The notes beneath the pieces were generated by a model. The model saw nothing but the letters and a program-made list of their open reading frames with translations. It was not told the origin of the DNA and ran no database searches. Below, piece after piece: positions 1-64,000 of a stretch of DNA of 64,000 nt. The stretch's first letter is position 1. The number at the start of each line of letters is the position of its first letter. The position numbers were made by a program, and so were the translations under genes. Source of the stretch: Parasulfitobacter algicola (GTDB taxonomy: Bacteria; Pseudomonadota; Alphaproteobacteria; Rhodobacterales; Rhodobacteraceae); contig NZ_JABUFE010000005.1 in the NCBI RefSeq assembly GCF_013315265.1, positions 62,001 through 126,000 on the forward strand, read 5' to 3'.

Positions 1-260
1 GGATGAGTGCCAGTGATTGGACGATGCAATTTCTGGCCGACATCATCGGCGCGCCTGTCGATAGACCCAAAGTGTTGGAAACCACGGCATTAGGTGCGGC
101 CTGGCTGGCAGGGATGAAAGCGGGCTTATATCCCGATCAGAAGGGGTTTTCGGACACATGGGCCCTGGACCGACGGTTTGAGGCCGCTATGGACGAAGAT
201 ACGCGTTACGCGAAATATGCCGGTTGGAAAGATGCAGTGCGTCGCACATTATCGTCGTGA
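1..260 (+). CDS. glpK: Glycerol kinase, C-terminal end (partial)
   Basis: This is the last 85 or so residues of a glycerol kinase, which makes sn-glycerol 3-phosphate from glycerol and ATP in the cytoplasm. The gene enters from the left edge; the first complete codon is at position 3, and the two preceding bases (GG) fit the conserved Gly-Gly before the [10 protein letters not shown] segment. The motif [25 protein letters not shown] is typical of the FGGY kinase C-terminal domain, where it closes the nucleotide site. The ATG at position 3 is internal, not a start. Other FGGY kinases share the fold, but this spacing of residues fits GlpK best. Confidence 0.88.
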
Positions 261-269
261 GGGAATTAT

Positions 270-288
270 AACGCGGGTTACGCGTTTT
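270..288. terminator. Possible bidirectional terminator between glpK and erpA
   Basis: AACGCG (270-275) pairs with CGCGTT (281-286) across a 5-base loop and is followed by a short T run. It lies between the convergent ends of glpK and the A-type carrier gene. The stem is only 6 bp, so this is a weak call. Confidence 0.4.
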
Positions 289-308
289 CCATAAATAAGA
301 AGCTAGAA

Positions 309-635
309 TTACATCGAAAAGCTGGTGCCGCACCCACAGCTGCTGCTGGCGTTCGGGTTTTCGATCACGAAACGCGCCCCGATCAGTTCTTCGCTGAAAT
401 CAATCACTGCGTCAGTTAAAAACGGCAACGAAACGCTGTCGATCACAACCTTTTCGCCAGACCCTTCCAGGATCAGATCGTCCTCTTTCACTTCATCCAG
501 ATCGATTTCATATTGAAATCCGGAACATCCCCCGCCTTCGACCGCGATGCGCAAGGCTTTGCCCTGATCTGCGGCACCGATTTCGGACAAACGCTCGAAT
601 GCGCGGGGGGTCACTTTGGGTGGTATGCTAAGCAT
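309..635 (-). CDS. erpA: A-type iron-sulfur carrier (ErpA/IscA family)
   Basis: Small HesB/IscA-family scaffold that carries Fe-S clusters to apoproteins in the cytoplasm. From the Met at 635 it is 108 residues, the usual family length. The three cluster-binding cysteines are present: Cys37 in GGGCSGF, and Cys100 and Cys102 in SSSCGCG. An in-frame ATG at 692 would add 19 residues (starting MSFDFLYVP) that do not look like family sequence and would bring the start within 20 bp of the divergent dgt gene, so I prefer 635. No suf or isc genes are visible nearby, which suits a stand-alone late carrier. ErpA rather than IscA or SufA is my inference. Confidence 0.85.
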   Translation of the reverse strand: MLSIPPKVTPRAFERLSEIGAADQGKALRIAVEGGGCSGFQYEIDLDEVKEDDLILEGSGEKVVIDSVSLPFLTDAVIDFSEELIGARFVIENPNASSSCGCGTSFSM

Positions 636-710
636 GGGGCGACTCGGTTGTTTCTGATTGATCTTAGGTACATATAGAAAGTCAAAGGACATGCGACAAG
701 GTGAGGTGTG

Positions 711-1862
711 ATGGCAGCGCCCTATGCCTCGGATCCGGAAAAAGCCAGGGGACGGCTGATTTGGGAAGAGGAAAGCAGTTTCAGGTCATGTTTTCAGCGT
801 GATCGGGACAGAATTATTCATTCCAGTGCGTTTCGGCGGTTAAAGCACAAAACGCAGGTTTTCGTGGAACATGAGGGCGATTATTTTCGCACGCGTCTGA
901 CCCATTCGATTGAAGTGGCGCAGGTGGCGCGCACAATCGCCGGGGCTTTGGGGCTGAATGGCGAGTTGACCGAGGCAATCGCGCTGGCCCATGATCTTGG
1001 GCACACGCCGTTTGGTCATACGGGCGAAGATGCGCTGGACGCATTGATGCAGCCCTATGGCGGGTTCGATCACAACGCGCAGGCTGTTAAGATCGTCACA
1101 TCGTTGGAACGCCATTATGCGGATTTCGATGGATTGAACCTGACGTGGGAAACGTTGGAAGGGCTAGCCAAGCACAATGGCCCTGTGACAGGTGATCTGC
1201 CGTTTGCGCTGGCCGATTATACCGCGCGGCACGATCTGGAATTGCACACCCACGCCAGCGCCGAGGCACAGGTGGCTGCCTTGTCCGACGATATCGCTTA
1301 TAATAACCATGATCTGCACGACGGGCTGCGTGCGGGGTTGTTTACCGATGATGATATCTGCGATTTGCCGATTGTTGGCCCGGCTTATGCGCAGGTGGAC
1401 AAGGCGTATCCGGGGCTTGAGGCAAACCGCAGGCGGCACGAGGCGTTGCGTCGCGTCTTTGGCGTGATGGTATCAGACGTGATCGCGACATCGCATGATC
1501 TGATCACGCAGGCGGGTCCGGGCAGTGTGGAAGATATTCGGCATCTTGGGCGCTCTATGATCCGGTTTTCCAGCGATATCTGGGTACAGCTTCAGGATAT
1601 TCGGGCATTTTTGTTCAAGCGGATGTATCGCGCGCCAAGCGTGATGCAGACCCGGGCCGAGGTGACAGATGTGGTCAATCATCTGTTCCCTTTATTCATG
1701 TCGCAACCTGATCTGTTGCCCAAGGCATGGGTGCGCGATGTTAAAGACGCGGCCGATGAAACGGACCTTGCGCGTATCGTGGCAGATTATATCGCAGGAA
1801 TGACTGACCGATTTGCGTTGGAAAAATACGGCCAGCTTAGTCAAAGACCCTCTTGGGTATGA
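711..1862 (+). CDS. dgt: Deoxyguanosinetriphosphate triphosphohydrolase-like protein
   Basis: HD-superfamily dNTP triphosphohydrolase, which removes tripolyphosphate from dNTPs and helps set nucleotide pools. The metal-binding set is visible: His66 (RLTHSIEV), His95-Asp96 (LAHDLGH) and an Asp near residue 194 (SDDIAYN); numbers count from the GTG at 708. About 383 residues is the normal size of the short alphaproteobacterial type. The start could be the GTG at 708 or the ATG at 711; AAGG at 698-701 can serve either. The 3' end overlaps the convergent membrane protein gene by 26 bp. Nucleotide preference cannot be read from sequence. Confidence 0.9.
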   Translation: MAAPYASDPEKARGRLIWEEESSFRSCFQRDRDRIIHSSAFRRLKHKTQVFVEHEGDYFRTRLTHSIEVAQVARTIAGALGLNGELTEAIALAHDLGHTPFGHTGEDALDALMQPYGGFDHNAQAVKIVTSLERHYADFDGLNLTWETLEGLAKHNGPVTGDLPFALADYTARHDLELHTHASAEAQVAALSDDIAYNNHDLHDGLRAGLFTDDDICDLPIVGPAYAQVDKAYPGLEANRRRHEALRRVFGVMVSDVIATSHDLITQAGPGSVEDIRHLGRSMIRFSSDIWVQLQDIRAFLFKRMYRAPSVMQTRAEVTDVVNHLFPLFMSQPDLLPKAWVRDVKDAADETDLARIVADYIAGMTDRFALEKYGQLSQRPSWV

Positions 1863-3039
1863 AATAAATCACGATACAAGCGCAGATCAATATTGCAAAA
1901 ATCGCGACTGAATTTATCGGTCCCGGCATTTGTTGATACTGCGTCAGTGCAAAAGTGGGTGAATTGATATCCTGGTACAGTTCATCTTGAAATGCAAAAA
2001 ATACGATACGCATCAAGTTCGAAAAAGCAATGCTGAAGATACTGGGCAAGCCGACCAGGGCCAGCGGCAAAAGAACCAGACCCCAGTTTCCGATGCGTCG
2101 TGTGGCAATCACTGCCAACGCAAAGCCAGCAACGGCGATTAATCCTGCCAACTGATACCCAAAGGCCCATGCGATGGGGGATGGCGTAGAATATCCCCGG
2201 GTCGGGTCGAAAAGGACTTCGATATTTTGTCCGCGAAGTTGATCGGCATTCTGTAACAGTGCAAATGCGCCGGGATTGATCAGCGTTGCCGTCGTCCAAG
2301 CGGGTAGCGCGTAAACCAACAAAAAAAGCGCTGGTAAAATCGTCAGGCCAACCAGCGCCAGTGCGTAATAGTGCATGCGCATACCCTTATCAAAAAGGGA
2401 TATTATGCCGGTTATGATAAGCGCACCTGCACTGAATAAAGCTGACAGAATATAGACCTCGGATGTGTCATTGCTGTCCAATGACACTGCGATCGCGGCA
2501 AGGGGTGCAAGAATAAGTATGGCAAGATTGATACCGACCAGCAGGCGCGATGTGGCGCGGGCGCTGATCAATGTGAAAAGGCCCACAAACATGTACCCCA
2601 GACTTGCCATCGACAAAATCTGTGCGCTTGACGGATTTGCTCCGAATTGTGGCGATGGAACCGGAATGTCATAGAATTGGGCGTTGAACATCAGCCCAAG
2701 CATACTTGGCGCATAGATAAAACCGGCAGCCATCAGAACAACCCCGGCCAATGCCCAAGCGGCCAGCCCGTGTTTTGAGGCAGCGACAAACCCGAAAAGA
2801 CCAACAGCAAGCGGCAAAAGGATCGAAAAGATCAGATGCCGTGTTGCCATGCCAAGATGGCTTTGTGTGATATCGACGAATTGTTCATCACTGATCGGGT
2901 CTGGTACGGCCAGATACAGCATTGCAGTGTCGATCATAAATATCACCACACCAATAGTCAAAAGAACGGCCAGCCCTTTTTCCAACATGCTAAAAAGAGG
3001 ATTGATCTGGAATTGTGTCTGATATGGTTCGTTCAGCAT
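1837..3039 (-). CDS. Polytopic membrane protein, cluster member A (unknown function)
   Basis: I do not recognise this 400-residue protein. It is almost entirely hydrophobic helices, about 10 to 12 by eye, with short loops. It is clearly homologous to the next gene (3151-4356): both have the order PDP...FVDI..SH.xLGM after the first helix, then LPxxVGxFxFVAA, (S)xxDKGxR mid-protein, FALLQN, and YQLxGLIA, and both end in a PK-rich tail. A longer reading from 3075 adds MHQSKFSKSGFK; the Met at 3039 gives the same length as the paralog. It overlaps dgt at the 3' end. Its location is the inner membrane; no catalytic or cofactor motif is visible. Confidence 0.75.
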   Translation of the reverse strand: MLNEPYQTQFQINPLFSMLEKGLAVLLTIGVVIFMIDTAMLYLAVPDPISDEQFVDITQSHLGMATRHLIFSILLPLAVGLFGFVAASKHGLAAWALAGVVLMAAGFIYAPSMLGLMFNAQFYDIPVPSPQFGANPSSAQILSMASLGYMFVGLFTLISARATSRLLVGINLAILILAPLAAIAVSLDSNDTSEVYILSALFSAGALIITGIISLFDKGMRMHYYALALVGLTILPALFLLVYALPAWTTATLINPGAFALLQNADQLRGQNIEVLFDPTRGYSTPSPIAWAFGYQLAGLIAVAGFALAVIATRRIGNWGLVLLPLALVGLPSIFSIAFSNLMRIVFFAFQDELYQDINSPTFALTQYQQMPGPINSVAIFAILICACIVIYFIPKRVFD

Positions 3040-3150
3040 TTTGAAACCGCTTTTCGAAAATTTACTTTGATGCACTGTGCACGGGTCGACAGGACACTCA
3101 AGAACGCGGGGCTGCGATCAAAACAGGCTGTGACATATTAACGATACTGG

Positions 3151-4356
3151 TCACTTACGGATATCGTCTGGCATCCGTTTTTTGGGCATCAGATACAACA
3201 ATGTCGAAATCGATGTTACCATCGAAATGATATATAGCCCTGATGTGGGACCAATACCCTGATTCAGATAAAGCAACCAATCGGGCAATATAATGCCCCG
3301 ATCTTGAAGCATGCTTTGCAATGTCAGTAAATCAAGCCGCGTCGTCGTTGCAAGAATGGCGGCAATGACGCCTGCAAATGCGATTATGGTCAATGGCCAG
3401 CTTAGCCATACGGTCACGGGTTGCCGTGCGGCCAGCATGAAAACAAGACATAGTCCCAATGTCGCGATTAGGCCGTTCAGCTGATATGTTGCGGCCATCA
3501 CCACGGGTTGTGCCATGTTAGATTGAAGCATTCGATCAATCGTATCGGACAGGTGTACTTGCTCTTGTTGCATGGGGTTTTGCAGCAGTGCGAATGTCTC
3601 GGGTTGGATATAAAAGGCAGTTAAGCCGCTGACCCACGGAAATATAACGCCTGTGCCAATCACGATGGTAACGAACATGATTAGGCTTAGCGGAAAATAG
3701 GCAGCACGTATGCCTTTGTCCAACACCGATATGAAAAGTGTGATCAGATAGGTTGCCAAGATGATCGTGCCTGCAAATATCGCGGCCTGACTGATATTGC
3801 GCACGTCAGATACCATAATCATTGCGACTAACGGCGACAGTACCAAAAGCACCAGAATGCAGATCCAGACGGTTTTACGTCGGGCATAGACGCCGACAAG
3901 AACGCTTAGCCCGACAAGCATGTAAAACAGTGCCACGGTTGCAATAATCTGACCATCAGATGGTATGGCGAGCCGTCCACTTGCATCGGCAAATTCAAAA
4001 AAGGCCGCAATCATCTGTAAATTCAGCGTCTGTGGCATGCCAGTCAGGAAGACCAAAGGCGACAAGGCCGCGCCAAACAGCCAGATCGTCCTGCCAATGC
4101 GCGCTGCGGCAACAAAAGCAAAGACACCCACCATGATGGGCAGGAAAGCCCCCAATATAATCTGCCACATGCCAAGCTGGGCATGGGATGCGCGGATATC
4201 AACAAAAGATGCAGATCTTGTGGGGTCGGGGATTGCCAGCTGCAGTTGGAAACCATTCCATATCAGCCAAATTGTCGGGACCAGCATAAGGGCGGCCAGG
4301 CCTGTTTCAAATGTTGCCAGAGCAGGTTTGCGCCTGGGTTTTTTGGGATTTAGCAT
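3151..4356 (-). CDS. Polytopic membrane protein, cluster member B (paralog of A)
   Basis: A 401-residue inner-membrane protein of unknown function with about 10 to 12 predicted helices. The N-terminus is a basic cytoplasmic-looking patch (NPKKPRRKP) before helix 1, and the C-terminus is basic (MPKKRMPDDIRK), which suggests both ends are inside. It shares a run of motifs with member A along the whole length: AIPDP, FVDIRASH, FLPIMVGVFAFVAA, VLDKGIR, FALLQN and YQLNGLIAT. The only histidine conserved between A and B sits in the SH motif after the first helix. The genes run in the same direction with about 110 bp between them, so co-transcription is likely. Confidence 0.75.
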   Translation of the reverse strand: MLNPKKPRRKPALATFETGLAALMLVPTIWLIWNGFQLQLAIPDPTRSASFVDIRASHAQLGMWQIILGAFLPIMVGVFAFVAAARIGRTIWLFGAALSPLVFLTGMPQTLNLQMIAAFFEFADASGRLAIPSDGQIIATVALFYMLVGLSVLVGVYARRKTVWICILVLLVLSPLVAMIMVSDVRNISQAAIFAGTIILATYLITLFISVLDKGIRAAYFPLSLIMFVTIVIGTGVIFPWVSGLTAFYIQPETFALLQNPMQQEQVHLSDTIDRMLQSNMAQPVVMAATYQLNGLIATLGLCLVFMLAARQPVTVWLSWPLTIIAFAGVIAAILATTTRLDLLTLQSMLQDRGIILPDWLLYLNQGIGPTSGLYIISMVTSISTLLYLMPKKRMPDDIRK

Positions 4357-4425
4357 TGTGAAGTTGTACTCAATTCAAAGGTATTCAGGGAAAAATACGC
4401 CGAAGCGTCATAAAACAATATAAGA

Positions 4426-5463
4426 CTATGAGGTCATATGCACTTTTTGCGATACTGGTAAACCCCTTTTGTGTCTTAATATTATAAGAATAACACCGAT
4501 CAGAGCCAAAAAGAAAAATGTCATTGTGGCAAAATCGTTGATCAAAAACCAACGGCTGAATTCTGGTGCCGGTCCACCTATAATATCCCCATAGCTTTGG
4601 ATCATTATAAACTGGCTAATGTGACTGATTGCCATAGAAACGCCAAGACATCCGGCGTGTAATATCAGCATGATACGCGGTAATCTTGGGTTGACCCAAA
4701 AGACCAACGCCGAAAAAAATATCATCAGAAGAACTGTGAAAACAAGCCAGCTGTCCTGTGCGATCATGTTATATGTGCTGTCCAGAAACTGTGGTGTGTT
4801 TGTTATGGGAAATGGCCCCCAAGGCGCAAAAGCCAATCCAATCAGCCCTGTTACAGACGCCATAACGGCGTACCAGATAGCCGCATGCTTCTGGCGTGAG
4901 ATCGAAATCAAAAGGGCAATGGTCGTTACGATCAAAAGTGCAGTTGTATGCAGAGCGATCGCCGAAACGCCGAATATCAGAGTTATTATCAGCAGCAGAC
5001 TGGCCGATATTACCCCTGTCAGCCGTACCTTGGCGCTGGAAAAAAGCCACATGACTGAAACGCAGGATATCCAAAGCAGTGACCAATTTTGCCAAGGCTC
5101 TGATAAAAGACCGGGCCGCAGATTATTTTGCTGCCATAGCGCACTTATAATCGGGGACATCGTGTCTGACAAAACAACAGGCAACATATTCGCAATCATC
5201 ACGAATGGAATGAACGCCAACGCGAGCCATCCGAGCCACTCCATCTTACCGTTATCGTGATTTGCCGCAACAAACGCCACAAAGGCGCTGATAACGGCAG
5301 GGCCTGCAAAAGGGGCGATCCGCATCAGGGCCGCCAAAAGCGGTTGAGTAGGCTGAATGGACTGGACTGTCAGCGCAATCGTTCCCATTCCGATCACGAT
5401 TAGACATAAAAAAACAAGGCATACAGTCGGCATTATCGAACGTTTCATGCTGAACTTTAACAA
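4426..5463 (-). CDS. Polytopic membrane protein, cluster member C (unknown function)
   Basis: A 345-residue protein of about nine or ten hydrophobic helices, first in the likely three-gene minus-strand unit. It is shorter than members A and B and only faintly similar; the best match is the stretch AFVAFVAANHDNG against VGLFGFVAASKHG in A, so common ancestry is possible but unproven. The SH and FALLQN motifs of A and B are missing. It starts at 5463 (MLKFSMKRS), with a second Met at 5448. The start lies about 118 bp from argS on the other strand, so the two probably share a divergent promoter region. I can assign no function. Confidence 0.65.
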   Translation of the reverse strand: MLKFSMKRSIMPTVCLVFLCLIVIGMGTIALTVQSIQPTQPLLAALMRIAPFAGPAVISAFVAFVAANHDNGKMEWLGWLALAFIPFVMIANMLPVVLSDTMSPIISALWQQNNLRPGLLSEPWQNWSLLWISCVSVMWLFSSAKVRLTGVISASLLLIITLIFGVSAIALHTTALLIVTTIALLISISRQKHAAIWYAVMASVTGLIGLAFAPWGPFPITNTPQFLDSTYNMIAQDSWLVFTVLLMIFFSALVFWVNPRLPRIMLILHAGCLGVSMAISHISQFIMIQSYGDIIGGPAPEFSRWFLINDFATMTFFFLALIGVILIILRHKRGLPVSQKVHMTS

Positions 5464-5580
5464 TCACATTTTCAAATTGCACCGTAAAAATATGCCTGCT
5501 GGCCGTGTACTGCGCGCGGGCAGGCATTGACGCGGCATGGCCCCGTGGTAAACCCGGCCCCGAAACCTAGGATAAGTCAG

Positions 5581-7323
5581 ATGAACCTTTTTGCCAGCAT
5601 ACGTGATCTTGTGACAGACAGCCTGACGGTGTTGCAATCCCAGGGCGTTTTGCCTGCGGGGCTTGATTTTGCCAATGTCACGGTCGAGCCCCCGCGTGAT
5701 GCGACGCATGGGGACATGGCGACGAATGCCGCGATGGTGCTGGCGAAACCCGCGCAAATGAAGCCGCGCGATATTGCTGATGCCTTGGCCGCAAAACTGA
5801 CCGATGATCCACGGATTGATCTGGTTGAGGTCGCAGGCCCGGGGTTTCTTAATTTGCGGCTGGCAAATGGTGTTTGGCAGAATGTGGTTAAAACGGCCCT
5901 GACCGATCCCACTTTCGGGCAATCGCAACTGGGGCAGGGCAAACGTGTAAATGTCGAATATGTCAGCGCCAATCCTACGGGTCCCTTGCATGTGGGCCAC
6001 ACCCGCGGTGCGGTCTTTGGTGATGCATTGGCCAGCTTGCTGAGCTACGCAGGCTATGGCGTCACGCGGGAATATTACATCAACGACGGTGGTGCGCAGG
6101 TCGATGTACTGGCCCGGTCAGTCTATCTTCGGTATCTTGAGGCACACGGCCAACAGGTCGCCTTTGAAGACGGAACATATCCCGGTGATTATCTGATTGA
6201 TGTGGGTCAAGCGCTGAAAGACAAGGTTGGCGATCAGTTCGTGGATAAAGGCGAACAATACTGGCTGGCCGAGATCCGCGAATTCGCAACCGAAAAAATG
6301 ATGGACCTGATCCGAAGCGATCTTAAATCGCTTGGGGTCGAGATGGATGTTTTTTTCAGCGAAAAGGCCCTGTATGGTACCGGCCGCATTGAAGAGGCGT
6401 TGCAGGCGCTGGACGATAAGGGCCTGATTTATCAAGGTGTTCTTGAGCCGCCCAAAGGCAAAACGCCCGAAGACTGGGAACCGCGCGAACAAACATTGTT
6501 CAAATCCACAGAACATGGTGATGATGTGGATCGACCTGTCAAGAAATCCGATGGTAACTGGACCTATTTCGCGCCCGATATTGCCTATCATTACGATAAG
6601 ATTGATCGTGGGTTTGATCAGTTGATCGATGTTTTTGGCGCCGATCATGGCGGTTACGTCAAACGGATGAAGGCCGCCGTTTCGGCGCTGTCCGATGGTA
6701 AAGTGTCGGTTGATATCAAGCTGTGCCAGCTGGTGAAGTTATATAAAGACGGCCAGCCCTTCAAGATGTCCAAGCGGGCAGGGACCTTTGTAACCTTGAG
6801 TGATGTGGTCGATCTGGTCGGTCCCGATGTCACACGGTTTGTGATGTTGACGCGCAAAAATGACGCGCCGCTGGATTTCGACTTTAGCAAGGTGCTGGAG
6901 CAATCCAAGGATAACCCGGTGTTTTATGTGCAATATGCACATGCGCGGGTCTGTTCGGTATTGCGCAAAGCGGTTGAAGCGGACATTGCATCAGATGACG
7001 CCACATTATCGGAGGTCGATTTTTCGAAGCTGGATCACGAAGCCGAACTGGCCGTCGCGCGGAAGATTGCCGAGTGGCCGCGTTTGGTCGAAATTGCAGC
7101 GCGTAATAACGAACCCCATCGTATTGCCTTTTATCTTTATGAATTGGCGTCAGAATTTCATGCTTTGTGGAACCGTGGTAACGATGTGCCTAGTTTGCGC
7201 TTTGTGCAAGAGGGCGACGCGGCCACAAGTCAAGCAAAAATGGCGCTTGCCCGTGCTACAGCCATTGTTATTTCCGCAGGTCTTGGTATCTTGGGTGTCG
7301 AACCAGTTCAGGAAATGCGATAA
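5581..7323 (+). CDS. argS: Arginyl-tRNA synthetase
   Basis: Class I aminoacyl-tRNA synthetase that charges tRNA-Arg. The HIGH-type signature is HVGH at residues 137-140, after SANPTGPL, and the second signature is KMSK at 395-398. The C-terminal anticodon-binding helical domain ends in the family-typical [14 protein letters not shown] chose the ATG at 5581 (MNLFASIRD) because GATAAG lies just upstream and the 18 residues gained by reading from 5527 look non-coding. At 580 residues it is full length. It is the first gene of a head-to-tail run with the SPOR, nagZ and scpAB genes. Confidence 0.97.
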
Positions 7324-7404
7324 TAAAATCGCAGCTTTGGCCGGTTTGAGGCAGTAATAAGAAACCGATGAGACACGTTAAGTGTCCGCGGGCAGTGAGG
7401 CAAA

Positions 7405-8250
7405 ATGGCGGAAATGGCACCCCCAGGCCGGGGTAATGTTGGTTTTGGTGCAATTGTGAATTGGGCCGGGGCACTAATGTCGCTTGCTTTGATCGCAGGC
7501 GTAGGCGTTTGGGGCTATCAGCTGATTTCAAGGGATATGTCGGGTGTTCCCATCGTGCGGGCGCTGGAAGGACCGATGCGGGTTCAACCGGATAATCCCG
7601 GTGGATTGCCAGCGCAACATCAGGGTCTTTCTGTCAACTCTATTGCTGAAGAAAACGGTGAAAATACGCTGGTGGATCAAGTGGTCTTGGCGCCAAATCC
7701 AGTTGGTATCGGTGCCGATGATCCAGCCGGTTTTGGTCAAACCGAGACGATTGAAACAACACCCGAACCGCCACAAGCGCAACCGCAGACACTGGCAGGT
7801 ACATCCCCGACAGAAGACGAATTGCGCGCGCTGGTGCAGCAAATCGCAAATCAATCAGAGCCCTTGGGCGTCGAAGGTGGTTTGGGGCGGTCCTTGCGCC
7901 CACAACTGCGCCCTGCATCCCTGCAAACGGGGCCAGTTACGGCCATCAGACCAATGGCTGCGTCTAATGTCAGGGAACTTAACGCATCTGATGTGCCTGC
8001 AGATACTGCCGTGGTCCAGCTTGGCGCATTCGACAGCCCGCAGATCGCACGCACTGAATGGCAGCGTATCGGGCAGCGGTTTAACGGATTTCTGGATGAC
8101 AAATCGCGCGTCATAGAACAGGCCGAACGGGCAGGGCGCACCTTTTATCGTCTGCGCGCCATTGGCTTTGATGATCTCTCAGATGCCCGTCGGTTCTGCA
8201 CGGCCCTGATTGCAGAGGGCGCAGACTGCATCCCTGTTGTCACCCGCTAA
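7405..8250 (+). CDS. SPOR-domain membrane protein
   Basis: A 281-residue protein with a single N-terminal transmembrane helix (about residues 16-40), a long Pro/Gln/Asn-rich periplasmic linker, and a C-terminal SPOR domain from about residue 200 (VVQLGAFDSP...TFYRLRAIGF...CTALIAEGADC). SPOR domains bind denuded septal peptidoglycan, so it probably acts in the periplasm at the division site. Its stop codon touches the nagZ start directly (8250/8251). The position between argS and nagZ is the usual one in Rhodobacterales. I cannot tie it to a named division protein. Confidence 0.85.
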   Translation: MAEMAPPGRGNVGFGAIVNWAGALMSLALIAGVGVWGYQLISRDMSGVPIVRALEGPMRVQPDNPGGLPAQHQGLSVNSIAEENGENTLVDQVVLAPNPVGIGADDPAGFGQTETIETTPEPPQAQPQTLAGTSPTEDELRALVQQIANQSEPLGVEGGLGRSLRPQLRPASLQTGPVTAIRPMAASNVRELNASDVPADTAVVQLGAFDSPQIARTEWQRIGQRFNGFLDDKSRVIEQAERAGRTFYRLRAIGFDDLSDARRFCTALIAEGADCIPVVTR

Positions 8251-9261
8251 ATGGCTTCTGGTGCTTATATATTCGGCTGTTCAGGCCAAAATCTGACACC
8301 AGATGAACGCGCCTTTTTCCGTGATGCCGACCCTTGGGGCTTTATCCTGTTTGCGCGCAACATAAATGCGCCGGATCAGATCCGTGGGTTGACCTTGGAT
8401 CTGCGCGAAACTGTAGGGCGCGATGCCCCGATTCTGATCGATCAGGAAGGGGGTCGCGTTCAGCGACTGACGGCCCCCCGCTGGCGGAACTGGTTGCCGC
8501 CTTTGGATCATATGCAACAGGCCGGTGTTGGGCAGGCGATACAATCCATGTATTTGCGATATCGTTTGATTGCCCATGAGTTACGCACAGTTGGGATTGA
8601 TGTGAATTGCGCACCAATGGCTGATGTCGCCAATGCGCAGACCCATGATTTTTTGAAAAATCGTTGTTATGGTACAGACGTATCGGATGTGGTGGATGCC
8701 GCCCGCGCTGTGGCGAATGGCCTGATGGACGGGGGCGTTCTGCCCATCGTCAAGCATATTCCGGGCCACGGTCGCGCGACATTGGACAGCCACAAAGACC
8801 TGCCCAGAGTGGATACAGATATCGGCACATTGCGCGATACGGATTTCGCGGCATTCAAAGGGCTGTCTGATCTGCCAATGGCAATGACAGCACATATTGT
8901 TTATTCTGCGATTGACCCAAATTTGCCTGCCACGACATCCCCGCAAATGATGCAACTGATCCGGGATGAGATCGGTTTTGATGGCCTGATCATGAGCGAT
9001 GATGTCTCAATGGAGGCACTGTCTGGAACGATTGGCGAACGGTCAGCCGCGTCTTTGGCGGCAGGGTGTGATGTAGTTTTGCATTGCAACGGCGTCATGG
9101 ACGAAATGCAGGCCGTGGTTTCAGCCAGTGGTGTGATGACAAAACCGGCAGAAAGACGTGCTGAAAACGCGCTTTCTTGCAAGAAAACCCCAGACACGAT
9201 TGACATTGCGACCGTAGAGGCAGACCTTAAGGCGCTGCTGAACGGGCGTGTTTATGGTTGA
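8251..9261 (+). CDS. nagZ: Beta-N-acetylhexosaminidase
   Basis: Glycoside hydrolase family 3 enzyme that removes GlcNAc from anhydro-muropeptides in cytoplasmic peptidoglycan recycling. The family hallmark KHIPGHGRATLDSHKDLP is present and contains the Asp-His dyad used as general acid/base; the nucleophile Asp is in IMSDDVSM. LIDQEGGRVQRL near residue 70 is also typical. The length, 336 residues, is normal for the single-domain bacterial form. It overlaps the scpA start by 8 bp, so translation is probably coupled. Confidence 0.95.
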   Translation: MASGAYIFGCSGQNLTPDERAFFRDADPWGFILFARNINAPDQIRGLTLDLRETVGRDAPILIDQEGGRVQRLTAPRWRNWLPPLDHMQQAGVGQAIQSMYLRYRLIAHELRTVGIDVNCAPMADVANAQTHDFLKNRCYGTDVSDVVDAARAVANGLMDGGVLPIVKHIPGHGRATLDSHKDLPRVDTDIGTLRDTDFAAFKGLSDLPMAMTAHIVYSAIDPNLPATTSPQMMQLIRDEIGFDGLIMSDDVSMEALSGTIGERSAASLAAGCDVVLHCNGVMDEMQAVVSASGVMTKPAERRAENALSCKKTPDTIDIATVEADLKALLNGRVYG

Positions 9262-10039
9262 AGTTGAAAGTGAAAATTCAGTTGCGGAACGGCTGGCAGC
9301 CGAAGCGCTGATCGTTGATGTCGACGGGTACGAGGGGCCGCTGGACCTCTTGCTGACCCTGTCACGCACGCAAAAGGTTGATCTGCGCAAGATCAGCGTT
9401 CTGCAATTGGCCGAACAATATCTATCCTTTATCGAACAGGCGAAAAGTCTGCGCATAGAGCTGGCGGCGGATTATCTGGTGATGGCCGCATGGCTTGCGT
9501 TTCTGAAGTCGCGCCTGCTGTTGCCCCCAGATCCCACCGAAGACGGCCCATCCGGCGAAGAACTTGCCGCACATCTGGCGTTTCAGCTGGAACGTCTGCA
9601 AGCGATGCGCGAAGCGTCTGCCCAGCTGATGGGTCGCAATCAGTTGGGGCGTGATTTCTTTGCCCGCGGTATTCCCGAAGGGGTCGAACGGGTGCGCAAG
9701 GTCACCTATTCGGCGACGTTGTTGGATCTGATGCAGGGGTATGCCCGCATTCGTACCAAGGATGAATTCCGCCCCTTTGTCATGGACCGAGACGCGGTTT
9801 TGACAATGGAACAGGCGCTGGAGCGGATGCGCGGTCTGATCGGATTTGCGGGCGACTGGACCGATTTGTCCAGCTATCTGCCCGAAGGCTGGGAAACCGA
9901 TCCGCAAAAACGCAGATCCGCCACGGCCGCCACATTTGCGGCAACTTTAGAACTGGCCAAAGTCGGGTTGATCGATATCAGACAGGGCGACACGTTCTCG
10001 CCCATTCATATACGGAAAAAAACAAATGACCGAGGTTGA
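9254..10039 (+). CDS. scpA: Segregation and condensation protein A
   Basis: Kleisin subunit of the bacterial Smc-ScpAB condensin, which organises and segregates the chromosome. The signature DGYEGPLDLLLTLSRTQKVDL near the N-terminus is the Smc-head-binding kleisin segment, followed by LAADYLVMAAWLAFLKSRLLLP. At about 261 residues it is full length. A GTG at 9248 would add two residues; the ATG at 9254 is the simpler choice. It overlaps nagZ upstream and scpB downstream (14 bp), an arrangement that suits matched expression of the two subunits. No smc gene is in the window. Confidence 0.95.
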   Translation: MVEVESENSVAERLAAEALIVDVDGYEGPLDLLLTLSRTQKVDLRKISVLQLAEQYLSFIEQAKSLRIELAADYLVMAAWLAFLKSRLLLPPDPTEDGPSGEELAAHLAFQLERLQAMREASAQLMGRNQLGRDFFARGIPEGVERVRKVTYSATLLDLMQGYARIRTKDEFRPFVMDRDAVLTMEQALERMRGLIGFAGDWTDLSSYLPEGWETDPQKRRSATAATFAATLELAKVGLIDIRQGDTFSPIHIRKKTNDRG

Positions 10040-10670
10040 AGAAAGCCTCTTTGAAGCGCCGCCAATGGGCGAACAGGAACGCATGGTCGAGGCGATTTTA
10101 TTTGCCACGGCCGAACCTGTCACTGTGAAAGAATTGCAAGGCCGCATGCCCCATGGGTGTGACGCGGCTGAAGCGCTGGTGCATTTGCGCAAGCGATATG
10201 AAGGGCGCGGTGTGAATGTAGTGCGTGTGGGCGATGCCTGGGCTATGCGTACCGCTGGTGATCTGGGCTTTTTGATGCAAAAAGAAACAGTTGAGACGCG
10301 CAAGTTAAGTCGCGCTGCCGTCGAAACGTTGGCGATTATTGCCTATCATCAGCCGGTTACACGGGCCGAGATCGAAGAAATTCGGGGCGTTGCCGTTAGC
10401 CGGGGTACGGTTGATCTGCTGATTGAACTGGAATGGATCCGATTTGGTCGTCGTCGGATGACGCCCGGCCGGCCTGTGACATTCGTTGTCACGCAGATGT
10501 TTCTGGATCACTTTGGCCTTGAAACGGCCCGCGATCTGCCGGGGCTGAAAGAACTGCGCGCCGCAGGCTTGCTGGAAAACCGTCCACCACCCGGTGAAAT
10601 GCCAGGCCTTGGTGAAGGCGACGAAGAAGACGAGGCGACCGAAGGTCAAAGCGAATTGTTCGAAGATTAG
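10026..10670 (+). CDS. scpB: Segregation and condensation protein B
   Basis: Winged-helix partner of ScpA that binds the kleisin middle region as a dimer. The motif RAAVETLAIIAYHQPVTRAEIEEIRGV with GTVDLLIELEWI is diagnostic for ScpB. The protein is 214 residues with an acidic tail (GDEEDEATEGQ), common in the family. Its stop shares bases with the stop of the convergent MFS gene. In many Rhodobacterales tatABC follows scpB; it does not here. Confidence 0.95.
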   Translation: MTEVEESLFEAPPMGEQERMVEAILFATAEPVTVKELQGRMPHGCDAAEALVHLRKRYEGRGVNVVRVGDAWAMRTAGDLGFLMQKETVETRKLSRAAVETLAIIAYHQPVTRAEIEEIRGVAVSRGTVDLLIELEWIRFGRRRMTPGRPVTFVVTQMFLDHFGLETARDLPGLKELRAAGLLENRPPPGEMPGLGEGDEEDEATEGQSELFED

Positions 10671-11806
10671 TTGGCGGGTCGCGAACGTTTCAGGTGCCAA
10701 GCCTCAATTACGATAAAACTGACAGCAATCGCGGCTAACCCGGCACAGGCCGCAAGACCGCCAATTTCAAAGATTGGGCGAAACCCGATAGCTCCTGCAA
10801 ATACGCAAAGATAAGTGACCGCTGAATTCAGCCCCATGATTGCGCCGCGCTGATCTGGATCAAGTCCGATCAATCGACCTACGGTCAGGTTCAGCGCGAT
10901 ATGGTTCGCCAAACCCCAACATAAAAAAGCGATCGTTAGCCCAATCAGACTGTATGACAGAACTGCGATCAATACCAATGCGGCTGTCACGCAAGCAAAG
11001 CTGTAAGGGGCCAACCCTTTATAGCCCATCCGATCAATCAGCCCATCAAAGCGTGCCGCGATGCCAAAACCAATGCCATACGCCAACACAGGGGCTGCGC
11101 CCGCAGCTGTGGTCATGCCCATGGCGCCCAGATGTGTGCCCAGAAAGCTGTACGTGCCGTAAAATGACAGCATCAGTAAAATCTGAACCATTAGTGCTGT
11201 AAAAATACCGGGCACTTTCAGGCTGGTTAAGGGCGATGTCACATGGTTTGCGATTCTGCGCGGGAAGGAAACCGTCAGCAACAGGATACTTAAAAGGGCG
11301 GCCAGCCCTGCCACGAATGCAAACACACTGCGCCAATGCAGAAGGTCGGCCAGAATGCTGCTAAGCGTGACCCCAAAGACCATCGACAGCGTCCAGCCTG
11401 TTAGAACGGTACCCATGGTGCGACCTTCTTGCCCGGGAGATGCGATGTCGGCTGCCAGACTATAGGTGGCTGGCAACGCAATGCCAGATGCAACCCCGGC
11501 CATAGTTTGTGCCGCGATCAATACCCAGAAGGCAGGGGCAATTGTGCTGAACATCGACGCCAAGGCAAACAGGATCATCGCTGCAATCAAAGACCTATCC
11601 GCGCCAAACCGATCAGCCAACGGGGCCAGCAACAATGCTGATCCTGCAGTGCCAAGACCAAAGGCGGCAGCTGCGATCATGATATCGGCTGCAGAGTTGC
11701 CAGCAAAGCTTTGCGCCACTGCCGCTGATACTGGTGATAAGACCAGTGAATTCGCGCCAATCACACCAACTGAGGCTGTCAAAAGAATAACTTGATAAGA
11801 TGGCAT
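10667..11806 (-). CDS. MFS transporter
   Basis: A 379-residue major facilitator superfamily permease with about 12 helices. The loop 2-3 signature is recognisable as LADRFGADRSLIAA near residue 60-75, and the matching motif in the second half is DRMGYKGLAPYS. It lies divergent from an Lrp/AsnC-type regulator, with 78 bp between the start codons, a common arrangement for exporters of amino acids or drugs controlled by the neighbour. The 3' end overlaps scpB by 4 bp. The substrate cannot be predicted. Confidence 0.88.
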   Translation of the reverse strand: MPSYQVILLTASVGVIGANSLVLSPVSAAVAQSFAGNSAADIMIAAAAFGLGTAGSALLLAPLADRFGADRSLIAAMILFALASMFSTIAPAFWVLIAAQTMAGVASGIALPATYSLAADIASPGQEGRTMGTVLTGWTLSMVFGVTLSSILADLLHWRSVFAFVAGLAALLSILLLTVSFPRRIANHVTSPLTSLKVPGIFTALMVQILLMLSFYGTYSFLGTHLGAMGMTTAAGAAPVLAYGIGFGIAARFDGLIDRMGYKGLAPYSFACVTAALVLIAVLSYSLIGLTIAFLCWGLANHIALNLTVGRLIGLDPDQRGAIMGLNSAVTYLCVFAGAIGFRPIFEIGGLAACAGLAAIAVSFIVIEAWHLKRSRPAN

Positions 11807-11820
11807 ATGCTTTCACCGAA

Positions 11821-11848
11821 ATTTATAAGGTGATATATGCATTTATAA
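11821..11848. promoter_or_regulatory. Direct repeat, likely Lrp/AsnC operator
   Basis: ATTTATAA occurs at 11821-11828 and again at 11841-11848, exactly 20 bp (two helical turns) apart, in the AT-rich gap between the divergent MFS and Lrp-type genes. This geometry fits a dimeric or higher-order Lrp-family protein binding one DNA face. No experimental support is implied. Confidence 0.5.
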
Positions 11849-11884
11849 TTATGAAATTCAGCACAACAGAGAAGTGAGGCTGTG

Positions 11885-12409
11885 ATGAAAAATACAGATC
11901 ATATTCCGCAGAATGCAGCATCTGTACGGGCCCTGGATGCAATTGACAGAAAAATATTAGGTGAGCTGGGCCGCGATGCGACGCTTAGCTTTTCCGATTT
12001 AAGCCAACGTGTGGGTCTTTCGGCCCCGGCTGTGCATGAACGTGTCAAGCGGCTTAAGGCGGCTGGAGTTATCAAAAGAACGGTCGCAATTCTGGATGGT
12101 CCCGCCCTTGGCAAGACCTTACTGGCTTTTGTGCATGTCGATACCACAGGCTGGGGAAAGACAGCCGCGTTGATGGCCTTGGCAAAGTTGCCCGAGGTCG
12201 AGGAAATTCATTCTGCCACGGGCGATACGTGTTTGATCATGAAAGTGCGCGTTGCGTCATCAGAAGCGTTAGAGGGGCTTTTGTCACAACTTTACGACGT
12301 TGATGGCGTCCGCAGCACGCGAACCTATGTTGCCCTGTCCACGCACCTTGAGCGGACCGTTCAAGCTGATATTTCTGACGAATTGGCCTTGGGCCCACAT
12401 ATCAAATAG
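11885..12409 (+). CDS. Lrp/AsnC family transcriptional regulator
   Basis: A 174-residue regulator with an N-terminal helix-turn-helix (DAIDRKILGELGRDATLSFSDLSQRVGLSAPAVHERVKRL is the canonical Lrp shape) and a C-terminal RAM ligand-binding domain (EVEEIHSATGDTCLIMKVRV). The ATG at 11885 is chosen over the GTG at 11882 because GAGG at 11876-11879 gives a 5-base spacing to it. It most likely controls the divergent MFS gene and itself through the repeats at 11821-11848. The ligand is probably an amino acid by family, but this is not visible in the sequence. Confidence 0.92.
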   Translation: MKNTDHIPQNAASVRALDAIDRKILGELGRDATLSFSDLSQRVGLSAPAVHERVKRLKAAGVIKRTVAILDGPALGKTLLAFVHVDTTGWGKTAALMALAKLPEVEEIHSATGDTCLIMKVRVASSEALEGLLSQLYDVDGVRSTRTYVALSTHLERTVQADISDELALGPHIK

Positions 12410-12454
12410 CGGATGTTTTGGGACGCGTTGCGAAGCCGGTAGCTGAAAGTAAAG

Positions 12455-13528
12455 CTATATGGCTTTGAAATGCTTTGAAAGTTTCAGACCTTGCCCCTGA
12501 TAGTTTGAAGCAATACCAGTCCCATAAAGCTGTGTTGGGACTTCTGCCATGCGCTCATAGACCAGACGGCCAACGATCTGGCCGTGTTCCAGCACAAAGG
12601 GGGCTTCGTGGCAGCGCACTTCTAAAACGCCGCGCGATCCTGTACCACCTGCACGGGCATGACCAAAGCCGGGGTCGAAAAACCCCGCATAATGTACGCG
12701 AAATTCACCGACCATGGCCAAATATGGGGCCATTTCTGCTGCGCAATCAGGGGGGATTGTCACGGCCTCGCGGCTGACAAGAATATAGAATGCGCCGGGA
12801 TCCAGAATGATGCGTCCCTCGTTGGTGCGGATTGGTTCCCAGTATTCTTCGGGTTCGTAAAAGGACAGTTTATCCAGATCAATCACGCCCGTATGTGGTT
12901 TGGCACGAAAGCCTACCAGATTGCCATTTTTCGGTTTCAGATCAACCGAAAACCCCAAGCCATCGTCAATATGCGCCTCGCCAGAAACCAGTGTTTCTTC
13001 GGCATGCAGCTTGCGCAGTTCGATATCGCTTAGGACGGCCTGGCCTTTGCGAAAGCGGATCTGGTTCAGGCGCATGCCGGGGCGGACCAGAACGCTGAAT
13101 GATCGGGGGCAGATTTCGGCATAAAGCGGGCCAGAATAACCTGGGGCAATACGATCAAATTCAACCCCACCATCGGTGATCGTACGGGTCAAAAGATCAA
13201 GCCTGCCGGTTGAACTTTTGGCATTTGCTACGGCCTGTACACCATTAGGCAGGGCCAGACTTTCCATCAAAGGTACTACGTAAACGGCCCCTTTTTCCAG
13301 AACAGCACCGTCCGAAAGATCAATGCGGTGCATTTCGAATTCTTCCAAACGTCTGGCGACAGTCGCGTTTTGCCCGGACAAGAAGGAAGCGCGGACACGG
13401 TACGCAACAGTCCCCAGACGCAGATCAAGGCTAGCGGGCTGCACTTGTTCGGGCAGAATAGCGGGCGTCGCCTTCAGGGCACCATCACGGATCATCCCTT
13501 CAATCATCTGACTTGGCAAAACGCCCAT
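12455..13528 (-). CDS. dcd: dCTP deaminase, long alphaproteobacterial type
   Basis: A 357-residue protein of the dUTPase/dCTP-deaminase fold, about twice the size of classical Dcd and built of two related halves. The first half contains QPASLDLRLG and NAKSSTGRLDLLTR, the second GAFYILVSREAVTIPP and HYAGFFDPGFGH followed by GSRGVLEVRCHEAP. The role is to supply dUTP/dUMP for thymidylate synthesis. AAGGAAG upstream of the ATG at 13528 fixes the start; the reading from 13564 adds 12 residues without support. It is followed upstream by tRNA-Pro on the same strand. Confidence 0.88.
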   Translation of the reverse strand: MGVLPSQMIEGMIRDGALKATPAILPEQVQPASLDLRLGTVAYRVRASFLSGQNATVARRLEEFEMHRIDLSDGAVLEKGAVYVVPLMESLALPNGVQAVANAKSSTGRLDLLTRTITDGGVEFDRIAPGYSGPLYAEICPRSFSVLVRPGMRLNQIRFRKGQAVLSDIELRKLHAEETLVSGEAHIDDGLGFSVDLKPKNGNLVGFRAKPHTGVIDLDKLSFYEPEEYWEPIRTNEGRIILDPGAFYILVSREAVTIPPDCAAEMAPYLAMVGEFRVHYAGFFDPGFGHARAGGTGSRGVLEVRCHEAPFVLEHGQIVGRLVYERMAEVPTQLYGTGIASNYQGQGLKLSKHFKAI

Positions 13529-13585
13529 CTTCGACTTCCTTTTACGCAAAACGCCCGCAGGCACGGGCCAGCGGGCGGTTTGAAA

Positions 13586-13662
13586 TGGTCGGGCTAGCAG
13601 GACTCGAACCTGCGACCTTCCGTCCCCCAGACGGACGCGCTACCAGGCTGCGCCATAGCCCG
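13586..13662 (-). tRNA. tRNA-Pro (anticodon GGG)
   Basis: A 77-base cloverleaf on the minus strand. The 5' acceptor strand CGGGCTA pairs with TAGCCCG before an encoded ACCA-type end, the anticodon loop reads CTGGGGGAC with GGG as anticodon, and the T arm is GCAGGTTCGAATCCTGC. Mature CCA is encoded. It reads CCC and CCU proline codons. It stands alone between dcd and the merR gene. Confidence 0.96.
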
Positions 13663-13726
13663 ACGTTGGCGTAGTCATACTGATTTGATAGGCAGGGGCA
13701 AGGGCGTATTTGCACGAAATACCGTC

Positions 13727-14299
13727 TTATTGCGCTGCGTTCGCGGCCATTTTATCGCGCAAAGCCACAAGTCTGGACATCAAGGTTTCCAATTTTTCGT
13801 GTTTGGCTGAAAGAATGGCGGGATCCGTGGCGTTTAATGCAGCCAGAACATGTGTATCTGCTGGTTCTTGTGGTGCCGGATCTTCGATATCATCAAAAAA
13901 GAATGTGTTCTGAACAGGTTCACTGGTATCTGACGGGGTCAGATCCGTAGGTTTGATCGGAACAACATTATCAGCTTCAGTCTTGTCGCTGACGTTATCA
14001 TCTATGAATGCATCAAAGGGCATGTCCAAAGGCGGTGCAAAGGATGCAACATGCTTGATCCCTTTGGTTTGCAACAATTTCTTGACGCTGTTGATCGTCA
14101 GCCCGTCCTGGTGCAGCAGCTTTTTGATACCACCCAGCAACATCATATCTGACGGGCGATAATACCTGCGCCCGCCGGCACGCTTGACCGGCTTTACCTG
14201 TGTGAATTTGCTTTCCCAAAAGCGCAAAACATGGGGCGGTGTCTCAAGCCAGTCCGACACTTCGGAAATCGTACGAAAGGCATCACGCGCCTTTTCCAT
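13727..14299 (-). CDS. MerR family regulator downstream of ihfA
   Basis: A 190-residue protein with an N-terminal MerR winged-helix domain ([25 protein letters not shown], then [14 protein letters not shown]), and a long acidic low-complexity C-terminal part rather than the usual coiled-coil and ligand domain. No metal-binding cysteines are present. The start at 14299 lies 4 bp past the ihfA stop; the longer reading from 14329 would overlap ihfA. The ihfA-merR pair is conserved across alphaproteobacteria, which suggests a housekeeping rather than stress role, though none is established here. Confidence 0.88.
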
Positions 14300-14303
14300 C
14301 GGA

Positions 14304-14606
14304 TTAGCCTTTGTTGCCAGCGGCCACACGATCTTTCATCAGATGCGAAGGTCGAAATGTCAGAACGCGGCGGGGATGGATCGGAACCTCTTCGCCGGTT
14401 TTTGGATTGCGGCCAACGCGGGCTGCTTTTTCGCGAACAGAAAATGTTCCAAAAGATGATATTTTGACGCTTTCGCCTTTGACCAAAGCGTCTGACATAT
14501 GCGCCAGAACGCTTTCGACCAACTGGGCACTTTCATTGCGCGACAGGCCTACCTCGCGGAACACAGCTTCGCTTAAATCCATACGGGTCAGTGTCTTGTC
14601 GGCCAT
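14304..14606 (-). CDS. ihfA: Integration host factor subunit alpha
   Basis: A 100-residue HU/IHF-family DNA-bending protein. The beta-arm carries [12 protein letters not shown] with the intercalating Pro, and the body motif [22 protein letters not shown] is typical. [22 protein letters not shown] at the N-terminus places it with IhfA rather than HU or IhfB. It lies between fabH and merR on the same strand; 83 bp separate it from fabH, so it may have its own promoter in addition to readthrough. Confidence 0.95.
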
Positions 14607-14689
14607 TGTGACGCTCCTTGATTTGAAGGGACTTTAGGCGATCCGCAATTTCCGAGTCAATATCAAGGACTTGGCTGGCAGAGTTATGC

Positions 14690-15658
14690 TTACCAGCGCA
14701 AGACGACTGCGCCCCAAGCCAGACCACCGCCAATTGCTTCTGTTACGATCAAATCACCCTGTTTAATCTGGCCGCGCTGCTTTCCGACAGACAGCGCAAG
14801 CGGGATGGATGCTGCAGATGTATTGCCATGATCCTGAACGGTTAAAATAACCTTATCCAAGGATAGGTTCATCTTTTGTGCTGTAGCTTTGATGATTCGC
14901 AAGTTGGCCTGATGGGGCACAATCCAGTCGATATCCTTGGCTTCGACCCCAGCACTTGCCATTGCGGTCTCGGCCGTTTCGGCAAGTTTTTCAACGGCGT
15001 GGCGAAAGACTTCCTTGCCCTGCATCCGCAGATAGCCCGTTGATTGCAACGATATTCCGCCATCGACATAAAGAAGATCGCGATATTGCCCGTCAGAGTT
15101 CAGATCACTGGCCAGAATGCCGCGATCAGCGGGGGTGCCGTCACTGTCTTCGGCGCTAAGCAGAACGGCACCGGCCCCGTCGCCAAACAAAACGCAAGTG
15201 CCACGATCGGACCAATCCATGATTTTGCTGAATGTTTCGGATCCGATCACCAAGACCTGCTTGGCTTGACCCGAAACGATCAACGCATTGGCGTTGGCCA
15301 GGGCATAGGCAAAGCCAGCACAGACTGCCTGAATGTCAAAAGCAAAGCCATGGCGCATACCAAGGGCATTTTGAACCATGGTGGCAGCAGACGGAAATGT
15401 CAGATCAGGGGTCGACGTGGCCAGAACAATGGCATCCACCGTATCGGCTGTCAGTCCTGCATCATTCAACGCAGCTTGTGCAGCTAACGTTGCCATCTTT
15501 GACGTTGTTTCATCGTCTGATGCAAAATGACGTCGCTCAATACCGGATCGCGACTTGATCCATTCATCAGTCGTATCAAGCTTTTCTTCGAACTCGGAAT
15601 TGGGAACCACGCGTTCGGGCAGGTAGTGACCTACACCCTTCACAACGGCACGTATCAT
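14690..15658 (-). CDS. fabH: 3-oxoacyl-ACP synthase III
   Basis: Condenses acetyl-CoA with malonyl-ACP to start fatty acid chains. The catalytic triad is visible: Cys113 in DIQAVCAGF, His249 in WIVPHQANLRII and Asn279 in DHGNTSAAS. At 322 residues it is full length. Its ATG overlaps the plsX stop by 4 bp (15655-15658), so the two are translationally coupled, linking fatty acid initiation to phospholipid synthesis. Confidence 0.97.
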   Translation of the reverse strand: MIRAVVKGVGHYLPERVVPNSEFEEKLDTTDEWIKSRSGIERRHFASDDETTSKMATLAAQAALNDAGLTADTVDAIVLATSTPDLTFPSAATMVQNALGMRHGFAFDIQAVCAGFAYALANANALIVSGQAKQVLVIGSETFSKIMDWSDRGTCVLFGDGAGAVLLSAEDSDGTPADRGILASDLNSDGQYRDLLYVDGGISLQSTGYLRMQGKEVFRHAVEKLAETAETAMASAGVEAKDIDWIVPHQANLRIIKATAQKMNLSLDKVILTVQDHGNTSAASIPLALSVGKQRGQIKQGDLIVTEAIGGGLAWGAVVLRW

Positions 15659-16758
15659 TCATTTTTGCCTTTTTGACCGCTCTCGGTGTCATCTTGGGCC
15701 AGCTCGGTTGCCGATGCAACCCGTGCCGCCAGACGTTCGGTAAACCCAGACTGCGCAAGGCGGAACGCAAGGTGAACAGCCGATGCTACGCCAAGTGAAT
15801 CTGATGATCCGTGTGATTTCACGACTGTGCCGTTCAGACCCAAAAACACCCCACCATTCACTCGGCGTGGATCAATGCGTTTCTTCAGTCTTTGCAAGGA
15901 TGTCAGCGCCAAAAGGGCTGCAATGCGCGATAGCGGTGAATATTGAAACGCCTCTTTCAGCAACATTCGAATGGTACTTGCAGTGCCTTCACCCGTTTTC
16001 AGCGCGATATTGCCGGTAAAGCCATCAGTCACAATCACGTCAACGCGGTCAGATGGAATATCACCACCTTCGACAAAACCAACAAAGTCGAAATCTGCCC
16101 GTGGGGCAGCCCGCGCAATCATTTCATGCGCGACTTTTAATTCGGCACGGCCTTTGTTTTCTTCGGTGCCAACATTCAACAGGCCAATGCGGGGGCGCTG
16201 CAAATCTAGGCCGTTTCTGGCATATGAAGCACCCATAAGAGCATACTGCATCAAATCATCTTCGTCAGCGCGTACATCTGCACCAACATCCAGCATGATA
16301 TTGAAACCGCCGGGATTGATTGAGGGCCACAAGCAAGCAATTGCAGGGCGATTGATGCCTTCGATCTTACGCAACCGAATCATAGAAATGGCCATCAGCG
16401 CGCCGGTGTTGCCGCAAGACACACAGGCCTGGGCATCGCCATTTCGAACAGCTTCAACGGCGGACCACATGGATGTGTCTTTGCCGTGCCGCATCACCTG
16501 CGACGGCTTATCCTGCATCGTCACGACACCTTTGGCGTCCCGAATCTCGCATCGGTTTTCCAACTGCTTTTTCTTGACCAAGGGGCGCAACTCATCCTCG
16601 GGGCCATGCAGAATGTAACCGATATCGGGGTTTTTGCTTGCAGAAATGGCAAGACCCGCAACAACCGTCGCAGGCCCCATATCGCCGCCCATAGCGTCAA
16701 CCGAAATCGTGACGCGCCCGGATGCGCGCTTAGCCTCTGAGATATCCTCGTTTGGCAT
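15655..16758 (-). CDS. plsX: Phosphate acyltransferase
   Basis: Makes acyl-phosphate from acyl-ACP, the acyl donor for PlsY in phosphatidic acid synthesis. The N-terminal ISVDAMGGDMGP and the central SCGNTGALMAIS, MLDVGAD and LLNVGTEENKG blocks are diagnostic. The 367 residues are standard length, with a charged C-terminal tail. It lies 15 bp downstream of rpmF and overlaps fabH, matching the classic rpmF-plsX-fabH order. Confidence 0.96.
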   Translation of the reverse strand: MPNEDISEAKRASGRVTISVDAMGGDMGPATVVAGLAISASKNPDIGYILHGPEDELRPLVKKKQLENRCEIRDAKGVVTMQDKPSQVMRHGKDTSMWSAVEAVRNGDAQACVSCGNTGALMAISMIRLRKIEGINRPAIACLWPSINPGGFNIMLDVGADVRADEDDLMQYALMGASYARNGLDLQRPRIGLLNVGTEENKGRAELKVAHEMIARAAPRADFDFVGFVEGGDIPSDRVDVIVTDGFTGNIALKTGEGTASTIRMLLKEAFQYSPLSRIAALLALTSLQRLKKRIDPRRVNGGVFLGLNGTVVKSHGSSDSLGVASAVHLAFRLAQSGFTERLAARVASATELAQDDTESGQKGKNE

Positions 16759-16773
16759 GGCGCCCTTTATGAT

Positions 16774-16983
16774 CTAGGCCGCGTCGTCTTCGTCAAGATC
16801 GATTTCATCGACCATTGCGATAACTTCACGATCATCATAATGGCCGCATGCGGCGCAGATATGATGGGGGCGTTTCAGTTCGCCACAGTTTGCGCATTCA
16901 TTCGGGTTTGCGGCAACAAGTGAGTCGTGTGAGCGACGGTTGTTACGACGCGATTTCGAAATCTTATTCTGAGGGACAGCCAT
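16774..16983 (-). CDS. rpmF: 50S ribosomal protein L32
   Basis: A 69-residue ribosomal protein. It starts [20 protein letters not shown] and carries two CxxC pairs (CANC and CAAC) that bind zinc, so this is the Zn-containing form. The acidic C-terminal tail ([11 protein letters not shown]) is longer than in enterobacteria, as is usual in alphaproteobacteria. It sits between yceD and plsX. Confidence 0.97.
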
Positions 16984-17130
16984 GTCTCAACCTCGGGGTT
17001 ATATCAGGGCATGTGCCCATCAGTGTCGTTTCGGGATTGATGCGGGCGATAAATGATATCGCTCTGCCTGTCTACCCCGGTGAATCCAAGAAGCGTCTAA
17101 ATACTGTGATTCAGGCGCGGCGCAAGTGTT

Positions 17131-17685
17131 TTATGCCGAACCATCGCTATCTTTGTTAAGTTTGTCACGTAAGGACGCCAATCCGGCAAAGGGGCGGGCG
17201 TCATCATCGGTCATCGCTTTTTCACCAGGCTTGGTAAATGCAGCCTGTGTCAGGGCTGCGTCATCGGCCTTTGGATAAAGCGGTAAAGCCAATGCCAGCG
17301 CTTCAATCAGGATGTCGTCAAGGTTTAGCGTTGCTGGTAATGCTTCGACCGTATCATCAGTATTCATTTCTATTTCAGACCCTTCCGATATTTCTGGCAA
17401 TTCGCGCAGATATAGCCGCGATATGTCTTCTTCAATGCGTGTGGTCACCGGAGCCAAGGTTACAACACAAGGCTGCACCACTGTTGCGCCAAGGTGTGCG
17501 GTCAGTTCCCAATCGCGCTGGCCTATGGGCGCCACGACGCCTTTGAACCGAACCTTACGTAAGGCCGACAGTTCAAGCTGATCCGTAATCTGATCCAGCT
17601 GTGCTGCTTCAGGTTGAATATCAAATTGTGTTGGCTTCTTTTGGGGCAGGTCCGCCACCCGAAGCACGTTTTTTTGAATAGCCAT
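17131..17685 (-). CDS. YceD family protein (DUF177)
   Basis: A 184-residue DUF177 protein, always found just upstream of rpmF and linked in the literature to 23S rRNA processing or accumulation. Seen here are the central GQRDWELTAHLGATVVQPCVVTLAPV block with its single conserved Cys, and an acidic segment LPEISEGSEIEMNTDD. About 147 bp lie between it and rpmF, with no further gene. It is transcribed divergently from the bamE-like gene. Confidence 0.88.
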   Translation of the reverse strand: MAIQKNVLRVADLPQKKPTQFDIQPEAAQLDQITDQLELSALRKVRFKGVVAPIGQRDWELTAHLGATVVQPCVVTLAPVTTRIEEDISRLYLRELPEISEGSEIEMNTDDTVEALPATLNLDDILIEALALALPLYPKADDAALTQAAFTKPGEKAMTDDDARPFAGLASLRDKLNKDSDGSA

Positions 17686-17763
17686 TGATGCGTTTCCATT
17701 CTTGAACAGACCTCTGAGCTTCTATAAGCCTCTGGCATACAAACGCCAAGGCACGAGGATTAG

Positions 17764-18231
17764 ATGCAGGCATTCATTAAATTATTTATCAGTCTTGCCC
17801 TTGTTGCCAGTCTTTCGGCCTGTGTTGCCACCTATCGCAATCATGGATATGCGCCGTCAGATGATGAATTAGACGATATCATTGTCGGTCTTGATACCCG
17901 TGACAGTGTGATTGAATCGGTTGGAATGCCGTCAGCCGAAGGTGTTTTAAACGACAGCGGCGTCTTTTACCTGCAAAGTCGCTGGCGCCATTATGCCTAT
18001 CAGGCGCCGCGTGCAGTGGATCGTCAGCTAGTTGTCGTGCGCTTTGACCAGGATGACGTGGTCAGCAATGTTGAACGGTTCACCTTGCAGGATGGCCAAG
18101 TTGTTCCACTGTCCCGCCGTGTGACAGACAGTAATATCGAAGGCATCACATTCCTGCGTCAGCTGCTTGGAAATTTTGGAAATTTCAATCCTGGCGATTT
18201 TTTCGGCGGAAGCGACACACCAGAACCCTAG
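17764..18231 (+). CDS. bamE: SmpA/OmlA-type outer membrane lipoprotein (BamE-like)
   Basis: A 155-residue lipoprotein with a signal peptide ending in the lipobox LSAC (Cys20). The following LDTRDSVIESVGMPSAEG is the SmpA/OmlA fold signature, so it is the likely BamE subunit of the beta-barrel assembly machine, anchored to the inner face of the outer membrane. The C-terminal extension ends in a Gly/Asn-rich tail (LLGNFGNFNPGDFFGGS) typical of Rhodobacterales homologs. It is divergent from yceD, 78 bp away. Confidence 0.85.
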   Translation: MQAFIKLFISLALVASLSACVATYRNHGYAPSDDELDDIIVGLDTRDSVIESVGMPSAEGVLNDSGVFYLQSRWRHYAYQAPRAVDRQLVVVRFDQDDVVSNVERFTLQDGQVVPLSRRVTDSNIEGITFLRQLLGNFGNFNPGDFFGGSDTPEP

Positions 18232-18306
18232 GATTTATGGCGGTCCAATTTGAAGAATGTTTGGGCCGCACATAGCGAACTAAACGTCAGAATGCTTAGT
18301 TTTTGC

Positions 18307-18945
18307 TTAAGGTGCAGCAGTGTTCCTGGGTCGCAGATACAAATAGCAAATCCGGTAAAGTTCGAGCAGAACCAACGGCGCAAAGTGAACAAGCACCGGG
18401 CCGAGCCTGTTCCAATTATGCAATGCAGCCCCGTGTATCAACGTTAAAAGAGCGGCCGCATATGTGCTGCGTTGCAACATTTTCCAAAACCGCCCCATGC
18501 GGCGCAAGAAATAATCCATCGAGGTCACAGCAAGTGGAATAAATATCACAACGGCAAGCCAACCAGTCCAGATATATAGCTTTGGCAAATCGGCAACCAT
18601 GCGCGCCGCAGTTTCTTCATCAATAAGGTAAAAAACGGTGTGCATAGCGGCATAGCCAAATGCCGCGACCCCAAAATAGCGACGGTTTTTCTTAAGCCAT
18701 TGTGGCCCACGCCACCCACGCAACAGCAAAACCAGTGGGGATGCCAAAATCGCGATAATCATGAAACGGGCAGAAAACTCTCCGGTTGGATGCAATAATT
18801 GATGCACGATTTTAGGGCCATCAGCGGTCGCAAGGACGATAGTAAATCCAAGGGCAGGGAGGGATAGCAGACCCACAGCCAATAGGGAGAAAACCGAGAC
18901 ACGGGCGATACCTTTCTGTCTTTGAGGCGTATTAGATATGGTCAC
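18307..18945 (-). CDS. MsrQ-like ferric reductase-type membrane protein
   Basis: About 213 residues with six hydrophobic helices, matching the ferric-reductase-like transmembrane family that includes MsrQ, the haem b subunit that passes electrons to the periplasmic methionine sulfoxide reductase MsrP. Visible marks are HPTGEFSARFMI, FGYAAMHTVFYL (His in helix 3) and TLIHGAALHNW. The position that is usually His in MsrQ (LHRLVY) is Gln here (LQRSTY). The open frame runs to 19107 into azoR; I chose the GTG at 18945 because it precedes helix 1 and avoids the overlap, but no good ribosome site is seen. No msrP is nearby. Confidence 0.6.
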   Translation of the reverse strand: MTISNTPQRQKGIARVSVFSLLAVGLLSLPALGFTIVLATADGPKIVHQLLHPTGEFSARFMIIAILASPLVLLLRGWRGPQWLKKNRRYFGVAAFGYAAMHTVFYLIDEETAARMVADLPKLYIWTGWLAVVIFIPLAVTSMDYFLRRMGRFWKMLQRSTYAAALLTLIHGAALHNWNRLGPVLVHFAPLVLLELYRICYLYLRPRNTAAP

Positions 18946-18997
18946 TGTGCTATAACGAGCCAATTGGTATTTTCCGGCACGCTTGCAGTTGCTGCTT

Positions 18998-19612
18998 TCA
19001 TTTTGCGGCTGTTGACAGCGCACCTGCGAGTGTGCCGATGAATTCTTCCATCGTGGTTTCGCCCATGTCGACGGCTTTCGCACCGCCACCGGCGACCACC
19101 GTGACATCTTCGATGCCGATGGTGTTCAGGACCAGTTCCAAGTATTTCTGTGCGATGTTACGGTGTGCTATGGGAGAGCCCTTTGTATAAACGCCGCCTG
19201 AGGCAATCAGTACCGTTGCTTTTTTATCCGTCACCAGACCAGAGCCATCCATGCCAAGCGTCTTGCCCTTGCGTACAATATGATCCACCCAGGCTTTCAA
19301 GGATGCAGGGACATTGTAATTGTAGACCGGCGTAGCGATGACGATCTCATCTGCGTCCAAAAGCTCGGCCACCAATGCATCAGACAGCGCAAGCGCTTGC
19401 TTCATCTCAGGTGTATGCTGATCGGGTGGTGTAAAATAGGCGTGCAACCAAGGCGCAGATACGAACTCTAAAGCCGTTTCTGCCAGATCACGTTGCAAGA
19501 CTTCGCCACCAGCATGGGCGGTCTTCCATTCAGAGATAAATTTTTCTGTCATATTGCGCGAGATGGACCCGTTTCCGCGGGGACTGGTTTCTACGACGAG
19601 TAGTTTAGACAT
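18998..19612 (-). CDS. azoR: FMN-dependent NADH:quinone oxidoreductase (azoreductase)
   Basis: A 204-residue flavodoxin-fold protein of the AzoR family, which reduces quinones and azo compounds with NADH using FMN. Recognised by [17 protein letters not shown] (phosphate loop), [19 protein letters not shown] and [10 protein letters not shown] short ribosome site (AGGAGC) precedes the ATG. It lies divergent from a LysR regulator with 131 bp between them, so quinone- or electrophile-responsive control by that regulator is likely but inferred. Confidence 0.92.
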
Positions 19613-19743
19613 ATGTTGGCTCCTAGATGCTTTAAAACAAAGCCGCGCATGTGAGGCGCCGCATTTATCGCCACCATTGCGAAAAAAACCTTTTATAAAA
19701 CCGATGAAATAGTGATAAAGAGCATCATGCAGGATGATGATCT

Positions 19744-20643
19744 ATGATCGGCAAACTCACACTTGATCAACTGCGCGTCTTGGTCGCGGTCGCAGACACC
19801 GGCAGCTTTACCGCCGCCAGCCGCGCAGTGGGCCGGGCACAATCTGCAATCAGTCAGATGATAGCAGCGTTGGAAAATTCGCAAGGCGTGCAGCTTTTTG
19901 ACAGGACTGGCTACCGGCCCGTGCTGACAGAGGCCGGACGAGTTCTTGTTTCGCAAGCGCGTACGACTCTTTCCAATGCCAAACGCTTTGAAGCCATGGC
20001 CGAACATATGCGCAGCGGTGTCGAGGCAGAGTTGACCCTTGCAATCGATCCGCTCGTTCCAAGCGATCCTTTCATGCGCGGTCTTCGCGATCTGAATGAA
20101 AGATATCCTGACCTTTCAATCTCTTTTTCTACCGAAGGTTTAGGCGGATCACTGCGGCGCTTGCGGGATAGAACGGCGGCGCTTGGAATATGCATACTCT
20201 TGCCGACTGTTCCGGACGATGTTGTTGCTTATCCGTTGATGCAGGTTGCAATGAAGCCGGTCGTCTCGGTCAATCATCCACTTGCACAACACAAGAGATC
20301 CCTACAGCGCAGCGATCTTGAACCCCACATTCAGTTGGTTCTGTCCGATCCTGTCGACCCTGGTGGACCAAATTATGGTTTGACCAGCACACGCATCTGG
20401 CGATTTTCCGATTTGAACCGCAGGCTTGATTTTCTTCTTGGCGGGTTCGGTTGGTGCCGTATGCCCGACCACCTTATCGCCAAAGCCCTTTCAGAAGGGC
20501 GGCTCGTTTTGCTCGACATTGAAGACGACAATGCTCCACAACAAGGACCACCGATCTATGCAGCACATATGCGTGACAAAACGATTGGCCCTGCTGCACG
20601 CTGGTTTCTAGATGCGATGCGGGAATTTATGATGATCGACTAA
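19744..20643 (+). CDS. LysR family transcriptional regulator, next to azoR
   Basis: A 299-residue LysR-type regulator. The N-terminal helix-turn-helix reads LTLDQLRVLVAVADTGSFTAASRAV with GRAQSAISQMIAALE, and the substrate-binding domain follows from about residue 90. AGGA at 19732-19735 sits 8 bases before the ATG. Divergent from azoR, which it probably controls. The effector is unknown. Confidence 0.92.
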   Translation: MIGKLTLDQLRVLVAVADTGSFTAASRAVGRAQSAISQMIAALENSQGVQLFDRTGYRPVLTEAGRVLVSQARTTLSNAKRFEAMAEHMRSGVEAELTLAIDPLVPSDPFMRGLRDLNERYPDLSISFSTEGLGGSLRRLRDRTAALGICILLPTVPDDVVAYPLMQVAMKPVVSVNHPLAQHKRSLQRSDLEPHIQLVLSDPVDPGGPNYGLTSTRIWRFSDLNRRLDFLLGGFGWCRMPDHLIAKALSEGRLVLLDIEDDNAPQQGPPIYAAHMRDKTIGPAARWFLDAMREFMMID

Positions 20644-20768
20644 CATGTGCCGGACTTTCACGAGCTGTTAAACGGAACTGCGCTGATCGTGCCCCAACGG
20701 CAAAATCCAAGTTAGCATCCATATTGTTTGGCGCCATTCCTGTATCGGACCGCGTCCAGTGTAAAAGA

Positions 20769-22256
20769 CTATTCGCGTTTGCCTTGGACAATTCGATCCA
20801 AAATCATGGCACAGAAAAGAATGGCAAAGCCGGCAAGTATACCTTGACCTACGGATGCATATTGAAGTGCCTCAAGCACATCCTCGCCCAGGCCCTTTGC
20901 CCCAATCAATGATGCAACAACGACCATCGCAAGGCTTAGCATGATCGTCTGGTTTATACCCGCCAAGATAGAGGGAGCAGCCAGGGGCAAGTCAACTTTG
21001 GTCAACAAGAACCATTTGGACGCCCCATAAGCAATGGCCGCCTCGCGGATAGTGTCCGGAACACCGCGCAGGCCCAGCACCGTCAGGCGGACGACTGGGG
21101 TGCCACCAAAGATCATCGTGGTGACGACCGCAGCAGGTTTACCGGTCCCGAAGAATGCGATCACAGGGATCATGAACACAAAGGCTGGCATCGTTTGCAT
21201 GAAGTCCATGATTGGGCGCACGACGGCGTAAAAGCGTGGGCGTCGCGCGCAGAACAGACCCACCGGGATACCAATCGCGATGGAAATACAAGCCGCTGTC
21301 CCCAGCAAGGCCAACGTTGTCATTGCTTTTTCCCAAAATCCCAGAAAGCCCATATAGGCCAAAAATGCGCCGGAAAAGATCGCCGCACGTTTCCCTGCAG
21401 ACAGCCAGGTCAGAAGAATAATGAAACTACCGATCACGGGCCATGGTGTATCAACAAACAAAACCTCTAACGCATCCAGAACAGAGCGGATGCCGAATGT
21501 GATCACCTGGAAAAACCATTCACCAGACTCGATTACCACTGCGAAAAATGCTTCGACACGATCAATCGCATCAAGACGAATATCAGGGCTGGTCGGAAAG
21601 TCGGTCAGCCATGTGATCACGCCCGGGAAGGCGTAATGAATAACGGTGGCTCCGATCACCAGAACACTGAACGTCGCGGCGATTGCAGTTCTGAAAGGAT
21701 TAAGCCCCGCGCTGACAGAGCGGTCTGAAAGCCATTCCGAATACCGTTTTTCCAGGGCGCTATTGGCGATTGCACCTGCGCAAATTTTGATAATGATAAG
21801 CGATATAAGACCAGTCAGGGTGACCCAAATGGCACCTGCTTCCAGCTGCACGATCTCAGCTTCGATGTCTGTCAACGCACCTTCAAGCGATGTAATCGTA
21901 CGCTCGAATACGGCCACGTTGTCGGCGTTATTCTCTATCGCGGCGGCAAGTTGTTCACGGCGAAAGGCCAGCGTGCCTTCGATCTGTGCGATCCTGTCGC
22001 GCGCACTGGCGCCAAGATCCCCGAACAGTCCGCGGCCCAGTTGGATATAGGCGAATGCCTCAAGAATAACGAAGGTCAGCGCCCAGTTCCAAAGCCCGCG
22101 CATGCCGAACCAAATGGGACCAAGCAGGGCAGCAACCCAATTAAAGGTCCACGTGAATGTTGCGCTTGCGCCGATTTTCTGGAACTGGTTGCGGTAATAA
22201 TTGTGGCTTGTTGTGACGAAATCAGACAACAGCTCATCTTTGGTTTTATCGGTCAT
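20769..22256 (-). CDS. Glycine-betaine-type ABC transporter permease with N-terminal extension
   Basis: A 495-residue permease of the ProW/OpuAB family. The second half holds the binding-protein-dependent transport domain, with TPVVRLTVLGLRGVPDTIREAAIAYGASKW as the EAA loop that docks on the ATPase. The first 200 residues are unusual: NYYRNQFQKIGASATFTWTFNW with WFGMRGLWNWAL resembles DUF2628-type sequence, followed by a predicted coiled coil at about 85-135 (rich in Glu, Ala, Leu) and a further helix. It follows the ATPase gene by 3 bp and is last in its operon. The substrate is probably betaine-like, by family. Confidence 0.85.
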   Translation of the reverse strand: MTDKTKDELLSDFVTTSHNYYRNQFQKIGASATFTWTFNWVAALLGPIWFGMRGLWNWALTFVILEAFAYIQLGRGLFGDLGASARDRIAQIEGTLAFRREQLAAAIENNADNVAVFERTITSLEGALTDIEAEIVQLEAGAIWVTLTGLISLIIIKICAGAIANSALEKRYSEWLSDRSVSAGLNPFRTAIAATFSVLVIGATVIHYAFPGVITWLTDFPTSPDIRLDAIDRVEAFFAVVIESGEWFFQVITFGIRSVLDALEVLFVDTPWPVIGSFIILLTWLSAGKRAAIFSGAFLAYMGFLGFWEKAMTTLALLGTAACISIAIGIPVGLFCARRPRFYAVVRPIMDFMQTMPAFVFMIPVIAFFGTGKPAAVVTTMIFGGTPVVRLTVLGLRGVPDTIREAAIAYGASKWFLLTKVDLPLAAPSILAGINQTIMLSLAMVVVASLIGAKGLGEDVLEALQYASVGQGILAGFAILFCAMILDRIVQGKRE

Positions 22257-22259
22257 AGC

Positions 22260-23318
22260 TCAAGACGTCTCCGTTCCTTCGATGACCGTGCGCAGCAGGT
22301 CAGATCGGGTAATGACACCAACAGGCGCGCCGTTTGCATCGACGATTGCTGCAGGTTGGTCAGAGGTGATGGCGGCATCAATCAATTCACCCAAGTGGGC
22401 ATCCTGAGTGAATGTCTGTGCATCTGCGGACAGTGTGCCATGGACGCTTTCAAACGCGGCCAGATCCTGCATTACGGCGTGGGCACGCACGACCTTTAGT
22501 CGCGAAATACCTGCAACAAAGTCCGAAACATAGTCATCAACAGGGTTCATCACGATATCTTCGGGTGTGCCGGTCTGGATCACCATACCATCGCGCATAA
22601 TTGCGATGCGGTCGCCGATGCGGACAGCTTCGTCCAGATCGTGGGTAATAAACACCGTTGTTTTGTTCATATTGGCGGCGAGCCCCATAAATTCGCCCTG
22701 CAATTGACGACGGATCAGGGGATCAAGTGCTGAAAACGGTTCATCCATCAACAAGACTTCTGGATCAGCGGCCAAAGCACGGGCAAGGCCCACACGTTGC
22801 TGCATACCGCCTGAAAGCTCGTGCGCAAATTTATTACCCCAGCCTGTCAGATCGACCATTTCAATGGTCCGCTCAGCCACTTCCATGCGTTGGTTTTTCG
22901 CGACGCCGCGAATTTCCAACGGCAGGGCCACATTGTCCAATACAGACCGATGCGGCATAAGCGCAAAATTTTGGAAGACCATCGCGATATGTTCGTTGCG
23001 GTATCGGCGCAATTCATCCGGAGCCATCGCCATGATATTCTGTCCGTTGACGGTGATGGTCCCAGAGGTCGGTTCCAACAAACGGTTTATATGGCGTACC
23101 AGCGTCGATTTGCCGGACCCAGACAGTCCCATGACACAAAAAATCTCGCCAGGTTTGATATGCATCGTGGCATCGGCAACACCCACGACGCAGTTATATT
23201 TTTCCAACACCTGCTTTTTGGTGATTGCGGTGGCGCGAACATCTGCAATCGCCTCTGTGGCGCGGGCGCCAAAGATTTTCCAGACGTTTGATATTTCGAT
23301 TGCGAATTCTTGCGACAC
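22260..23318 (-). CDS. Glycine-betaine-type ABC transporter ATPase with CBS domain
   Basis: A 352-residue ProV/OpuAA-family ATPase. Walker A is GLSGSGKSTL, the ABC signature is ELSGGMQQRVGLARAL, and Walker B is VLLMDEPFSALD. The last 75 residues form a CBS pair remnant ending IVDANGAPVGVITRSDLL; CBS regions in OpuA sense ionic strength, so osmotic gating is plausible. It starts with GTG at 23318, with AAGGGG upstream. It lies between the binding protein and permease genes. Confidence 0.92.
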   Translation of the reverse strand: MSQEFAIEISNVWKIFGARATEAIADVRATAITKKQVLEKYNCVVGVADATMHIKPGEIFCVMGLSGSGKSTLVRHINRLLEPTSGTITVNGQNIMAMAPDELRRYRNEHIAMVFQNFALMPHRSVLDNVALPLEIRGVAKNQRMEVAERTIEMVDLTGWGNKFAHELSGGMQQRVGLARALAADPEVLLMDEPFSALDPLIRRQLQGEFMGLAANMNKTTVFITHDLDEAVRIGDRIAIMRDGMVIQTGTPEDIVMNPVDDYVSDFVAGISRLKVVRAHAVMQDLAAFESVHGTLSADAQTFTQDAHLGELIDAAITSDQPAAIVDANGAPVGVITRSDLLRTVIEGTETS

Positions 23319-23383
23319 GGATCAGATCCCCTTGGCAGACAGGGTACCGCCCCAAAGGTGCGGTACCAGTTGTTCAAATCGGA

Positions 23384-24334
23384 TTAAAGACCAAGCCAGC
23401 TGTCGACACGGTCAGAGTTGGCAGCAACCCAGTCGCGGGCCACATCCGCAGGGTCTTTGCCGCCCTCAATTTGAAATGCAAAGTCCGACACTGTTTCGCC
23501 ATCAAGTTGGATATTTGCCAGCAAGTCGGCAATCGCCGGTGATCGCTCTGACAAGGTGCTTGAGTAAGCAATCTGGACATTCTTAAGTGCATCTTCGGTC
23601 ATGACCTTTGAATTTTCAAACCAGTCAGGATCATCAGAGGGTTGGATCGCAATGTATTGTTCAGGATCGAAAGGGGGCTCGGACAAGCGGACAATATCGT
23701 GCTGGAACCAAATCGCATGCGGAGAATAACAATAAAATGCATAACCCATCTCTTTGCGGATACTGTCACCTACGGTTGCCGTCATGACAGCCTGATCTGC
23801 GCGGATCGGTTCCATGAATGGCATCAAGCCATAATCACGGACCTTAACTTCGTTCACATTTGCAGAGGCCCAGCCAGGTGCGCCGATCCAGATTTCGCCT
23901 TTGCCATTGCCGTCGCTGTCCATCAGCGCGGCAATCTCTGGACGGGCCAAATCAAAGATCGAGGTCACATTATTTGCTTCAGAAAACGCACGACTGACAC
24001 AAAAGCTCTGCTTTCCTTCATAGGAGTTGTCAGACAGGATAACGGTTCCTTCTTCTTCGACATATTTATCGGTAAAGCTTTGTTGGTTGGGCAACCAAAC
24101 GTCCGGATGCACGTCAATATCGCCATTGCCTTGGCCCATCGCCTGAAAGATGCTGGCGTTATTGCCGGGGACCAGTTCTGCCTGACCGCCCATACGGGTT
24201 TCGACGATTTCAGCGATCAGATGCGCGATGGCCTGTGCACCAGTCCATGCGGGCGCGCCAATCTTAACCTCTTCGGCAGAAGCTGCACCAGTCAATGACA
24301 TGGCGAAGACTGTTGAGAATAGTAATTTTTTCAT
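23384..24334 (-). CDS. Glycine-betaine-type substrate-binding protein
   Basis: A 316-residue periplasmic OpuAC-family protein with signal peptide MKKLLFSTVFAMSLTGAASA and mature start near AEEVKIGAP. Aromatic residues typical of quaternary-amine cages are present in IGAPAWTGAQ, HPDVWLPNQQ and IGAPGWASAN. GGAGAG sits just upstream of the ATG at 24334; the longer frame to 24505 is non-coding. It precedes the ATPase by 65 bp. Betaine, choline, proline or DMSP-like compounds are all possible ligands. Confidence 0.9.
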   Translation of the reverse strand: MKKLLFSTVFAMSLTGAASAEEVKIGAPAWTGAQAIAHLIAEIVETRMGGQAELVPGNNASIFQAMGQGNGDIDVHPDVWLPNQQSFTDKYVEEEGTVILSDNSYEGKQSFCVSRAFSEANNVTSIFDLARPEIAALMDSDGNGKGEIWIGAPGWASANVNEVKVRDYGLMPFMEPIRADQAVMTATVGDSIRKEMGYAFYCYSPHAIWFQHDIVRLSEPPFDPEQYIAIQPSDDPDWFENSKVMTEDALKNVQIAYSSTLSERSPAIADLLANIQLDGETVSDFAFQIEGGKDPADVARDWVAANSDRVDSWLGL

Positions 24335-24384
24335 TTTTTCTCTCCACTGTTGATGAACGCGCCGCCGGTTGGCGCAATCTGTTT

Positions 24385-25173
24385 TCAGACATTTTCCGGC
24401 AGAAATTCCTTGATCATTGCGTTGAAGATTTCGGGTTTTTCCATGTGGGCATTGTGGCCGCAGCCAGGCAAAACGCCCAAACTGCTGCCTTTGATACCAC
24501 GCCACAAAGCTTCGGGTTGGGACCAGCCATAAGACCGGTCACGGTCACCCCAGAGTATCAGTGTCGGTTGGGTGATCTGGTCAAGGGCGGCACGCCCATC
24601 CCACCCTTCCATGGCTGTTAGACCCGCCAATGCGGTATCCACACTGACGTTTTCGCCCATCATGGCACATATGGGAAAACCTTGGGCGGCTTTTCCTTCG
24701 GTGAACCACGTCGCCGCGATCCGGTGCGCAGTTGCCGCGGCCCCATCATTGCGCACGCGATCCTTTGAGGTATCAATGGTTTCAAATCGGTTGGGCATTA
24801 CGCCCTGCGGGCCAGTGCCATAGCACACCAGCCGGTCAATCCGCACAGGCGCCATTGCGGCCATTTGCTGGGCGATCATGCCGCCCATGGAATGCCCGAC
24901 CAGATGAAAACGGCCGATCCCAAGACGATCAAGAAAGGTTAAAATCTGATCGGCATAGCCTTCAATCGTATCCAAAGAAAGCTGATCCGTATTGCCGCCA
25001 TAGCCAGACAATTCTGGTACGATGACGTCGAACGTATCGCTAAACGACACTAACTGTTGTTCCCAAAGGGCCGCCCCACCCAAGAACCCATGCACGAACA
25101 CCAACGGAAATCCGTGCCCTTTGCGCAAGTAAGTGAGGCCGTTCTCGGCCGAAAGGGGTGTGCTGATGTTCAT
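24385..25173 (-). CDS. Alpha/beta hydrolase
   Basis: A 262-residue alpha/beta hydrolase. The oxyanion motif is VFVHGFLGG, the nucleophile elbow is VGHSMGG, the acid is in ILWGDRDRSY and the His is in GCGHNAHMEKPE. It resembles esterases and ring-cleavage-product hydrolases, but the substrate is not readable. It lies 50 bp upstream of the betaine-type transporter genes on the same strand, so it may release or process the transported compound. Its ATG overlaps the stop of the PLP-enzyme remnant (ATGA). Confidence 0.88.
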   Translation of the reverse strand: MNISTPLSAENGLTYLRKGHGFPLVFVHGFLGGAALWEQQLVSFSDTFDVIVPELSGYGGNTDQLSLDTIEGYADQILTFLDRLGIGRFHLVGHSMGGMIAQQMAAMAPVRIDRLVCYGTGPQGVMPNRFETIDTSKDRVRNDGAAATAHRIAATWFTEGKAAQGFPICAMMGENVSVDTALAGLTAMEGWDGRAALDQITQPTLILWGDRDRSYGWSQPEALWRGIKGSSLGVLPGCGHNAHMEKPEIFNAMIKEFLPENV

Positions 25174-25448
25174 ACAGCACCGCCTGAGTGAATAAAGACG
25201 ATGTTTATTTCGCAGTTCAGAATGCTTTTCTTAATCAACTTTATCGTGCCCGACATATCTTTGTCGGAATAGACGGGATCAGGGAAAATCGACTTTTCAA
25301 GCCCAAGCAGTGGAATCGCGTCGACTTTGCTGTTCGTGGTTTGCCCATAGTCAGAAACTAAGTCATCGGCATATGCCAAGGTTATGCTTTTGGATGTTTC
25401 ATCCCGTTCGCCGATCATTTGGGCGGTAATTGCTGCAAGTTTATGCAT
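25170..25448 (-). pseudogene. C-terminal remnant of a PLP-dependent desulfhydrase/ACC-deaminase-like enzyme
   Basis: A 92-residue open frame whose sequence matches only the last part of the D-cysteine desulfhydrase, ACC deaminase and L-cysteate sulfo-lyase family: DLVSDYGQTTNSKVDAIPLL, then DPVYSDKDMSGTIKLI and NIVFIHSGGAV. The full enzyme is about 330 residues; the N-terminal two thirds, including the PLP lysine, are missing, and the last 10-15 residues are cut by a stop that overlaps the hydrolase start. No upstream continuation is seen in any frame in the 219 bp before it. It could be expressed as a leader peptide that couples translation to the hydrolase. Confidence 0.7.
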
Positions 25449-25667
25449 ATTGGCGATCTGTTACGTACATTTTGCAAACTGGATGCACGGGTATCGGGCT
25501 TGATGCATATGAGGTGTCTCCAATAGTAATAATCTAGCGGCTTGACCTGCATCATCAGCGTAGTCACGAAAGGTGCAACGTGGCCAATTCAAACTATTCA
25601 TCGGGTTATTCTGAATTTGCATAACCTTTGTGCTGCGCGTAGGTTCGCATGAAAAAGGCAGAATGCG

Positions 25668-26588
25668 ATGGATCTGAATTGGCTGCAGGATTTTGTTTGT
25701 CTTGGACGTACGCTTAGCTTCACTCGTGCCGCAGAAGAGCGGAATATAACGCAATCGGCGTTCAGTCGCCGTGTCAAATCGCTTGAAAACTGGATCGGCG
25801 TCGCGTTGATAGATCGCGCAACATTTCCAGTTCAACTCTCACCCGCAGGACGACAGTTCTTGCCGGTTGCCAAGGCCATCATTGCAGAGTTGCTGGACGC
25901 ACGCCAAGCGATCCGCGAACAAGACCAAGGCGATAAATCATTCCAGCGCTTCGCAGTACTTCATACGATTTCTGTTAACTATCTAACGGCGCGACTGGAA
26001 GAGCTGGAAGCAAAGATCGATACCCTCAGGGCGCGTGTTATTTCCGATAGCCTAAGTACATGTTGTCAACTTTTGGCAGAAGGGGGCTGTGACTTTCTGT
26101 TGTGTTATCGTCACCCTGATGTGCCACTTGTCTTGGATGAAAGTCAGTTTTCCTGCTGTGATCTAGGGACTGAATGGATGATACCGGTTGGCCAGACACA
26201 GGCGATGACAACCCATGGATGGCGATTGCCTGGCCGCGCGAGTGAACCCGTGCCTTATCTGGCATACGAACGATCTTCGTTTCTGGGCGCAGTTGTCGAT
26301 CAAACGATCAGCAGGCAAAATCTGCATCTAAACGTCCGTTATGTGGATGGGCTGGTCGAGGCGATCAAACGCAGGGTTTTGAACGGCAGTGGCGTTGGCT
26401 GGCTGCCCTTTTCTGCCATCAAGGAAGAGTTGGCAGCCGGTCAAGTCCAAGAAATCGGCGCCGCAGCACTAAAGGCGCAAATGACGCTTTCGGTTTTCTG
26501 CTCGCCCTCACGACTAGATGACAATGGCAAAGAGGTTTGGGAACAATTCGTAACGTCGGAGGCGGAAAAAACTGAGCAAGGTTGTTAA
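25668..26588 (+). CDS. LysR family regulator, HypT-like
   Basis: A 306-residue LysR regulator of the subgroup with MDLNWLQDFVCLGRTLSFT and TQSAFSRRVKSLENWIGV, resembling HypT/YjiE-type proteins, including GSGVGWLPFSAIKEEL late in the chain. It is divergent from the PLP-enzyme remnant and hydrolase-transporter operon and probably once controlled the intact enzyme. An imperfect pair of AATTCA (25586-25591) and TGAATT (25612-25617) in the gap could be an operator. The stop overlaps an open frame leading into the DUF4336 gene. Confidence 0.9.
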   Translation: MDLNWLQDFVCLGRTLSFTRAAEERNITQSAFSRRVKSLENWIGVALIDRATFPVQLSPAGRQFLPVAKAIIAELLDARQAIREQDQGDKSFQRFAVLHTISVNYLTARLEELEAKIDTLRARVISDSLSTCCQLLAEGGCDFLLCYRHPDVPLVLDESQFSCCDLGTEWMIPVGQTQAMTTHGWRLPGRASEPVPYLAYERSSFLGAVVDQTISRQNLHLNVRYVDGLVEAIKRRVLNGSGVGWLPFSAIKEELAAGQVQEIGAAALKAQMTLSVFCSPSRLDDNGKEVWEQFVTSEAEKTEQGC

Positions 26589-26716
26589 TTCATAATTACG
26601 TCCGAATGACGGTTTCAGTGACGTATTTCAATGAACACAGTCCTATGACCTTGGACAGATCGGACACTGCAATATATTGTTGCCAGACACACGCCAAAAA
26701 AAGGAACAGCTCAGCC

Positions 26717-27409
26717 GTGACACCCTTTGGCCCTGCGCTTTGGCTTTTTGATGGTCCTGCGGTCACAGGTGCAGCGGGCTTTCAATTTCCCACCCGCATG
26801 GCCGTAATTCGCCTGCCCGGTGACGGCGGGTTATGGATTTGGTCCCCTGTCGCTTTGACTCAAGATGTTCGCGTCGCCATTGATGCCCTTGGTCCTGTTC
26901 ATCATCTGGTTGCCCCCAATAATTTGCACCATATGTTTCTTGCACAATGGGCCGCTGCCTATCCAGATGCACGAGTTCACGCCGCGCCCGGTCTGACACA
27001 ACAAATCACAGGAACCGCAATTCATTCGACGATGGGTGACGACTCTGACCCCGCTTGGGCCGGGGCGGTGGATCAGGTGGCGGTACGGGGAAATCGGATC
27101 ACGACCGAGGTGGTGTTCTTCCACCAGGAATCTGCCACTGTGCTTGTGACGGACCTGGTGCAGCAGATCCCACAAGGCTGGTATCGTGGGTGGCGCGCTG
27201 TGGTCGCCCGACTTGACCTGATGACGGCCCCCGTACCGTCCGTGCCTCGCAAGTTTCGTATTGCAACGATAGACAAAGCCAGCGCGCGAGATGACGTCAA
27301 GCGCATCTTGGAATGGCCTGCTCGCCGCCTCGTTATGGCGCATGGCACCCCTATGCAGTCAGGTGCAAAAGAGGCGTTGCAGCAAGCGTTCAACTGGCTA
27401 ATGCGCTAA
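26717..27409 (+). CDS. DUF4336 family protein
   Basis: About 230 residues of the DUF4336 family, related to metallo-beta-lactamase folds but without a complete metal motif. Recognised by PTRMAVIRLPGDGGLWIWSP, ALGPVHHLVAPNNLHHMFLAQW and a late LVMAHGTPM. I chose the GTG at 26717, which has AAGGAA 12 bases upstream and leaves the conserved start (VTPFGPALWLFDGP); the longer reading from 26582 overlaps the LysR stop and has unlikely sequence. Function unknown. Confidence 0.7.
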   Translation: MTPFGPALWLFDGPAVTGAAGFQFPTRMAVIRLPGDGGLWIWSPVALTQDVRVAIDALGPVHHLVAPNNLHHMFLAQWAAAYPDARVHAAPGLTQQITGTAIHSTMGDDSDPAWAGAVDQVAVRGNRITTEVVFFHQESATVLVTDLVQQIPQGWYRGWRAVVARLDLMTAPVPSVPRKFRIATIDKASARDDVKRILEWPARRLVMAHGTPMQSGAKEALQQAFNWLMR

Positions 27410-27479
27410 GGCTATGCCCTAACTAACGCGCAGCACATTAGCAAAGCTGGCATTCCGCCACAGAGCATGACGAACAGCA

Positions 27480-27515
27480 GCCCCGGACCTGATCCAGGGC
27501 CTTTGGGGATTTTTA
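27480..27515. terminator. Palindromic terminator element between DUF4336 gene and serS
   Basis: GCCCCGGA (27480-27487) pairs with TCCAGGGC (one mismatch) across CCTGA, followed downstream by a TTTTT run at 27510-27514. It lies between convergent genes, so it may act in both directions. It belongs to the same element family as the hairpin after tkt (47866-47888). Confidence 0.65.
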
Positions 27516-28805
27516 GCTAAGCTGACCGTCAGTCGTCAAAACCAACTTCCCACTCAGATAACTGTGCAGCACATCTGGCAGTACCACGGATCCATCGGTC
27601 TGTTGGCCATTTTCCAGCACTGCAATCAGCGCGCGGCCCACGGCCAAGCCTGACCCGTTCAGTGTATGAACGAACTGTGGCTTGCCACCATCTGAGGGCT
27701 TATATCGCGCATTCATGCGGCGGGCCTGAAAATCGCCGCAGGTCGAAACAGAACTGATTTCGCGGTATTGCCCCTGACCGGGCAGCCAGACTTCGATGTC
27801 ATACGTCCGCTTGGCACCAAAACCGATATCACCAGTGCATAAGTTCACCGTGCGATAGGCCAGCCCGAGCTTTTCCAGAATACCTTCGGCGCAACGTGTC
27901 ATGCGTTTTTGTTCGTTTTCAGACTGATCAGGGTGCACAATGCTGACCATTTCAACCTTTTCAAATTGATGCTGGCGTAACATACCGGCAGTATCGCGAC
28001 CGGCACTTCCGGCCTCAGAGCGGAAGCATTGTGTGTGGGCGACATAGCGGCGGGGCAGATAGTCTTCGTCGACCGTAAGACCGTTGACGATATTGGTCAG
28101 GGTGACCTCGGCCGTGGGGACCAGCCACCAGCCGTTTGTCGTCTGATAGCTGTCTTCACCAAATTTCGGCAGTTGTCCTGTGCCCAACATCATATCTTCG
28201 CGTACCAAGATGGGTGTCCATGTTTCGGTCAAACCGTTTTCATCAACATGCGTGTCCAGCATGAATTGCGCCAGCGCCCGGTGGATACGGGCCACGGCGC
28301 CGGACAACACCACAAACCGGCTGCCTGATAGTTTTGCGGCGGTTTCGAAATCCATGCCTGGGATCACGCCAGGCAGCTCATAATGCTCTTTCGCGGGGAA
28401 ATCCAAGACGCGCGGGTCGCCATGACGATTGATTTCAACATTGTCGCTTTCATCTGCGCCATCGGGCACATCATCGTAAATTACGTTGGGCAGGCCCATC
28501 AGCAGATCGCTCAGGCGGGCGTCTTCAGCCTTGGCTTCGTCATTCAGGCGAGCCACGGTATCTTTCTTTTCGGCCACAAGCGTACGCAGACGTTCGAATT
28601 CGGCGTTATCGCCACGTGCTTTGGCAGCGCCCACGTCTTTGGATGCGGCGTTCTGGGCGGCCTTGGCTTCTTCGGCGGCTTGAATTTTGATGCGGCGTGC
28701 TTCGTCAAGGGCCAGAATGGATGATGACTGCGGTTCCAACCCACGGCGTGTCATTGCCGCATCAAAAGCGACTGGATTTTCGCGGATTGCGCGTATGTCG
28801 TGCAT
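27513..28805 (-). CDS. serS: Seryl-tRNA synthetase
   Basis: Class II synthetase for tRNA-Ser, 430 residues. The N-terminal antiparallel coiled-coil arm that grips the tRNA spans about residues 30-105 (rich in Ala, Lys, Glu), and the catalytic motifs follow: [46 protein letters not shown] and [18 protein letters not shown]. Full length. Transcribed away from yajC. Confidence 0.97.
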
Positions 28806-28977
28806 TTATCTGGCTCCTTTGTTTGATTGTCAGCCCGAAACCCCCATATGCCGCAGAGCCGCGGGGTTGAAAACCTTGAAATTGACCTTTGCTGCCCATT
28901 GTGCTTTGCGTCGCGCAGACGTATCTTGCGCCGAATTTTCGCGGGGGACAGGCCCCGCCAACATAAAGAGGATGCCC

Positions 28978-29262
28978 ATGGAAGGCAGTGCTATCGCCCA
29001 ATTCGCCCCGTTAATTCTGATTTTTGCGATCATGTATTTTCTGCTGATCCGCCCACAGCAAAAGAAAGTGAAAGAACATCAGGCGATGGTCGCGGCTTTG
29101 CGGCGCGGTGATCAGGTGGTCACCCAAGGTGGTCTGATCGGTAAGGTGACCAAGGTCAAAGATGAAAATGAGGTTGAAGTTGAACTGGCCGATGGTGTCC
29201 GTGTTCGTGTGGTTCAATCGACAATTGCGCAGGTCTTGAACAAGACTGAACCTGCAGCTTGA
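28978..29262 (+). CDS. yajC: Preprotein translocase accessory subunit YajC
   Basis: A 94-residue single-pass protein of the SecDF-YajC complex. The N-terminal helix PLILIFAIMYFLLIRPQQKKVKEH and the MVAALRRGDQVVTQGGLIGKV block are diagnostic. I chose the ATG at 28978 because AGAGG lies 6 bases upstream; the ATG at 28972 is too close. First gene of the yajC-secD-secF unit. Confidence 0.95.
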   Translation: MEGSAIAQFAPLILIFAIMYFLLIRPQQKKVKEHQAMVAALRRGDQVVTQGGLIGKVTKVKDENEVEVELADGVRVRVVQSTIAQVLNKTEPAA

Positions 29263-29286
29263 TCCGGTCCATCAAGGAAAGCGCGT

Positions 29287-30951
29287 ATGTTACAAATTGA
29301 TGCCTGGAAACGGGTCATGATCCTGATGACCGTGGCGGTGGGTCTTTTGCTGGCGATGCCGAATGCGTTTTATACGCGTGTTGAGATGCACAATGACGCG
29401 CAGATTGCGATGGAACGAACAGGTGTCTCGACGCCGGAATTAGAACAACAGGCGGCACTGTGGCCGTCTTATCTGCCGTCGTCCTTGGTCAATCTGGGGC
29501 TTGATCTGCGCGGTGGTGCGCATCTGCTAGCCGAAGTTCAGGTGAATCAGGTGCTGGATGCACGAATGGTGTCGTTCTGGCCCGAGGTGCGCGATGCTTT
29601 GCGGGCAACAGGGACGATTGGCAGTATTGAGCGGTTGGGTGTTGAGAACGGTGAAATGCGCATTCGTTTGAATGACAACCCCGATCGCATGGAAGAAGCG
29701 ATCGGGGTTGTGCGTGGTTTGTCGCGGCAAACTATATCGCTAACGGGTGTACCAGTCAGTGACATTGATGTACGCAGCGAAGGGGCAATCTTGATTATCT
29801 CGGTCAGTGAGGCCGAGAGGACAGCATCCAGCGAACGCACCATGGCACAAAGCCGTGAGATCATCGAGCGACGTATCAACGAGGTTGGTACGCGTGAGCC
29901 GAACATCCAACGACAGGGCGATGATCGCATTTTGATACAGGTACCAGGGATCGGGTCGGCTCAAGAGCTGAAAGATCTTATCGGCACAACCGCAAAACTG
30001 ACGTTCAATCACGTCGTAAGCTCTACCAGCGATCCGAACGCGCGGGCCCGGATCGGGCAGATCGTGCTGCCGTCTTTGGATCAGCCAGGCACATTTTATA
30101 TTTTGCGCGAAAGTCCCGTTGTCACTGGCGAAGATCTGGTCGATTCTCAACCATCTTTTGATCAAAACGGTCAAGCTGCGGTCAGCTTTCGCTTCAACGC
30201 ATCGGGCGGTGCGAAGTTTGGGCAGTATACAGCTGAAAACGTCGGACTGCCGTTTGCGATTGTCTTGGATGGCGAGGTAATCAGCGCGCCACGGATCAAT
30301 GATGCGATCTTGGGTGGATCGGGAATTATTACCGGTAATTTTACCGTCGAGGAAAGCGTACAGCTTGCGGTTTTGCTGCGCGCGGGTGCTTTGCCTGCTG
30401 AGCTGACCTGGCTTGAAGAACGCACAGTTGGTCCCGATTTGGGCCAGGATAGTATCGATGCGGGCCGCATTGCTTGTATTGTGGCGTTTATCGCAGTGCT
30501 GGTCTTTATGTTCCTAAGCTACGGCACCTTTGGGATGTTTGCCAATATCGCGCTAATCATCAATGTGGGGCTGATCTTTGGTCTATTGTCTCTGATCGGG
30601 GCGACGCTGACCTTGCCTGGGATCGCGGGGATCGTGCTGACTATCGGGATGGCGGTGGATGCCAACGTGCTTATATTTGAGCGGATCAAAGAAGAACTGA
30701 AATCAGCCAAAGGTCCGGCCCGTGCGATTGAGCTGGGTTATGAAAAAGCGCTAAGCGCCATTCTTGACGCCAATGTCACCACCTTCATTACGGCGCTGAT
30801 CCTGTTTGTCATGGGGTCCGGCCCGGTGCGGGGATTTGCGATTACACTTGGTCTGGGGATCATCACCTCGGTCTTTACGGCGATTTATGTCACGCGGTTG
30901 TTCGTTGTGATGTGGTTCGAATTCCGCCGTCCCAAAACGATTGAGGTATAG
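29287..30951 (+). CDS. secD: Protein-export membrane protein SecD
   Basis: A 554-residue RND-type subunit that uses the proton gradient to complete protein export. Seen are helix 1, the periplasmic SLVNLGLDLRGGAHLL motif, the head region, and five C-terminal helices with IVLTIGMAVDANVLIFERIKEEL and ITLGLGIITSVFTAIYV. It lies 24 bp after yajC and 3 bp before secF. Confidence 0.97.
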   Translation: MLQIDAWKRVMILMTVAVGLLLAMPNAFYTRVEMHNDAQIAMERTGVSTPELEQQAALWPSYLPSSLVNLGLDLRGGAHLLAEVQVNQVLDARMVSFWPEVRDALRATGTIGSIERLGVENGEMRIRLNDNPDRMEEAIGVVRGLSRQTISLTGVPVSDIDVRSEGAILIISVSEAERTASSERTMAQSREIIERRINEVGTREPNIQRQGDDRILIQVPGIGSAQELKDLIGTTAKLTFNHVVSSTSDPNARARIGQIVLPSLDQPGTFYILRESPVVTGEDLVDSQPSFDQNGQAAVSFRFNASGGAKFGQYTAENVGLPFAIVLDGEVISAPRINDAILGGSGIITGNFTVEESVQLAVLLRAGALPAELTWLEERTVGPDLGQDSIDAGRIACIVAFIAVLVFMFLSYGTFGMFANIALIINVGLIFGLLSLIGATLTLPGIAGIVLTIGMAVDANVLIFERIKEELKSAKGPARAIELGYEKALSAILDANVTTFITALILFVMGSGPVRGFAITLGLGIITSVFTAIYVTRLFVVMWFEFRRPKTIEV

Positions 30952-30954
30952 CGC

Positions 30955-31923
30955 ATGCGCTTAAGACTGGTTCCACAGGAAACAAATCTGGATTTCTTTG
31001 GCCGCTGGAAGCTGTGGTTGGGGATATCTGCGGTGCTGGTAGTGGTGGCTTTCGGGTCGTTTCTGCTGCAGGGCTTGAATTTCGGCATTGATTTTCGTGG
31101 TGGCACGACCATCCGCACGGTGGCGGAAGACCCTATTGATATCGGTGTGTACCGCGATGCAGTCACGCCGCTTGGGTTGGGTGATGTGTCGATTACCGAA
31201 GTGTTTGACCCGCAGTTCGCGGCAAATGAAAACGTCGCCATGGTCAACATTCAAGCGCAAGAGGGGCAAGAGGCCGCAACGGGTGATATGGTCATTGCTG
31301 TGACTGAAGCGTTGGTGGCGATTGATCCGACGCTTCGCGTACAGGCAGTTGAATCCGTGGGGCCATCTGTGTCCGGCGAATTAATCTGGACAGCGGCTTT
31401 GGCCATCGTTTTGGCGATTGGGGCTGTTTTGATCTATATCTGGTTACGGTTTGAATGGCAGTTTGCCCTGGGGGCGGTAGCCGCATTGGTGCATGACGTG
31501 ATACTGACCATCGGTATCTTTTCAGAACTGCAGATCCGCTTTGATCTGGCTATTATCGCTGCATTGCTGACGATTGTCGGTTATTCACTGAACGATACGG
31601 TGGTGGTCTTTGACCGCGTTCGGGAAAATCTGCGGAAATATAAAAAGAAAGACCTGAAAGAGGTTTTGAACCTGTCCATCAACGAAACGCTAAGCCGGAC
31701 GGTGATGACATCGGTGACGACACTGCTTGCACTGATTTCACTTTATGTGCTGGGCGGTGACGTGATCCGTGGGTTCGTCTTCGCGATGATCTGGGGCGTG
31801 ATTATAGGGACCTATTCTTCGGTCTTTGTGGCCTCGACCGTATTGCTGTTTCTTGGCGTCAAACGCGATTGGTCCAAGCCGGATAACACTTCCGGTAACC
31901 AATTTGCGAATGTGGATGCCTGA
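30955..31923 (+). CDS. secF: Protein-export membrane protein SecF
   Basis: Partner of SecD, 322 residues, six helices. Motifs: LNFGIDFRGGTTIRT, AIGAVLIYIWLRFEWQFALGAV and TIVGYSLNDTVVVFDRVREN. Its end overlaps the next gene by 8 bp. Confidence 0.97.
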   Translation: MRLRLVPQETNLDFFGRWKLWLGISAVLVVVAFGSFLLQGLNFGIDFRGGTTIRTVAEDPIDIGVYRDAVTPLGLGDVSITEVFDPQFAANENVAMVNIQAQEGQEAATGDMVIAVTEALVAIDPTLRVQAVESVGPSVSGELIWTAALAIVLAIGAVLIYIWLRFEWQFALGAVAALVHDVILTIGIFSELQIRFDLAIIAALLTIVGYSLNDTVVVFDRVRENLRKYKKKDLKEVLNLSINETLSRTVMTSVTTLLALISLYVLGGDVIRGFVFAMIWGVIIGTYSSVFVASTVLLFLGVKRDWSKPDNTSGNQFANVDA

Positions 31924-32671
31924 CAGTATTGCCACTGCGCTGGCCACACCCGGTTTGGTGTGGCTGGTTGCAACGGCACTGGCTGCAGGCGTCGTCTATG
32001 GGTTCGCAGGTTTTGGTGCGGCATTGATCTTTATGCCGATTGCCACGATTTTTATCGCCCCTGAAGTCGCGGTCGCAGCTTTTTCCATTTCTGCATTGGC
32101 GTCCCTGTTCACTGTTGTGCCCAAGGCTTGGGCTGTGGCAAACAAAGGTGCCACGCTGCGCATGATTGGGGCCGCCGTCGTAACCGCCCCGCTTGGGATC
32201 TGGATTTTACGCACGACAGATGACACGCTGTTGCGTTGGGCTGTGTCAGTCGTTGTTTTTATCACACTTCTGGCACTGATCACTGGATGGCGATACAAGG
32301 GCGTGCCGTCCCATGCCGCCCGTTTCGGTGTTGGTGCCGCCACGGGATTTGTGGGCGGGGCCACCGGGTTGATGGGCCCAATTGTTGTGCTGTTTAATCT
32401 AAGTGGAACGGATCCAGTATCTGTAAGTCGTGCTAATTCGCTGGTATTTCTGACACTTAGCAGTCTGGCATTGTTACCGCTTATGGCGTTGCAGGGTGTG
32501 CTTGGCTTGGCCTCTGTTCTGCTTGGGCTTTTGCTTTTGGTGCCTTATGGTGTGGGCGCGGTGGTCGGACAGGCTTTGTTCAATCCGCAGTATGAACGGC
32601 TTTATCGTCTGTGCGCCTATGGCATTATTGCGGTGGCTGTGCTGCTTGGATTGCCGATTTATAACCGCTAG
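31916..32671 (+). CDS. TauE/SafE family permease (DUF81)
   Basis: A 251-residue membrane protein of about seven or eight helices with the DUF81 repeat hallmarks GFAGFGAALIFMPI and VGAATGFVGGATGLMGPIVV. The family exports or imports small anions such as sulfite, sulfoacetate or taurine-derived compounds; the substrate here is unknown. The start at 31916 overlaps the secF stop. Readings further upstream lie inside secF. Its insertion between secF and the Mth938 gene is not obviously functional. Confidence 0.8.
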   Translation: MPDSIATALATPGLVWLVATALAAGVVYGFAGFGAALIFMPIATIFIAPEVAVAAFSISALASLFTVVPKAWAVANKGATLRMIGAAVVTAPLGIWILRTTDDTLLRWAVSVVVFITLLALITGWRYKGVPSHAARFGVGAATGFVGGATGLMGPIVVLFNLSGTDPVSVSRANSLVFLTLSSLALLPLMALQGVLGLASVLLGLLLLVPYGVGAVVGQALFNPQYERLYRLCAYGIIAVAVLLGLPIYNR

Positions 32672-32680
32672 GGGGAATGC

Positions 32681-33034
32681 ATGCGTTTGAATGAAGTCAC
32701 TTATACAGATGCCGTTCCGGTTGAAGGATATGGCCCTGGGTTTTTCCGTATTGGCGGGCAGGTGATCGAAGGACCCGCTTTGGTTTTGCCATCGGGTGCA
32801 CAACCCTGGGGTGGTTACGATGATCTTGATGCAGTGTTGGCCGTCGCCGATCAGCTGGATGTGCTTTTCGTCGGTACAGGGGGTGAAATTGCACATATTC
32901 CCGCGCCGATGCGTGAGGCGATAGAGGCAGCTGGCATCGGCATTGAGACGATGAATTCGCCGTCTGCATGCCGGACTTATAATGTGCTTTTGTCGGAAGG
33001 GCGGCGCATCGGCGCGGCGCTATTGCCGGTTTAA
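32681..33034 (+). CDS. Mth938-like domain protein (DUF498)
   Basis: A 117-residue protein of the Mth938/NDUFAF3 fold. Typical motifs: GYGPGFFRIGG near residue 18, LVLPSGAQPW and VLFVGTGGEIAHIPAP, ending in NSPSACRTYNVLLSEGRRIGAALLPV. The mitochondrial homolog is a complex I assembly factor; the bacterial role is unclear. It follows the TauE gene closely and is commonly found after secDF in alphaproteobacteria. Confidence 0.85.
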   Translation: MRLNEVTYTDAVPVEGYGPGFFRIGGQVIEGPALVLPSGAQPWGGYDDLDAVLAVADQLDVLFVGTGGEIAHIPAPMREAIEAAGIGIETMNSPSACRTYNVLLSEGRRIGAALLPV

Positions 33035-33124
33035 GTCTGTGATCCTGCCGCCGAAAATATTTCAGAAAACCCCAGGCACAAGGCCGCACTTTTTCTTGAG
33101 GCCAGAGTAGGATAGGGCTGGGGA

Positions 33125-33739
33125 ATGGAGTTGCGTTTGACTGATATTGCCTGCGCACGCGGGGGCATGATTGTGCTGGATGGTGTCACATTTGCGCTGG
33201 CATCGGGACAGGCGTTGATGCTGCGCGGGCCCAATGGGATCGGTAAGACGACGTTATTGCGCGTGATCGCAGGATTGCAACCTGCGGTCAGCGGACAGAT
33301 AGACGGTGCTGATGAACAGATCGCCTATGCTGGTCATGCCGACGGATTGAAGGCCACGCTAACTGTTTCGGAGAACCTGCAATTCTGGGCAAAGATTTAT
33401 GGAACATCGGGCATTGACGACGCGATTGCAGCGTTTGATCTGACAATGTTGATTGATCGGCGCGCGCATGATTTGTCGGCAGGCCAAAAGCGGCGTCTGG
33501 GTCTGGCGCGTTTACTGGTCACCGGGCGACGAATTTGGGCGTTGGATGAACCGACGGTATCACTGGATGCGATCAGCGTAGGCCTTTTCGCAGATGCGGT
33601 TCGCGCGCATTGTGCTGGCGGGGGCATGGTGTTGATGGCCACGCATATCGATCTGGGGCTGCAGGCTGATACGCTTGATTTGACACCCTACAAGGCCGCA
33701 GCCGCAGTTGAGACCGATTTTGACGAGGCTTTTTTGTGA
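33125..33739 (+). CDS. ccmA: Haem exporter ATPase CcmA
   Basis: Small ABC ATPase of the cytochrome c maturation system I. Walker A is [11 protein letters not shown], signature [15 protein letters not shown], Walker B IWALDEP. It uses ATP to release holo-CcmE from CcmCD. Overlaps ccmB by 4 bp. First of ccmABCDG. Confidence 0.96.
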
Positions 33740-34392
33740 TTGCGCTTTTGCTAAGGGACGTTCGCCTGGCCATTCGCGCTGGGGGTGGTTTTGGGCTAAG
33801 CCTGATGTTTTTTCTGATCTTGGTAAATTTGGTCCCATTCGGAGTGGGTCCAAACAATGAACTACTGTCCAGAATTGCGCCAGGAATTTTATGGCTGGGG
33901 GCTTTGTTGGCCTGCCTTCTGTCTTTGGACCGAATTCTGGCACTTGATTATGAAGATGGGTCGCTTGATCTGCTGGCGACCGCGCCAATCCCGCTGGAAG
34001 GCGTGGTGACGATGAAAGCTTTGGCGCATTGGATCACAACAGGTTTACCATTAACCCTAGCCGCACCGACGCTTGGGGTGTTGTTGAACTTGCCTGGGTC
34101 GGCCTATGGTTGGTTAGCGATATCATTGTTAATCGGAACGCCTGCGCTAAGCATAATCGGAACATTTGGCGCATCGCTGACCGTTGGACTAAAGCGGGGT
34201 GGGTTGTTGTTATCATTGCTGGTTTTGCCGCTTTATGTACCGACACTGATCTATGGTGGCGAAGTTGTGCGTCGCGGAGCAGAGGGGGCCAGTACGCAAA
34301 CGGCGCTGATGATGCTTGGTGGCATTACGGCGGGCTGCATGGCGCTGATACCGTTTGCGGCGGCTGCGGCAATTCGTGTGGGACTAAGGTAG
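33736..34392 (+). CDS. ccmB: Haem exporter permease CcmB
   Basis: A 218-residue six-helix membrane subunit that pairs with Ccm[45 protein letters not shown] and the [11 protein letters not shown] end are typical. 44 bp before ccmC. Confidence 0.95.
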
Positions 34393-34436
34393 TGATGCAT
34401 CTTGTGGTGCGCGGCATGGGGGGCTAATTAGGCAGT

Positions 34437-35165
34437 ATGTCATTCTGGGAATACGCAAATCCGCGCAAATTCATGTCGACCTCGCAGGTCATTCTGCCAT
34501 GGTTGATTTGCATAACAGCCGCTTGTCTGGTGGTCGGCCTTGTGTGGGGTTTTTTCTTCACACAAGATGATTTTCGACAAGGATCAACCGTCAAGATTAT
34601 CTATCTGCATGTGCCATCGGCGTTAATGGCAATCAATGCGTGGTTGATGATGCTGGTGGCGTCCCTAATCTGGTTGATCCGCAGACACCATGTCAGTGCG
34701 CTTGCAGCCAAGGCTGCAGCCCCGATTGGGCTTGTCATGACATTAATTGCGCTGTTCACTGGCGCGATCTGGGGTAAACCGATCTGGAACACGTATTGGG
34801 CACCGGATCCGCGGCTGATGTCCTTTATGTTCCTGCTTTTCTGTTATGTTGGCTATATCGCGTTGTGGGAAGCTGTGGATGATGTGGACGCGGCGGCTGA
34901 TATGACATCTATTCTTTGCCTTGTCGGGTCGGTCTTTGCGCTGTTGTCGCGATACGCGTTCATTTTTTGGGATCGCGGACTGCACCAGGAAGCGTCGCTT
35001 TCGTTGGATAAGGAAACCAATATTGCGAACGAGTTTTATTATCCGTTACTGATTTGCATGGCAGGGTTTGTGTTGCTGTTTATCACGCTTGTTCTGGTGC
35101 GCACGCGAACGGAAATCAGATCACGCCGTATCCGGGCGCTTATGGCACGAGAACGGATGGCATGA
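34437..35165 (+). CDS. ccmC: Haem-handling protein CcmC
   Basis: A 242-residue six-helix member of the haem-handling WWD family that attaches haem to CcmE. The flanking haem-ligand histidines appear present (YLHVPSALMAI and GLHQEASLSL). The WWD loop, however, reads WNTYWAPDPRLMSF instead of the usual WGTWWVWDARLTS, losing one tryptophan and a glycine. It ends in an ATGA overlap with ccmD. The cluster order supports CcmC in spite of this. Confidence 0.93.
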   Translation: MSFWEYANPRKFMSTSQVILPWLICITAACLVVGLVWGFFFTQDDFRQGSTVKIIYLHVPSALMAINAWLMMLVASLIWLIRRHHVSALAAKAAAPIGLVMTLIALFTGAIWGKPIWNTYWAPDPRLMSFMFLLFCYVGYIALWEAVDDVDAAADMTSILCLVGSVFALLSRYAFIFWDRGLHQEASLSLDKETNIANEFYYPLLICMAGFVLLFITLVLVRTRTEIRSRRIRALMARERMA

Positions 35166-35320
35166 TGCCCGATCTTGGAAAATACGCAGCTGATGTGCTG
35201 CTAGCCTATGCCGTGTCGATCATTCTGATCCTTGGCTTTGTTGTGTTTTGCTGGCTGCAATCACGCATGGCTGTGAAGCGGTTGAAAGATATGGAAGATC
35301 GGAGAGAACATCGTGGTTAA
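35162..35320 (+). CDS. ccmD: Haem exporter subunit CcmD
   Basis: A 51-52 residue single-helix protein with MPDLGKYAADVLLAYAVSII, helix LLAYAVSIILILGFVVFCWLQ and a basic tail KRLKDMEDRREHRG. It stabilises CcmC and helps release holo-CcmE. ATGs at 35162 and 35165 both suit translational coupling to ccmC; it overlaps ccmG by 8 bp. Confidence 0.88.
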   Translation: MMPDLGKYAADVLLAYAVSIILILGFVVFCWLQSRMAVKRLKDMEDRREHRG

Positions 35321-35852
35321 GCCCTTGGTTTTGCTGCCGCCATTGGTTTTTGCAGGGTTTGCGGGATTGGTTTTGTTCGGTACGATGCGCGATGATCCAG
35401 ATGCGCTGCCTTCTGCGCGGGTGGGGCAGAGTGCACCGCCACTTGAGATCGCAAAACTTGCGAACAAACCATTGTTTTCGGATGAAGATTTGCGCGGTGA
35501 TGGTGTAAAGCTGGTTAACTTCTGGGCTAGTTGGTGTACGCCTTGCCGTGTTGAGCATCCCAACCTAATGCAACTGGCCGAAGAAGGTATTCCGATATAC
35601 GGGATCAATTATAAAGAGCCGGACAGTGCGGCTGCTTTGAGATTTCTAACGCAACTGGGTGACCCCTATACCGGAATTGGGACTGATATCACCGGGCGGG
35701 ATACGGCCTTGGACTGGGGGGTTTATGGCATACCCGAAACCTATGTTATTGATGTAGACGGCACGATTTTGTTACGCTTTGCAGGTCCAGTGACACAGCG
35801 TGCACTGGCCGAACAAATTCGTCCGGTAATCACAGCGGCGACGCAGCCCTAG
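35313..35852 (+). CDS. ccmG: Thiol:disulfide oxidoreductase CcmG/DsbE
   Basis: A 179-residue membrane-anchored thioredoxin-fold protein facing the periplasm that keeps apocytochrome c thiols reduced. N-terminal anchor LVLLPPLVFAGFAGLVLF, active site WASWCTPCRVEHP, cis-Pro loop YGIPETYVID. GTG start at 35313. Its stop shares CTAG with cckA, which runs in the other direction. The rest of the system (ccmE, F, H) is elsewhere. Confidence 0.95.
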   Translation: MVKPLVLLPPLVFAGFAGLVLFGTMRDDPDALPSARVGQSAPPLEIAKLANKPLFSDEDLRGDGVKLVNFWASWCTPCRVEHPNLMQLAEEGIPIYGINYKEPDSAAALRFLTQLGDPYTGIGTDITGRDTALDWGVYGIPETYVIDVDGTILLRFAGPVTQRALAEQIRPVITAATQP

Positions 35853-38158
35853 GCCAATTGTTTTTGCACCGTTGCAGTCAGTTCTGTCAGTGAAAATGGT
35901 TTTGGCAGGAAAACTGAATTTGCGATCTGCGCCTGATCGTCTGCAAACGAATCCTCGGCATATCCTGAAACAAAGACCACTTTAACATCGGGCCGTTTCT
36001 TTAATGCTTGCTTGACCCAAGTTGGCCCATCAAGACCAGGCATGATCACATCGGTGACAAAAAGATCAATCTGAAGGCTGTCATCTTCCAGAGTGTTAAG
36101 TGCATCTTCGGCACTTTCGGCTTCGATTACGGAATAACCATGCAATTGCAAGGCGCGTGATGCAAAGGCACGAACCGGGGCTTCGTCTTCGACCAGAAGG
36201 ATAATACCTTCGCCTTGCCGTTCCGGGGCTTTCTCGACGCTTTTGGCTTTCGGCATGTCCACAACGGTGGGCTTTTCATGTGCTGGAAAATAAAGTGTAA
36301 ACGTTGTGCCTGATCCGCGAACGCTGTCGACAAAGATAAAACCGCCAGATTGTTTTATAATGCCATAGGCGGTCGAAAGACCCAGACCCGTGCCTTCACC
36401 CGTGCGTTTTGTGGTGTAAAACGGTTCAAAAATCTTAGTTAATTTTTCGGGTGGAATACCGCTGCCATGGTCCGTTACTTTCACGGTGACATAGCTGCCG
36501 GGTGGCACAATAGCGCGGTCACGTTCAAGCGGCTCAGATAAAACGCGTGATTTGGTTTCGATGATAATCTCGCCGCCTTCCGGCATAGCATCACGGGCAT
36601 TTACAACCAGGTTCATTAACACCTGTTCCAGTTGACGCTTATCAGCACGAATGGGTGACAGGCCCATATCGTGCAGCAGTGAAAGTGTGATTTTTTCACC
36701 GACAAGGCGGTTCAATAAATGGGTCAGATCTGCCAATGTATCACGCAGGTCTATGGTTTCAGGCTGCAGATTTTGTTTACGTGAAAAAGCCAGAAGTTGA
36801 CCGACAAGACTGGCCGCTCGATTGGCATTTTGGTTGATCTGGATCAGATCGCCATAATCATGATCGCCCTGATCATGGCGCAATAATAACAGGTCACAAT
36901 GCCCTGAAATTGCTGTCAAAAGGTTGTTGAAGTCATGGGCCACACCGCCCGCCAATTGACCAATGGCCTGCATTTTCTGGCTTTGCACGAACTGCGCCTG
37001 CAGGGTTTTGAATTCGGTCGCATCATTCAGAACGGCAATCAGGACAGGTTGATCATTATCCATGATGCGGCTTAGCGTGATTTGCAGAAATTTTTCCTGT
37101 TCCGCACTTTTGACTTTCAGCACCTCGGCATGGGGTAAGCTGCGCCCTTCCAATGTGTCGGCGATCCAGTCTGTGACGGATCTGCCCAACCCTTCGACCA
37201 GGTCGCTTAACCGCATATCGGCCTTGATTGGTGTATCGAACAGCTGTTGTGCCGATTGGTTGCTGGCCATGATGCTGCCGTTCGAGCTGATCTTCAAAAG
37301 TGGTACGGGCAATGTCTGGAACAAGGCCCAGTTCACATGGCTTTGACTGTCTGCTTTGGCATTTGGCAGTATAAAGACTTCACGACGTCCAGCGGCGCCT
37401 TGGGTTTCGATAATGCGGGCGGATATAAGGCCATTTGCGCCTTCGATTGAATGCAGGCCCCCGGATCTGATAGGCAAGTCGGCAATAATCTTGTTCAGGG
37501 ATTTGGTGCGATGTCCGATGATGTCCTGCATGGCATCATTCATTGATAGAATTGTACCGTGTTTGGTCGCTGTTAGCATGGGTAGATTGATCGCAGACAT
37601 ATTGCGCACAAAGGATGGCGACTCTGCAATTTCTTCGACCCGCCACAGAAAATGACTGTCAGCTAATCTGTGTACAGACAAGCGCATGTGTCCTTGGCGC
37701 GTGATCACATTTTCCTGTGCCGCACCTGCAGTTTGTGCTTTATTCTGTAAGCGGTGCAGCACAGCGGATGCATTTGCGAAATACCGTTTCAGATATCCAG
37801 ATAGTGGTTGTTTTAGCCAATCTTCACCTTCTTGAATGGCAACTTTATTCTGATATTCGACCATGCCTTCGCTGTCTGTTAGATAGCAAAACGCATGATC
37901 GTCCTGCACCATTGATGACACGGAATGGGTGAACTGTCGTTCAGATCGGTATGCAAGAAGCGTTACTGTCCAGATCAGAGTGGTCAGACATAAGAAAACT
38001 CCTGATAACATTGTCGCAATCAAAGACAGGATCGGGTCTTGCAGGAAAACCGCGATGATAACGAAAACGGATCCGGCAAGCAGGATAAACCTTGCCTGGG
38101 GTGAAAGTCGCAGGGCCGCATGTATTATCGGTTGAAGAGAAATTGACTGATCGGCCAA
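35849..38158 (-). CDS. cckA: Hybrid histidine kinase CckA
   Basis: A 769-residue kinase that starts the CckA-ChpT-CtrA relay. In order: two N-terminal helices (20-80), a long PAS region (about 90-390), the H-box GGVAHDFNNLLTAISGH near residue 408, HATPase motifs NARDAMPEGG, DHGSGIPPEKL and TGLGLSTAYGI, then a receiver domain with ILLVEDEAPV and phospho-acceptor Asp in DLFVTDVIMPG. The start codon is TTG at 38158, with AGGAAG 5 bases upstream. A TTAA-N7-TTAA box lies 48 bp upstream. In Roseobacters this relay controls motility, gene transfer agents and c-di-GMP rather than essential cell cycle steps. Confidence 0.94.
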   Translation of the reverse strand: MADQSISLQPIIHAALRLSPQARFILLAGSVFVIIAVFLQDPILSLIATMLSGVFLCLTTLIWTVTLLAYRSERQFTHSVSSMVQDDHAFCYLTDSEGMVEYQNKVAIQEGEDWLKQPLSGYLKRYFANASAVLHRLQNKAQTAGAAQENVITRQGHMRLSVHRLADSHFLWRVEEIAESPSFVRNMSAINLPMLTATKHGTILSMNDAMQDIIGHRTKSLNKIIADLPIRSGGLHSIEGANGLISARIIETQGAAGRREVFILPNAKADSQSHVNWALFQTLPVPLLKISSNGSIMASNQSAQQLFDTPIKADMRLSDLVEGLGRSVTDWIADTLEGRSLPHAEVLKVKSAEQEKFLQITLSRIMDNDQPVLIAVLNDATEFKTLQAQFVQSQKMQAIGQLAGGVAHDFNNLLTAISGHCDLLLLRHDQGDHDYGDLIQINQNANRAASLVGQLLAFSRKQNLQPETIDLRDTLADLTHLLNRLVGEKITLSLLHDMGLSPIRADKRQLEQVLMNLVVNARDAMPEGGEIIIETKSRVLSEPLERDRAIVPPGSYVTVKVTDHGSGIPPEKLTKIFEPFYTTKRTGEGTGLGLSTAYGIIKQSGGFIFVDSVRGSGTTFTLYFPAHEKPTVVDMPKAKSVEKAPERQGEGIILLVEDEAPVRAFASRALQLHGYSVIEAESAEDALNTLEDDSLQIDLFVTDVIMPGLDGPTWVKQALKKRPDVKVVFVSGYAEDSFADDQAQIANSVFLPKPFSLTELTATVQKQLA

Positions 38159-38206
38159 TTGGTCTTCCTTTCAATTCGGGTCATGCGATCTATCGCTGTT
38201 AAGGTA

Positions 38207-38221
38207 TTAAAGATACCTTAA
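38207..38221. promoter_or_regulatory. CtrA-type box upstream of cckA
   Basis: TTAA (38207-38210), seven bases, TTAA (38218-38221) followed by C. It lies inside a perfect palindrome whose 9-bp arms are GTTAAGGTA (38198-38206) and TACCTTAAC (38214-38222). It is 48 bp upstream of the cckA start codon. TTAA-N7-TTAA is the established CtrA recognition sequence. Confidence 0.6.
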
Positions 38222-38255
38222 CTTGGTATGTAATTCTATTAAAGATTGATTTATT

Positions 38256-39416
38256 TTATTTAACTCGCTTTAAGCGGGCGCAATAAAATCCATCTGCGCC
38301 ATCTAAGGGCGTCAAAATCTGTTCACTTTTCACATGCCAATCAAGGTTTTTCGAGGTGAAATCAGTGATTTTCGTCTGGTTTTCAGACATCAGGATTGAA
38401 CAGGTGACATAGATCAAAATGCCATCCGATGATACCAGCGGGTGCGCTATTTCCAGCAACTTGCTTTGTATATCATGCAAGTCGGACAGTGCGTCGGACG
38501 TCAAGCGCCACTTTGCATCAGGGCTACGGCGCCACGATCCGCTGCCCGAACAAGGCGCGTCGATCAAGACCAGATCAAAGGGGGCGTGGTCTGCGATTTC
38601 ATCAGAATCAAGCAATGTGATCGGCGTATCGGCGCGGTCAGCCCTTGGCGCAATATTTTTCAGGCGGTCAGTATTGATATCATGCGCAAACACAGTTGCG
38701 CCAAGGGCTGCCATCGCCAGACTTTTGCCACCACCACCTGCGCAGTAATCCAGCACGCGGCTTGATTTCAGCGGTAAGCCCGCTGTCACAGCTTGACTGG
38801 CGGCATCCTGAAGTTCGACCAGGCCTGCGGCATACGCTTTGCTGTTTTGCACACGGCGGGCATTTTTGGTCACTTGCAGCGCGGTGGAAGCAAGCAAATT
38901 GGGTTTGGTTAGAATATCTTCTTCCTGCAACGCTTTTTGGGCCTGTTCCAATGTCGTTTTATGCAGATTAACCCGCAAGAAAACGGGTGCGCGGGTTTGC
39001 ATCTGGGCGCAAACGGCTTCGAAATCATTGCCCAAACTATCGCGCAGGGCAGGGTGAAGCCATTCTGGCATATCGGCAGTGGGGGGCAATGGACCCGTGG
39101 GCAGATGATCCAGTTCGGCTTGGGTCAAAGCATCGGCGCCATAACCTTGGCTATTAAATATCTGATCCAAGGGAATGTCTGCCGCACGTGTCTGACCAAT
39201 CATCAGACCGCGCCCCTTCAATCCACCCCCCAAATGCGCGAATGTGTTGCGCTGACGTAGGGCGTCAAACACGTGATCCCGCACGGCGGCGCGGTCTTTT
39301 GATCCTGCAAACCGGCTGCCCCGCGCCCATCGGGTCAGGACCTGTTCGGCAGGCATGCCGTCCAAAACCTGGTCAAGAATATCAATTGCGGCAGCGACAC
39401 GGGCAGCGGGGGTCAT
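38256..39416 (-). CDS. rsmB: 16S rRNA m5C methyltransferase RsmB
   Basis: A 386-residue rRNA methyltransferase of the NOL1/NOP2/Sun family (m5C967 in E. coli). The N-terminal NusB-like RNA-binding domain spans about 1-130. The SAM motif is VLDYCAGGGGKSLAMAALG, and the two catalytic cysteines lie in LIDAPCSGSGSWRR and YVTCSILMSEN. It follows the same strand as cckA, with 97 bp between. Other RsmB/RsmF-type family members are possible, but the NusB domain favours RsmB. Confidence 0.88.
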   Translation of the reverse strand: MTPAARVAAAIDILDQVLDGMPAEQVLTRWARGSRFAGSKDRAAVRDHVFDALRQRNTFAHLGGGLKGRGLMIGQTRAADIPLDQIFNSQGYGADALTQAELDHLPTGPLPPTADMPEWLHPALRDSLGNDFEAVCAQMQTRAPVFLRVNLHKTTLEQAQKALQEEDILTKPNLLASTALQVTKNARRVQNSKAYAAGLVELQDAASQAVTAGLPLKSSRVLDYCAGGGGKSLAMAALGATVFAHDINTDRLKNIAPRADRADTPITLLDSDEIADHAPFDLVLIDAPCSGSGSWRRSPDAKWRLTSDALSDLHDIQSKLLEIAHPLVSSDGILIYVTCSILMSENQTKITDFTSKNLDWHVKSEQILTPLDGADGFYCARLKRVK

Positions 39417-39475
39417 GGTGGCGATCCTGAATTGGGTTCGCCCTGTTTAGCGATTAACGCGGAATAGGAAAGCGT

Positions 39476-40564
39476 CTATTCCTTGAACAGCACCAAAGAT
39501 CGTTCATCCCACCGCACACGTGTTCTTTGACCACGTTCCAGAACCGGACGTCCGACAAGGTTTTTCATTGAAATCGTGACAGGCCGCTCAATCCCATCTA
39601 ACTTGACATCGTAATAGGTCATATCGCCGTAATAGGCCAATTCGTGGATCATGCCGTTTGCGATATTTCCGTCGCTGGTTTCACCGTCGAAAAGAATTGC
39701 CATAGTCTCAGGCCGGATGCCCACGTGTGTTTCACCCGTTTTTGCGCCACTTGGGCACTGATCGGGTGTCAGCATCACCGGGCCAAGTCCGGCGACATCC
39801 ACTGATACGCGCGCGCCGACGGCGATTTTGACCTGTGCGGGCAATGTGTTCATCACACCGATGAATTCACCAACTTTACGATTGATAGGGCGACGATACA
39901 GGGTTTGCGGATTAGCCAGTTGCGCGATCTGGCCTTCGAACATCACGGCAATGCGGTCGGACATAATCAATGCTTCTTCCTGATCATGGGTGACCAGAAT
40001 AAAGGTGATACCAACCTGCCGTTGCAAGCGCCGCAGTTCGCTTTGCATCTGTTCGCGTAACTTTTTATCCAGTGCCGACAAAGGTTCATCCAACAGCAAA
40101 ACCTTGGGCTTCAGGATCAGTGCGCGGGCCAGCGCGACGCGTTGGCGTTGACCGCCCGACAGTGCATGCGCTGCACGGTCGCCAAATCCATCAAGGCCGA
40201 CCATATCCAGCGCGTCCTCGACCAGAGTATTTTTGGCCTTTTTGTTTAAATCCCGCCGCCGTCGCAGTCCAAAAGCCACGTTCTCAGCGACATTCAAATG
40301 CGGGAAAATAGCATAGCTTTGGAAGACCATGTTTGTCGGCCGCTTGTTGGCAGGCACGTTTGTCATGGTCTTGCCATCGATTGTGACGGCGCCGGTTGTT
40401 ACGTCCTCAAACCCTGCGATGGTGCGTAGCAATGTGGTTTTTCCGCAGCCTGAGGGCCCAAGCAGGGAAAAGAATTCGCCTTCGCCGATTGTCAGATTGA
40501 TCCCGCGTAATGCGCGATAGTCACCATAGTATTTTTCGACGCCATCCAGCGTGATCATTGTCAT
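39476..40564 (-). CDS. potA: Spermidine/putrescine-type ABC transporter ATPase
   Basis: A 362-residue CUT1/PotA-family ATPase. Walker A LGPSGCGKTTLL, ABC signature LSGGQRQRVALARAL, Walker B VLLLDEPLSALDKKL, then a C-terminal TOBE regulatory domain ending RVRWDERSLVLF. The start at 40564 overlaps the permease stop (ATGA); the frame to 40717 lies inside that gene. Polyamines are the likely substrate by family, but amino-sugar or Fe3+ uptake cannot be excluded. Confidence 0.85.
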   Translation of the reverse strand: MTMITLDGVEKYYGDYRALRGINLTIGEGEFFSLLGPSGCGKTTLLRTIAGFEDVTTGAVTIDGKTMTNVPANKRPTNMVFQSYAIFPHLNVAENVAFGLRRRRDLNKKAKNTLVEDALDMVGLDGFGDRAAHALSGGQRQRVALARALILKPKVLLLDEPLSALDKKLREQMQSELRRLQRQVGITFILVTHDQEEALIMSDRIAVMFEGQIAQLANPQTLYRRPINRKVGEFIGVMNTLPAQVKIAVGARVSVDVAGLGPVMLTPDQCPSGAKTGETHVGIRPETMAILFDGETSDGNIANGMIHELAYYGDMTYYDVKLDGIERPVTISMKNLVGRPVLERGQRTRVRWDERSLVLFKE

Positions 40565-41361
40565 AGAAAACCCCCTTTGTCCTGCATGCCGCTGCGCCGT
40601 AGCCCATAGCGGCGCATGGCTTCGGCCAGGATCAGGATCAGAATGGACAGGACAACCAGAATAGTACCAAGTGCCATAACAACAGGCAGACGTTGGGGAA
40701 AACGCAGCTGGCTCCATAGATAAACGGGCAGGGTGGGTTCTGTTCCGCTTAGGAAAAAGGCGATGATGAATTCATCCATGCTGATGGTAAAGGCGATCAG
40801 CAAGGATGATACAATGCCTGGCATGACCAGCGGTAACGTGATTTTTAGGAACGTGCCAAACCGAGTTTCGCCTAGATCCTGTGCGGCTTCTTCGATCGAA
40901 GGATCCAGATTTTGAAAACTGGAATTCAGGATGGCTATGGAAAAAGGTGTGCAGATCAGAACATGTCCCAAAATGATGGTCCACAGACCGATATTAAAAC
41001 CCAGGCTTAGAAAAACGATCAACAGCGATACCGCCACGATAATTTCAGGAAGAACTAACGGTAGCATGATCAGTCCAACGATACCCTTCTTGGCGGGAAA
41101 TCTGTAACGCGCTTGTGCCCGTGCTGCGCAAATGCCCAAAAGTGTCGAAAAAATCGCGGTGATCACAGCAACATAAAGACTGTTTTTCACGCTGTCATGC
41201 AAGGCATTCACGGTCATCAGTTCTGAAAACCATTTGGTCGTGACGCCTTGAAGCGGAAAGGCGATCACTGTGCCGTCATTAAACGCAAAGATCGGTAGCA
41301 AGATGATCGGCGCATATAGAAAAACCAGATAGATCAGGGCGTAAATCCGCAGGCCGTTCAT
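40561..41361 (-). CDS. potC: Spermidine/putrescine-type permease, PotC-like
   Basis: A 266-residue inner-membrane permease with about six helices. The EAA loop EEAAQDLGETRFGTFLKITLPLVMPGIVSS docks on the ATPase. It overlaps its neighbours by 4 bp on both sides, showing tight coupling. Confidence 0.85.
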   Translation of the reverse strand: MNGLRIYALIYLVFLYAPIILLPIFAFNDGTVIAFPLQGVTTKWFSELMTVNALHDSVKNSLYVAVITAIFSTLLGICAARAQARYRFPAKKGIVGLIMLPLVLPEIIVAVSLLIVFLSLGFNIGLWTIILGHVLICTPFSIAILNSSFQNLDPSIEEAAQDLGETRFGTFLKITLPLVMPGIVSSLLIAFTISMDEFIIAFFLSGTEPTLPVYLWSQLRFPQRLPVVMALGTILVVLSILILILAEAMRRYGLRRSGMQDKGGFL

Positions 41362-42218
41362 GTTCTGGCTTTCATATTACGGCGGTTTGCCAGCACAAAC
41401 AGCAGCGAAATGATCGTGACACAGATCATTGTGATGACCGACAGAGTGGCCCCCATGGGGCGGTTATCCAGCCGTAAAAACTGCACTTGGATCATATTGG
41501 CGATCATCGTGCCTTCGGATCCGCCGACAAGACGCGGCGTGACGTAATCACCAACGGTGGGAATGAACACAATCAGAACGCTGGCCACAACACCCGGCAC
41601 GGCCAGGGGCAATGTTACGCGGAAAAAAGTTCTGACTTTGCTTTCACCTAGATCTTGCGATGCCTCAAGCAGACTGCGATCAATTTTTTCCAGTGCGACA
41701 AAAATCGGTAAAATCGCAAAGGGTGCAAAGGCGTGTGCCAGCGTGATCACAACCGCGGCAGGATTATACAGGATGAATTCAAGCGGTTCATTGATCAAGC
41801 CAAGCTTCAATAAGCCGGTGTTCAAAAGACCGTTCAGACCCAAGATCACTTTCCACAGAAAGATCCGGATCAGATAGCTGGTCCAAAAGGGGATTGTGAT
41901 TAGAAAAAGCCACAGAGATTTGCGCTTTGGGGGGACGTAAAAGCTGATGAAATACGCGATGGGGAAAGCCAGCAGAACTGTGATTGCTGTCGCCGCGGCC
42001 GAGATAAGAAGCGACCGTATGATCAGTTGCCGATACAGAGGGTCGCCCAATGCCTCGGTATAGTTTTGAAGAGTGATCAACGTGTTTGGTCCATCACTTT
42101 GGGGTACAAAACTAAACATCAGGATCATGCCCAACGGCCCTGCAAGCATCAATACAGCATAAAGCAACGGGGGACTGATCAGCGTTAGTCCTCTGGCGCT
42201 GTCACTGTTTCGAAGCAT
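41358..42218 (-). CDS. potB: Spermidine/putrescine-type permease, PotB-like
   Basis: A 286-residue permease with about six helices and EAA loop LEASQDLGESKVRTFFRVTLPLAVPGVVAS. First gene of the three-gene unit. Its upstream side meets the divergent GGDEF-EAL gene, so no binding protein gene (potD) is attached on either side, unlike most such operons. Confidence 0.85.
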   Translation of the reverse strand: MLRNSDSARGLTLISPPLLYAVLMLAGPLGMILMFSFVPQSDGPNTLITLQNYTEALGDPLYRQLIIRSLLISAAATAITVLLAFPIAYFISFYVPPKRKSLWLFLITIPFWTSYLIRIFLWKVILGLNGLLNTGLLKLGLINEPLEFILYNPAAVVITLAHAFAPFAILPIFVALEKIDRSLLEASQDLGESKVRTFFRVTLPLAVPGVVASVLIVFIPTVGDYVTPRLVGGSEGTMIANMIQVQFLRLDNRPMGATLSVITMICVTIISLLFVLANRRNMKART

Positions 42219-42378
42219 CCGCTGATTTTCCGCTTTTCACAATTCGTTAAGGTAAAAGTAAAAAGCCAAAAAGTGCTGGCTTGCAAACAGGAAACTTGCT
42301 TTTGCGATATTTTTTAATGGTATCAAGGCGTTTTGGATCTTTTCGTGTGCGTTTCTCTGGTTGGTGCGTCGCGTTTTA

Positions 42379-42393
42379 TTAAGGTTCGCTTAA
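42379..42393. promoter_or_regulatory. CtrA-type box upstream of GGDEF-EAL gene
   Basis: TTAA (42379-42382), GGTTCGC, TTAA (42390-42393). A perfect TTAA-N7-TTAA about 43 bp before the chosen start. A second, off-spaced pair (TTAA-N6-TTAA) lies at 42413-42426 in the leader. Confidence 0.55.
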
Positions 42394-42436
42394 GGAATGC
42401 AATCTAGAGATGTTAAGACTATTTAACGGAGCGCGC

Positions 42437-44842
42437 ATGCAACTTACCGGTTTGTCAGTATTTCTAGGGCAGCTTTCAGACCGGGTGACGGTTGCATTTC
42501 TGGATGCCGGGCGCGGCGTGTCCAAAGATGGTGACATCGGGGACGATGTTCTTGGATCTATTCGCAGTGCACAATATCAGGCGATATTTTCATTGGCTCC
42601 GATGATGATGGCAATCAATATCTTCAACGCTGCAACGCTTATCAGTTTACAATTCATTGTTAATCGCCTGACATTTGGGACGGTCTGTTGGGGACTGGTT
42701 GTTTTAGCCTTTGCGTTACTGACCCTGTCCAAGACTAAACAACTATCGCGTCATAAGGTGCGCAGCTATGCCAGTCCGCGCGGGCCCGGTGCCATTGTTT
42801 TATCTTCGACAATTTTGGCCACGATCTGGACGTATCCTGTTTTGTTTATTTTGCCGGGCGGTGGCGTGACCGAGGTTGCTTTTATCGCAGCCATGACCGC
42901 AGGTATGATCACAGGCGGAGCATTTGCACTATACCCTATTGCCTTGGCTACTTTGTCTTATTTTGCAATTATTTTCGTCGCTGCAGTCGTTGGGTTGTCA
43001 CTAAGCATCGTGGATCCTGTGCTGCCGTTTGTTGCAATGATGACCGCATTTTTTCTTGTTATTTTGTGGTCTAGTACACGGCACACAGGACTGTTTTTAT
43101 CTGAGTTCAAAGGCAAGGTTGAGGCTGTGCGTCAGCGCGATATGATCTCACTTCTGTTAGGGAAATTTCACGAGAACAGTGGATCTTGGCTGTGGCAAAG
43201 TGATAAAAACCTAAAACTTTCTGCGGCGTCTCAACCGCTTTTACGAGCACTTGGGTTTTCGCAAAACATGTCTAACTTGCCGGACATGGCTGCGCTGTTC
43301 AACATGATCTCGGCCGCGGCCAGCAGCGCAAAATATACCGATGTTTTTAATGCCTTAAAAGATAACCCTGATGAATTCAAAGCCAATTACTTTGAGTTGA
43401 AGTTGACGGCGATTGACCTGTTGGGGCGGGAACGCATTCTGATCATCGCTGGCAGCAGGTCTAAGTCTGAACAAGGCATGACACTTGGCTATCACGGCTA
43501 CGTCAAGGACATCACGGATGAGGTTAAAGCCAATGCAAGAGTGCAATATCTTGCCACGCATGACGCCATGACCGGTCTTTTGAATTATACAGAATTTTAT
43601 CGTAAATGCGAAAATCTGTTTGGTGAAAAATACCAGCAAGATACAATCCTCTTTATCTTTGTGGATTCCGATAACCTGAAGTCGATAAATGATAATTTTG
43701 GTCATGCTGTAGGCGATAAAATGATCGAAACAGTCGGGGAAAGGCTGTTTGATATTGTCGGTGAAGACGGTTTGATTGGCCGCAAAGGGGGCGATGAATT
43801 TCTGGTTTGCAAAGGCTTTGATACGATTGAACAGGCGCAGAATTTTGCCAAGAAAACCCATGCGCTTTTGTGCGAAAGTCTTGAGTTTGAGGGTCGTATC
43901 GTGCCGCTGACATGCAGCTTGGGGGTTAGTATATGGCAAGGTGATAGAATAGACATCTCAACGCTTGAACTAGAAGCAGATCGCGCGTTGTATCAGGCCA
44001 AGGCCGGTGGCAAAGCCGGGCTGGAATTTTATGATGCGGATATGGGTGCAGAATTAAGCAAAGAACGTCAGCTTGCCCATGATATCAAAAGTGCCCTTGC
44101 TGGTGATGAGTTATCTTTGGTGTTCCAACCTGCCGTCAAGGTGCAGACCAATCAAATTGCCGGGGCCGAGGCTTTGTTGCGCTGGAACCATCCTGTGTTC
44201 GGCTATATTCGTCCTGATATCATTGTTCGTATTGCTGCCCAAGAAGCATGTAATTTTGAATTGGCGCTTTATGTCATGCAAAAAGCGATTACCGCTGCAA
44301 TGGATTGGCCTGACCATGCCTTTGTATCGGTAAATGTGACCGCCAGCGAAATGCAGGATAGCCGGTTTGCGGGTCATGTCCTTAGCCTGCTTCAACAGAC
44401 AGGTTTCCCTTTTGAGCGTCTTTGCATCGAAATTACCGAGTCTGAAGTGCTTGAAAACACCAGCTCGGCCACAGAAAACCTGCGGCGCTTGCGGCAAGCC
44501 GGTATTTCCATAGCCGTTGATGATTTTGGCGCGGGCTATTCATCACTAAGCTATTTGCATAAATATCCATCCGATTGCGTGAAGGTCGATCGATCTCTTG
44601 TCACCGATTGCCATCTTCGCCCCAACGGCCAGACAATTCTAAGTGCGGTTAATAAGATGATAAAAGCGACCGGATCGCGGATCATTGTCGAAGGCGTTGA
44701 AACGAATGATGAATTGCAAGTTATCACCGCCGCAGGTTTCACTACGGTACAGGGATATATCTTTTACAAGCCGATGGTGGCAAAGGATATTTCAAAGCTT
44801 TTCAATCAGATGCACCAAACTAGGACGGACAATTGTGCCTAG
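42437..44842 (+). CDS. Membrane GGDEF-EAL c-di-GMP enzyme
   Basis: An 801-residue protein. The N-terminal part has about six helices in two groups (residues 35-85 and 115-210), then a degenerate sensor region, a GGDEF domain with intact GRKGGDEF and an EAL domain with intact AGAEALLRW, EITESEVL, VDDFGAGYSS and VEGVET motifs. Both synthesis and breakdown of c-di-GMP look possible. The RxxD inhibitory site before GGDEF is missing. The start at 42437 has GGAG 5 bases upstream; the ATG at 42410 lacks a good site. The stop shares CTAG with zapA. Confidence 0.88.
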   Translation: MQLTGLSVFLGQLSDRVTVAFLDAGRGVSKDGDIGDDVLGSIRSAQYQAIFSLAPMMMAINIFNAATLISLQFIVNRLTFGTVCWGLVVLAFALLTLSKTKQLSRHKVRSYASPRGPGAIVLSSTILATIWTYPVLFILPGGGVTEVAFIAAMTAGMITGGAFALYPIALATLSYFAIIFVAAVVGLSLSIVDPVLPFVAMMTAFFLVILWSSTRHTGLFLSEFKGKVEAVRQRDMISLLLGKFHENSGSWLWQSDKNLKLSAASQPLLRALGFSQNMSNLPDMAALFNMISAAASSAKYTDVFNALKDNPDEFKANYFELKLTAIDLLGRERILIIAGSRSKSEQGMTLGYHGYVKDITDEVKANARVQYLATHDAMTGLLNYTEFYRKCENLFGEKYQQDTILFIFVDSDNLKSINDNFGHAVGDKMIETVGERLFDIVGEDGLIGRKGGDEFLVCKGFDTIEQAQNFAKKTHALLCESLEFEGRIVPLTCSLGVSIWQGDRIDISTLELEADRALYQAKAGGKAGLEFYDADMGAELSKERQLAHDIKSALAGDELSLVFQPAVKVQTNQIAGAEALLRWNHPVFGYIRPDIIVRIAAQEACNFELALYVMQKAITAAMDWPDHAFVSVNVTASEMQDSRFAGHVLSLLQQTGFPFERLCIEITESEVLENTSSATENLRRLRQAGISIAVDDFGAGYSSLSYLHKYPSDCVKVDRSLVTDCHLRPNGQTILSAVNKMIKATGSRIIVEGVETNDELQVITAAGFTTVQGYIFYKPMVAKDISKLFNQMHQTRTDNCA

Positions 44843-45243
44843 CCGTCTGAAGTGCTGATTTTTTCTTCAACTTTCTCAGCAATCGCTTCCGCCCGTGCGG
44901 CCAATTCCGCCAGTGTTTCGGTGATGACAGGGGGCACGACGGCGACCTCTGTGCGTTTGGGTTCGGGGGCCGGGCGGTTCAATAACTCGGCCACTTGCGT
45001 TTCAAGACCTGCGACGCGTTCATTTGCAGCGTTCACTTTATCTTCCAGGCCCGCAGTTTTATCGGCCAACATCAGTCCCGCCATCAACAGCATGCGTGCT
45101 TCGGTCAAACGTCCGATCTGACCGATCAGCACAGATGCTTCGGCGTCCAGTAATTTTGCAGCCGACGTCAGAAAATGTTCTTCGCCGTCCTGACAGGCCA
45201 CTTCAAAGCTGCGACCTCCGATGCTGACTTCCAACTGTGCCAT
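44839..45243 (-). CDS. zapA: Cell division protein ZapA
   Basis: A 134-residue FtsZ-bundling protein. N-terminal fold QLEVSIGGRSFEVACQDGEE, then a long helix (LIGQIGRLTEARMLLMAGLMLADK and onward) that forms the coiled-coil tetramer. The C-terminal 40 residues (rich in Pro, Glu, Ala) are an extension. Its ATG overlaps the upstream stop in TAATG, so it is coupled to the coiled-coil gene. Confidence 0.88.
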   Translation of the reverse strand: MAQLEVSIGGRSFEVACQDGEEHFLTSAAKLLDAEASVLIGQIGRLTEARMLLMAGLMLADKTAGLEDKVNAANERVAGLETQVAELLNRPAPEPKRTEVAVVPPVITETLAELAARAEAIAEKVEEKISTSDG

Positions 45244-45602
45244 TATATTTTCTCCTTAACGACTGTTTTCAACTCAGCCAGAATTGCATCCAATTCTGCC
45301 CGGTCAGCAGATTGCAGGTCTTTCAGCTTTTGATTGGCTTGGCGCAATTCTTTAACTTCAGTCTCAAGATCGAGGACTTTTTGCTGATCCTCAGAACCGG
45401 TCGGATTGGCATCTTCGCTTTTTTTCAACGCCTTACGCAGCGCAGTCAGTTCTTGGGACAGTTTGATATTTGATGCTTTTTGCGCATCCAGTTCTTCTTC
45501 AACGGCTGTATTATTGGCTTCAGATCCAATTTTATCCAACCCTTTGCTGATCCTGTCCATTGCGGAAATAATGCGGCTTTGAAGTGCATCGATGTCCTTC
45601 AT
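45243..45602 (-). CDS. Short coiled-coil protein upstream of zapA
   Basis: A 119-residue acidic protein predicted to be nearly all helix, with heptads across residues 36-118 (EELDAQKASNIKLSQELTAL, then LETEVKELRQANQKLKDL). I do not recognise a family. It is translated as a unit with zapA (TAATG overlap), so a role at the division ring is plausible. It recalls the coiled-coil ZapB in size class and partner, but no homology is claimed. Confidence 0.75.
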   Translation of the reverse strand: MKDIDALQSRIISAMDRISKGLDKIGSEANNTAVEEELDAQKASNIKLSQELTALRKALKKSEDANPTGSEDQQKVLDLETEVKELRQANQKLKDLQSADRAELDAILAELKTVVKEKI

Positions 45603-45840
45603 GCTGCGGCCCCCTTATTGTTCTTGCGCCTTTGATTTGGGCGCTTTGTATCTGTTGCAATGCGAATCGCACCTGTTGTCTTATTTTTCTTTTATCAAAG
45701 CCACAGTCAAATGTCCGGCATAGGTTCCAAAGGCTTAGCGCGACTTCTTCAGGCAAATGCCCACAGTGACTTGATCTTGGCGGCAACACTGATACACCCG
45801 CGCGAAACCTTGCTTATATTAAACAAAGGACATCAGCCCC

Positions 45841-47856
45841 GTGGATATAGCCAAGCTGCGCCAAGCGCACCCCGATCACTGGAACAAAGCCTGCGCCATT
45901 CGCGCGTTGACCCTGGATGCTGTCCATGCAGCGAACTCAGGACATTCTGGCATGCCTATGGGAATGGCCGATGTCGCGACGGTTCTCTTTGAAAAACATC
46001 TGAAATTTGATGCAAGCCAGCCTGATTGGGCTGATCGTGATCGCTTTATTCTGTCGGCAGGTCATGGATCAATGCTGTTGTACAGCCTTCTTCATTTGAC
46101 TGGTTATTCCGACATGACATTGCAGCAGATCAAGGATTTCCGTCAATGGGGCGCGATCACGGCGGGGCATCCTGAATACGGTCACGCCAAGGGAATTGAG
46201 ACAACAACCGGCCCCCTTGGGCAAGGACTTGCCAATTCTGTCGGGTTTGCCATGGCCGAAGAAAGTCTGCGTGCGCAGTATGGCAAGAAAGTTGTGGATC
46301 ACTATACCTATGTGATCGCAGGCGACGGATGTCTGATGGAAGGGGTCAGTCAAGAAGCCATAACCTTGGCTGGGCATCAAAAACTGTCAAAACTGATCGT
46401 TTTCTGGGACAACAACAATATCACCATTGACGGCACAGTTGACCTGTCTGATCGCACTGATCAGATCATGCGTTTCAAGGCCAGCGGTTGGCATGTGCAG
46501 GATATTGATGGCCACGACCCAGAACAGATTGACCAAGCAATTGCGGCTGCAAAGAAATCCCAGAAACCGTCGATGATCGCCTGCAAGACGCACATCGCAT
46601 TGGGATCATCCGCGCAGGATACATCCAAGGGTCATGGCGCCTTGACCGATGATCAGTTGATCGCGGATACAAAAGCCGCCTATGGCTGGACAACGGGCCC
46701 TTTTGAAGTGCCTGCAGCTATCAAATCTGCTTGGGAAAAGATCGGCAGCCGCGGTGCGTCTGAGTTCAAGGCCTGGGAAGATCGGTTTGCAACGCTGTCA
46801 AACGGCAAGCAAAAGGAATTCAACCGCATTTTCGCCCTTGAGGTCCCGAAAAAACTGGCTGCAACTGTGCGCGCTTTGAAAAAGCAGACATCCGAAACCG
46901 CCCCCAAAGTTGCAACACGGAAATCGTCCGAAATGGTGCTTGAGGTGGTCAATCCCGTTCTGTCCGAAACCATCGGTGGGTCTGCGGATTTGACTGGTTC
47001 AAACAACACCAAGACGGCTGATTTGGGCGTATTTTCCTCCGAAGATCGCAAGGGCCGCTATGTCTATTATGGCATCCGCGAACATGGGATGGCAGCTGCG
47101 ATGAATGGTATGGTTTTGCATGGTGGCGTGCGTCCATATGGCGGAACATTCATGTGTTTCACTGATTATGCCCGCCCCGCGATGCGCTTGTCAGCGTTGA
47201 TGAAAGTGCCGACGGTTTATGTGATGACGCACGACAGCATCGGTTTGGGCGAAGATGGCCCGACGCATCAGCCGGTTGAACATCTAGCGATATCGCGCGC
47301 CACGCCAAACACATATGTGTTTCGCCCTGCTGATACGATTGAAACGGCCGAAGCCTGGGAAATCGCGCTGTCGTCGAAAACCACGCCTTCGGTTCTGTCA
47401 CTCACGCGTCAGGGATTGCCGACAGTCCGCTTGCAGCACAAAACGTCGAACCTGACGGCGCAAGGGGCATATGTTCTGGCGGATGCAGATGGAAAACGTC
47501 AGGTGATCCTGATGGCCACCGGGTCCGAAGTTGAAATCGCTTTGGCTGCGCGTGATATGCTGCAGGACCAGGGGATTGGTACGCGCGTTGTATCGATGCC
47601 GTGTTTTGAGCTGTTTGCAGAGCAACCCGATAGCTATCGCAAGAAAGTGCTACCTGGTGGTCCGGTTCGTGTCGGTATCGAAGCGGCCGTGCGCCAGGGA
47701 TGGGATCAGTGGCTGCTTGGTGAACGCGGACGCGAGGCCAAGGCGGCTTTTGTCGGAATGGACAGCTTTGGCGCGTCGGCGCCGGCGGGTGAACTTTATC
47801 AGAAATTTGGGATTACAGCCGAAGCTGTCGTCAAAAAAGCCAAAGGTTTACTTTAG
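45841..47856 (+). CDS. tkt: Transketolase
   Basis: A 671-residue TPP-dependent enzyme of the pentose phosphate pathway. TPP motif [14 protein letters not shown]...[11 protein letters not shown]-terminal [13 protein letters not shown] and the C-terminal pyrimidine-domain [14 protein letters not shown]. It starts with GTG at 45841, with AAAGGA about 11 bases upstream. Divergent from the zapA unit across 238 bp in which I see no other gene. Confidence 0.96.
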
Positions 47857-47865
47857 CGTTATGAC

Positions 47866-47896
47866 GGTCCCGGACATGATCCGGGGCCTCTTTTTT
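47866..47896 (+). terminator. Terminator after tkt (dispersed palindrome)
   Basis: A 9-bp stem, GGTCCCGGA (47866-47874) with TCCGGGGCC (47880-47888), allowing one G-T pair, and loop CATGA, followed by TTTTTT at 47891-47896. A strong intrinsic terminator. The stem sequence matches the element at 27480. Confidence 0.85.
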
Positions 47897-47942
47897 GGGC
47901 AAGCCTGTTACAATTGAGCTAATCTGCAACACCTTCGATTGT

Positions 47943-47997
47943 GTTAGCGCCCACAGTTAGCGATATCATAGGCAGATCTGCTCCGGTTACCGCTAAC
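47943..47997. promoter_or_regulatory. LacI-family-type operator cluster upstream of gap1
   Basis: GTTACCGCTAAC (47986-47997) fits GTTAnCGnTAAC. GTTAGCGATATC (47956-47967) matches with one mismatch, and GTTAGCG (47943-47949) is a half-site. Flanks give a 9-bp inverted repeat, GTGTTAGCG (47941-47949) and CGCTAACAC (47991-47999). The CG-centred form is typical of LacI-family regulators of central carbon metabolism such as CceR. Which regulator acts here is inference. Confidence 0.5.
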
Positions 47998-48085
47998 ACG
48001 TTGTCATTAAAGCATTTTCCGATTTACGCGTTGCCTTGGTCCAAGGTAAGGACAGCCCGAAAGCTATAATAACAGGAGCAGCGCA

Positions 48086-49090
48086 ATGACGATCAAGGTC
48101 GGCATCAATGGATTTGGGCGAATTGGACGATGTACATTGGCCCACATCGCAGAAAGTGCGCGCAATGATATCGAAGTGGTCAAGATCAATGCGACCGGGC
48201 CGATTGAGACGAACGCGCATCTGTTAAGATACGACAGCATCCATGGCCGGTTTGGATCCGATGTTAAGGTCAAAGGCGACACACTGGATTTGGGGCGCGG
48301 TCCAATCCAGATGTATTCAACCTATGACCCAGGTGAATTGGACTGGTCCGGGGTTGATGTGGTGATGGAATGCACAGGCAAATTCAATGATGGTAAAAAA
48401 TCTACCATTCATTTGGACCGTGGTGCGAAGAAAGTGCTGATCTCGGCGCCGGCGAAGAACGTGCAACGAACCGTTGTTTACGGCGTGAATCACCGCGATA
48501 TGCAGCCCGAAGATCAAATAATTTCGAACGGATCTTGCACCACAAACTGTCTGGCCCCGTTGGCTAAGGTGCTGAATGATGCCATCGGGATTGAACGCGG
48601 GATTATGACCACCATTCACAGCTATACCGGTGATCAACCGACACTGGACCGTCGTCACGATGATCTTTACCGTGCACGAGCTGCTGCAATGGCAATGATC
48701 CCCACCTCAACCGGTGTGGCCAAGGCATTGGGCGAGGTGCTGCCAGAATTGGATGGCAAGCTGGATGGAACTGCGATGCGCGTACCGACGCCGAATGTTA
48801 GTGCAGTGGACCTGACGTTCGAGGCTGGCCGTGATGTGACAGTGGATGATGTGAACGCAGTGGTCGCTGAGGCCGCAGCAGGTCACATGGGTGCGGTTTT
48901 GGCCTATGATCCTGAACCCAAGGTGTCGATTGATTTCAATCATACGCCACAGTCATCTATCTTTGCACCTGATCAGACCAAAGTTGTCGGTGGCAGAACG
49001 GTGCGTGTTCTGGCATGGTATGACAATGAATGGGGCTTTTCCTGTCGTATGGCGGATGTTGCCACGGCAATGGGGCGGCTGTTGCACTGA
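48086..49090 (+). CDS. gap: Glyceraldehyde-3-phosphate dehydrogenase, likely NADP-type
   Basis: A 334-residue GAPDH with catalytic Cys151 in SNGSCTTNC and the [10 protein letters not shown] nucleotide loop (here INGFGRIGR). Position 36, usually Asp in NAD enzymes because it binds the adenosine ribose hydroxyls, is Ala (VVKINATG), as in gluconeogenic GapB-type enzymes. This suggests NADP use. AGGAGC lies 8 bases before the ATG. The second gap gene downstream keeps the Asp. Confidence 0.93.
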   Translation: MTIKVGINGFGRIGRCTLAHIAESARNDIEVVKINATGPIETNAHLLRYDSIHGRFGSDVKVKGDTLDLGRGPIQMYSTYDPGELDWSGVDVVMECTGKFNDGKKSTIHLDRGAKKVLISAPAKNVQRTVVYGVNHRDMQPEDQIISNGSCTTNCLAPLAKVLNDAIGIERGIMTTIHSYTGDQPTLDRRHDDLYRARAAAMAMIPTSTGVAKALGEVLPELDGKLDGTAMRVPTPNVSAVDLTFEAGRDVTVDDVNAVVAEAAAGHMGAVLAYDPEPKVSIDFNHTPQSSIFAPDQTKVVGGRTVRVLAWYDNEWGFSCRMADVATAMGRLLH

Positions 49091-49110
49091 TAGAATAAAG
49101 GCCTGGCCAT

Positions 49111-49254
49111 ATGACGAACCGGCTTGCCATTGCACTGGCATTGTTGATCCTTTGTTTTTTCATAGTAGATTATTTTGTGTATGATTTGACAAATTCCGTC
49201 TTTTTGGGGCGTAAATTTGTGGAATTGGTCGATTACGTTGCCTTTTGGCGCTGA
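49111..49254 (+). CDS. 47-residue membrane protein between the two gap genes
   Basis: A small open frame with AAAGG 9 bases before its ATG, in phase with the gap1 operon (21 bp after the gap1 stop). It starts MTNRLAIALALLILCFFIV, one transmembrane helix, and ends in a short amphipathic segment FLGRKFVELVDYVAFWR. From memory, similar small proteins ending in a KF...AFWR tail occur between gap genes in other Rhodobacterales, which supports it as real, but I could not run a search. Confidence 0.7.
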   Translation: MTNRLAIALALLILCFFIVDYFVYDLTNSVFLGRKFVELVDYVAFWR

Positions 49255-49314
49255 CACGTGCCGCCTGTCTGCAAATTGGAAATTGGGGTTGACGATCCGG
49301 ACCATTCCATTCTT

Positions 49315-49326
49315 GTTAGCGGTAAC
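49315..49326. promoter_or_regulatory. GTTAnCGnTAAC operator upstream of gap2
   Basis: GTTAGCGGTAAC, the exact reverse complement of the best gap1 site (47986-47997). It lies 41 bp before the gap2 start and about 20 bp after a TTGACG (49289-49294) that could be a -35 element, so the site would cover the -10 region. Confidence 0.5.
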
Positions 49327-49367
49327 GTGCATTGATATAGGACGCATATCCTTAGGAGGGCTGGAAA

Positions 49368-50369
49368 ATGGCAGTTAAAGTGGCAATCAACGGTTTTGGT
49401 CGTATCGGCCGAAATGTTCTGCGGTCGATTATCGAAAATAATCGGACTGATATTGAAGTGATCGCCATCAACGATCTTGGCCCGGTTGAAACGAACGCAC
49501 ATTTGTTGCGCTATGACAGTGTGCATGGCCGGTTTCCGGCAACAGTAACAACAACCGACACAACTATTGATGTGGGGCGTGGCCCAATTCAGGTGACTGG
49601 CATTCGCAACCCGGCTGAGTTGCCATGGTCAGATGTTGATATCGTGATGGAATGTACCGGCATTTTCACAGATCGCGAAAAAGCAGCTATTCACCTTGAA
49701 AATGGTGCATCACGCGTGCTGATTTCAGCCCCTGGAAAGGGCGCGGACAAGACGATTGTCTATGGTGTTAACCACGATACGCTGACAGGCGATGATGTGA
49801 TCGTCTCAAACGCATCCTGCACGACCAACTGCCTGGCCCCTGTCGCCAAAGTTCTGAACGACACCGTGGGTATCACGCGGGGCTTTATGACCACAGTTCA
49901 CAGCTATACCGGCGACCAGCCCACGCTGGACACGATGCACAAGGATTTGTATCGCGCCCGTGCTGCAGCCCTTTCGATGATCCCAACATCCACAGGCGCG
50001 GCCAAGGCCGTGACGTTGGTTCTGCCTGAACTGGAAGGCAAACTGGATGGCGTGGCCATTCGTGTGCCGACACCAAATGTGTCCGTTGTGGATCTGACCT
50101 TCGAAGCCGCCCGCGACACAACCGCCGAAGAAATTAACACAGCTATGCGTGACGCCGCGAATGGGTCGTTGAAAAATGTACTGGGCGTGACGGATGAAAA
50201 ACTGGTCTCGGTCGATTTTAACCATGATCCACATTCGTCAATTTTCGCCACTGATCAGACAAAAGTCATGAAGGGATCGTTGTGCCGCGTGCTAAGCTGG
50301 TATGACAATGAATGGGGCTTTTCCTGCCGTATGTCTGACACTGCAGTTGCGATGGCCAAGTATCTGTAA
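49368..50369 (+). CDS. gap: Glyceraldehyde-3-phosphate dehydrogenase, likely NAD-type
   Basis: A 333-residue GAPDH with Cys151 in SNASCTTNC and Asp36 in IAINDLGPV, the pattern of NAD-dependent glycolytic enzymes. AGGAGG lies upstream of the ATG. Together with gap1 it would give the cell separate NAD and NADP enzymes for the same step. It ends 3 bp from the convergent sulfotransferase gene. Confidence 0.95.
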
Positions 50370-50372
50370 ACC

Positions 50373-50969
50373 TTAGCGTTTAGCCGTTTTCCAGATTTCA
50401 TATTCGACCGAAAGCGCTGTTTTCAGCGCTTTCTTCGTATCAGCGGTTAAAGTTAATTTCATTTTGGGTGACGCATTTACGCGGGGCAAATTTATTTTTT
50501 CACCAATGCGATCTTCAAGAAACGCAATAAACTGAGCCATATCCTCGTATCGAAATACATGATCTGTACGCAGATCGCCCTTGGCCCCGCGCAAAAATCT
50601 GGCTTGTGATCCAACATCGGCAAAATCGGGGCGCTTTGGCTGAATGTAAGCCAACGCAAAGTCATCAAAACTCATCTTTGCGGTGCTGTTGGGCGTTCCA
50701 TCCAAAAGGGGTCGCGACCGATATCGATACCAGCTGCCCAGCCAATCAAATGGTTCACGCACCAGGGCGACAGTTTCGATATCATTTGCCCCTGCGACCC
50801 GAAACATGGGTCGAAAAAAGCGGTTATAACGCTGAATCGTTGCGTGTTTCAGTTGCGCGGGATCGGTAATAACAATGTCCGCTTTGCTTCCAATTGCATG
50901 TTGCAATGCTGTGCTGCCTGTTTTGGCCTGAGAAAGTATAGCCAGCTTTTCTTTCCAAAAAACAAGCAT
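50373..50969 (-). CDS. Sulfotransferase family protein
   Basis: A 198-residue P-loop sulfotransferase-like protein. The PAPS 5'-phosphosulfate loop is AILSQAKTGSTALQHA and the 3'-phosphate motif is VALVREPFDWLGSWYRYR. It is on the short side for the family and may act on a surface sugar or lipid. It stands alone, divergent from recA; substrate unknown. Confidence 0.75.
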   Translation of the reverse strand: MLVFWKEKLAILSQAKTGSTALQHAIGSKADIVITDPAQLKHATIQRYNRFFRPMFRVAGANDIETVALVREPFDWLGSWYRYRSRPLLDGTPNSTAKMSFDDFALAYIQPKRPDFADVGSQARFLRGAKGDLRTDHVFRYEDMAQFIAFLEDRIGEKINLPRVNASPKMKLTLTADTKKALKTALSVEYEIWKTAKR

Positions 50970-51083
50970 TTACGCGGCACTCCTTATTTCTGACAGTTGT
51001 AAACTAGCCATTAACCTTGTTCAGCAAAAGTCGTTTGTGGAAAAAACTGTTGATATGTTCACGTTTTGATCTCATATAGTTGA

Positions 51084-51098
51084 GAACAACAGGCGAAC
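51084..51098. promoter_or_regulatory. SOS box upstream of recA
   Basis: GAAC-N7-GAAC (51084-51098), the reverse complement of the alphaproteobacterial LexA box GTTC-N7-GTTC. It is 51 bp before the recA start, so recA is likely LexA-repressed. Confidence 0.8.
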
Positions 51099-51149
51099 AT
51101 CAGCAGTGATTGCCGCACCGGCACGGGTGTGAAATAAGGAACGAAAGAA

Positions 51150-52229
51150 ATGGCAATGGCAGATCTTCTTAGCATGGATAACAAAAAAAACGCAGATAAA
51201 CAAAAAGCGCTGGATAGCGCTTTGGCCCAGATCGAACGGCAGTTTGGCAAGGGGTCGGTTATGAAAATGGGTGATGGGGCGATTCAGGAAATTGAGTCCA
51301 CATCAACCGGATCACTTGGCCTGGATATTGCCTTGGGAATCGGTGGTTTGCCCAAAGGCCGCATCGTTGAAATTTATGGCCCTGAAAGTTCCGGGAAAAC
51401 GACGCTGACGCTGCATTGTGTGGCGGAAGAACAGAAAAAAGGTGGCGTTTGTGCGTTTGTCGATGCCGAACACGCGCTGGATCCGCAATATGCCAAAAAG
51501 CTTGGCGTTAACCTTGATGAGCTGTTGATTTCACAACCCGATAACGGCGAACAGGCGCTTGAAATCACCGACACGCTGGTGCGTTCTGGTGCTGTCAGCA
51601 TGGTTGTGGTCGATTCGGTCGCGGCCCTGACCCCAAAGTCCGAACTTGAAGGTGATATGGGCGATAGCAGTGTTGGCGTTCACGCCCGTTTGATGAGTCA
51701 GGCCATGCGCAAATTGACCGGTTCGATTGCACGATCAAATTGCATGGTGATCTTTATTAACCAGATTCGGATGAAGATCGGCGTCATGTTTGGCAGCCCT
51801 GAGACGACGACAGGTGGTAACGCGCTCAAATTCTATTCTTCGGTTCGTCTGGATATCCGCCGTATCGGCGCGCTGAAAGATCGCGACGAAGTTGTGGGCA
51901 ATCAGACACGTGTTAAAGTTGTGAAAAACAAAGTGGCACCGCCCTTCAAGCAGGTCGAATTCGACATCATGTATGGCGAAGGCATCAGTAAAATGGGTGA
52001 ATTGCTGGATCTTGGTGTCAAAGCGGGCGTTGTTGATAAAGCTGGTGCGTGGTTTAGTTATGGCGACGAACGTATCGGGCAGGGGCGTGAAAATGCAAAA
52101 ACCTTCCTGAAGGAAAACACCCGCATCGCGCTTGAAATCGAAGACAAGATCAGGGCCGCACACGGGTTGGAATTCGACATGCCCTCGGATGAGGCGAAAG
52201 ATGGTGACAACGACGTCGTTGAAGCGTAA
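51150..52229 (+). CDS. recA: Recombinase RecA
   Basis: A 359-residue strand-exchange protein and LexA coprotease. Walker A is GPESSGKTT at 77-85, the loop L2 region is [17 protein letters not shown], and [21 protein letters not shown] follows. The C-terminal tail is acidic. GAAAGAAATG precedes the ATG. Strong SOS box upstream and strong terminator downstream. Confidence 0.98.
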
Positions 52230-52254
52230 ATTTCACTAAATTTCGAATTGAATG

Positions 52255-52282
52255 GGCCAGACACTGCGTCTGGCCTTTTTCT
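52255..52282 (+). terminator. Intrinsic terminator after recA
   Basis: Perfect 8-bp stem GGCCAGAC (52255-52262) with GTCTGGCC (52268-52275), 5-base loop, then TTTTT. It isolates recA from alaS. Confidence 0.9.
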
Positions 52283-52349
52283 TGTGGTGGACACCTGTTT
52301 CGCGCAAAGATAAACCAACCCGACATGACAGTTGCCCCGGAAGAGTCCT

Positions 52350-55022
52350 ATGCCCACGCTGAATGATATTCGTTCGACCTTTCTGACCTATTTTGAAAAA
52401 AATGGGCATGCAAAAGTGCCTTCGTCCCCGCTTGTGCCGCGCAATGATCCGACGTTGATGTTTGCGAATTCTGGCATGGTCCAGTTCAAGAACCTGTTCA
52501 CCGGTGTTGAAACACGCGATTACACACGTGCCACGTCTGCGCAAAAGTGTGTGCGGGCAGGGGGTAAACACAATGATCTGGACAACGTTGGCTATACCGC
52601 GCGTCACCATACGTTCTTTGAAATGTTGGGAAATTTCAGCTTTGGCGATTATTTTAAATCTGACGCGATCCCCTTTGCTTGGAACCTGATCACCAAGGAA
52701 CTGGATATTCCTGCCGATAAGCTGGTGGTGACTGTTTACCATGATGATGATGAGGCCGCCGAGATTTGGAAAAAAGTCGCGGGATTTTCCGACGACAGGA
52801 TCATCCGTATCGCGACAGATGATAATTTCTGGATGATGGGCCCGACCGGCCCGTGTGGACCATCGTCCGAGATTTTCTTTGATCACGGTGACCATATCTG
52901 GGGCGGCCCACCCGGCAGCCCTAACGAAGACGGCGACAGGTTTGTCGAGATCTGGAATTTGGTCTTCATGCAATACGAGCAGTTCGAAGACGGAAGTCGC
53001 GCGCCTTTGCCAAACAAATCGATCGATACGGGGATGGGATTGGAACGCGTTGCTGCCCTGTTGCAGGGCACGAATGACAACTATGCCACCGACCTGATCC
53101 GCAGCTTGATCGAGGCTTCGGCCAATGCGACTTCGACTGATCCTGATGGCCCTGGCAAAACGCATCATCGCGTTATTGCGGATCATCTACGGTCGACGTC
53201 GTTCTTACTGGCTGATGGCGTGATGCCGTCTAATGATGGTCGCGGTTATGTGCTGCGCCGGATCATGCGCCGAGCTATGCGGCACGCACATTTACTGGGG
53301 GCAAAAGACCCGTTGATGCACCAGCTGGTGCCGGCTTTGGTCAGTCAGATGGGTGCAGCCTATCCCGAATTGACGCGCGCGCAGGCCTTGATCACCGAGA
53401 CACTGAAACTGGAAGAAACACGCTTTAAGCAAACACTGGAACGTGGGCTTCGTTTGTTGGACGATGAACTGACCGGCTTGCCAGAAGGCGCTGAATTACC
53501 GGGCGATGCGGCATTCAAGCTGTATGACACCTATGGCTTTCCACTGGATCTGACGCAGGATGCGCTGCGTGAAAAGGGCCGTTCGGTCGATACCGACGGT
53601 TTTGATGCGGCAATGGCTGCGCAAAAAGAACTGGCGCGGGCAGGGTGGTCTGGATCAGGCGAAACAGCTGACGCAGCGATCTGGTTTGATATTGCTGATC
53701 AGCATGGCCCCACTGATTTTCTTGGCTATGACACAGAAACGGCCGAAGGCCAGATTTTGGCGATGGTCAAAGATGGTAAATCGATCAACTCTATCGGGCA
53801 TGGTGATAGTTGTTGGGTAGTTCTAAATCAAACACCATTCTATGCAGAGTCTGGTGGTCAGGTGGCCGATCACGGATTTATTCGCCGGTTGGACAATGAA
53901 GACATGATCGCTGAATGCAGCGATGTTCAAAAGCGCAGTGAAGGTGTTTTTGCACATTACATCAAAGTTCTAAGTGGTGATTTTAATGTTAATGATACCG
54001 TTGGGCTTGACGTTGATCATGCGCGAAGAACGTCCATTCGCGCCAATCATTCGGCCACACATCTATTGCATGAAGCGTTGCGCAAGGCGCTCGGCGACCA
54101 TGTTGTGCAGCGTGGGTCGCTGAATGCGTCGGATCGTTTGCGATTTGACTTCAGTCACGGCAAGGCGCTTAGCCATGATGAACTCAAACAGGTCGAAACT
54201 GAAGTAAATGACTTCATCCGTCAAAACAGCCCTGTTGAGACACGGATCATGACACCGGACGATGCGCGTGACATCGGTGCACAAGCGTTGTTTGGTGAAA
54301 AATACGGGGATGAGGTACGCGTGGTGTCGATGGGCCGGGCTGCTACGGGCAAAGGTACTGATGGCCAGACCTATTCGATTGAACTGTGCGGTGGTACCCA
54401 TGTGCGCCAAACTGGGGATATTGGGGTATTTGTTACGCTTGGCGACAGTGCGTCATCTTCGGGTGTACGTCGTATCGAAGCGCTGACCGGGGCCGAAGCA
54501 TTTCAATATTTAAGCCTTCAAGATCAACGTCTTGGCAATGTGGCATCACAACTTAAGGCGCAGCCGGGTGAAGTGGGCGACCGTGTCAAGGCATTGATGG
54601 ATGAACGCAAGGCGCTGCAAAACGAAGTCGCACAATTGCGCCGTGAATTGGCGATGTCAGGTGGCGGGCAAGCCGCGGCACCTGAGATCAAAACAATCAA
54701 TGGAATAGATTTTGTGGCCCAAGTGCTAAATGGTGTCACTGGTAAGGATCTGCCTGCGTTGGTGGATGACCACAAGGTACGCATTGGGTCAGGTGCAGTG
54801 CTGTTGATTGCGGATGCCGACGGTAAGGCTGCCGTGGCAGCTGGCGTCACATCGGATCTGACAGATCGTCTGTCTGCCGTTGATTTGGTCAAGGTTGCGG
54901 TCATTGAATTGGGCGGCAAGGGTGGCGGCGGGCGACCTGATATGGCGCAAGGTGGCGGGCGCGATGCCGCGAACGCCGACGCCGCGATCAAAGCCGCAGA
55001 ACAGGTACTGGAAAACAAATGA
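52350..55022 (+). CDS. alaS: Alanyl-tRNA synthetase
   Basis: An 890-residue class II synthetase. The catalytic core has [16 protein letters not shown] and [20 protein letters not shown], the editing domain has the zinc motif [13 protein letters not shown] and [15 protein letters not shown], and the C-terminal domain ends [17 protein letters not shown] chose the ATG at 52350 with GGAAGAG upstream; the reading from 52332 starts with an unlikely TTG. It overlaps the DUF1330 gene by 4 bp. Confidence 0.97.
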
Positions 55023-55309
55023 CAGCCCTATGGATTGCACATGTAACAGTGTCTGACGATGACGCTTATGGTAAATATGCTGCCATTGCGACAGAAGCCA
55101 TCGCAGAACATGGTGGCGTTTTTCTGGCGCGTGGCGGACGCTATGTATCGTTGGAAGGTAAGGACAGGCCACGAAACGTTGTGGCGCGTTTCTCATCGCT
55201 TGAGGCCGCTGAAGCCTGCTATCGATCAGCGAAATATCAAGAAGCGTTAAGTTTTGCCAAAGGTGCATCCGAACGGGACTTGATGATCGTAGAAGAGGTC
55301 AAAACCTAG
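55019..55309 (+). CDS. DUF1330 family protein
   Basis: A 96-residue ferredoxin-like alpha/beta protein of the dimeric DUF1330 family. [35 protein letters not shown] and [28 protein letters not shown] are typical. No catalytic role is known. It is coupled to alaS by an ATGA overlap and its stop shares CTAG with the convergent gene. Confidence 0.85.
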
Positions 55310-55602
55310 TTCGCGATCTCAATCGTTTGCTTTAATGCGCCTGTGCGTCGATCAAAAATTATGATTTTGTCGCTTTCGGTCACCACGGCATACCAATCGA
55401 GCCCTTGTGTAAAGGCACTGGCCGTTTCACCGCCTGGTAAAGTGATCTGATCGGGCAGGGCGGGCACGCTGGATGAGAAGCGGATGACAAACACCGTCGT
55501 GATGATTACAACGCCTGCAATCATCACGATGGTCAGCAAATTAACCATCCTGCGCAGAAATTTCAGATTTGCCGGTTCTTCCGGAAATGGGGCCTGTTCC
55601 AT
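55306..55602 (-). CDS. Single-pass membrane protein (DUF6476-like)
   Basis: A 98-residue protein with one transmembrane helix (LLTIVMIAGVVIITTVFVIRF) after FLRRMVN, and a small periplasmic domain ending in [16 protein letters not shown] match it to a Rhodobacterales-specific family from memory (DUF6476); function unknown. AAGGGA sits 7 bases before the ATG at 55602. A start at 55626 is possible. Its start codon overlaps that of the divergent rluD-like gene. Confidence 0.7.
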   Translation of the reverse strand: MEQAPFPEEPANLKFLRRMVNLLTIVMIAGVVIITTVFVIRFSSSVPALPDQITLPGGETASAFTQGLDWYAVVTESDKIIIFDRRTGALKQTIEIAN

Positions 55603-56629
55603 GTCGTCATCCCTTGAGTTCACCATTGCCGCCGATCCGCCGTTGCGCCTTGATAAAGCGCTTGCCCGCGATGCGCCAGAGGCCGCATCGTTAAGCCGGT
55701 CACGTCTGGCGCGATTGCTGGCAGACGGACATATAACTGTAAACGGCGTACTTGCGACAGACCCCAAAGCGCGCATCGCCGAAGGTGCACAGATCATCGT
55801 CGCACTGCCCGATGCGGAAGAAAGCCATATACTGCCGGAAGATATTCCGCTGAATGTGATCTATGAAGATGATAATCTGATCGTGATCAATAAACCCGCA
55901 GGTATGGTCGTACATCCCGCACCGGGTTCGCCCAGTGGAACGTTAGTCAATGCATTGCTGCATCATTGCGGTGACAGTCTGTCTGGGGTTGGCGGCGCAA
56001 AACGCCCAGGCGTGGTGCACCGCATCGACAAGGATACGTCGGGGCTTTTGGTTGTCGCCAAGACGGATCGCGCGCATCACGGATTGGCCGCGCAATTCGA
56101 AGCGCACACGGTCGAACGTGTTTATAGCGCGATTGTGTACGGTGTGCCTGATGCCAATGATCCGCGCCTACGGGGCATTAAAGGCACAAGTTTTGAACCC
56201 GGGAATATTTTAAAACTAACAACGCAGCTTGCGCGCCACAAAACAGACCGTCAGCGTCAGGCCGTTTTATTCCATGGCGGTCGGCATGCCATAACCCGCG
56301 CGCGGATTGTGCAGTCATATGGAACGCCGCCCGTTTTGGCATTAATTGATTGCTGGCTGGAAACCGGCCGCACCCATCAGATCAGGGTTCATATGGCCCA
56401 TGCAGGTCATGGTTTGATCGGGGATCCAACCTATGGCGGAAAACGCAAATTGAACGCCAAGGCCTTGTCTTCGCAGGCTATTTCCGACGTGCAAGCCTTT
56501 CCCCGGCAGGCACTTCACGCGAAAACCCTTGGGTTCAGACATCCTGTCACGGGGGATGATATGCAATTTCAGGCCGATCTTCCCGATGATATGCAACAGC
56601 TTTTGCGCACAATATCTGCTGTAATCTGA
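55601..56629 (+). CDS. rluD: RluD-type rRNA pseudouridine synthase
   Basis: A 342-residue synthase with an N-terminal S4 domain (SRSRLARLLADGHITVNG) and the RluA/RluD catalytic motif HRIDKDTSGLLVVAKT, whose Asp attacks the uridine. LIDCWLETGRTHQIRVHMAHAGHGLIGDPTYG is also typical. The start at 55601 lies in the shared CATG. RluD rather than RluC is inferred from the domain order. Confidence 0.9.
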   Translation: MSSSLEFTIAADPPLRLDKALARDAPEAASLSRSRLARLLADGHITVNGVLATDPKARIAEGAQIIVALPDAEESHILPEDIPLNVIYEDDNLIVINKPAGMVVHPAPGSPSGTLVNALLHHCGDSLSGVGGAKRPGVVHRIDKDTSGLLVVAKTDRAHHGLAAQFEAHTVERVYSAIVYGVPDANDPRLRGIKGTSFEPGNILKLTTQLARHKTDRQRQAVLFHGGRHAITRARIVQSYGTPPVLALIDCWLETGRTHQIRVHMAHAGHGLIGDPTYGGKRKLNAKALSSQAISDVQAFPRQALHAKTLGFRHPVTGDDMQFQADLPDDMQQLLRTISAVI

Positions 56630-56684
56630 TATTACTTGTGCGTGAAAGCACTGAAACACATCTAGACCACTGCTATGATTGATC

Positions 56685-56699
56685 TTAATTTATTCTTAA
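56685..56699. promoter_or_regulatory. CtrA-type box upstream of rpoH
   Basis: TTAA (56685-56688), TTTATTC, TTAA (56696-56699), then CC. A perfect TTAA-N7-TTAA 20 bp upstream of the putative -35 of rpoH. Confidence 0.5.
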
Positions 56700-56719
56700 C
56701 CAAAGCGCGCATGAACATC

Positions 56720-56748
56720 TTGAAACCTTTGTTAGCGCTACATATGTA
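56720..56748 (+). promoter_or_regulatory. Putative rpoH promoter
   Basis: TTGAAA (56720-56725), 17 bases, TATGTA (56743-56748). It fits a housekeeping promoter; the preceding C and the CTTG start also resemble alphaproteobacterial heat-shock promoters, so autoregulation is possible. About 40 bp before the rpoH start. Confidence 0.45.
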
Positions 56749-56787
56749 CATGTTAATCCCGTAAACATTGGGAAAGGGACAAAGAAG

Positions 56788-57684
56788 ATGAGCACATATA
56801 CAAACCTTCCAGCGCCGTCGCCTGAACAGGGCTTGAACCGCTATTTGCAGGAAATTCGCAAGTTTCCGATGCTTGAGCCGGAAGAAGAATACATGCTGGC
56901 CAAGCGATGGGTCGAAGAAGAAGATTCAAGCGCAGCGCACAAAATGGTTACGTCGCACCTGCGTTTGGCCGCCAAAATCGCTATGGGATATCGTGGATAT
57001 GGTTTACCCCAGGCCGAAGTAATATCCGAGGCCAACGTGGGCCTGATGCAGGCTGTCAAACGGTTTGACCCAGAAAAGGGCTTCCGCCTTGCGACCTATG
57101 CGATGTGGTGGATCCGTGCCTCGATCCAGGAATATATTTTGCGCTCATGGTCATTGGTGAAACTTGGCACAACCTCGGCTCAGAAAAAGCTGTTTTTCAA
57201 CCTGCGCAAGGCAAAATCAAAAATCGGAGCTTTGGAAGATGGCGATCTGCGCCCGGAAAATGTGGCCAAAATTGCCCATGATCTGAATGTGACTGAAAAA
57301 GAGGTTATCTCAATGAACCGCCGCTTGTCTGGTGGCGATGCCTCGTTAAATGCGATTGTCGGTTCAGATGGCGAAGGTGCGACGCAGTGGCAGGATTGGC
57401 TGGAAGACGAAGATGCTGATCAGGCTGGCGACTATGCCGAACGCGATGAACTGGACACGCGCCGTGAACTTTTGGCCGAAGCGATGAAGGTTCTGAATGA
57501 CCGCGAGCGCGATATTTTGACCCAAAGACGGCTTCAGGATCAGGTCGTGACATTGGAAGATTTGTCTGGACAATATGATGTCAGCCGCGAACGGATCCGC
57601 CAAATTGAGGTGCGCGCGTTTGAAAAATTACAAAAGCGTATGCGGGACCTTGCAATCGAAAAGGGTGTCCTGACCCGTACATAA
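56788..57684 (+). CDS. rpoH: RNA polymerase sigma factor RpoH (sigma-32)
   Basis: A 298-residue heat-shock sigma factor. Region 2 has RLAAKIAMGYRGYGLPQAEVI and the core-binding RFDPEKGFRLATYAMWWIRASIQEYIL, the RpoH box is QKKLFFNLR at 132-140, and region 4 has DQVVTLEDLSGQYDVSRERIRQIEVRAFEKL. AAAGGGACAAAGAAG precedes the ATG. Many Rhodobacterales have two RpoH proteins; which type this is, I cannot tell. Confidence 0.95.
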   Translation: MSTYTNLPAPSPEQGLNRYLQEIRKFPMLEPEEEYMLAKRWVEEEDSSAAHKMVTSHLRLAAKIAMGYRGYGLPQAEVISEANVGLMQAVKRFDPEKGFRLATYAMWWIRASIQEYILRSWSLVKLGTTSAQKKLFFNLRKAKSKIGALEDGDLRPENVAKIAHDLNVTEKEVISMNRRLSGGDASLNAIVGSDGEGATQWQDWLEDEDADQAGDYAERDELDTRRELLAEAMKVLNDRERDILTQRRLQDQVVTLEDLSGQYDVSRERIRQIEVRAFEKLQKRMRDLAIEKGVLTRT

Positions 57685-57757
57685 CGGCTAAAAGTTGTGC
57701 CTTTTCCGTTAATTATGACATTTTCAACACCCTTTGACACAATCTGGGTGTTGAAAA
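57683..57757. repeat. Hairpins downstream of rpoH
   Basis: The first is AACGG...CCGTT (57683-57710) with an inner AAAAG/CTTTT. The second is a perfect 12-bp inverted repeat, TTTTCAACACCC (57721-57732) and GGGTGTTGAAAA (57746-57757), with a 13-base spacer. A third small stem GGCTA/TAGCC lies at 57791-57804. The first probably ends rpoH transcripts. The second has no T run and could be an operator for the next gene. Confidence 0.55.
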
Positions 57758-57863
57758 ATACTTAATAAAACTGCACACTCTTGTTTCATTGGCTATTTTT
57801 AGCCTTAAAACTTCCACAATGACGCTATTAAAGGTTGATTGTGAAAAGTTGTAGAGGTGTGGT

Positions 57864-59540
57864 TTGATTGAGAGCACTGATTTCGTTTTGCTGAAAGCTT
57901 TTTTTGGCGATATTCCATTTTGGGTCGACAGCCCAAATGCAGCGATTGCTATTGGAATCGGTGCTGCAATTTTTTTCATTCTGATGGGAACGTTTTTAAA
58001 GCGCCCCAAACCCCCCCAAGTCGCAAGCGGTTTTCCTGAAAATCAGGATCAGAAATCTGCAAAACAGATGAAAGGCACACGCGCCATGCCAGATGTCCTT
58101 GCCTATGACGCAAGCGGTGCGAGTGTATCGCTGAAAGACGTCAGAAATGCAGCGGCCCAGCCACCGCAACCGATCCGGATTGTCAAACAAGATGATCAAT
58201 GGCCTGATCCGACGCAGGAAGAGATCGACGCTTTTTTTGAAGAACATGCCGTTTCCAGCATTTATCTTGTCCGCCAATGGCCAAATGAGGATGAAGCGCC
58301 GACAAGCTATCTGGGTGGTTTCCCAACCCTTCCTGAAAGTATTTCCTGGCCGCGCAATCGCCGTACAGGTCTGCCTTTGCACTTCTTGGCACAGATTAAT
58401 TTCGATGAAATGCCGGAATTGTTTGATGGCCCCGAATTTCCCGAAGAAGGTACGCTATTCTTTTTCGGCGATATTTCCGAACAAATGCATTGGAAAGACA
58501 CCTGTGCGATGCAGGAAGATACGCGTGTTTTATACACGGACGAAGATATTCGCGACCTGAAAGAAACCATGCCACCGTCTGATCTGCCGGATATTGGTCA
58601 CGAAGATGATAAAGCCAGTGGTGGGTTTGCGGAAAAGGATAAGAAATCCTTTGTGAAATGGCCGGTCAAAGGTCACGTTGTGGATACCATTCCATCCGAT
58701 TGGTCCCGATCACGCGAACAGGTTTCACCCAAGCTGATCAGTGGCGCACAGGATCTTGCGGCCCGCCAGATTACAGCTTTGATTGTAGATGCCCCCGAAA
58801 GTCCTGGTGCCAAATCCTTGATCAAAATCACCAAGGCCAGTGCGAATGCGCGCAGGCCTCTGTTAGGCGAAGAAACAGACGAAGAAATCGAATTCGTACC
58901 AGAGGGCCTTGGCGGCCAATTCCCGTATAATGGCAAGGTTGCGAAAATCGTTCTTCGGACGTTCCTGACCGAAGCTGAATCAAAATATGAAAGCTTGATG
59001 CTGCGTCGTGACAGCTATTCCAAAGGGAAACGTGGCAAGAAAACACCCGAATTAGCTTATCTCGAAGGCTATATGCCAACGACACGCGGGCTGCTGAATG
59101 GTTTGAAAGCCATTGATGTATATGACGCTTTGCCGCCAAAACTGATGGAAGCGTTTGAGCTGTGGTTACAGGTCGAAGTCAAAAGTGGCTTTATCGACGG
59201 TTGGACAATGACCGAACGTTTGCACATTGCTCTGCGGCATGCCGCGCGTTTGGCCGTTAGTGACGAAAAGCTGCGCGCCAGTTTGCCAGATGGGTTCATG
59301 GACCACTTCCGCCGCGATCTTCAGCCGTCCATCAACGATGGCGAGCATATGATTGGCGGGCCAAAATCCTTTAAGACAGCCCCGACAAGTGGCGAAGGTG
59401 TGAAATTACTGCAGCTTGATAGCGACTATGCCGTGGACTTCATGTTCTCAGATTATGGCATTGCTGATTTCTGGATTGAAGAAGAAGATCTGGAAGCACT
59501 GCGTTTTGAAAACGCCTATGGTGCTACAGCCAGCGCGTGA
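57864..59540 (+). CDS. Membrane-anchored DUF1963 protein
   Basis: A 558-residue protein with one N-terminal helix (about 24-44, AAIAIGIGAAIFFILMGTFL) and a large cytoplasmic or periplasmic part. Its first half contains the DUF1963 block SYLGGFPTLPESISWPRNRRTGLPLHFLAQINFDEMP; the end IADFWIEEEDLEALRFENAYG is also typical (FWIxxxDLxxxxF). TTG start at 57864 with AGAGG 6 bases upstream. The role of DUF1963 is not settled. Confidence 0.8.
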   Translation: MIESTDFVLLKAFFGDIPFWVDSPNAAIAIGIGAAIFFILMGTFLKRPKPPQVASGFPENQDQKSAKQMKGTRAMPDVLAYDASGASVSLKDVRNAAAQPPQPIRIVKQDDQWPDPTQEEIDAFFEEHAVSSIYLVRQWPNEDEAPTSYLGGFPTLPESISWPRNRRTGLPLHFLAQINFDEMPELFDGPEFPEEGTLFFFGDISEQMHWKDTCAMQEDTRVLYTDEDIRDLKETMPPSDLPDIGHEDDKASGGFAEKDKKSFVKWPVKGHVVDTIPSDWSRSREQVSPKLISGAQDLAARQITALIVDAPESPGAKSLIKITKASANARRPLLGEETDEEIEFVPEGLGGQFPYNGKVAKIVLRTFLTEAESKYESLMLRRDSYSKGKRGKKTPELAYLEGYMPTTRGLLNGLKAIDVYDALPPKLMEAFELWLQVEVKSGFIDGWTMTERLHIALRHAARLAVSDEKLRASLPDGFMDHFRRDLQPSINDGEHMIGGPKSFKTAPTSGEGVKLLQLDSDYAVDFMFSDYGIADFWIEEEDLEALRFENAYGATASA

Positions 59541-59550
59541 TCCTGTCACA

Positions 59551-59596
59551 AACGTAAACGGGCGCTTCTGCAAAAGAGCGCCCGAAATTACGTTTT
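59551..59596. terminator. Bidirectional terminator between DUF1963 gene and pepF
   Basis: Nested stem. The inner part is CGGGCGCT (59559-59566) with AGCGCCCG (59577-59584), the outer part AACGTAA (59551-59557) with TTACGTT (59588-59594), followed by TT. It lies between convergent genes. Confidence 0.85.
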
Positions 59597-61420
59597 CTAG
59601 CTGTCCATCGCTTCCAATTCATCTATCATCGCGCTGATCATACTAAGCCCTTTGTCCCAGAACTTTGGATCACTCGCATCCAGACCAAACGGTGCAAGCA
59701 GTTCTTTGTGATGCTTTGATCCGCCTGCTTTCAGCATATCAAAATATTTTTCCTGAAAATCAGCGTCGCCTTCTTCATAAACGGCATAAAGCGCGTTCAC
59801 TAAGCCATCGCCAAATGCATAGGCATAGACATAAAACGGCGAATGCACGAAGTGCGGAATATAAGCCCAGAATGTCTCATACCCATCCATAAATTCGAAA
59901 ACGGGTCCCAGGCTTTCGGCCTGAACGCTCATCCATAGCGCGTTGATATCATCTGGCGTCAACTCACCCTGTCCACGGGCGTCGTGCAATTTGCATTCAA
60001 AATCATAAAACGCGATTTGGCGAACGACCGTATTGATCATATCCTCAACCTTGCCGGCCAACAGCGTTTTGCGTTCCTCTTGCGTGGTTGCTGCATCCAG
60101 CAGCTTACGAAAGGTCAGCATTTCGCCAAACACACTGGCCGTTTCCGCCAAAGTCAGCGGGGTCGAGCTGAGCAATTCACCTTGCCCTGCCGCCAGAACT
60201 TGATGAACGCCATGACCTAACTCATGGGCCAATGTCATGACATCGCGGGGCTTACCCAGATAGTTCAACATTACATAAGGATGCACTTCGGTTACCGTTG
60301 GGTGGGCAAACGCGCCCGGTGCTTTGCCAGGTTTTACGCCCGCATCAATCCAGCCCTTGGTGAAAAACGGTTTGGCCAGATCAGCCATGCGCGTATCAAA
60401 GGCACCATACGCCTCCATCACCGTTTTTTCCGCATCGTCCCAGCCAATGATCTTAGGATCATCCATCGGTAAGGGCGCGTTGCGATCCCAAACCTGCATC
60501 GTCTCTAACCCCAGCCATTTGGCCTTTAGCTTGTAATACCGATGCGACAATTTCGGATACGCTGCGACCACAGCATTGCGCAGTGCTTCAACCACCTCAG
60601 GTTCGACATGATTTGATAAATGCCGCCCGGTCTGCGGTGTCGGCATCCCGCGCCAGCGATCTTCGATCTCTTTTTCTTTGGCCAACGTATTATGAACGCG
60701 GGCAAACAACTTGATATCATTGCCAAAAACGCGCGCCAACTCACGACTTGCGGCTTCACGCTTTGACCGATCCTGATCCGTCAAAAGGTTCAATGTACCT
60801 TCGATACCCAATTCGTCGCCATTAACGTTAAACGTCAGACCTGCGATGGTTTCATCAAACAGCCTGTTCCAAGCAGCAGATCCAACTGTCGACTGATCAT
60901 GCAGAAATTTCTCAAGCTCATCCGACAGCTGATATGGTTTCATGGCGCGAATACGATCAAAAACCGGTTTATAGCGCGCAAGATCAGTGTTTGTAGACAG
61001 TAACCCGTTCAGATGATCGTCATCTAATCTGTTGAATTCAAGGCTGTAAAAAACCAGCGGTGTCGTGAAACTGGTCAATTTGTCCTGCATATCGGCCATA
61101 AATTTTGCACGATCCGCATCGGTGGTTTGCTGATAATACCGCAGGCCCGCGAATGACATAATTCGCCCGGCAATAACGTCGATCTTTTCATACCTTTGTA
61201 CCGCATCCAACAAACCGGCCGCGTCCAGATCGGCCAGCTTACCCTGATAATCGCGGGCAAAATCAGCACAGGCTTTTTCCAGCCAGTCCAGATCGCGCTT
61301 GATTTCGGCGCTGTCGGTCGCCGGATAAAGATCGGTCAGGTCCCATTCTGGCAAATCACCAAGATTATCACCGCCAATGGCAGGGCGTACGTCAAAAACG
61401 GGGCTGGAAAACATGCTCAT
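59597..61420 (-). CDS. pepF: Oligoendopeptidase F (M3B family)
   Basis: A 607-residue cytoplasmic metallopeptidase that trims short peptides. The zinc site is HELGH in MTLAHELGHGVHQVL with the third ligand Glu in LTLAETASVFGEML. It starts at 61420 with AGAGG 6 bases upstream (MSMFSSPVFDVR); a longer frame reaches 61447. Full length. Confidence 0.93.
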   Translation of the reverse strand: MSMFSSPVFDVRPAIGGDNLGDLPEWDLTDLYPATDSAEIKRDLDWLEKACADFARDYQGKLADLDAAGLLDAVQRYEKIDVIAGRIMSFAGLRYYQQTTDADRAKFMADMQDKLTSFTTPLVFYSLEFNRLDDDHLNGLLSTNTDLARYKPVFDRIRAMKPYQLSDELEKFLHDQSTVGSAAWNRLFDETIAGLTFNVNGDELGIEGTLNLLTDQDRSKREAASRELARVFGNDIKLFARVHNTLAKEKEIEDRWRGMPTPQTGRHLSNHVEPEVVEALRNAVVAAYPKLSHRYYKLKAKWLGLETMQVWDRNAPLPMDDPKIIGWDDAEKTVMEAYGAFDTRMADLAKPFFTKGWIDAGVKPGKAPGAFAHPTVTEVHPYVMLNYLGKPRDVMTLAHELGHGVHQVLAAGQGELLSSTPLTLAETASVFGEMLTFRKLLDAATTQEERKTLLAGKVEDMINTVVRQIAFYDFECKLHDARGQGELTPDDINALWMSVQAESLGPVFEFMDGYETFWAYIPHFVHSPFYVYAYAFGDGLVNALYAVYEEGDADFQEKYFDMLKAGGSKHHKELLAPFGLDASDPKFWDKGLSMISAMIDELEAMDS

Positions 61421-61480
61421 ATGATACCTCTGATTATCGTTACGCATAAGATATGCCCTGACGCGGCTACCGCAACCTGT

Positions 61481-63073
61481 TTATCCATATTGCTGCAGCA
61501 TTTCCTTTAGATCGCCTAAGGTATTTGCCTCTTGCAGCGGTTTATCGTGACGCCACCGCGACATCCGCGGAAATCGAAGTGCAACGCCTGATTTATGACG
61601 TGTGCTTTCCTGGATGCCTTCAAATGCAATTTCAAATACATGTTCAGGTTTGACCTGCCGCACAGGTCCGAAGCGTTGCAGTGTATTTTTCTTAACCCAT
61701 TGTGTAATCTGGCGAAATTCTGCATCGGTCAGACCGGAATAGGCTTTGGTAAAGGGCACCAGATCGTTGCCATTCCACACCGCAAAGGTGAAATCGGTGA
61801 ACAGATTGGCCCGCCGTCCGTGACCCGATTGCGCATAGATCATAACCGCATCAATCGTTAGCGGATCGACCTTCCACTTCCACCAATCCCCTTTTTTGCG
61901 CCCCGAAAGATAGGGGCTGTCCAACCGTTTGAGCATCAGCCCTTCGGCCCCCAAATCACGCGAAATTGCGCGTTGATCCGCCAAATCTTGCCAACTGTCA
62001 GCCGTCAGGCTGTCAGACAACCGCAAAGGCAGATCATCTGGTAAATCTACAATCATATCAGCCAGTTGCGCGCGTCGTTTCTTGAATGACCAGTCGCGAA
62101 TATCTTGCCCCTGCCATTCCAGCAGGTCATAGGCTTTCAGAACCACAGGTGCCTCACTCAGCAGCTTTTTCGGCACCGTTTTGCGCCCAATCCGTTTTTG
62201 CAGCGCGCTAAAGGGCAGGGGGGCATCACCCTGCCACGCCAAAACTTCGCCATCAATAACGGTGCCTGGGGGGACAAAATCGACCAGTTGCGCCAGCTCT
62301 GGAAAACGATCTGTCATCAGATCTTCGCCCCGTGACCACAAAAAATGCTGCCCGTCGCGCAAGATTAGCTGGCCGCGAATACCGTCCCATTTATACTCAG
62401 CGCTCCACTCGGTCACATCGCCCAGGTCCTGCGCCTCACCGTCCAGTTGATAGGCCAGATAAAAGGGATAGGGTTTGGACAAATCCGCCGCCGGATCATC
62501 GGTCAAGATCAGCGCGTGATAGCTGGTTGTCGCAGGCGTCCAGTTGCCCATCAGCTTGTGCGTCAACTGTGCCTCTGGTTGATCGGTTGCTTTGGCCAAC
62601 GCGCGCGTCATCAGTTTTTGACTGACCCCCACTCGAAATCCGCCTGTGATCAGTTTATTGAATAAAAACCGCTCGACCCCATCCAACTGATCCCATGCTT
62701 TCAGAATACCTGATTTCCGATCGGTTTCTTCTAACATACCTAAATCAATGACATAATTCACCCAGTGGGTCAGGCTGTGGTCCTGCGGATTTGATGGCAG
62801 GGGCAGCACTAAAGAGATCGTTTCCGCCAAATCCCCGACAATGGGATAGGCTTCTTCGAACAACCAAAGTGGAATGCCCGCGCGTTCAGCCGCCCATTCG
62901 CGCAACCGCGTTGTGTTGATTGCGCGCTTGGGACGACGGGATGAAAACAACGCAATGCACCATAATTTGTCATCATCGGGTGCATCACGAAAATAATCGG
63001 CCATTGCAGCAGTTTTAAGGGTCGTTTTTGTCGTCTGATCCAGCACTGTGAAAAGCTGCGCAAAGCGTTTCAT
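61481..63073 (-). CDS. ATP-dependent DNA ligase (exonuclease-linked type)
   Basis: A 530-residue ATP-dependent ligase. The adenylation motif is EYKWDGIRGQL (lysine of KxDG), followed by TVIDGEVLAWQ and EGLMLKRLDSPYLSGRKKGDWWKWK, and an OB-fold. The N-terminal domain (1-200) is the DNA-binding domain seen in LigB-like and archaeal-type ligases. It overlaps the partner exonuclease stop by 4 bp. Bacterial ligases with this partner are linked to repair, including cisplatin damage in some reports. Confidence 0.92.
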   Translation of the reverse strand: MKRFAQLFTVLDQTTKTTLKTAAMADYFRDAPDDDKLWCIALFSSRRPKRAINTTRLREWAAERAGIPLWLFEEAYPIVGDLAETISLVLPLPSNPQDHSLTHWVNYVIDLGMLEETDRKSGILKAWDQLDGVERFLFNKLITGGFRVGVSQKLMTRALAKATDQPEAQLTHKLMGNWTPATTSYHALILTDDPAADLSKPYPFYLAYQLDGEAQDLGDVTEWSAEYKWDGIRGQLILRDGQHFLWSRGEDLMTDRFPELAQLVDFVPPGTVIDGEVLAWQGDAPLPFSALQKRIGRKTVPKKLLSEAPVVLKAYDLLEWQGQDIRDWSFKKRRAQLADMIVDLPDDLPLRLSDSLTADSWQDLADQRAISRDLGAEGLMLKRLDSPYLSGRKKGDWWKWKVDPLTIDAVMIYAQSGHGRRANLFTDFTFAVWNGNDLVPFTKAYSGLTDAEFRQITQWVKKNTLQRFGPVRQVKPEHVFEIAFEGIQESTRHKSGVALRFPRMSRWRHDKPLQEANTLGDLKEMLQQYG

Positions 63074-64000
63074 GCAGCAATCTCTGGGTCTGTTTGGTCC
63101 AACGCGTCCCCTTCGTATTCTGTTTCAACAATCTGCGCATCATATCCTTGATCTTCCAGCCAGCGGCGAAAAATGCTGGTATATCCATGGGTTACAAAAA
63201 TACGTTCTGCCCCGGTTTCGGCAATTGCGGTGTTCAATCCATCCCAGTCCGCATGGTCCGACATCACAAATCCGCGGTCAGCGGCTCGTCTGCGCCGTAC
63301 CCCGCGCACTGCCATCCAGCCCGACGCAAACGCCGTCGATTGCGCTCCAAAGCGCTGCGTCCAACTGCCAAAACCTGATGGGGGGCACACAACCAAAGCA
63401 CCTGAATAGGATTTGAGGTCCAGGTCAGGTGTCACACGGATCGTGTCAGGCAGGATCAAACCCTGGGCACGCAACACATCATTTGTATTTTCAACCGCGC
63501 CGTGGGTCAGGATCGGACCAATATCGGCATTCACGGCACTTAAGATCCGCTGCGCCTTGCCCAGGGCATAGGCCCCCAAAACCGAAGTCCGCCCTGCGGC
63601 TGCGTTCTTGCGCCACCAATCATTGATCTGGTCCATGACATTATTCTGTGGCTGCCATTTGAAAACAGGTAGCCCAAAGGTGCATTCGGTAATAAAAGCG
63701 TGGCATGTAACAGGTTCAAAGGGTTCAGAAAACCCGTCTGGTTCTATCTTGTAGTCGCCTGAAACCACCCACACCTCGCCTTTGTGTTCGATCCGGATCT
63801 GGGCTGATCCAGGTACGTGACCTGCAGGATGAAAGGATACGTCAACATCGCCAATGCGCTGCACCGTACCATAGTCGATCGATTGCAGATCAATGTCACC
63901 CAAGCGATGCCGCATCACCGGCGCTGCGGCGTGCGTTGCCATATAATGCGCGTGTCCGGATCGGGCGTGATCGGCATGGCCGTGCGTAATCAGGGCCCGA
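63070..64000 (-). CDS. Ligase-associated DNA exonuclease (partial, start beyond window)
   Basis: The last 310 or so residues of a metallo-beta-lactamase/beta-CASP nuclease. Near the window edge the metal motif LITHGHADHARSGH is visible (positions about 63955-63999), then FHPAGHVPGSAQIRI and VSGDYK, and a beta-CASP part with VMSDHADWDGL and FVTHGYTSIFRRWL. The gene runs past the right edge; the Met at 63942 is internal. It is the usual partner of the ligase in the Lhr-helicase repair cluster. Confidence 0.9.
   Translation of the reverse strand, partial: RALITHGHADHARSGHAHYMATHAAAPVMRHRLGDIDLQSIDYGTVQRIGDVDVSFHPAGHVPGSAQIRIEHKGEVWVVSGDYKIEPDGFSEPFEPVTCHAFITECTFGLPVFKWQPQNNVMDQINDWWRKNAAAGRTSVLGAYALGKAQRILSAVNADIGPILTHGAVENTNDVLRAQGLILPDTIRVTPDLDLKSYSGALVVCPPSGFGSWTQRFGAQSTAFASGWMAVRGVRRRRAADRGFVMSDHADWDGLNTAIAETGAERIFVTHGYTSIFRRWLEDQGYDAQIVETEYEGDALDQTDPEIAA

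Follow-up and report, generated by a model that had tools for sequence, protein, structure and literature searches.

The control of cckA by the response regulator that its product ultimately serves has been considered before in the Rhodobacterales. According to Brilli et al. 2010, predicted CtrA sites lie at cckA and divL in the cluster-B Rhodobacterales, where a theoretical feedback was noted (PMC2877005). A CtrA site at cckA is also described for D. shibae, in which a ctrA mutant showed lower cckA expression in stationary phase and unaffected expression in exponential phase (PMC4046655), and a CtrA-cckA feedback loop has been proposed (PMC6473078) and restated (PMC7232146) for this organism. 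In Ruegeria KLH11 a full CtrA site is located 62 bp before cckA, and extra CtrA left a cckA-lacZ fusion unchanged; as cited in the same paper, a ctrA mutant of R. capsulatus had unchanged cckA transcripts and reduced CckA protein (PMC3692519). Two further systems in R. sphaeroides provide reference points. In the CtrA-activated fla2 promoters the transcription start is reported to follow the box after 23 or 24 nt, and the five with mapped starts carry an invariant A at -11 and an invariant G at -4 (PMC6180460). The osp gene encodes an inhibitor of CckA and is activated by CtrA, whose box is situated 54 bp ahead of the osp start codon; its product likewise acts back on CckA (PMC9430884).

Here we describe the corresponding region of Parasulfitobacter algicola, within a window of 64 kb (the whole stretch of DNA analyzed, 64,000 nucleotides). 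As in D. shibae, Ruegeria KLH11 and the cluster-B Rhodobacterales, a CtrA box lies close before cckA and a feedback can be proposed. The locus differs from those of D. shibae and KLH11 in belonging to a new genus and in carrying a palindrome over the box, and the case made for it comes from sequence, whereas expression was measured in the two described systems, with mixed results. The case for the box itself is ordinary and well founded, and the circuit has already been proposed in print.

The rsmB-cckA locus and its CtrA box

The cckA gene occupies positions 35849..38158 of the window on the minus strand and encodes a hybrid histidine kinase of 769 aa. Its TTG start codon, at 38158, is preceded by a stretch resembling a ribosome-binding site (AAAGGAAG, 38164..38171, minus strand), recognized from the sequence itself. 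The upstream neighbour, on the same strand, is an rsmB-like 16S rRNA methyltransferase gene (38256..39416), and the intergenic gap between the two measures 97 bp. HisKA, HATPase_c and Response_reg (receiver) domains are united in the kinase, and CckA models provide its top two NCBIfam matches (528 and 436 bits); both scores fall below the curated 1000-bit cut-off of these models, whose names point to Brucella and Caulobacter. We identify the protein as CckA on the grounds of this best hit, the domain content and the shared rsmB neighbour. The best named relative is found in Pseudaestuariivita rosea, with 72% identity in the best segment, and ctrA itself is encoded in the genome (G000:C66:60865-61536; 432 bits against a model cut-off of 350 bits).

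The box is an exact TTAA-N7-TTAA (TTAAGGTATCTTTAA on the gene strand) at 38207..38221, minus strand, and 48 nt separate it from the TTG start. The motif is as described in the earlier note, which placed it 48 bp ahead of cckA. The window holds three exact occurrences of the motif, against 0.43 expected from shuffles. Genome-wide, TTAA pairs show a mild excess at a spacing of 7 (39 sites, versus a mean of 25.4 over nine other spacings), and the backward-pattern control yields 67 sites versus the 39 of the box. Read on the gene strand, the second TTAA is followed by T in the window and by C in 28 of 43 relatives, so that the window does not present the longer form TTAA-N7-TTAAC on this strand; the opposite strand does read TTAA-N7-TTAAC.

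Conservation of the box and geometry of the putative promoter

The strong evidence that this predicted site is a real CtrA-type box, and no chance match, is its conservation. The comparison started from 61 loci (L016-L076), picked by similarity to the coding DNA or protein of rsmB or cckA and thus constituting a non-random sample. Four of them were unusable (L023, L063, L070 and L071), two were copies of L048 (L046 and L047) and one was the window itself (L016), which left, besides the window, 54 distinct rsmB-cckA loci from the family; L062 and L072, 91% alike, were both retained. Over 360 bases around and after the rsmB stop, 44 of these 54 loci carry the exact box, 9 carry it with a single mismatch and the remaining one (L019) departs from it by three mismatches. 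Conservation in relatives, a check that the earlier note had proposed, was thus borne out. Matches at each of 13 other spacings (2 to 15) were limited to between 0 and 2 of the 54 loci, and 100 dinucleotide shuffles of a 260-base stretch gave a mean of 0.17 and a maximum of 2 loci with the box, versus 43 observed in that same stretch. The box accompanies cckA and not the end of rsmB, since none of eight family genomes having rsmB at this place but no cckA match bears an exact box after it. The genome of L019 (G093) has ctrA, yet the box is absent at that locus.

A conserved direct repeat of this kind might in principle be read by another member of the OmpR family, such as CenR, as the direct repeats bound by regulators of this family have their halves spaced by roughly one helical turn (PMC9275681). 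The R. sphaeroides CenR motif, however, is TGA-N8-TGA (PMC9275681), a difference that speaks against a CenR site here, and TTAA-N7-TTAA is the CtrA motif, also according to ChIP-seq in Hyphomonas (PMC7200025). We regard an OmpR-family reader other than CtrA as scarcely credible.

The sequence downstream of the box is conserved as well. When 45 boxes (the one in the window included) were aligned at their first base, with index positions counted from the box start, T was found at index 18 in 32 and at index 19 in 34 of the 45 sequences, A at index 28 and at index 30 in 29 each, and G at index 35 in 25. Across columns 15-59 in the 43 relatives, A is most frequent at these same indices 28 and 30, with 27 occurrences at each. 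If index 28 is taken as -11, the transcription start falls at index 39, 24 nt after the box, and -4 corresponds to index 35. The agreement with the fla2 geometry is exact, and the window has A, G and a purine at the putative -11, -4 and start places: the A at 38193 lies within a -10-like GATAGA (38189..38194, minus strand), placed by column conservation together with the fla2 geometry (PMC6180460), the G at 38186 would be -4, and the putative start is the G at 38182 on the same strand. With the putative start, the arrangement would share with the fla2 promoters the 23-24 nt between box and start, the A at -11, the G at -4 and the purine start; it differs in that fla2 promoters serve flagellar genes and have had their starts mapped and their sites mutated, whereas the cckA start is proposed from alignment (PMC6180460). 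From the sequence, and by analogy with these promoters, we infer that the box stands in for a -35 element and that cckA is activated by CtrA. No sigma-70-type promoter was found on the cckA strand between 38050 and 38350, as would be expected if CtrA were to replace the -35 element. In the open-access literature consulted, we saw no prior account of a -10 geometry at cckA.

The remaining boxes of the genome show no enrichment of the A/G pair. The 39 sites were reduced to 38 contexts, read on both strands, with the overlapping pairs L012/L013 and L144 scanned once per strand, and both bases were present in 5 of the resulting 76 strand-contexts, the cckA one included. Hence, the pair was not used as a genome-wide filter.

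Taken together, these observations suggest a promoter in the 97-bp gap at which phosphorylated CtrA would bind the direct repeat TTAA-N7-TTAA in lieu of a -35 element, allowing RNA polymerase to start about 24 nt downstream of the box through the weak -10 (GATAGA). In this manner CtrA~P would raise the amount of CckA available; as CckA in turn phosphorylates CtrA through ChpT, the result would be a positive feedback on the relay. We assign a probability of roughly 0.75 to this reading, that is, to activation of cckA by CtrA~P from the -35 position with positive feedback as its outcome; binding of CtrA at the box, activation, and the importance of both in Parasulfitobacter algicola are what we infer from the sequence. 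Weighing against this reading are the T that follows the second TTAA in the window, the lack of A/G enrichment at other boxes, the mildness of the genome-wide excess alongside the 67 sites of the backward-pattern control, the boxless L019 with its ctrA, the lack of consistent box loss where ctrA is missing or damaged, and the unaltered cckA expression seen in KLH11, R. capsulatus and exponential-phase D. shibae. The sign of the proposed loop sets it apart from that of osp, which exerts negative feedback via an inhibitor (PMC9430884). The feedback suggested in the earlier note is probable insofar as the predicted box is conserved with the geometry of an activated promoter and the circuit has been proposed in relatives; the published tests in those relatives disagree.

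In view of this disagreement, CtrA might bind the box yet repress cckA, or leave its expression unaffected under most conditions. The KLH11 reporter was unresponsive to extra CtrA and the R. capsulatus cckA transcript was unchanged without ctrA (PMC3692519), and in Hyphomonas many CtrA-bound genes are reported as unchanged upon inactivation of the relay (PMC7200025). Nonetheless, a box that by the putative start lies near -35 occupies the position of an activator, whereas repressed promoters are reported to have a half site over the -10 (PMC6180460), and cckA expression does drop in the stationary-phase ctrA mutant of D. shibae (PMC4046655), which makes repression or indifference an unlikely alternative to activation. 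A box so strictly conserved is at odds with the lack of a reporter response in Ruegeria KLH11, and this conflict poses a clear, testable question. Should activation hold, most of the Rhodobacteraceae examined would couple the supply of the kinase to what its own relay puts out, through a promoter with a fixed layout, and this would help explain the subpopulation switching of relay-controlled traits like flagella and gene transfer agents.

The inverted repeat overlapping the box

The box is overlapped by a perfect inverted repeat at 38198..38222, a feature with no strand of its own that we judge incidental. The window reads GTTAAGGTATTAAAGATACCTTAAC over these positions, with arms GTTAAGGTAT and ATACCTTAAC pairing perfectly over 10 bp around a 5-nt centre, one pair longer than the 9-bp arms given in the earlier note. 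On the gene strand (38222-38198) the sequence is GTTAAGGTATCTTTAATACCTTAAC, and TTAA-N7-TTAA (38221-38207) is contained in its first 16 bases. TTAA is self-complementary, and the centre of the palindrome falls at box index 11, off the centre of the box.

The same note had put the palindrome forward as a possible site for a symmetric dimer. Developed into a rival explanation, this idea would have it serve as operator for a further regulator, a dimeric one, overlapping the box and the -35/-10 spacer and competing with CtrA: a composite switch, in this genome, in which the dimer covers both elements and shuts down the CtrA-CckA feedback loop, so that a second signal acting at a single 25-bp site could gate the whole relay. 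The perfect 10-bp arms are ideally positioned to block the promoter, and arms of at least 10 bp with loops of 3-12 arose in just 2 of 3000 shuffles of the 97-bp intergenic stretch. LexA, moreover, is described as acting at cckA in R. capsulatus (PMC6473078); no LexA site was seen by eye here. As opposed to the box, however, the palindrome is neither conserved nor present in multiple copies. Perfect arms at its centre reach at most 3 bp in the 44 box-bearing relatives, and the palindrome is absent from the one genus-mate compared, which reads TTAAGGCACTGTTAAGACTTACGG at this place. The search for further copies covered 295 family genomes, the one under study included: the 25-mer is unique in its own genome with up to 3 mismatches allowed, and the 294 others yielded two matches, with 3 mismatches each. 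A palindrome of another kind occurs in three relatives, where its arms, of 8-9 bp, are arranged about the centre of the box.

We know of no binding protein for the palindrome, and the dimer site of the earlier note thus finds no support in the distribution of the repeat, which leaves a second regulator at this promoter a very improbable proposition. As CtrA-type regulators, which are of the OmpR family, recognize direct repeats, CtrA would have no need of the palindrome. Its lack of conservation and of repetition, together with the five placements of perfect 10-bp arms found in the 64-kb window in spite of their rarity per stretch, is the reason for taking it as incidental; it is probably a chance extension of the box, confined to this genome, and it contributes nothing unless a binding protein turns up.

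The inverted repeat could also be conceived as an RNA hairpin, for instance at the end of the rsmB transcript. The folded strand does form a 10-bp stem (-7 kcal/mol for the single-strand DNA fold), but no terminator-like site was found, no T run flanks it on either side and pairing at its centre is not conserved, and a role in RNA therefore appears extremely doubtful. A chance extension of a CtrA-type box remains our preferred account of the repeat.

Boxes in genomes with altered ctrA and elsewhere in this genome

Of 296 genomes, a threshold of E<=1e-45 left 16 without a ctrA match, and a further one (G173) has a weak match only, whose value of 1.5e-46 is at the level of other response regulators. 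For cckA, 16 of these 17 genomes likewise gave no match at E<=1e-60; ctrA and cckA seem to have been lost together in genomes of the family. An exact box is kept in G185, with no ctrA match, before a cckA frame that holds a stop, and in G218, with a short ctrA match. The box has one mismatch in G006, where a short ctrA frame (L159) lies beside a sequence that by eye resembles a transposase, and in G088, where the end of ctrA has been lost (L160). No consistent pattern links damaged or missing ctrA to loss of the box, and few genomes can be compared, since 16 of the 17 are also without a cckA match.

Proteins encoded downstream of boxes in the Parasulfitobacter algicola genome were run against NCBIfam (ten) and against Pfam (ten). 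Two of these boxes are exact and lie in the window. The first, at 56685-56699, precedes by 88 nt the gene for RpoH (sigma-32; 56788-57684); in D. shibae a CtrA site has been reported for rpoH1, whose expression is lower in relay mutants (PMC4046655). A GGDEF-EAL gene (42410-44842) follows the second, at 42379-42393, with its called start a mere 16 nt away; this start may be misplaced, or else the box may act otherwise. Upstream of ctrA (L129 1430-1450), reading by eye shows GTAA-N7-TTAACCAT, a CtrA-like sequence that has a single mismatch and lies some 60 nt ahead of the probable start. Elsewhere, the box TTAACCATAGATTAAC stands 53 nt before a gene (L015 1-1515; 482 aa, cut by the end of the locus) in which PAS domains were the only ones found, a candidate that is possibly a short DivL, and another box is located 44 nt before a gene (L151 1500-3014) for a family-2 glycosyltransferase with an MshEN domain, of the c-di-GMP-binding type.
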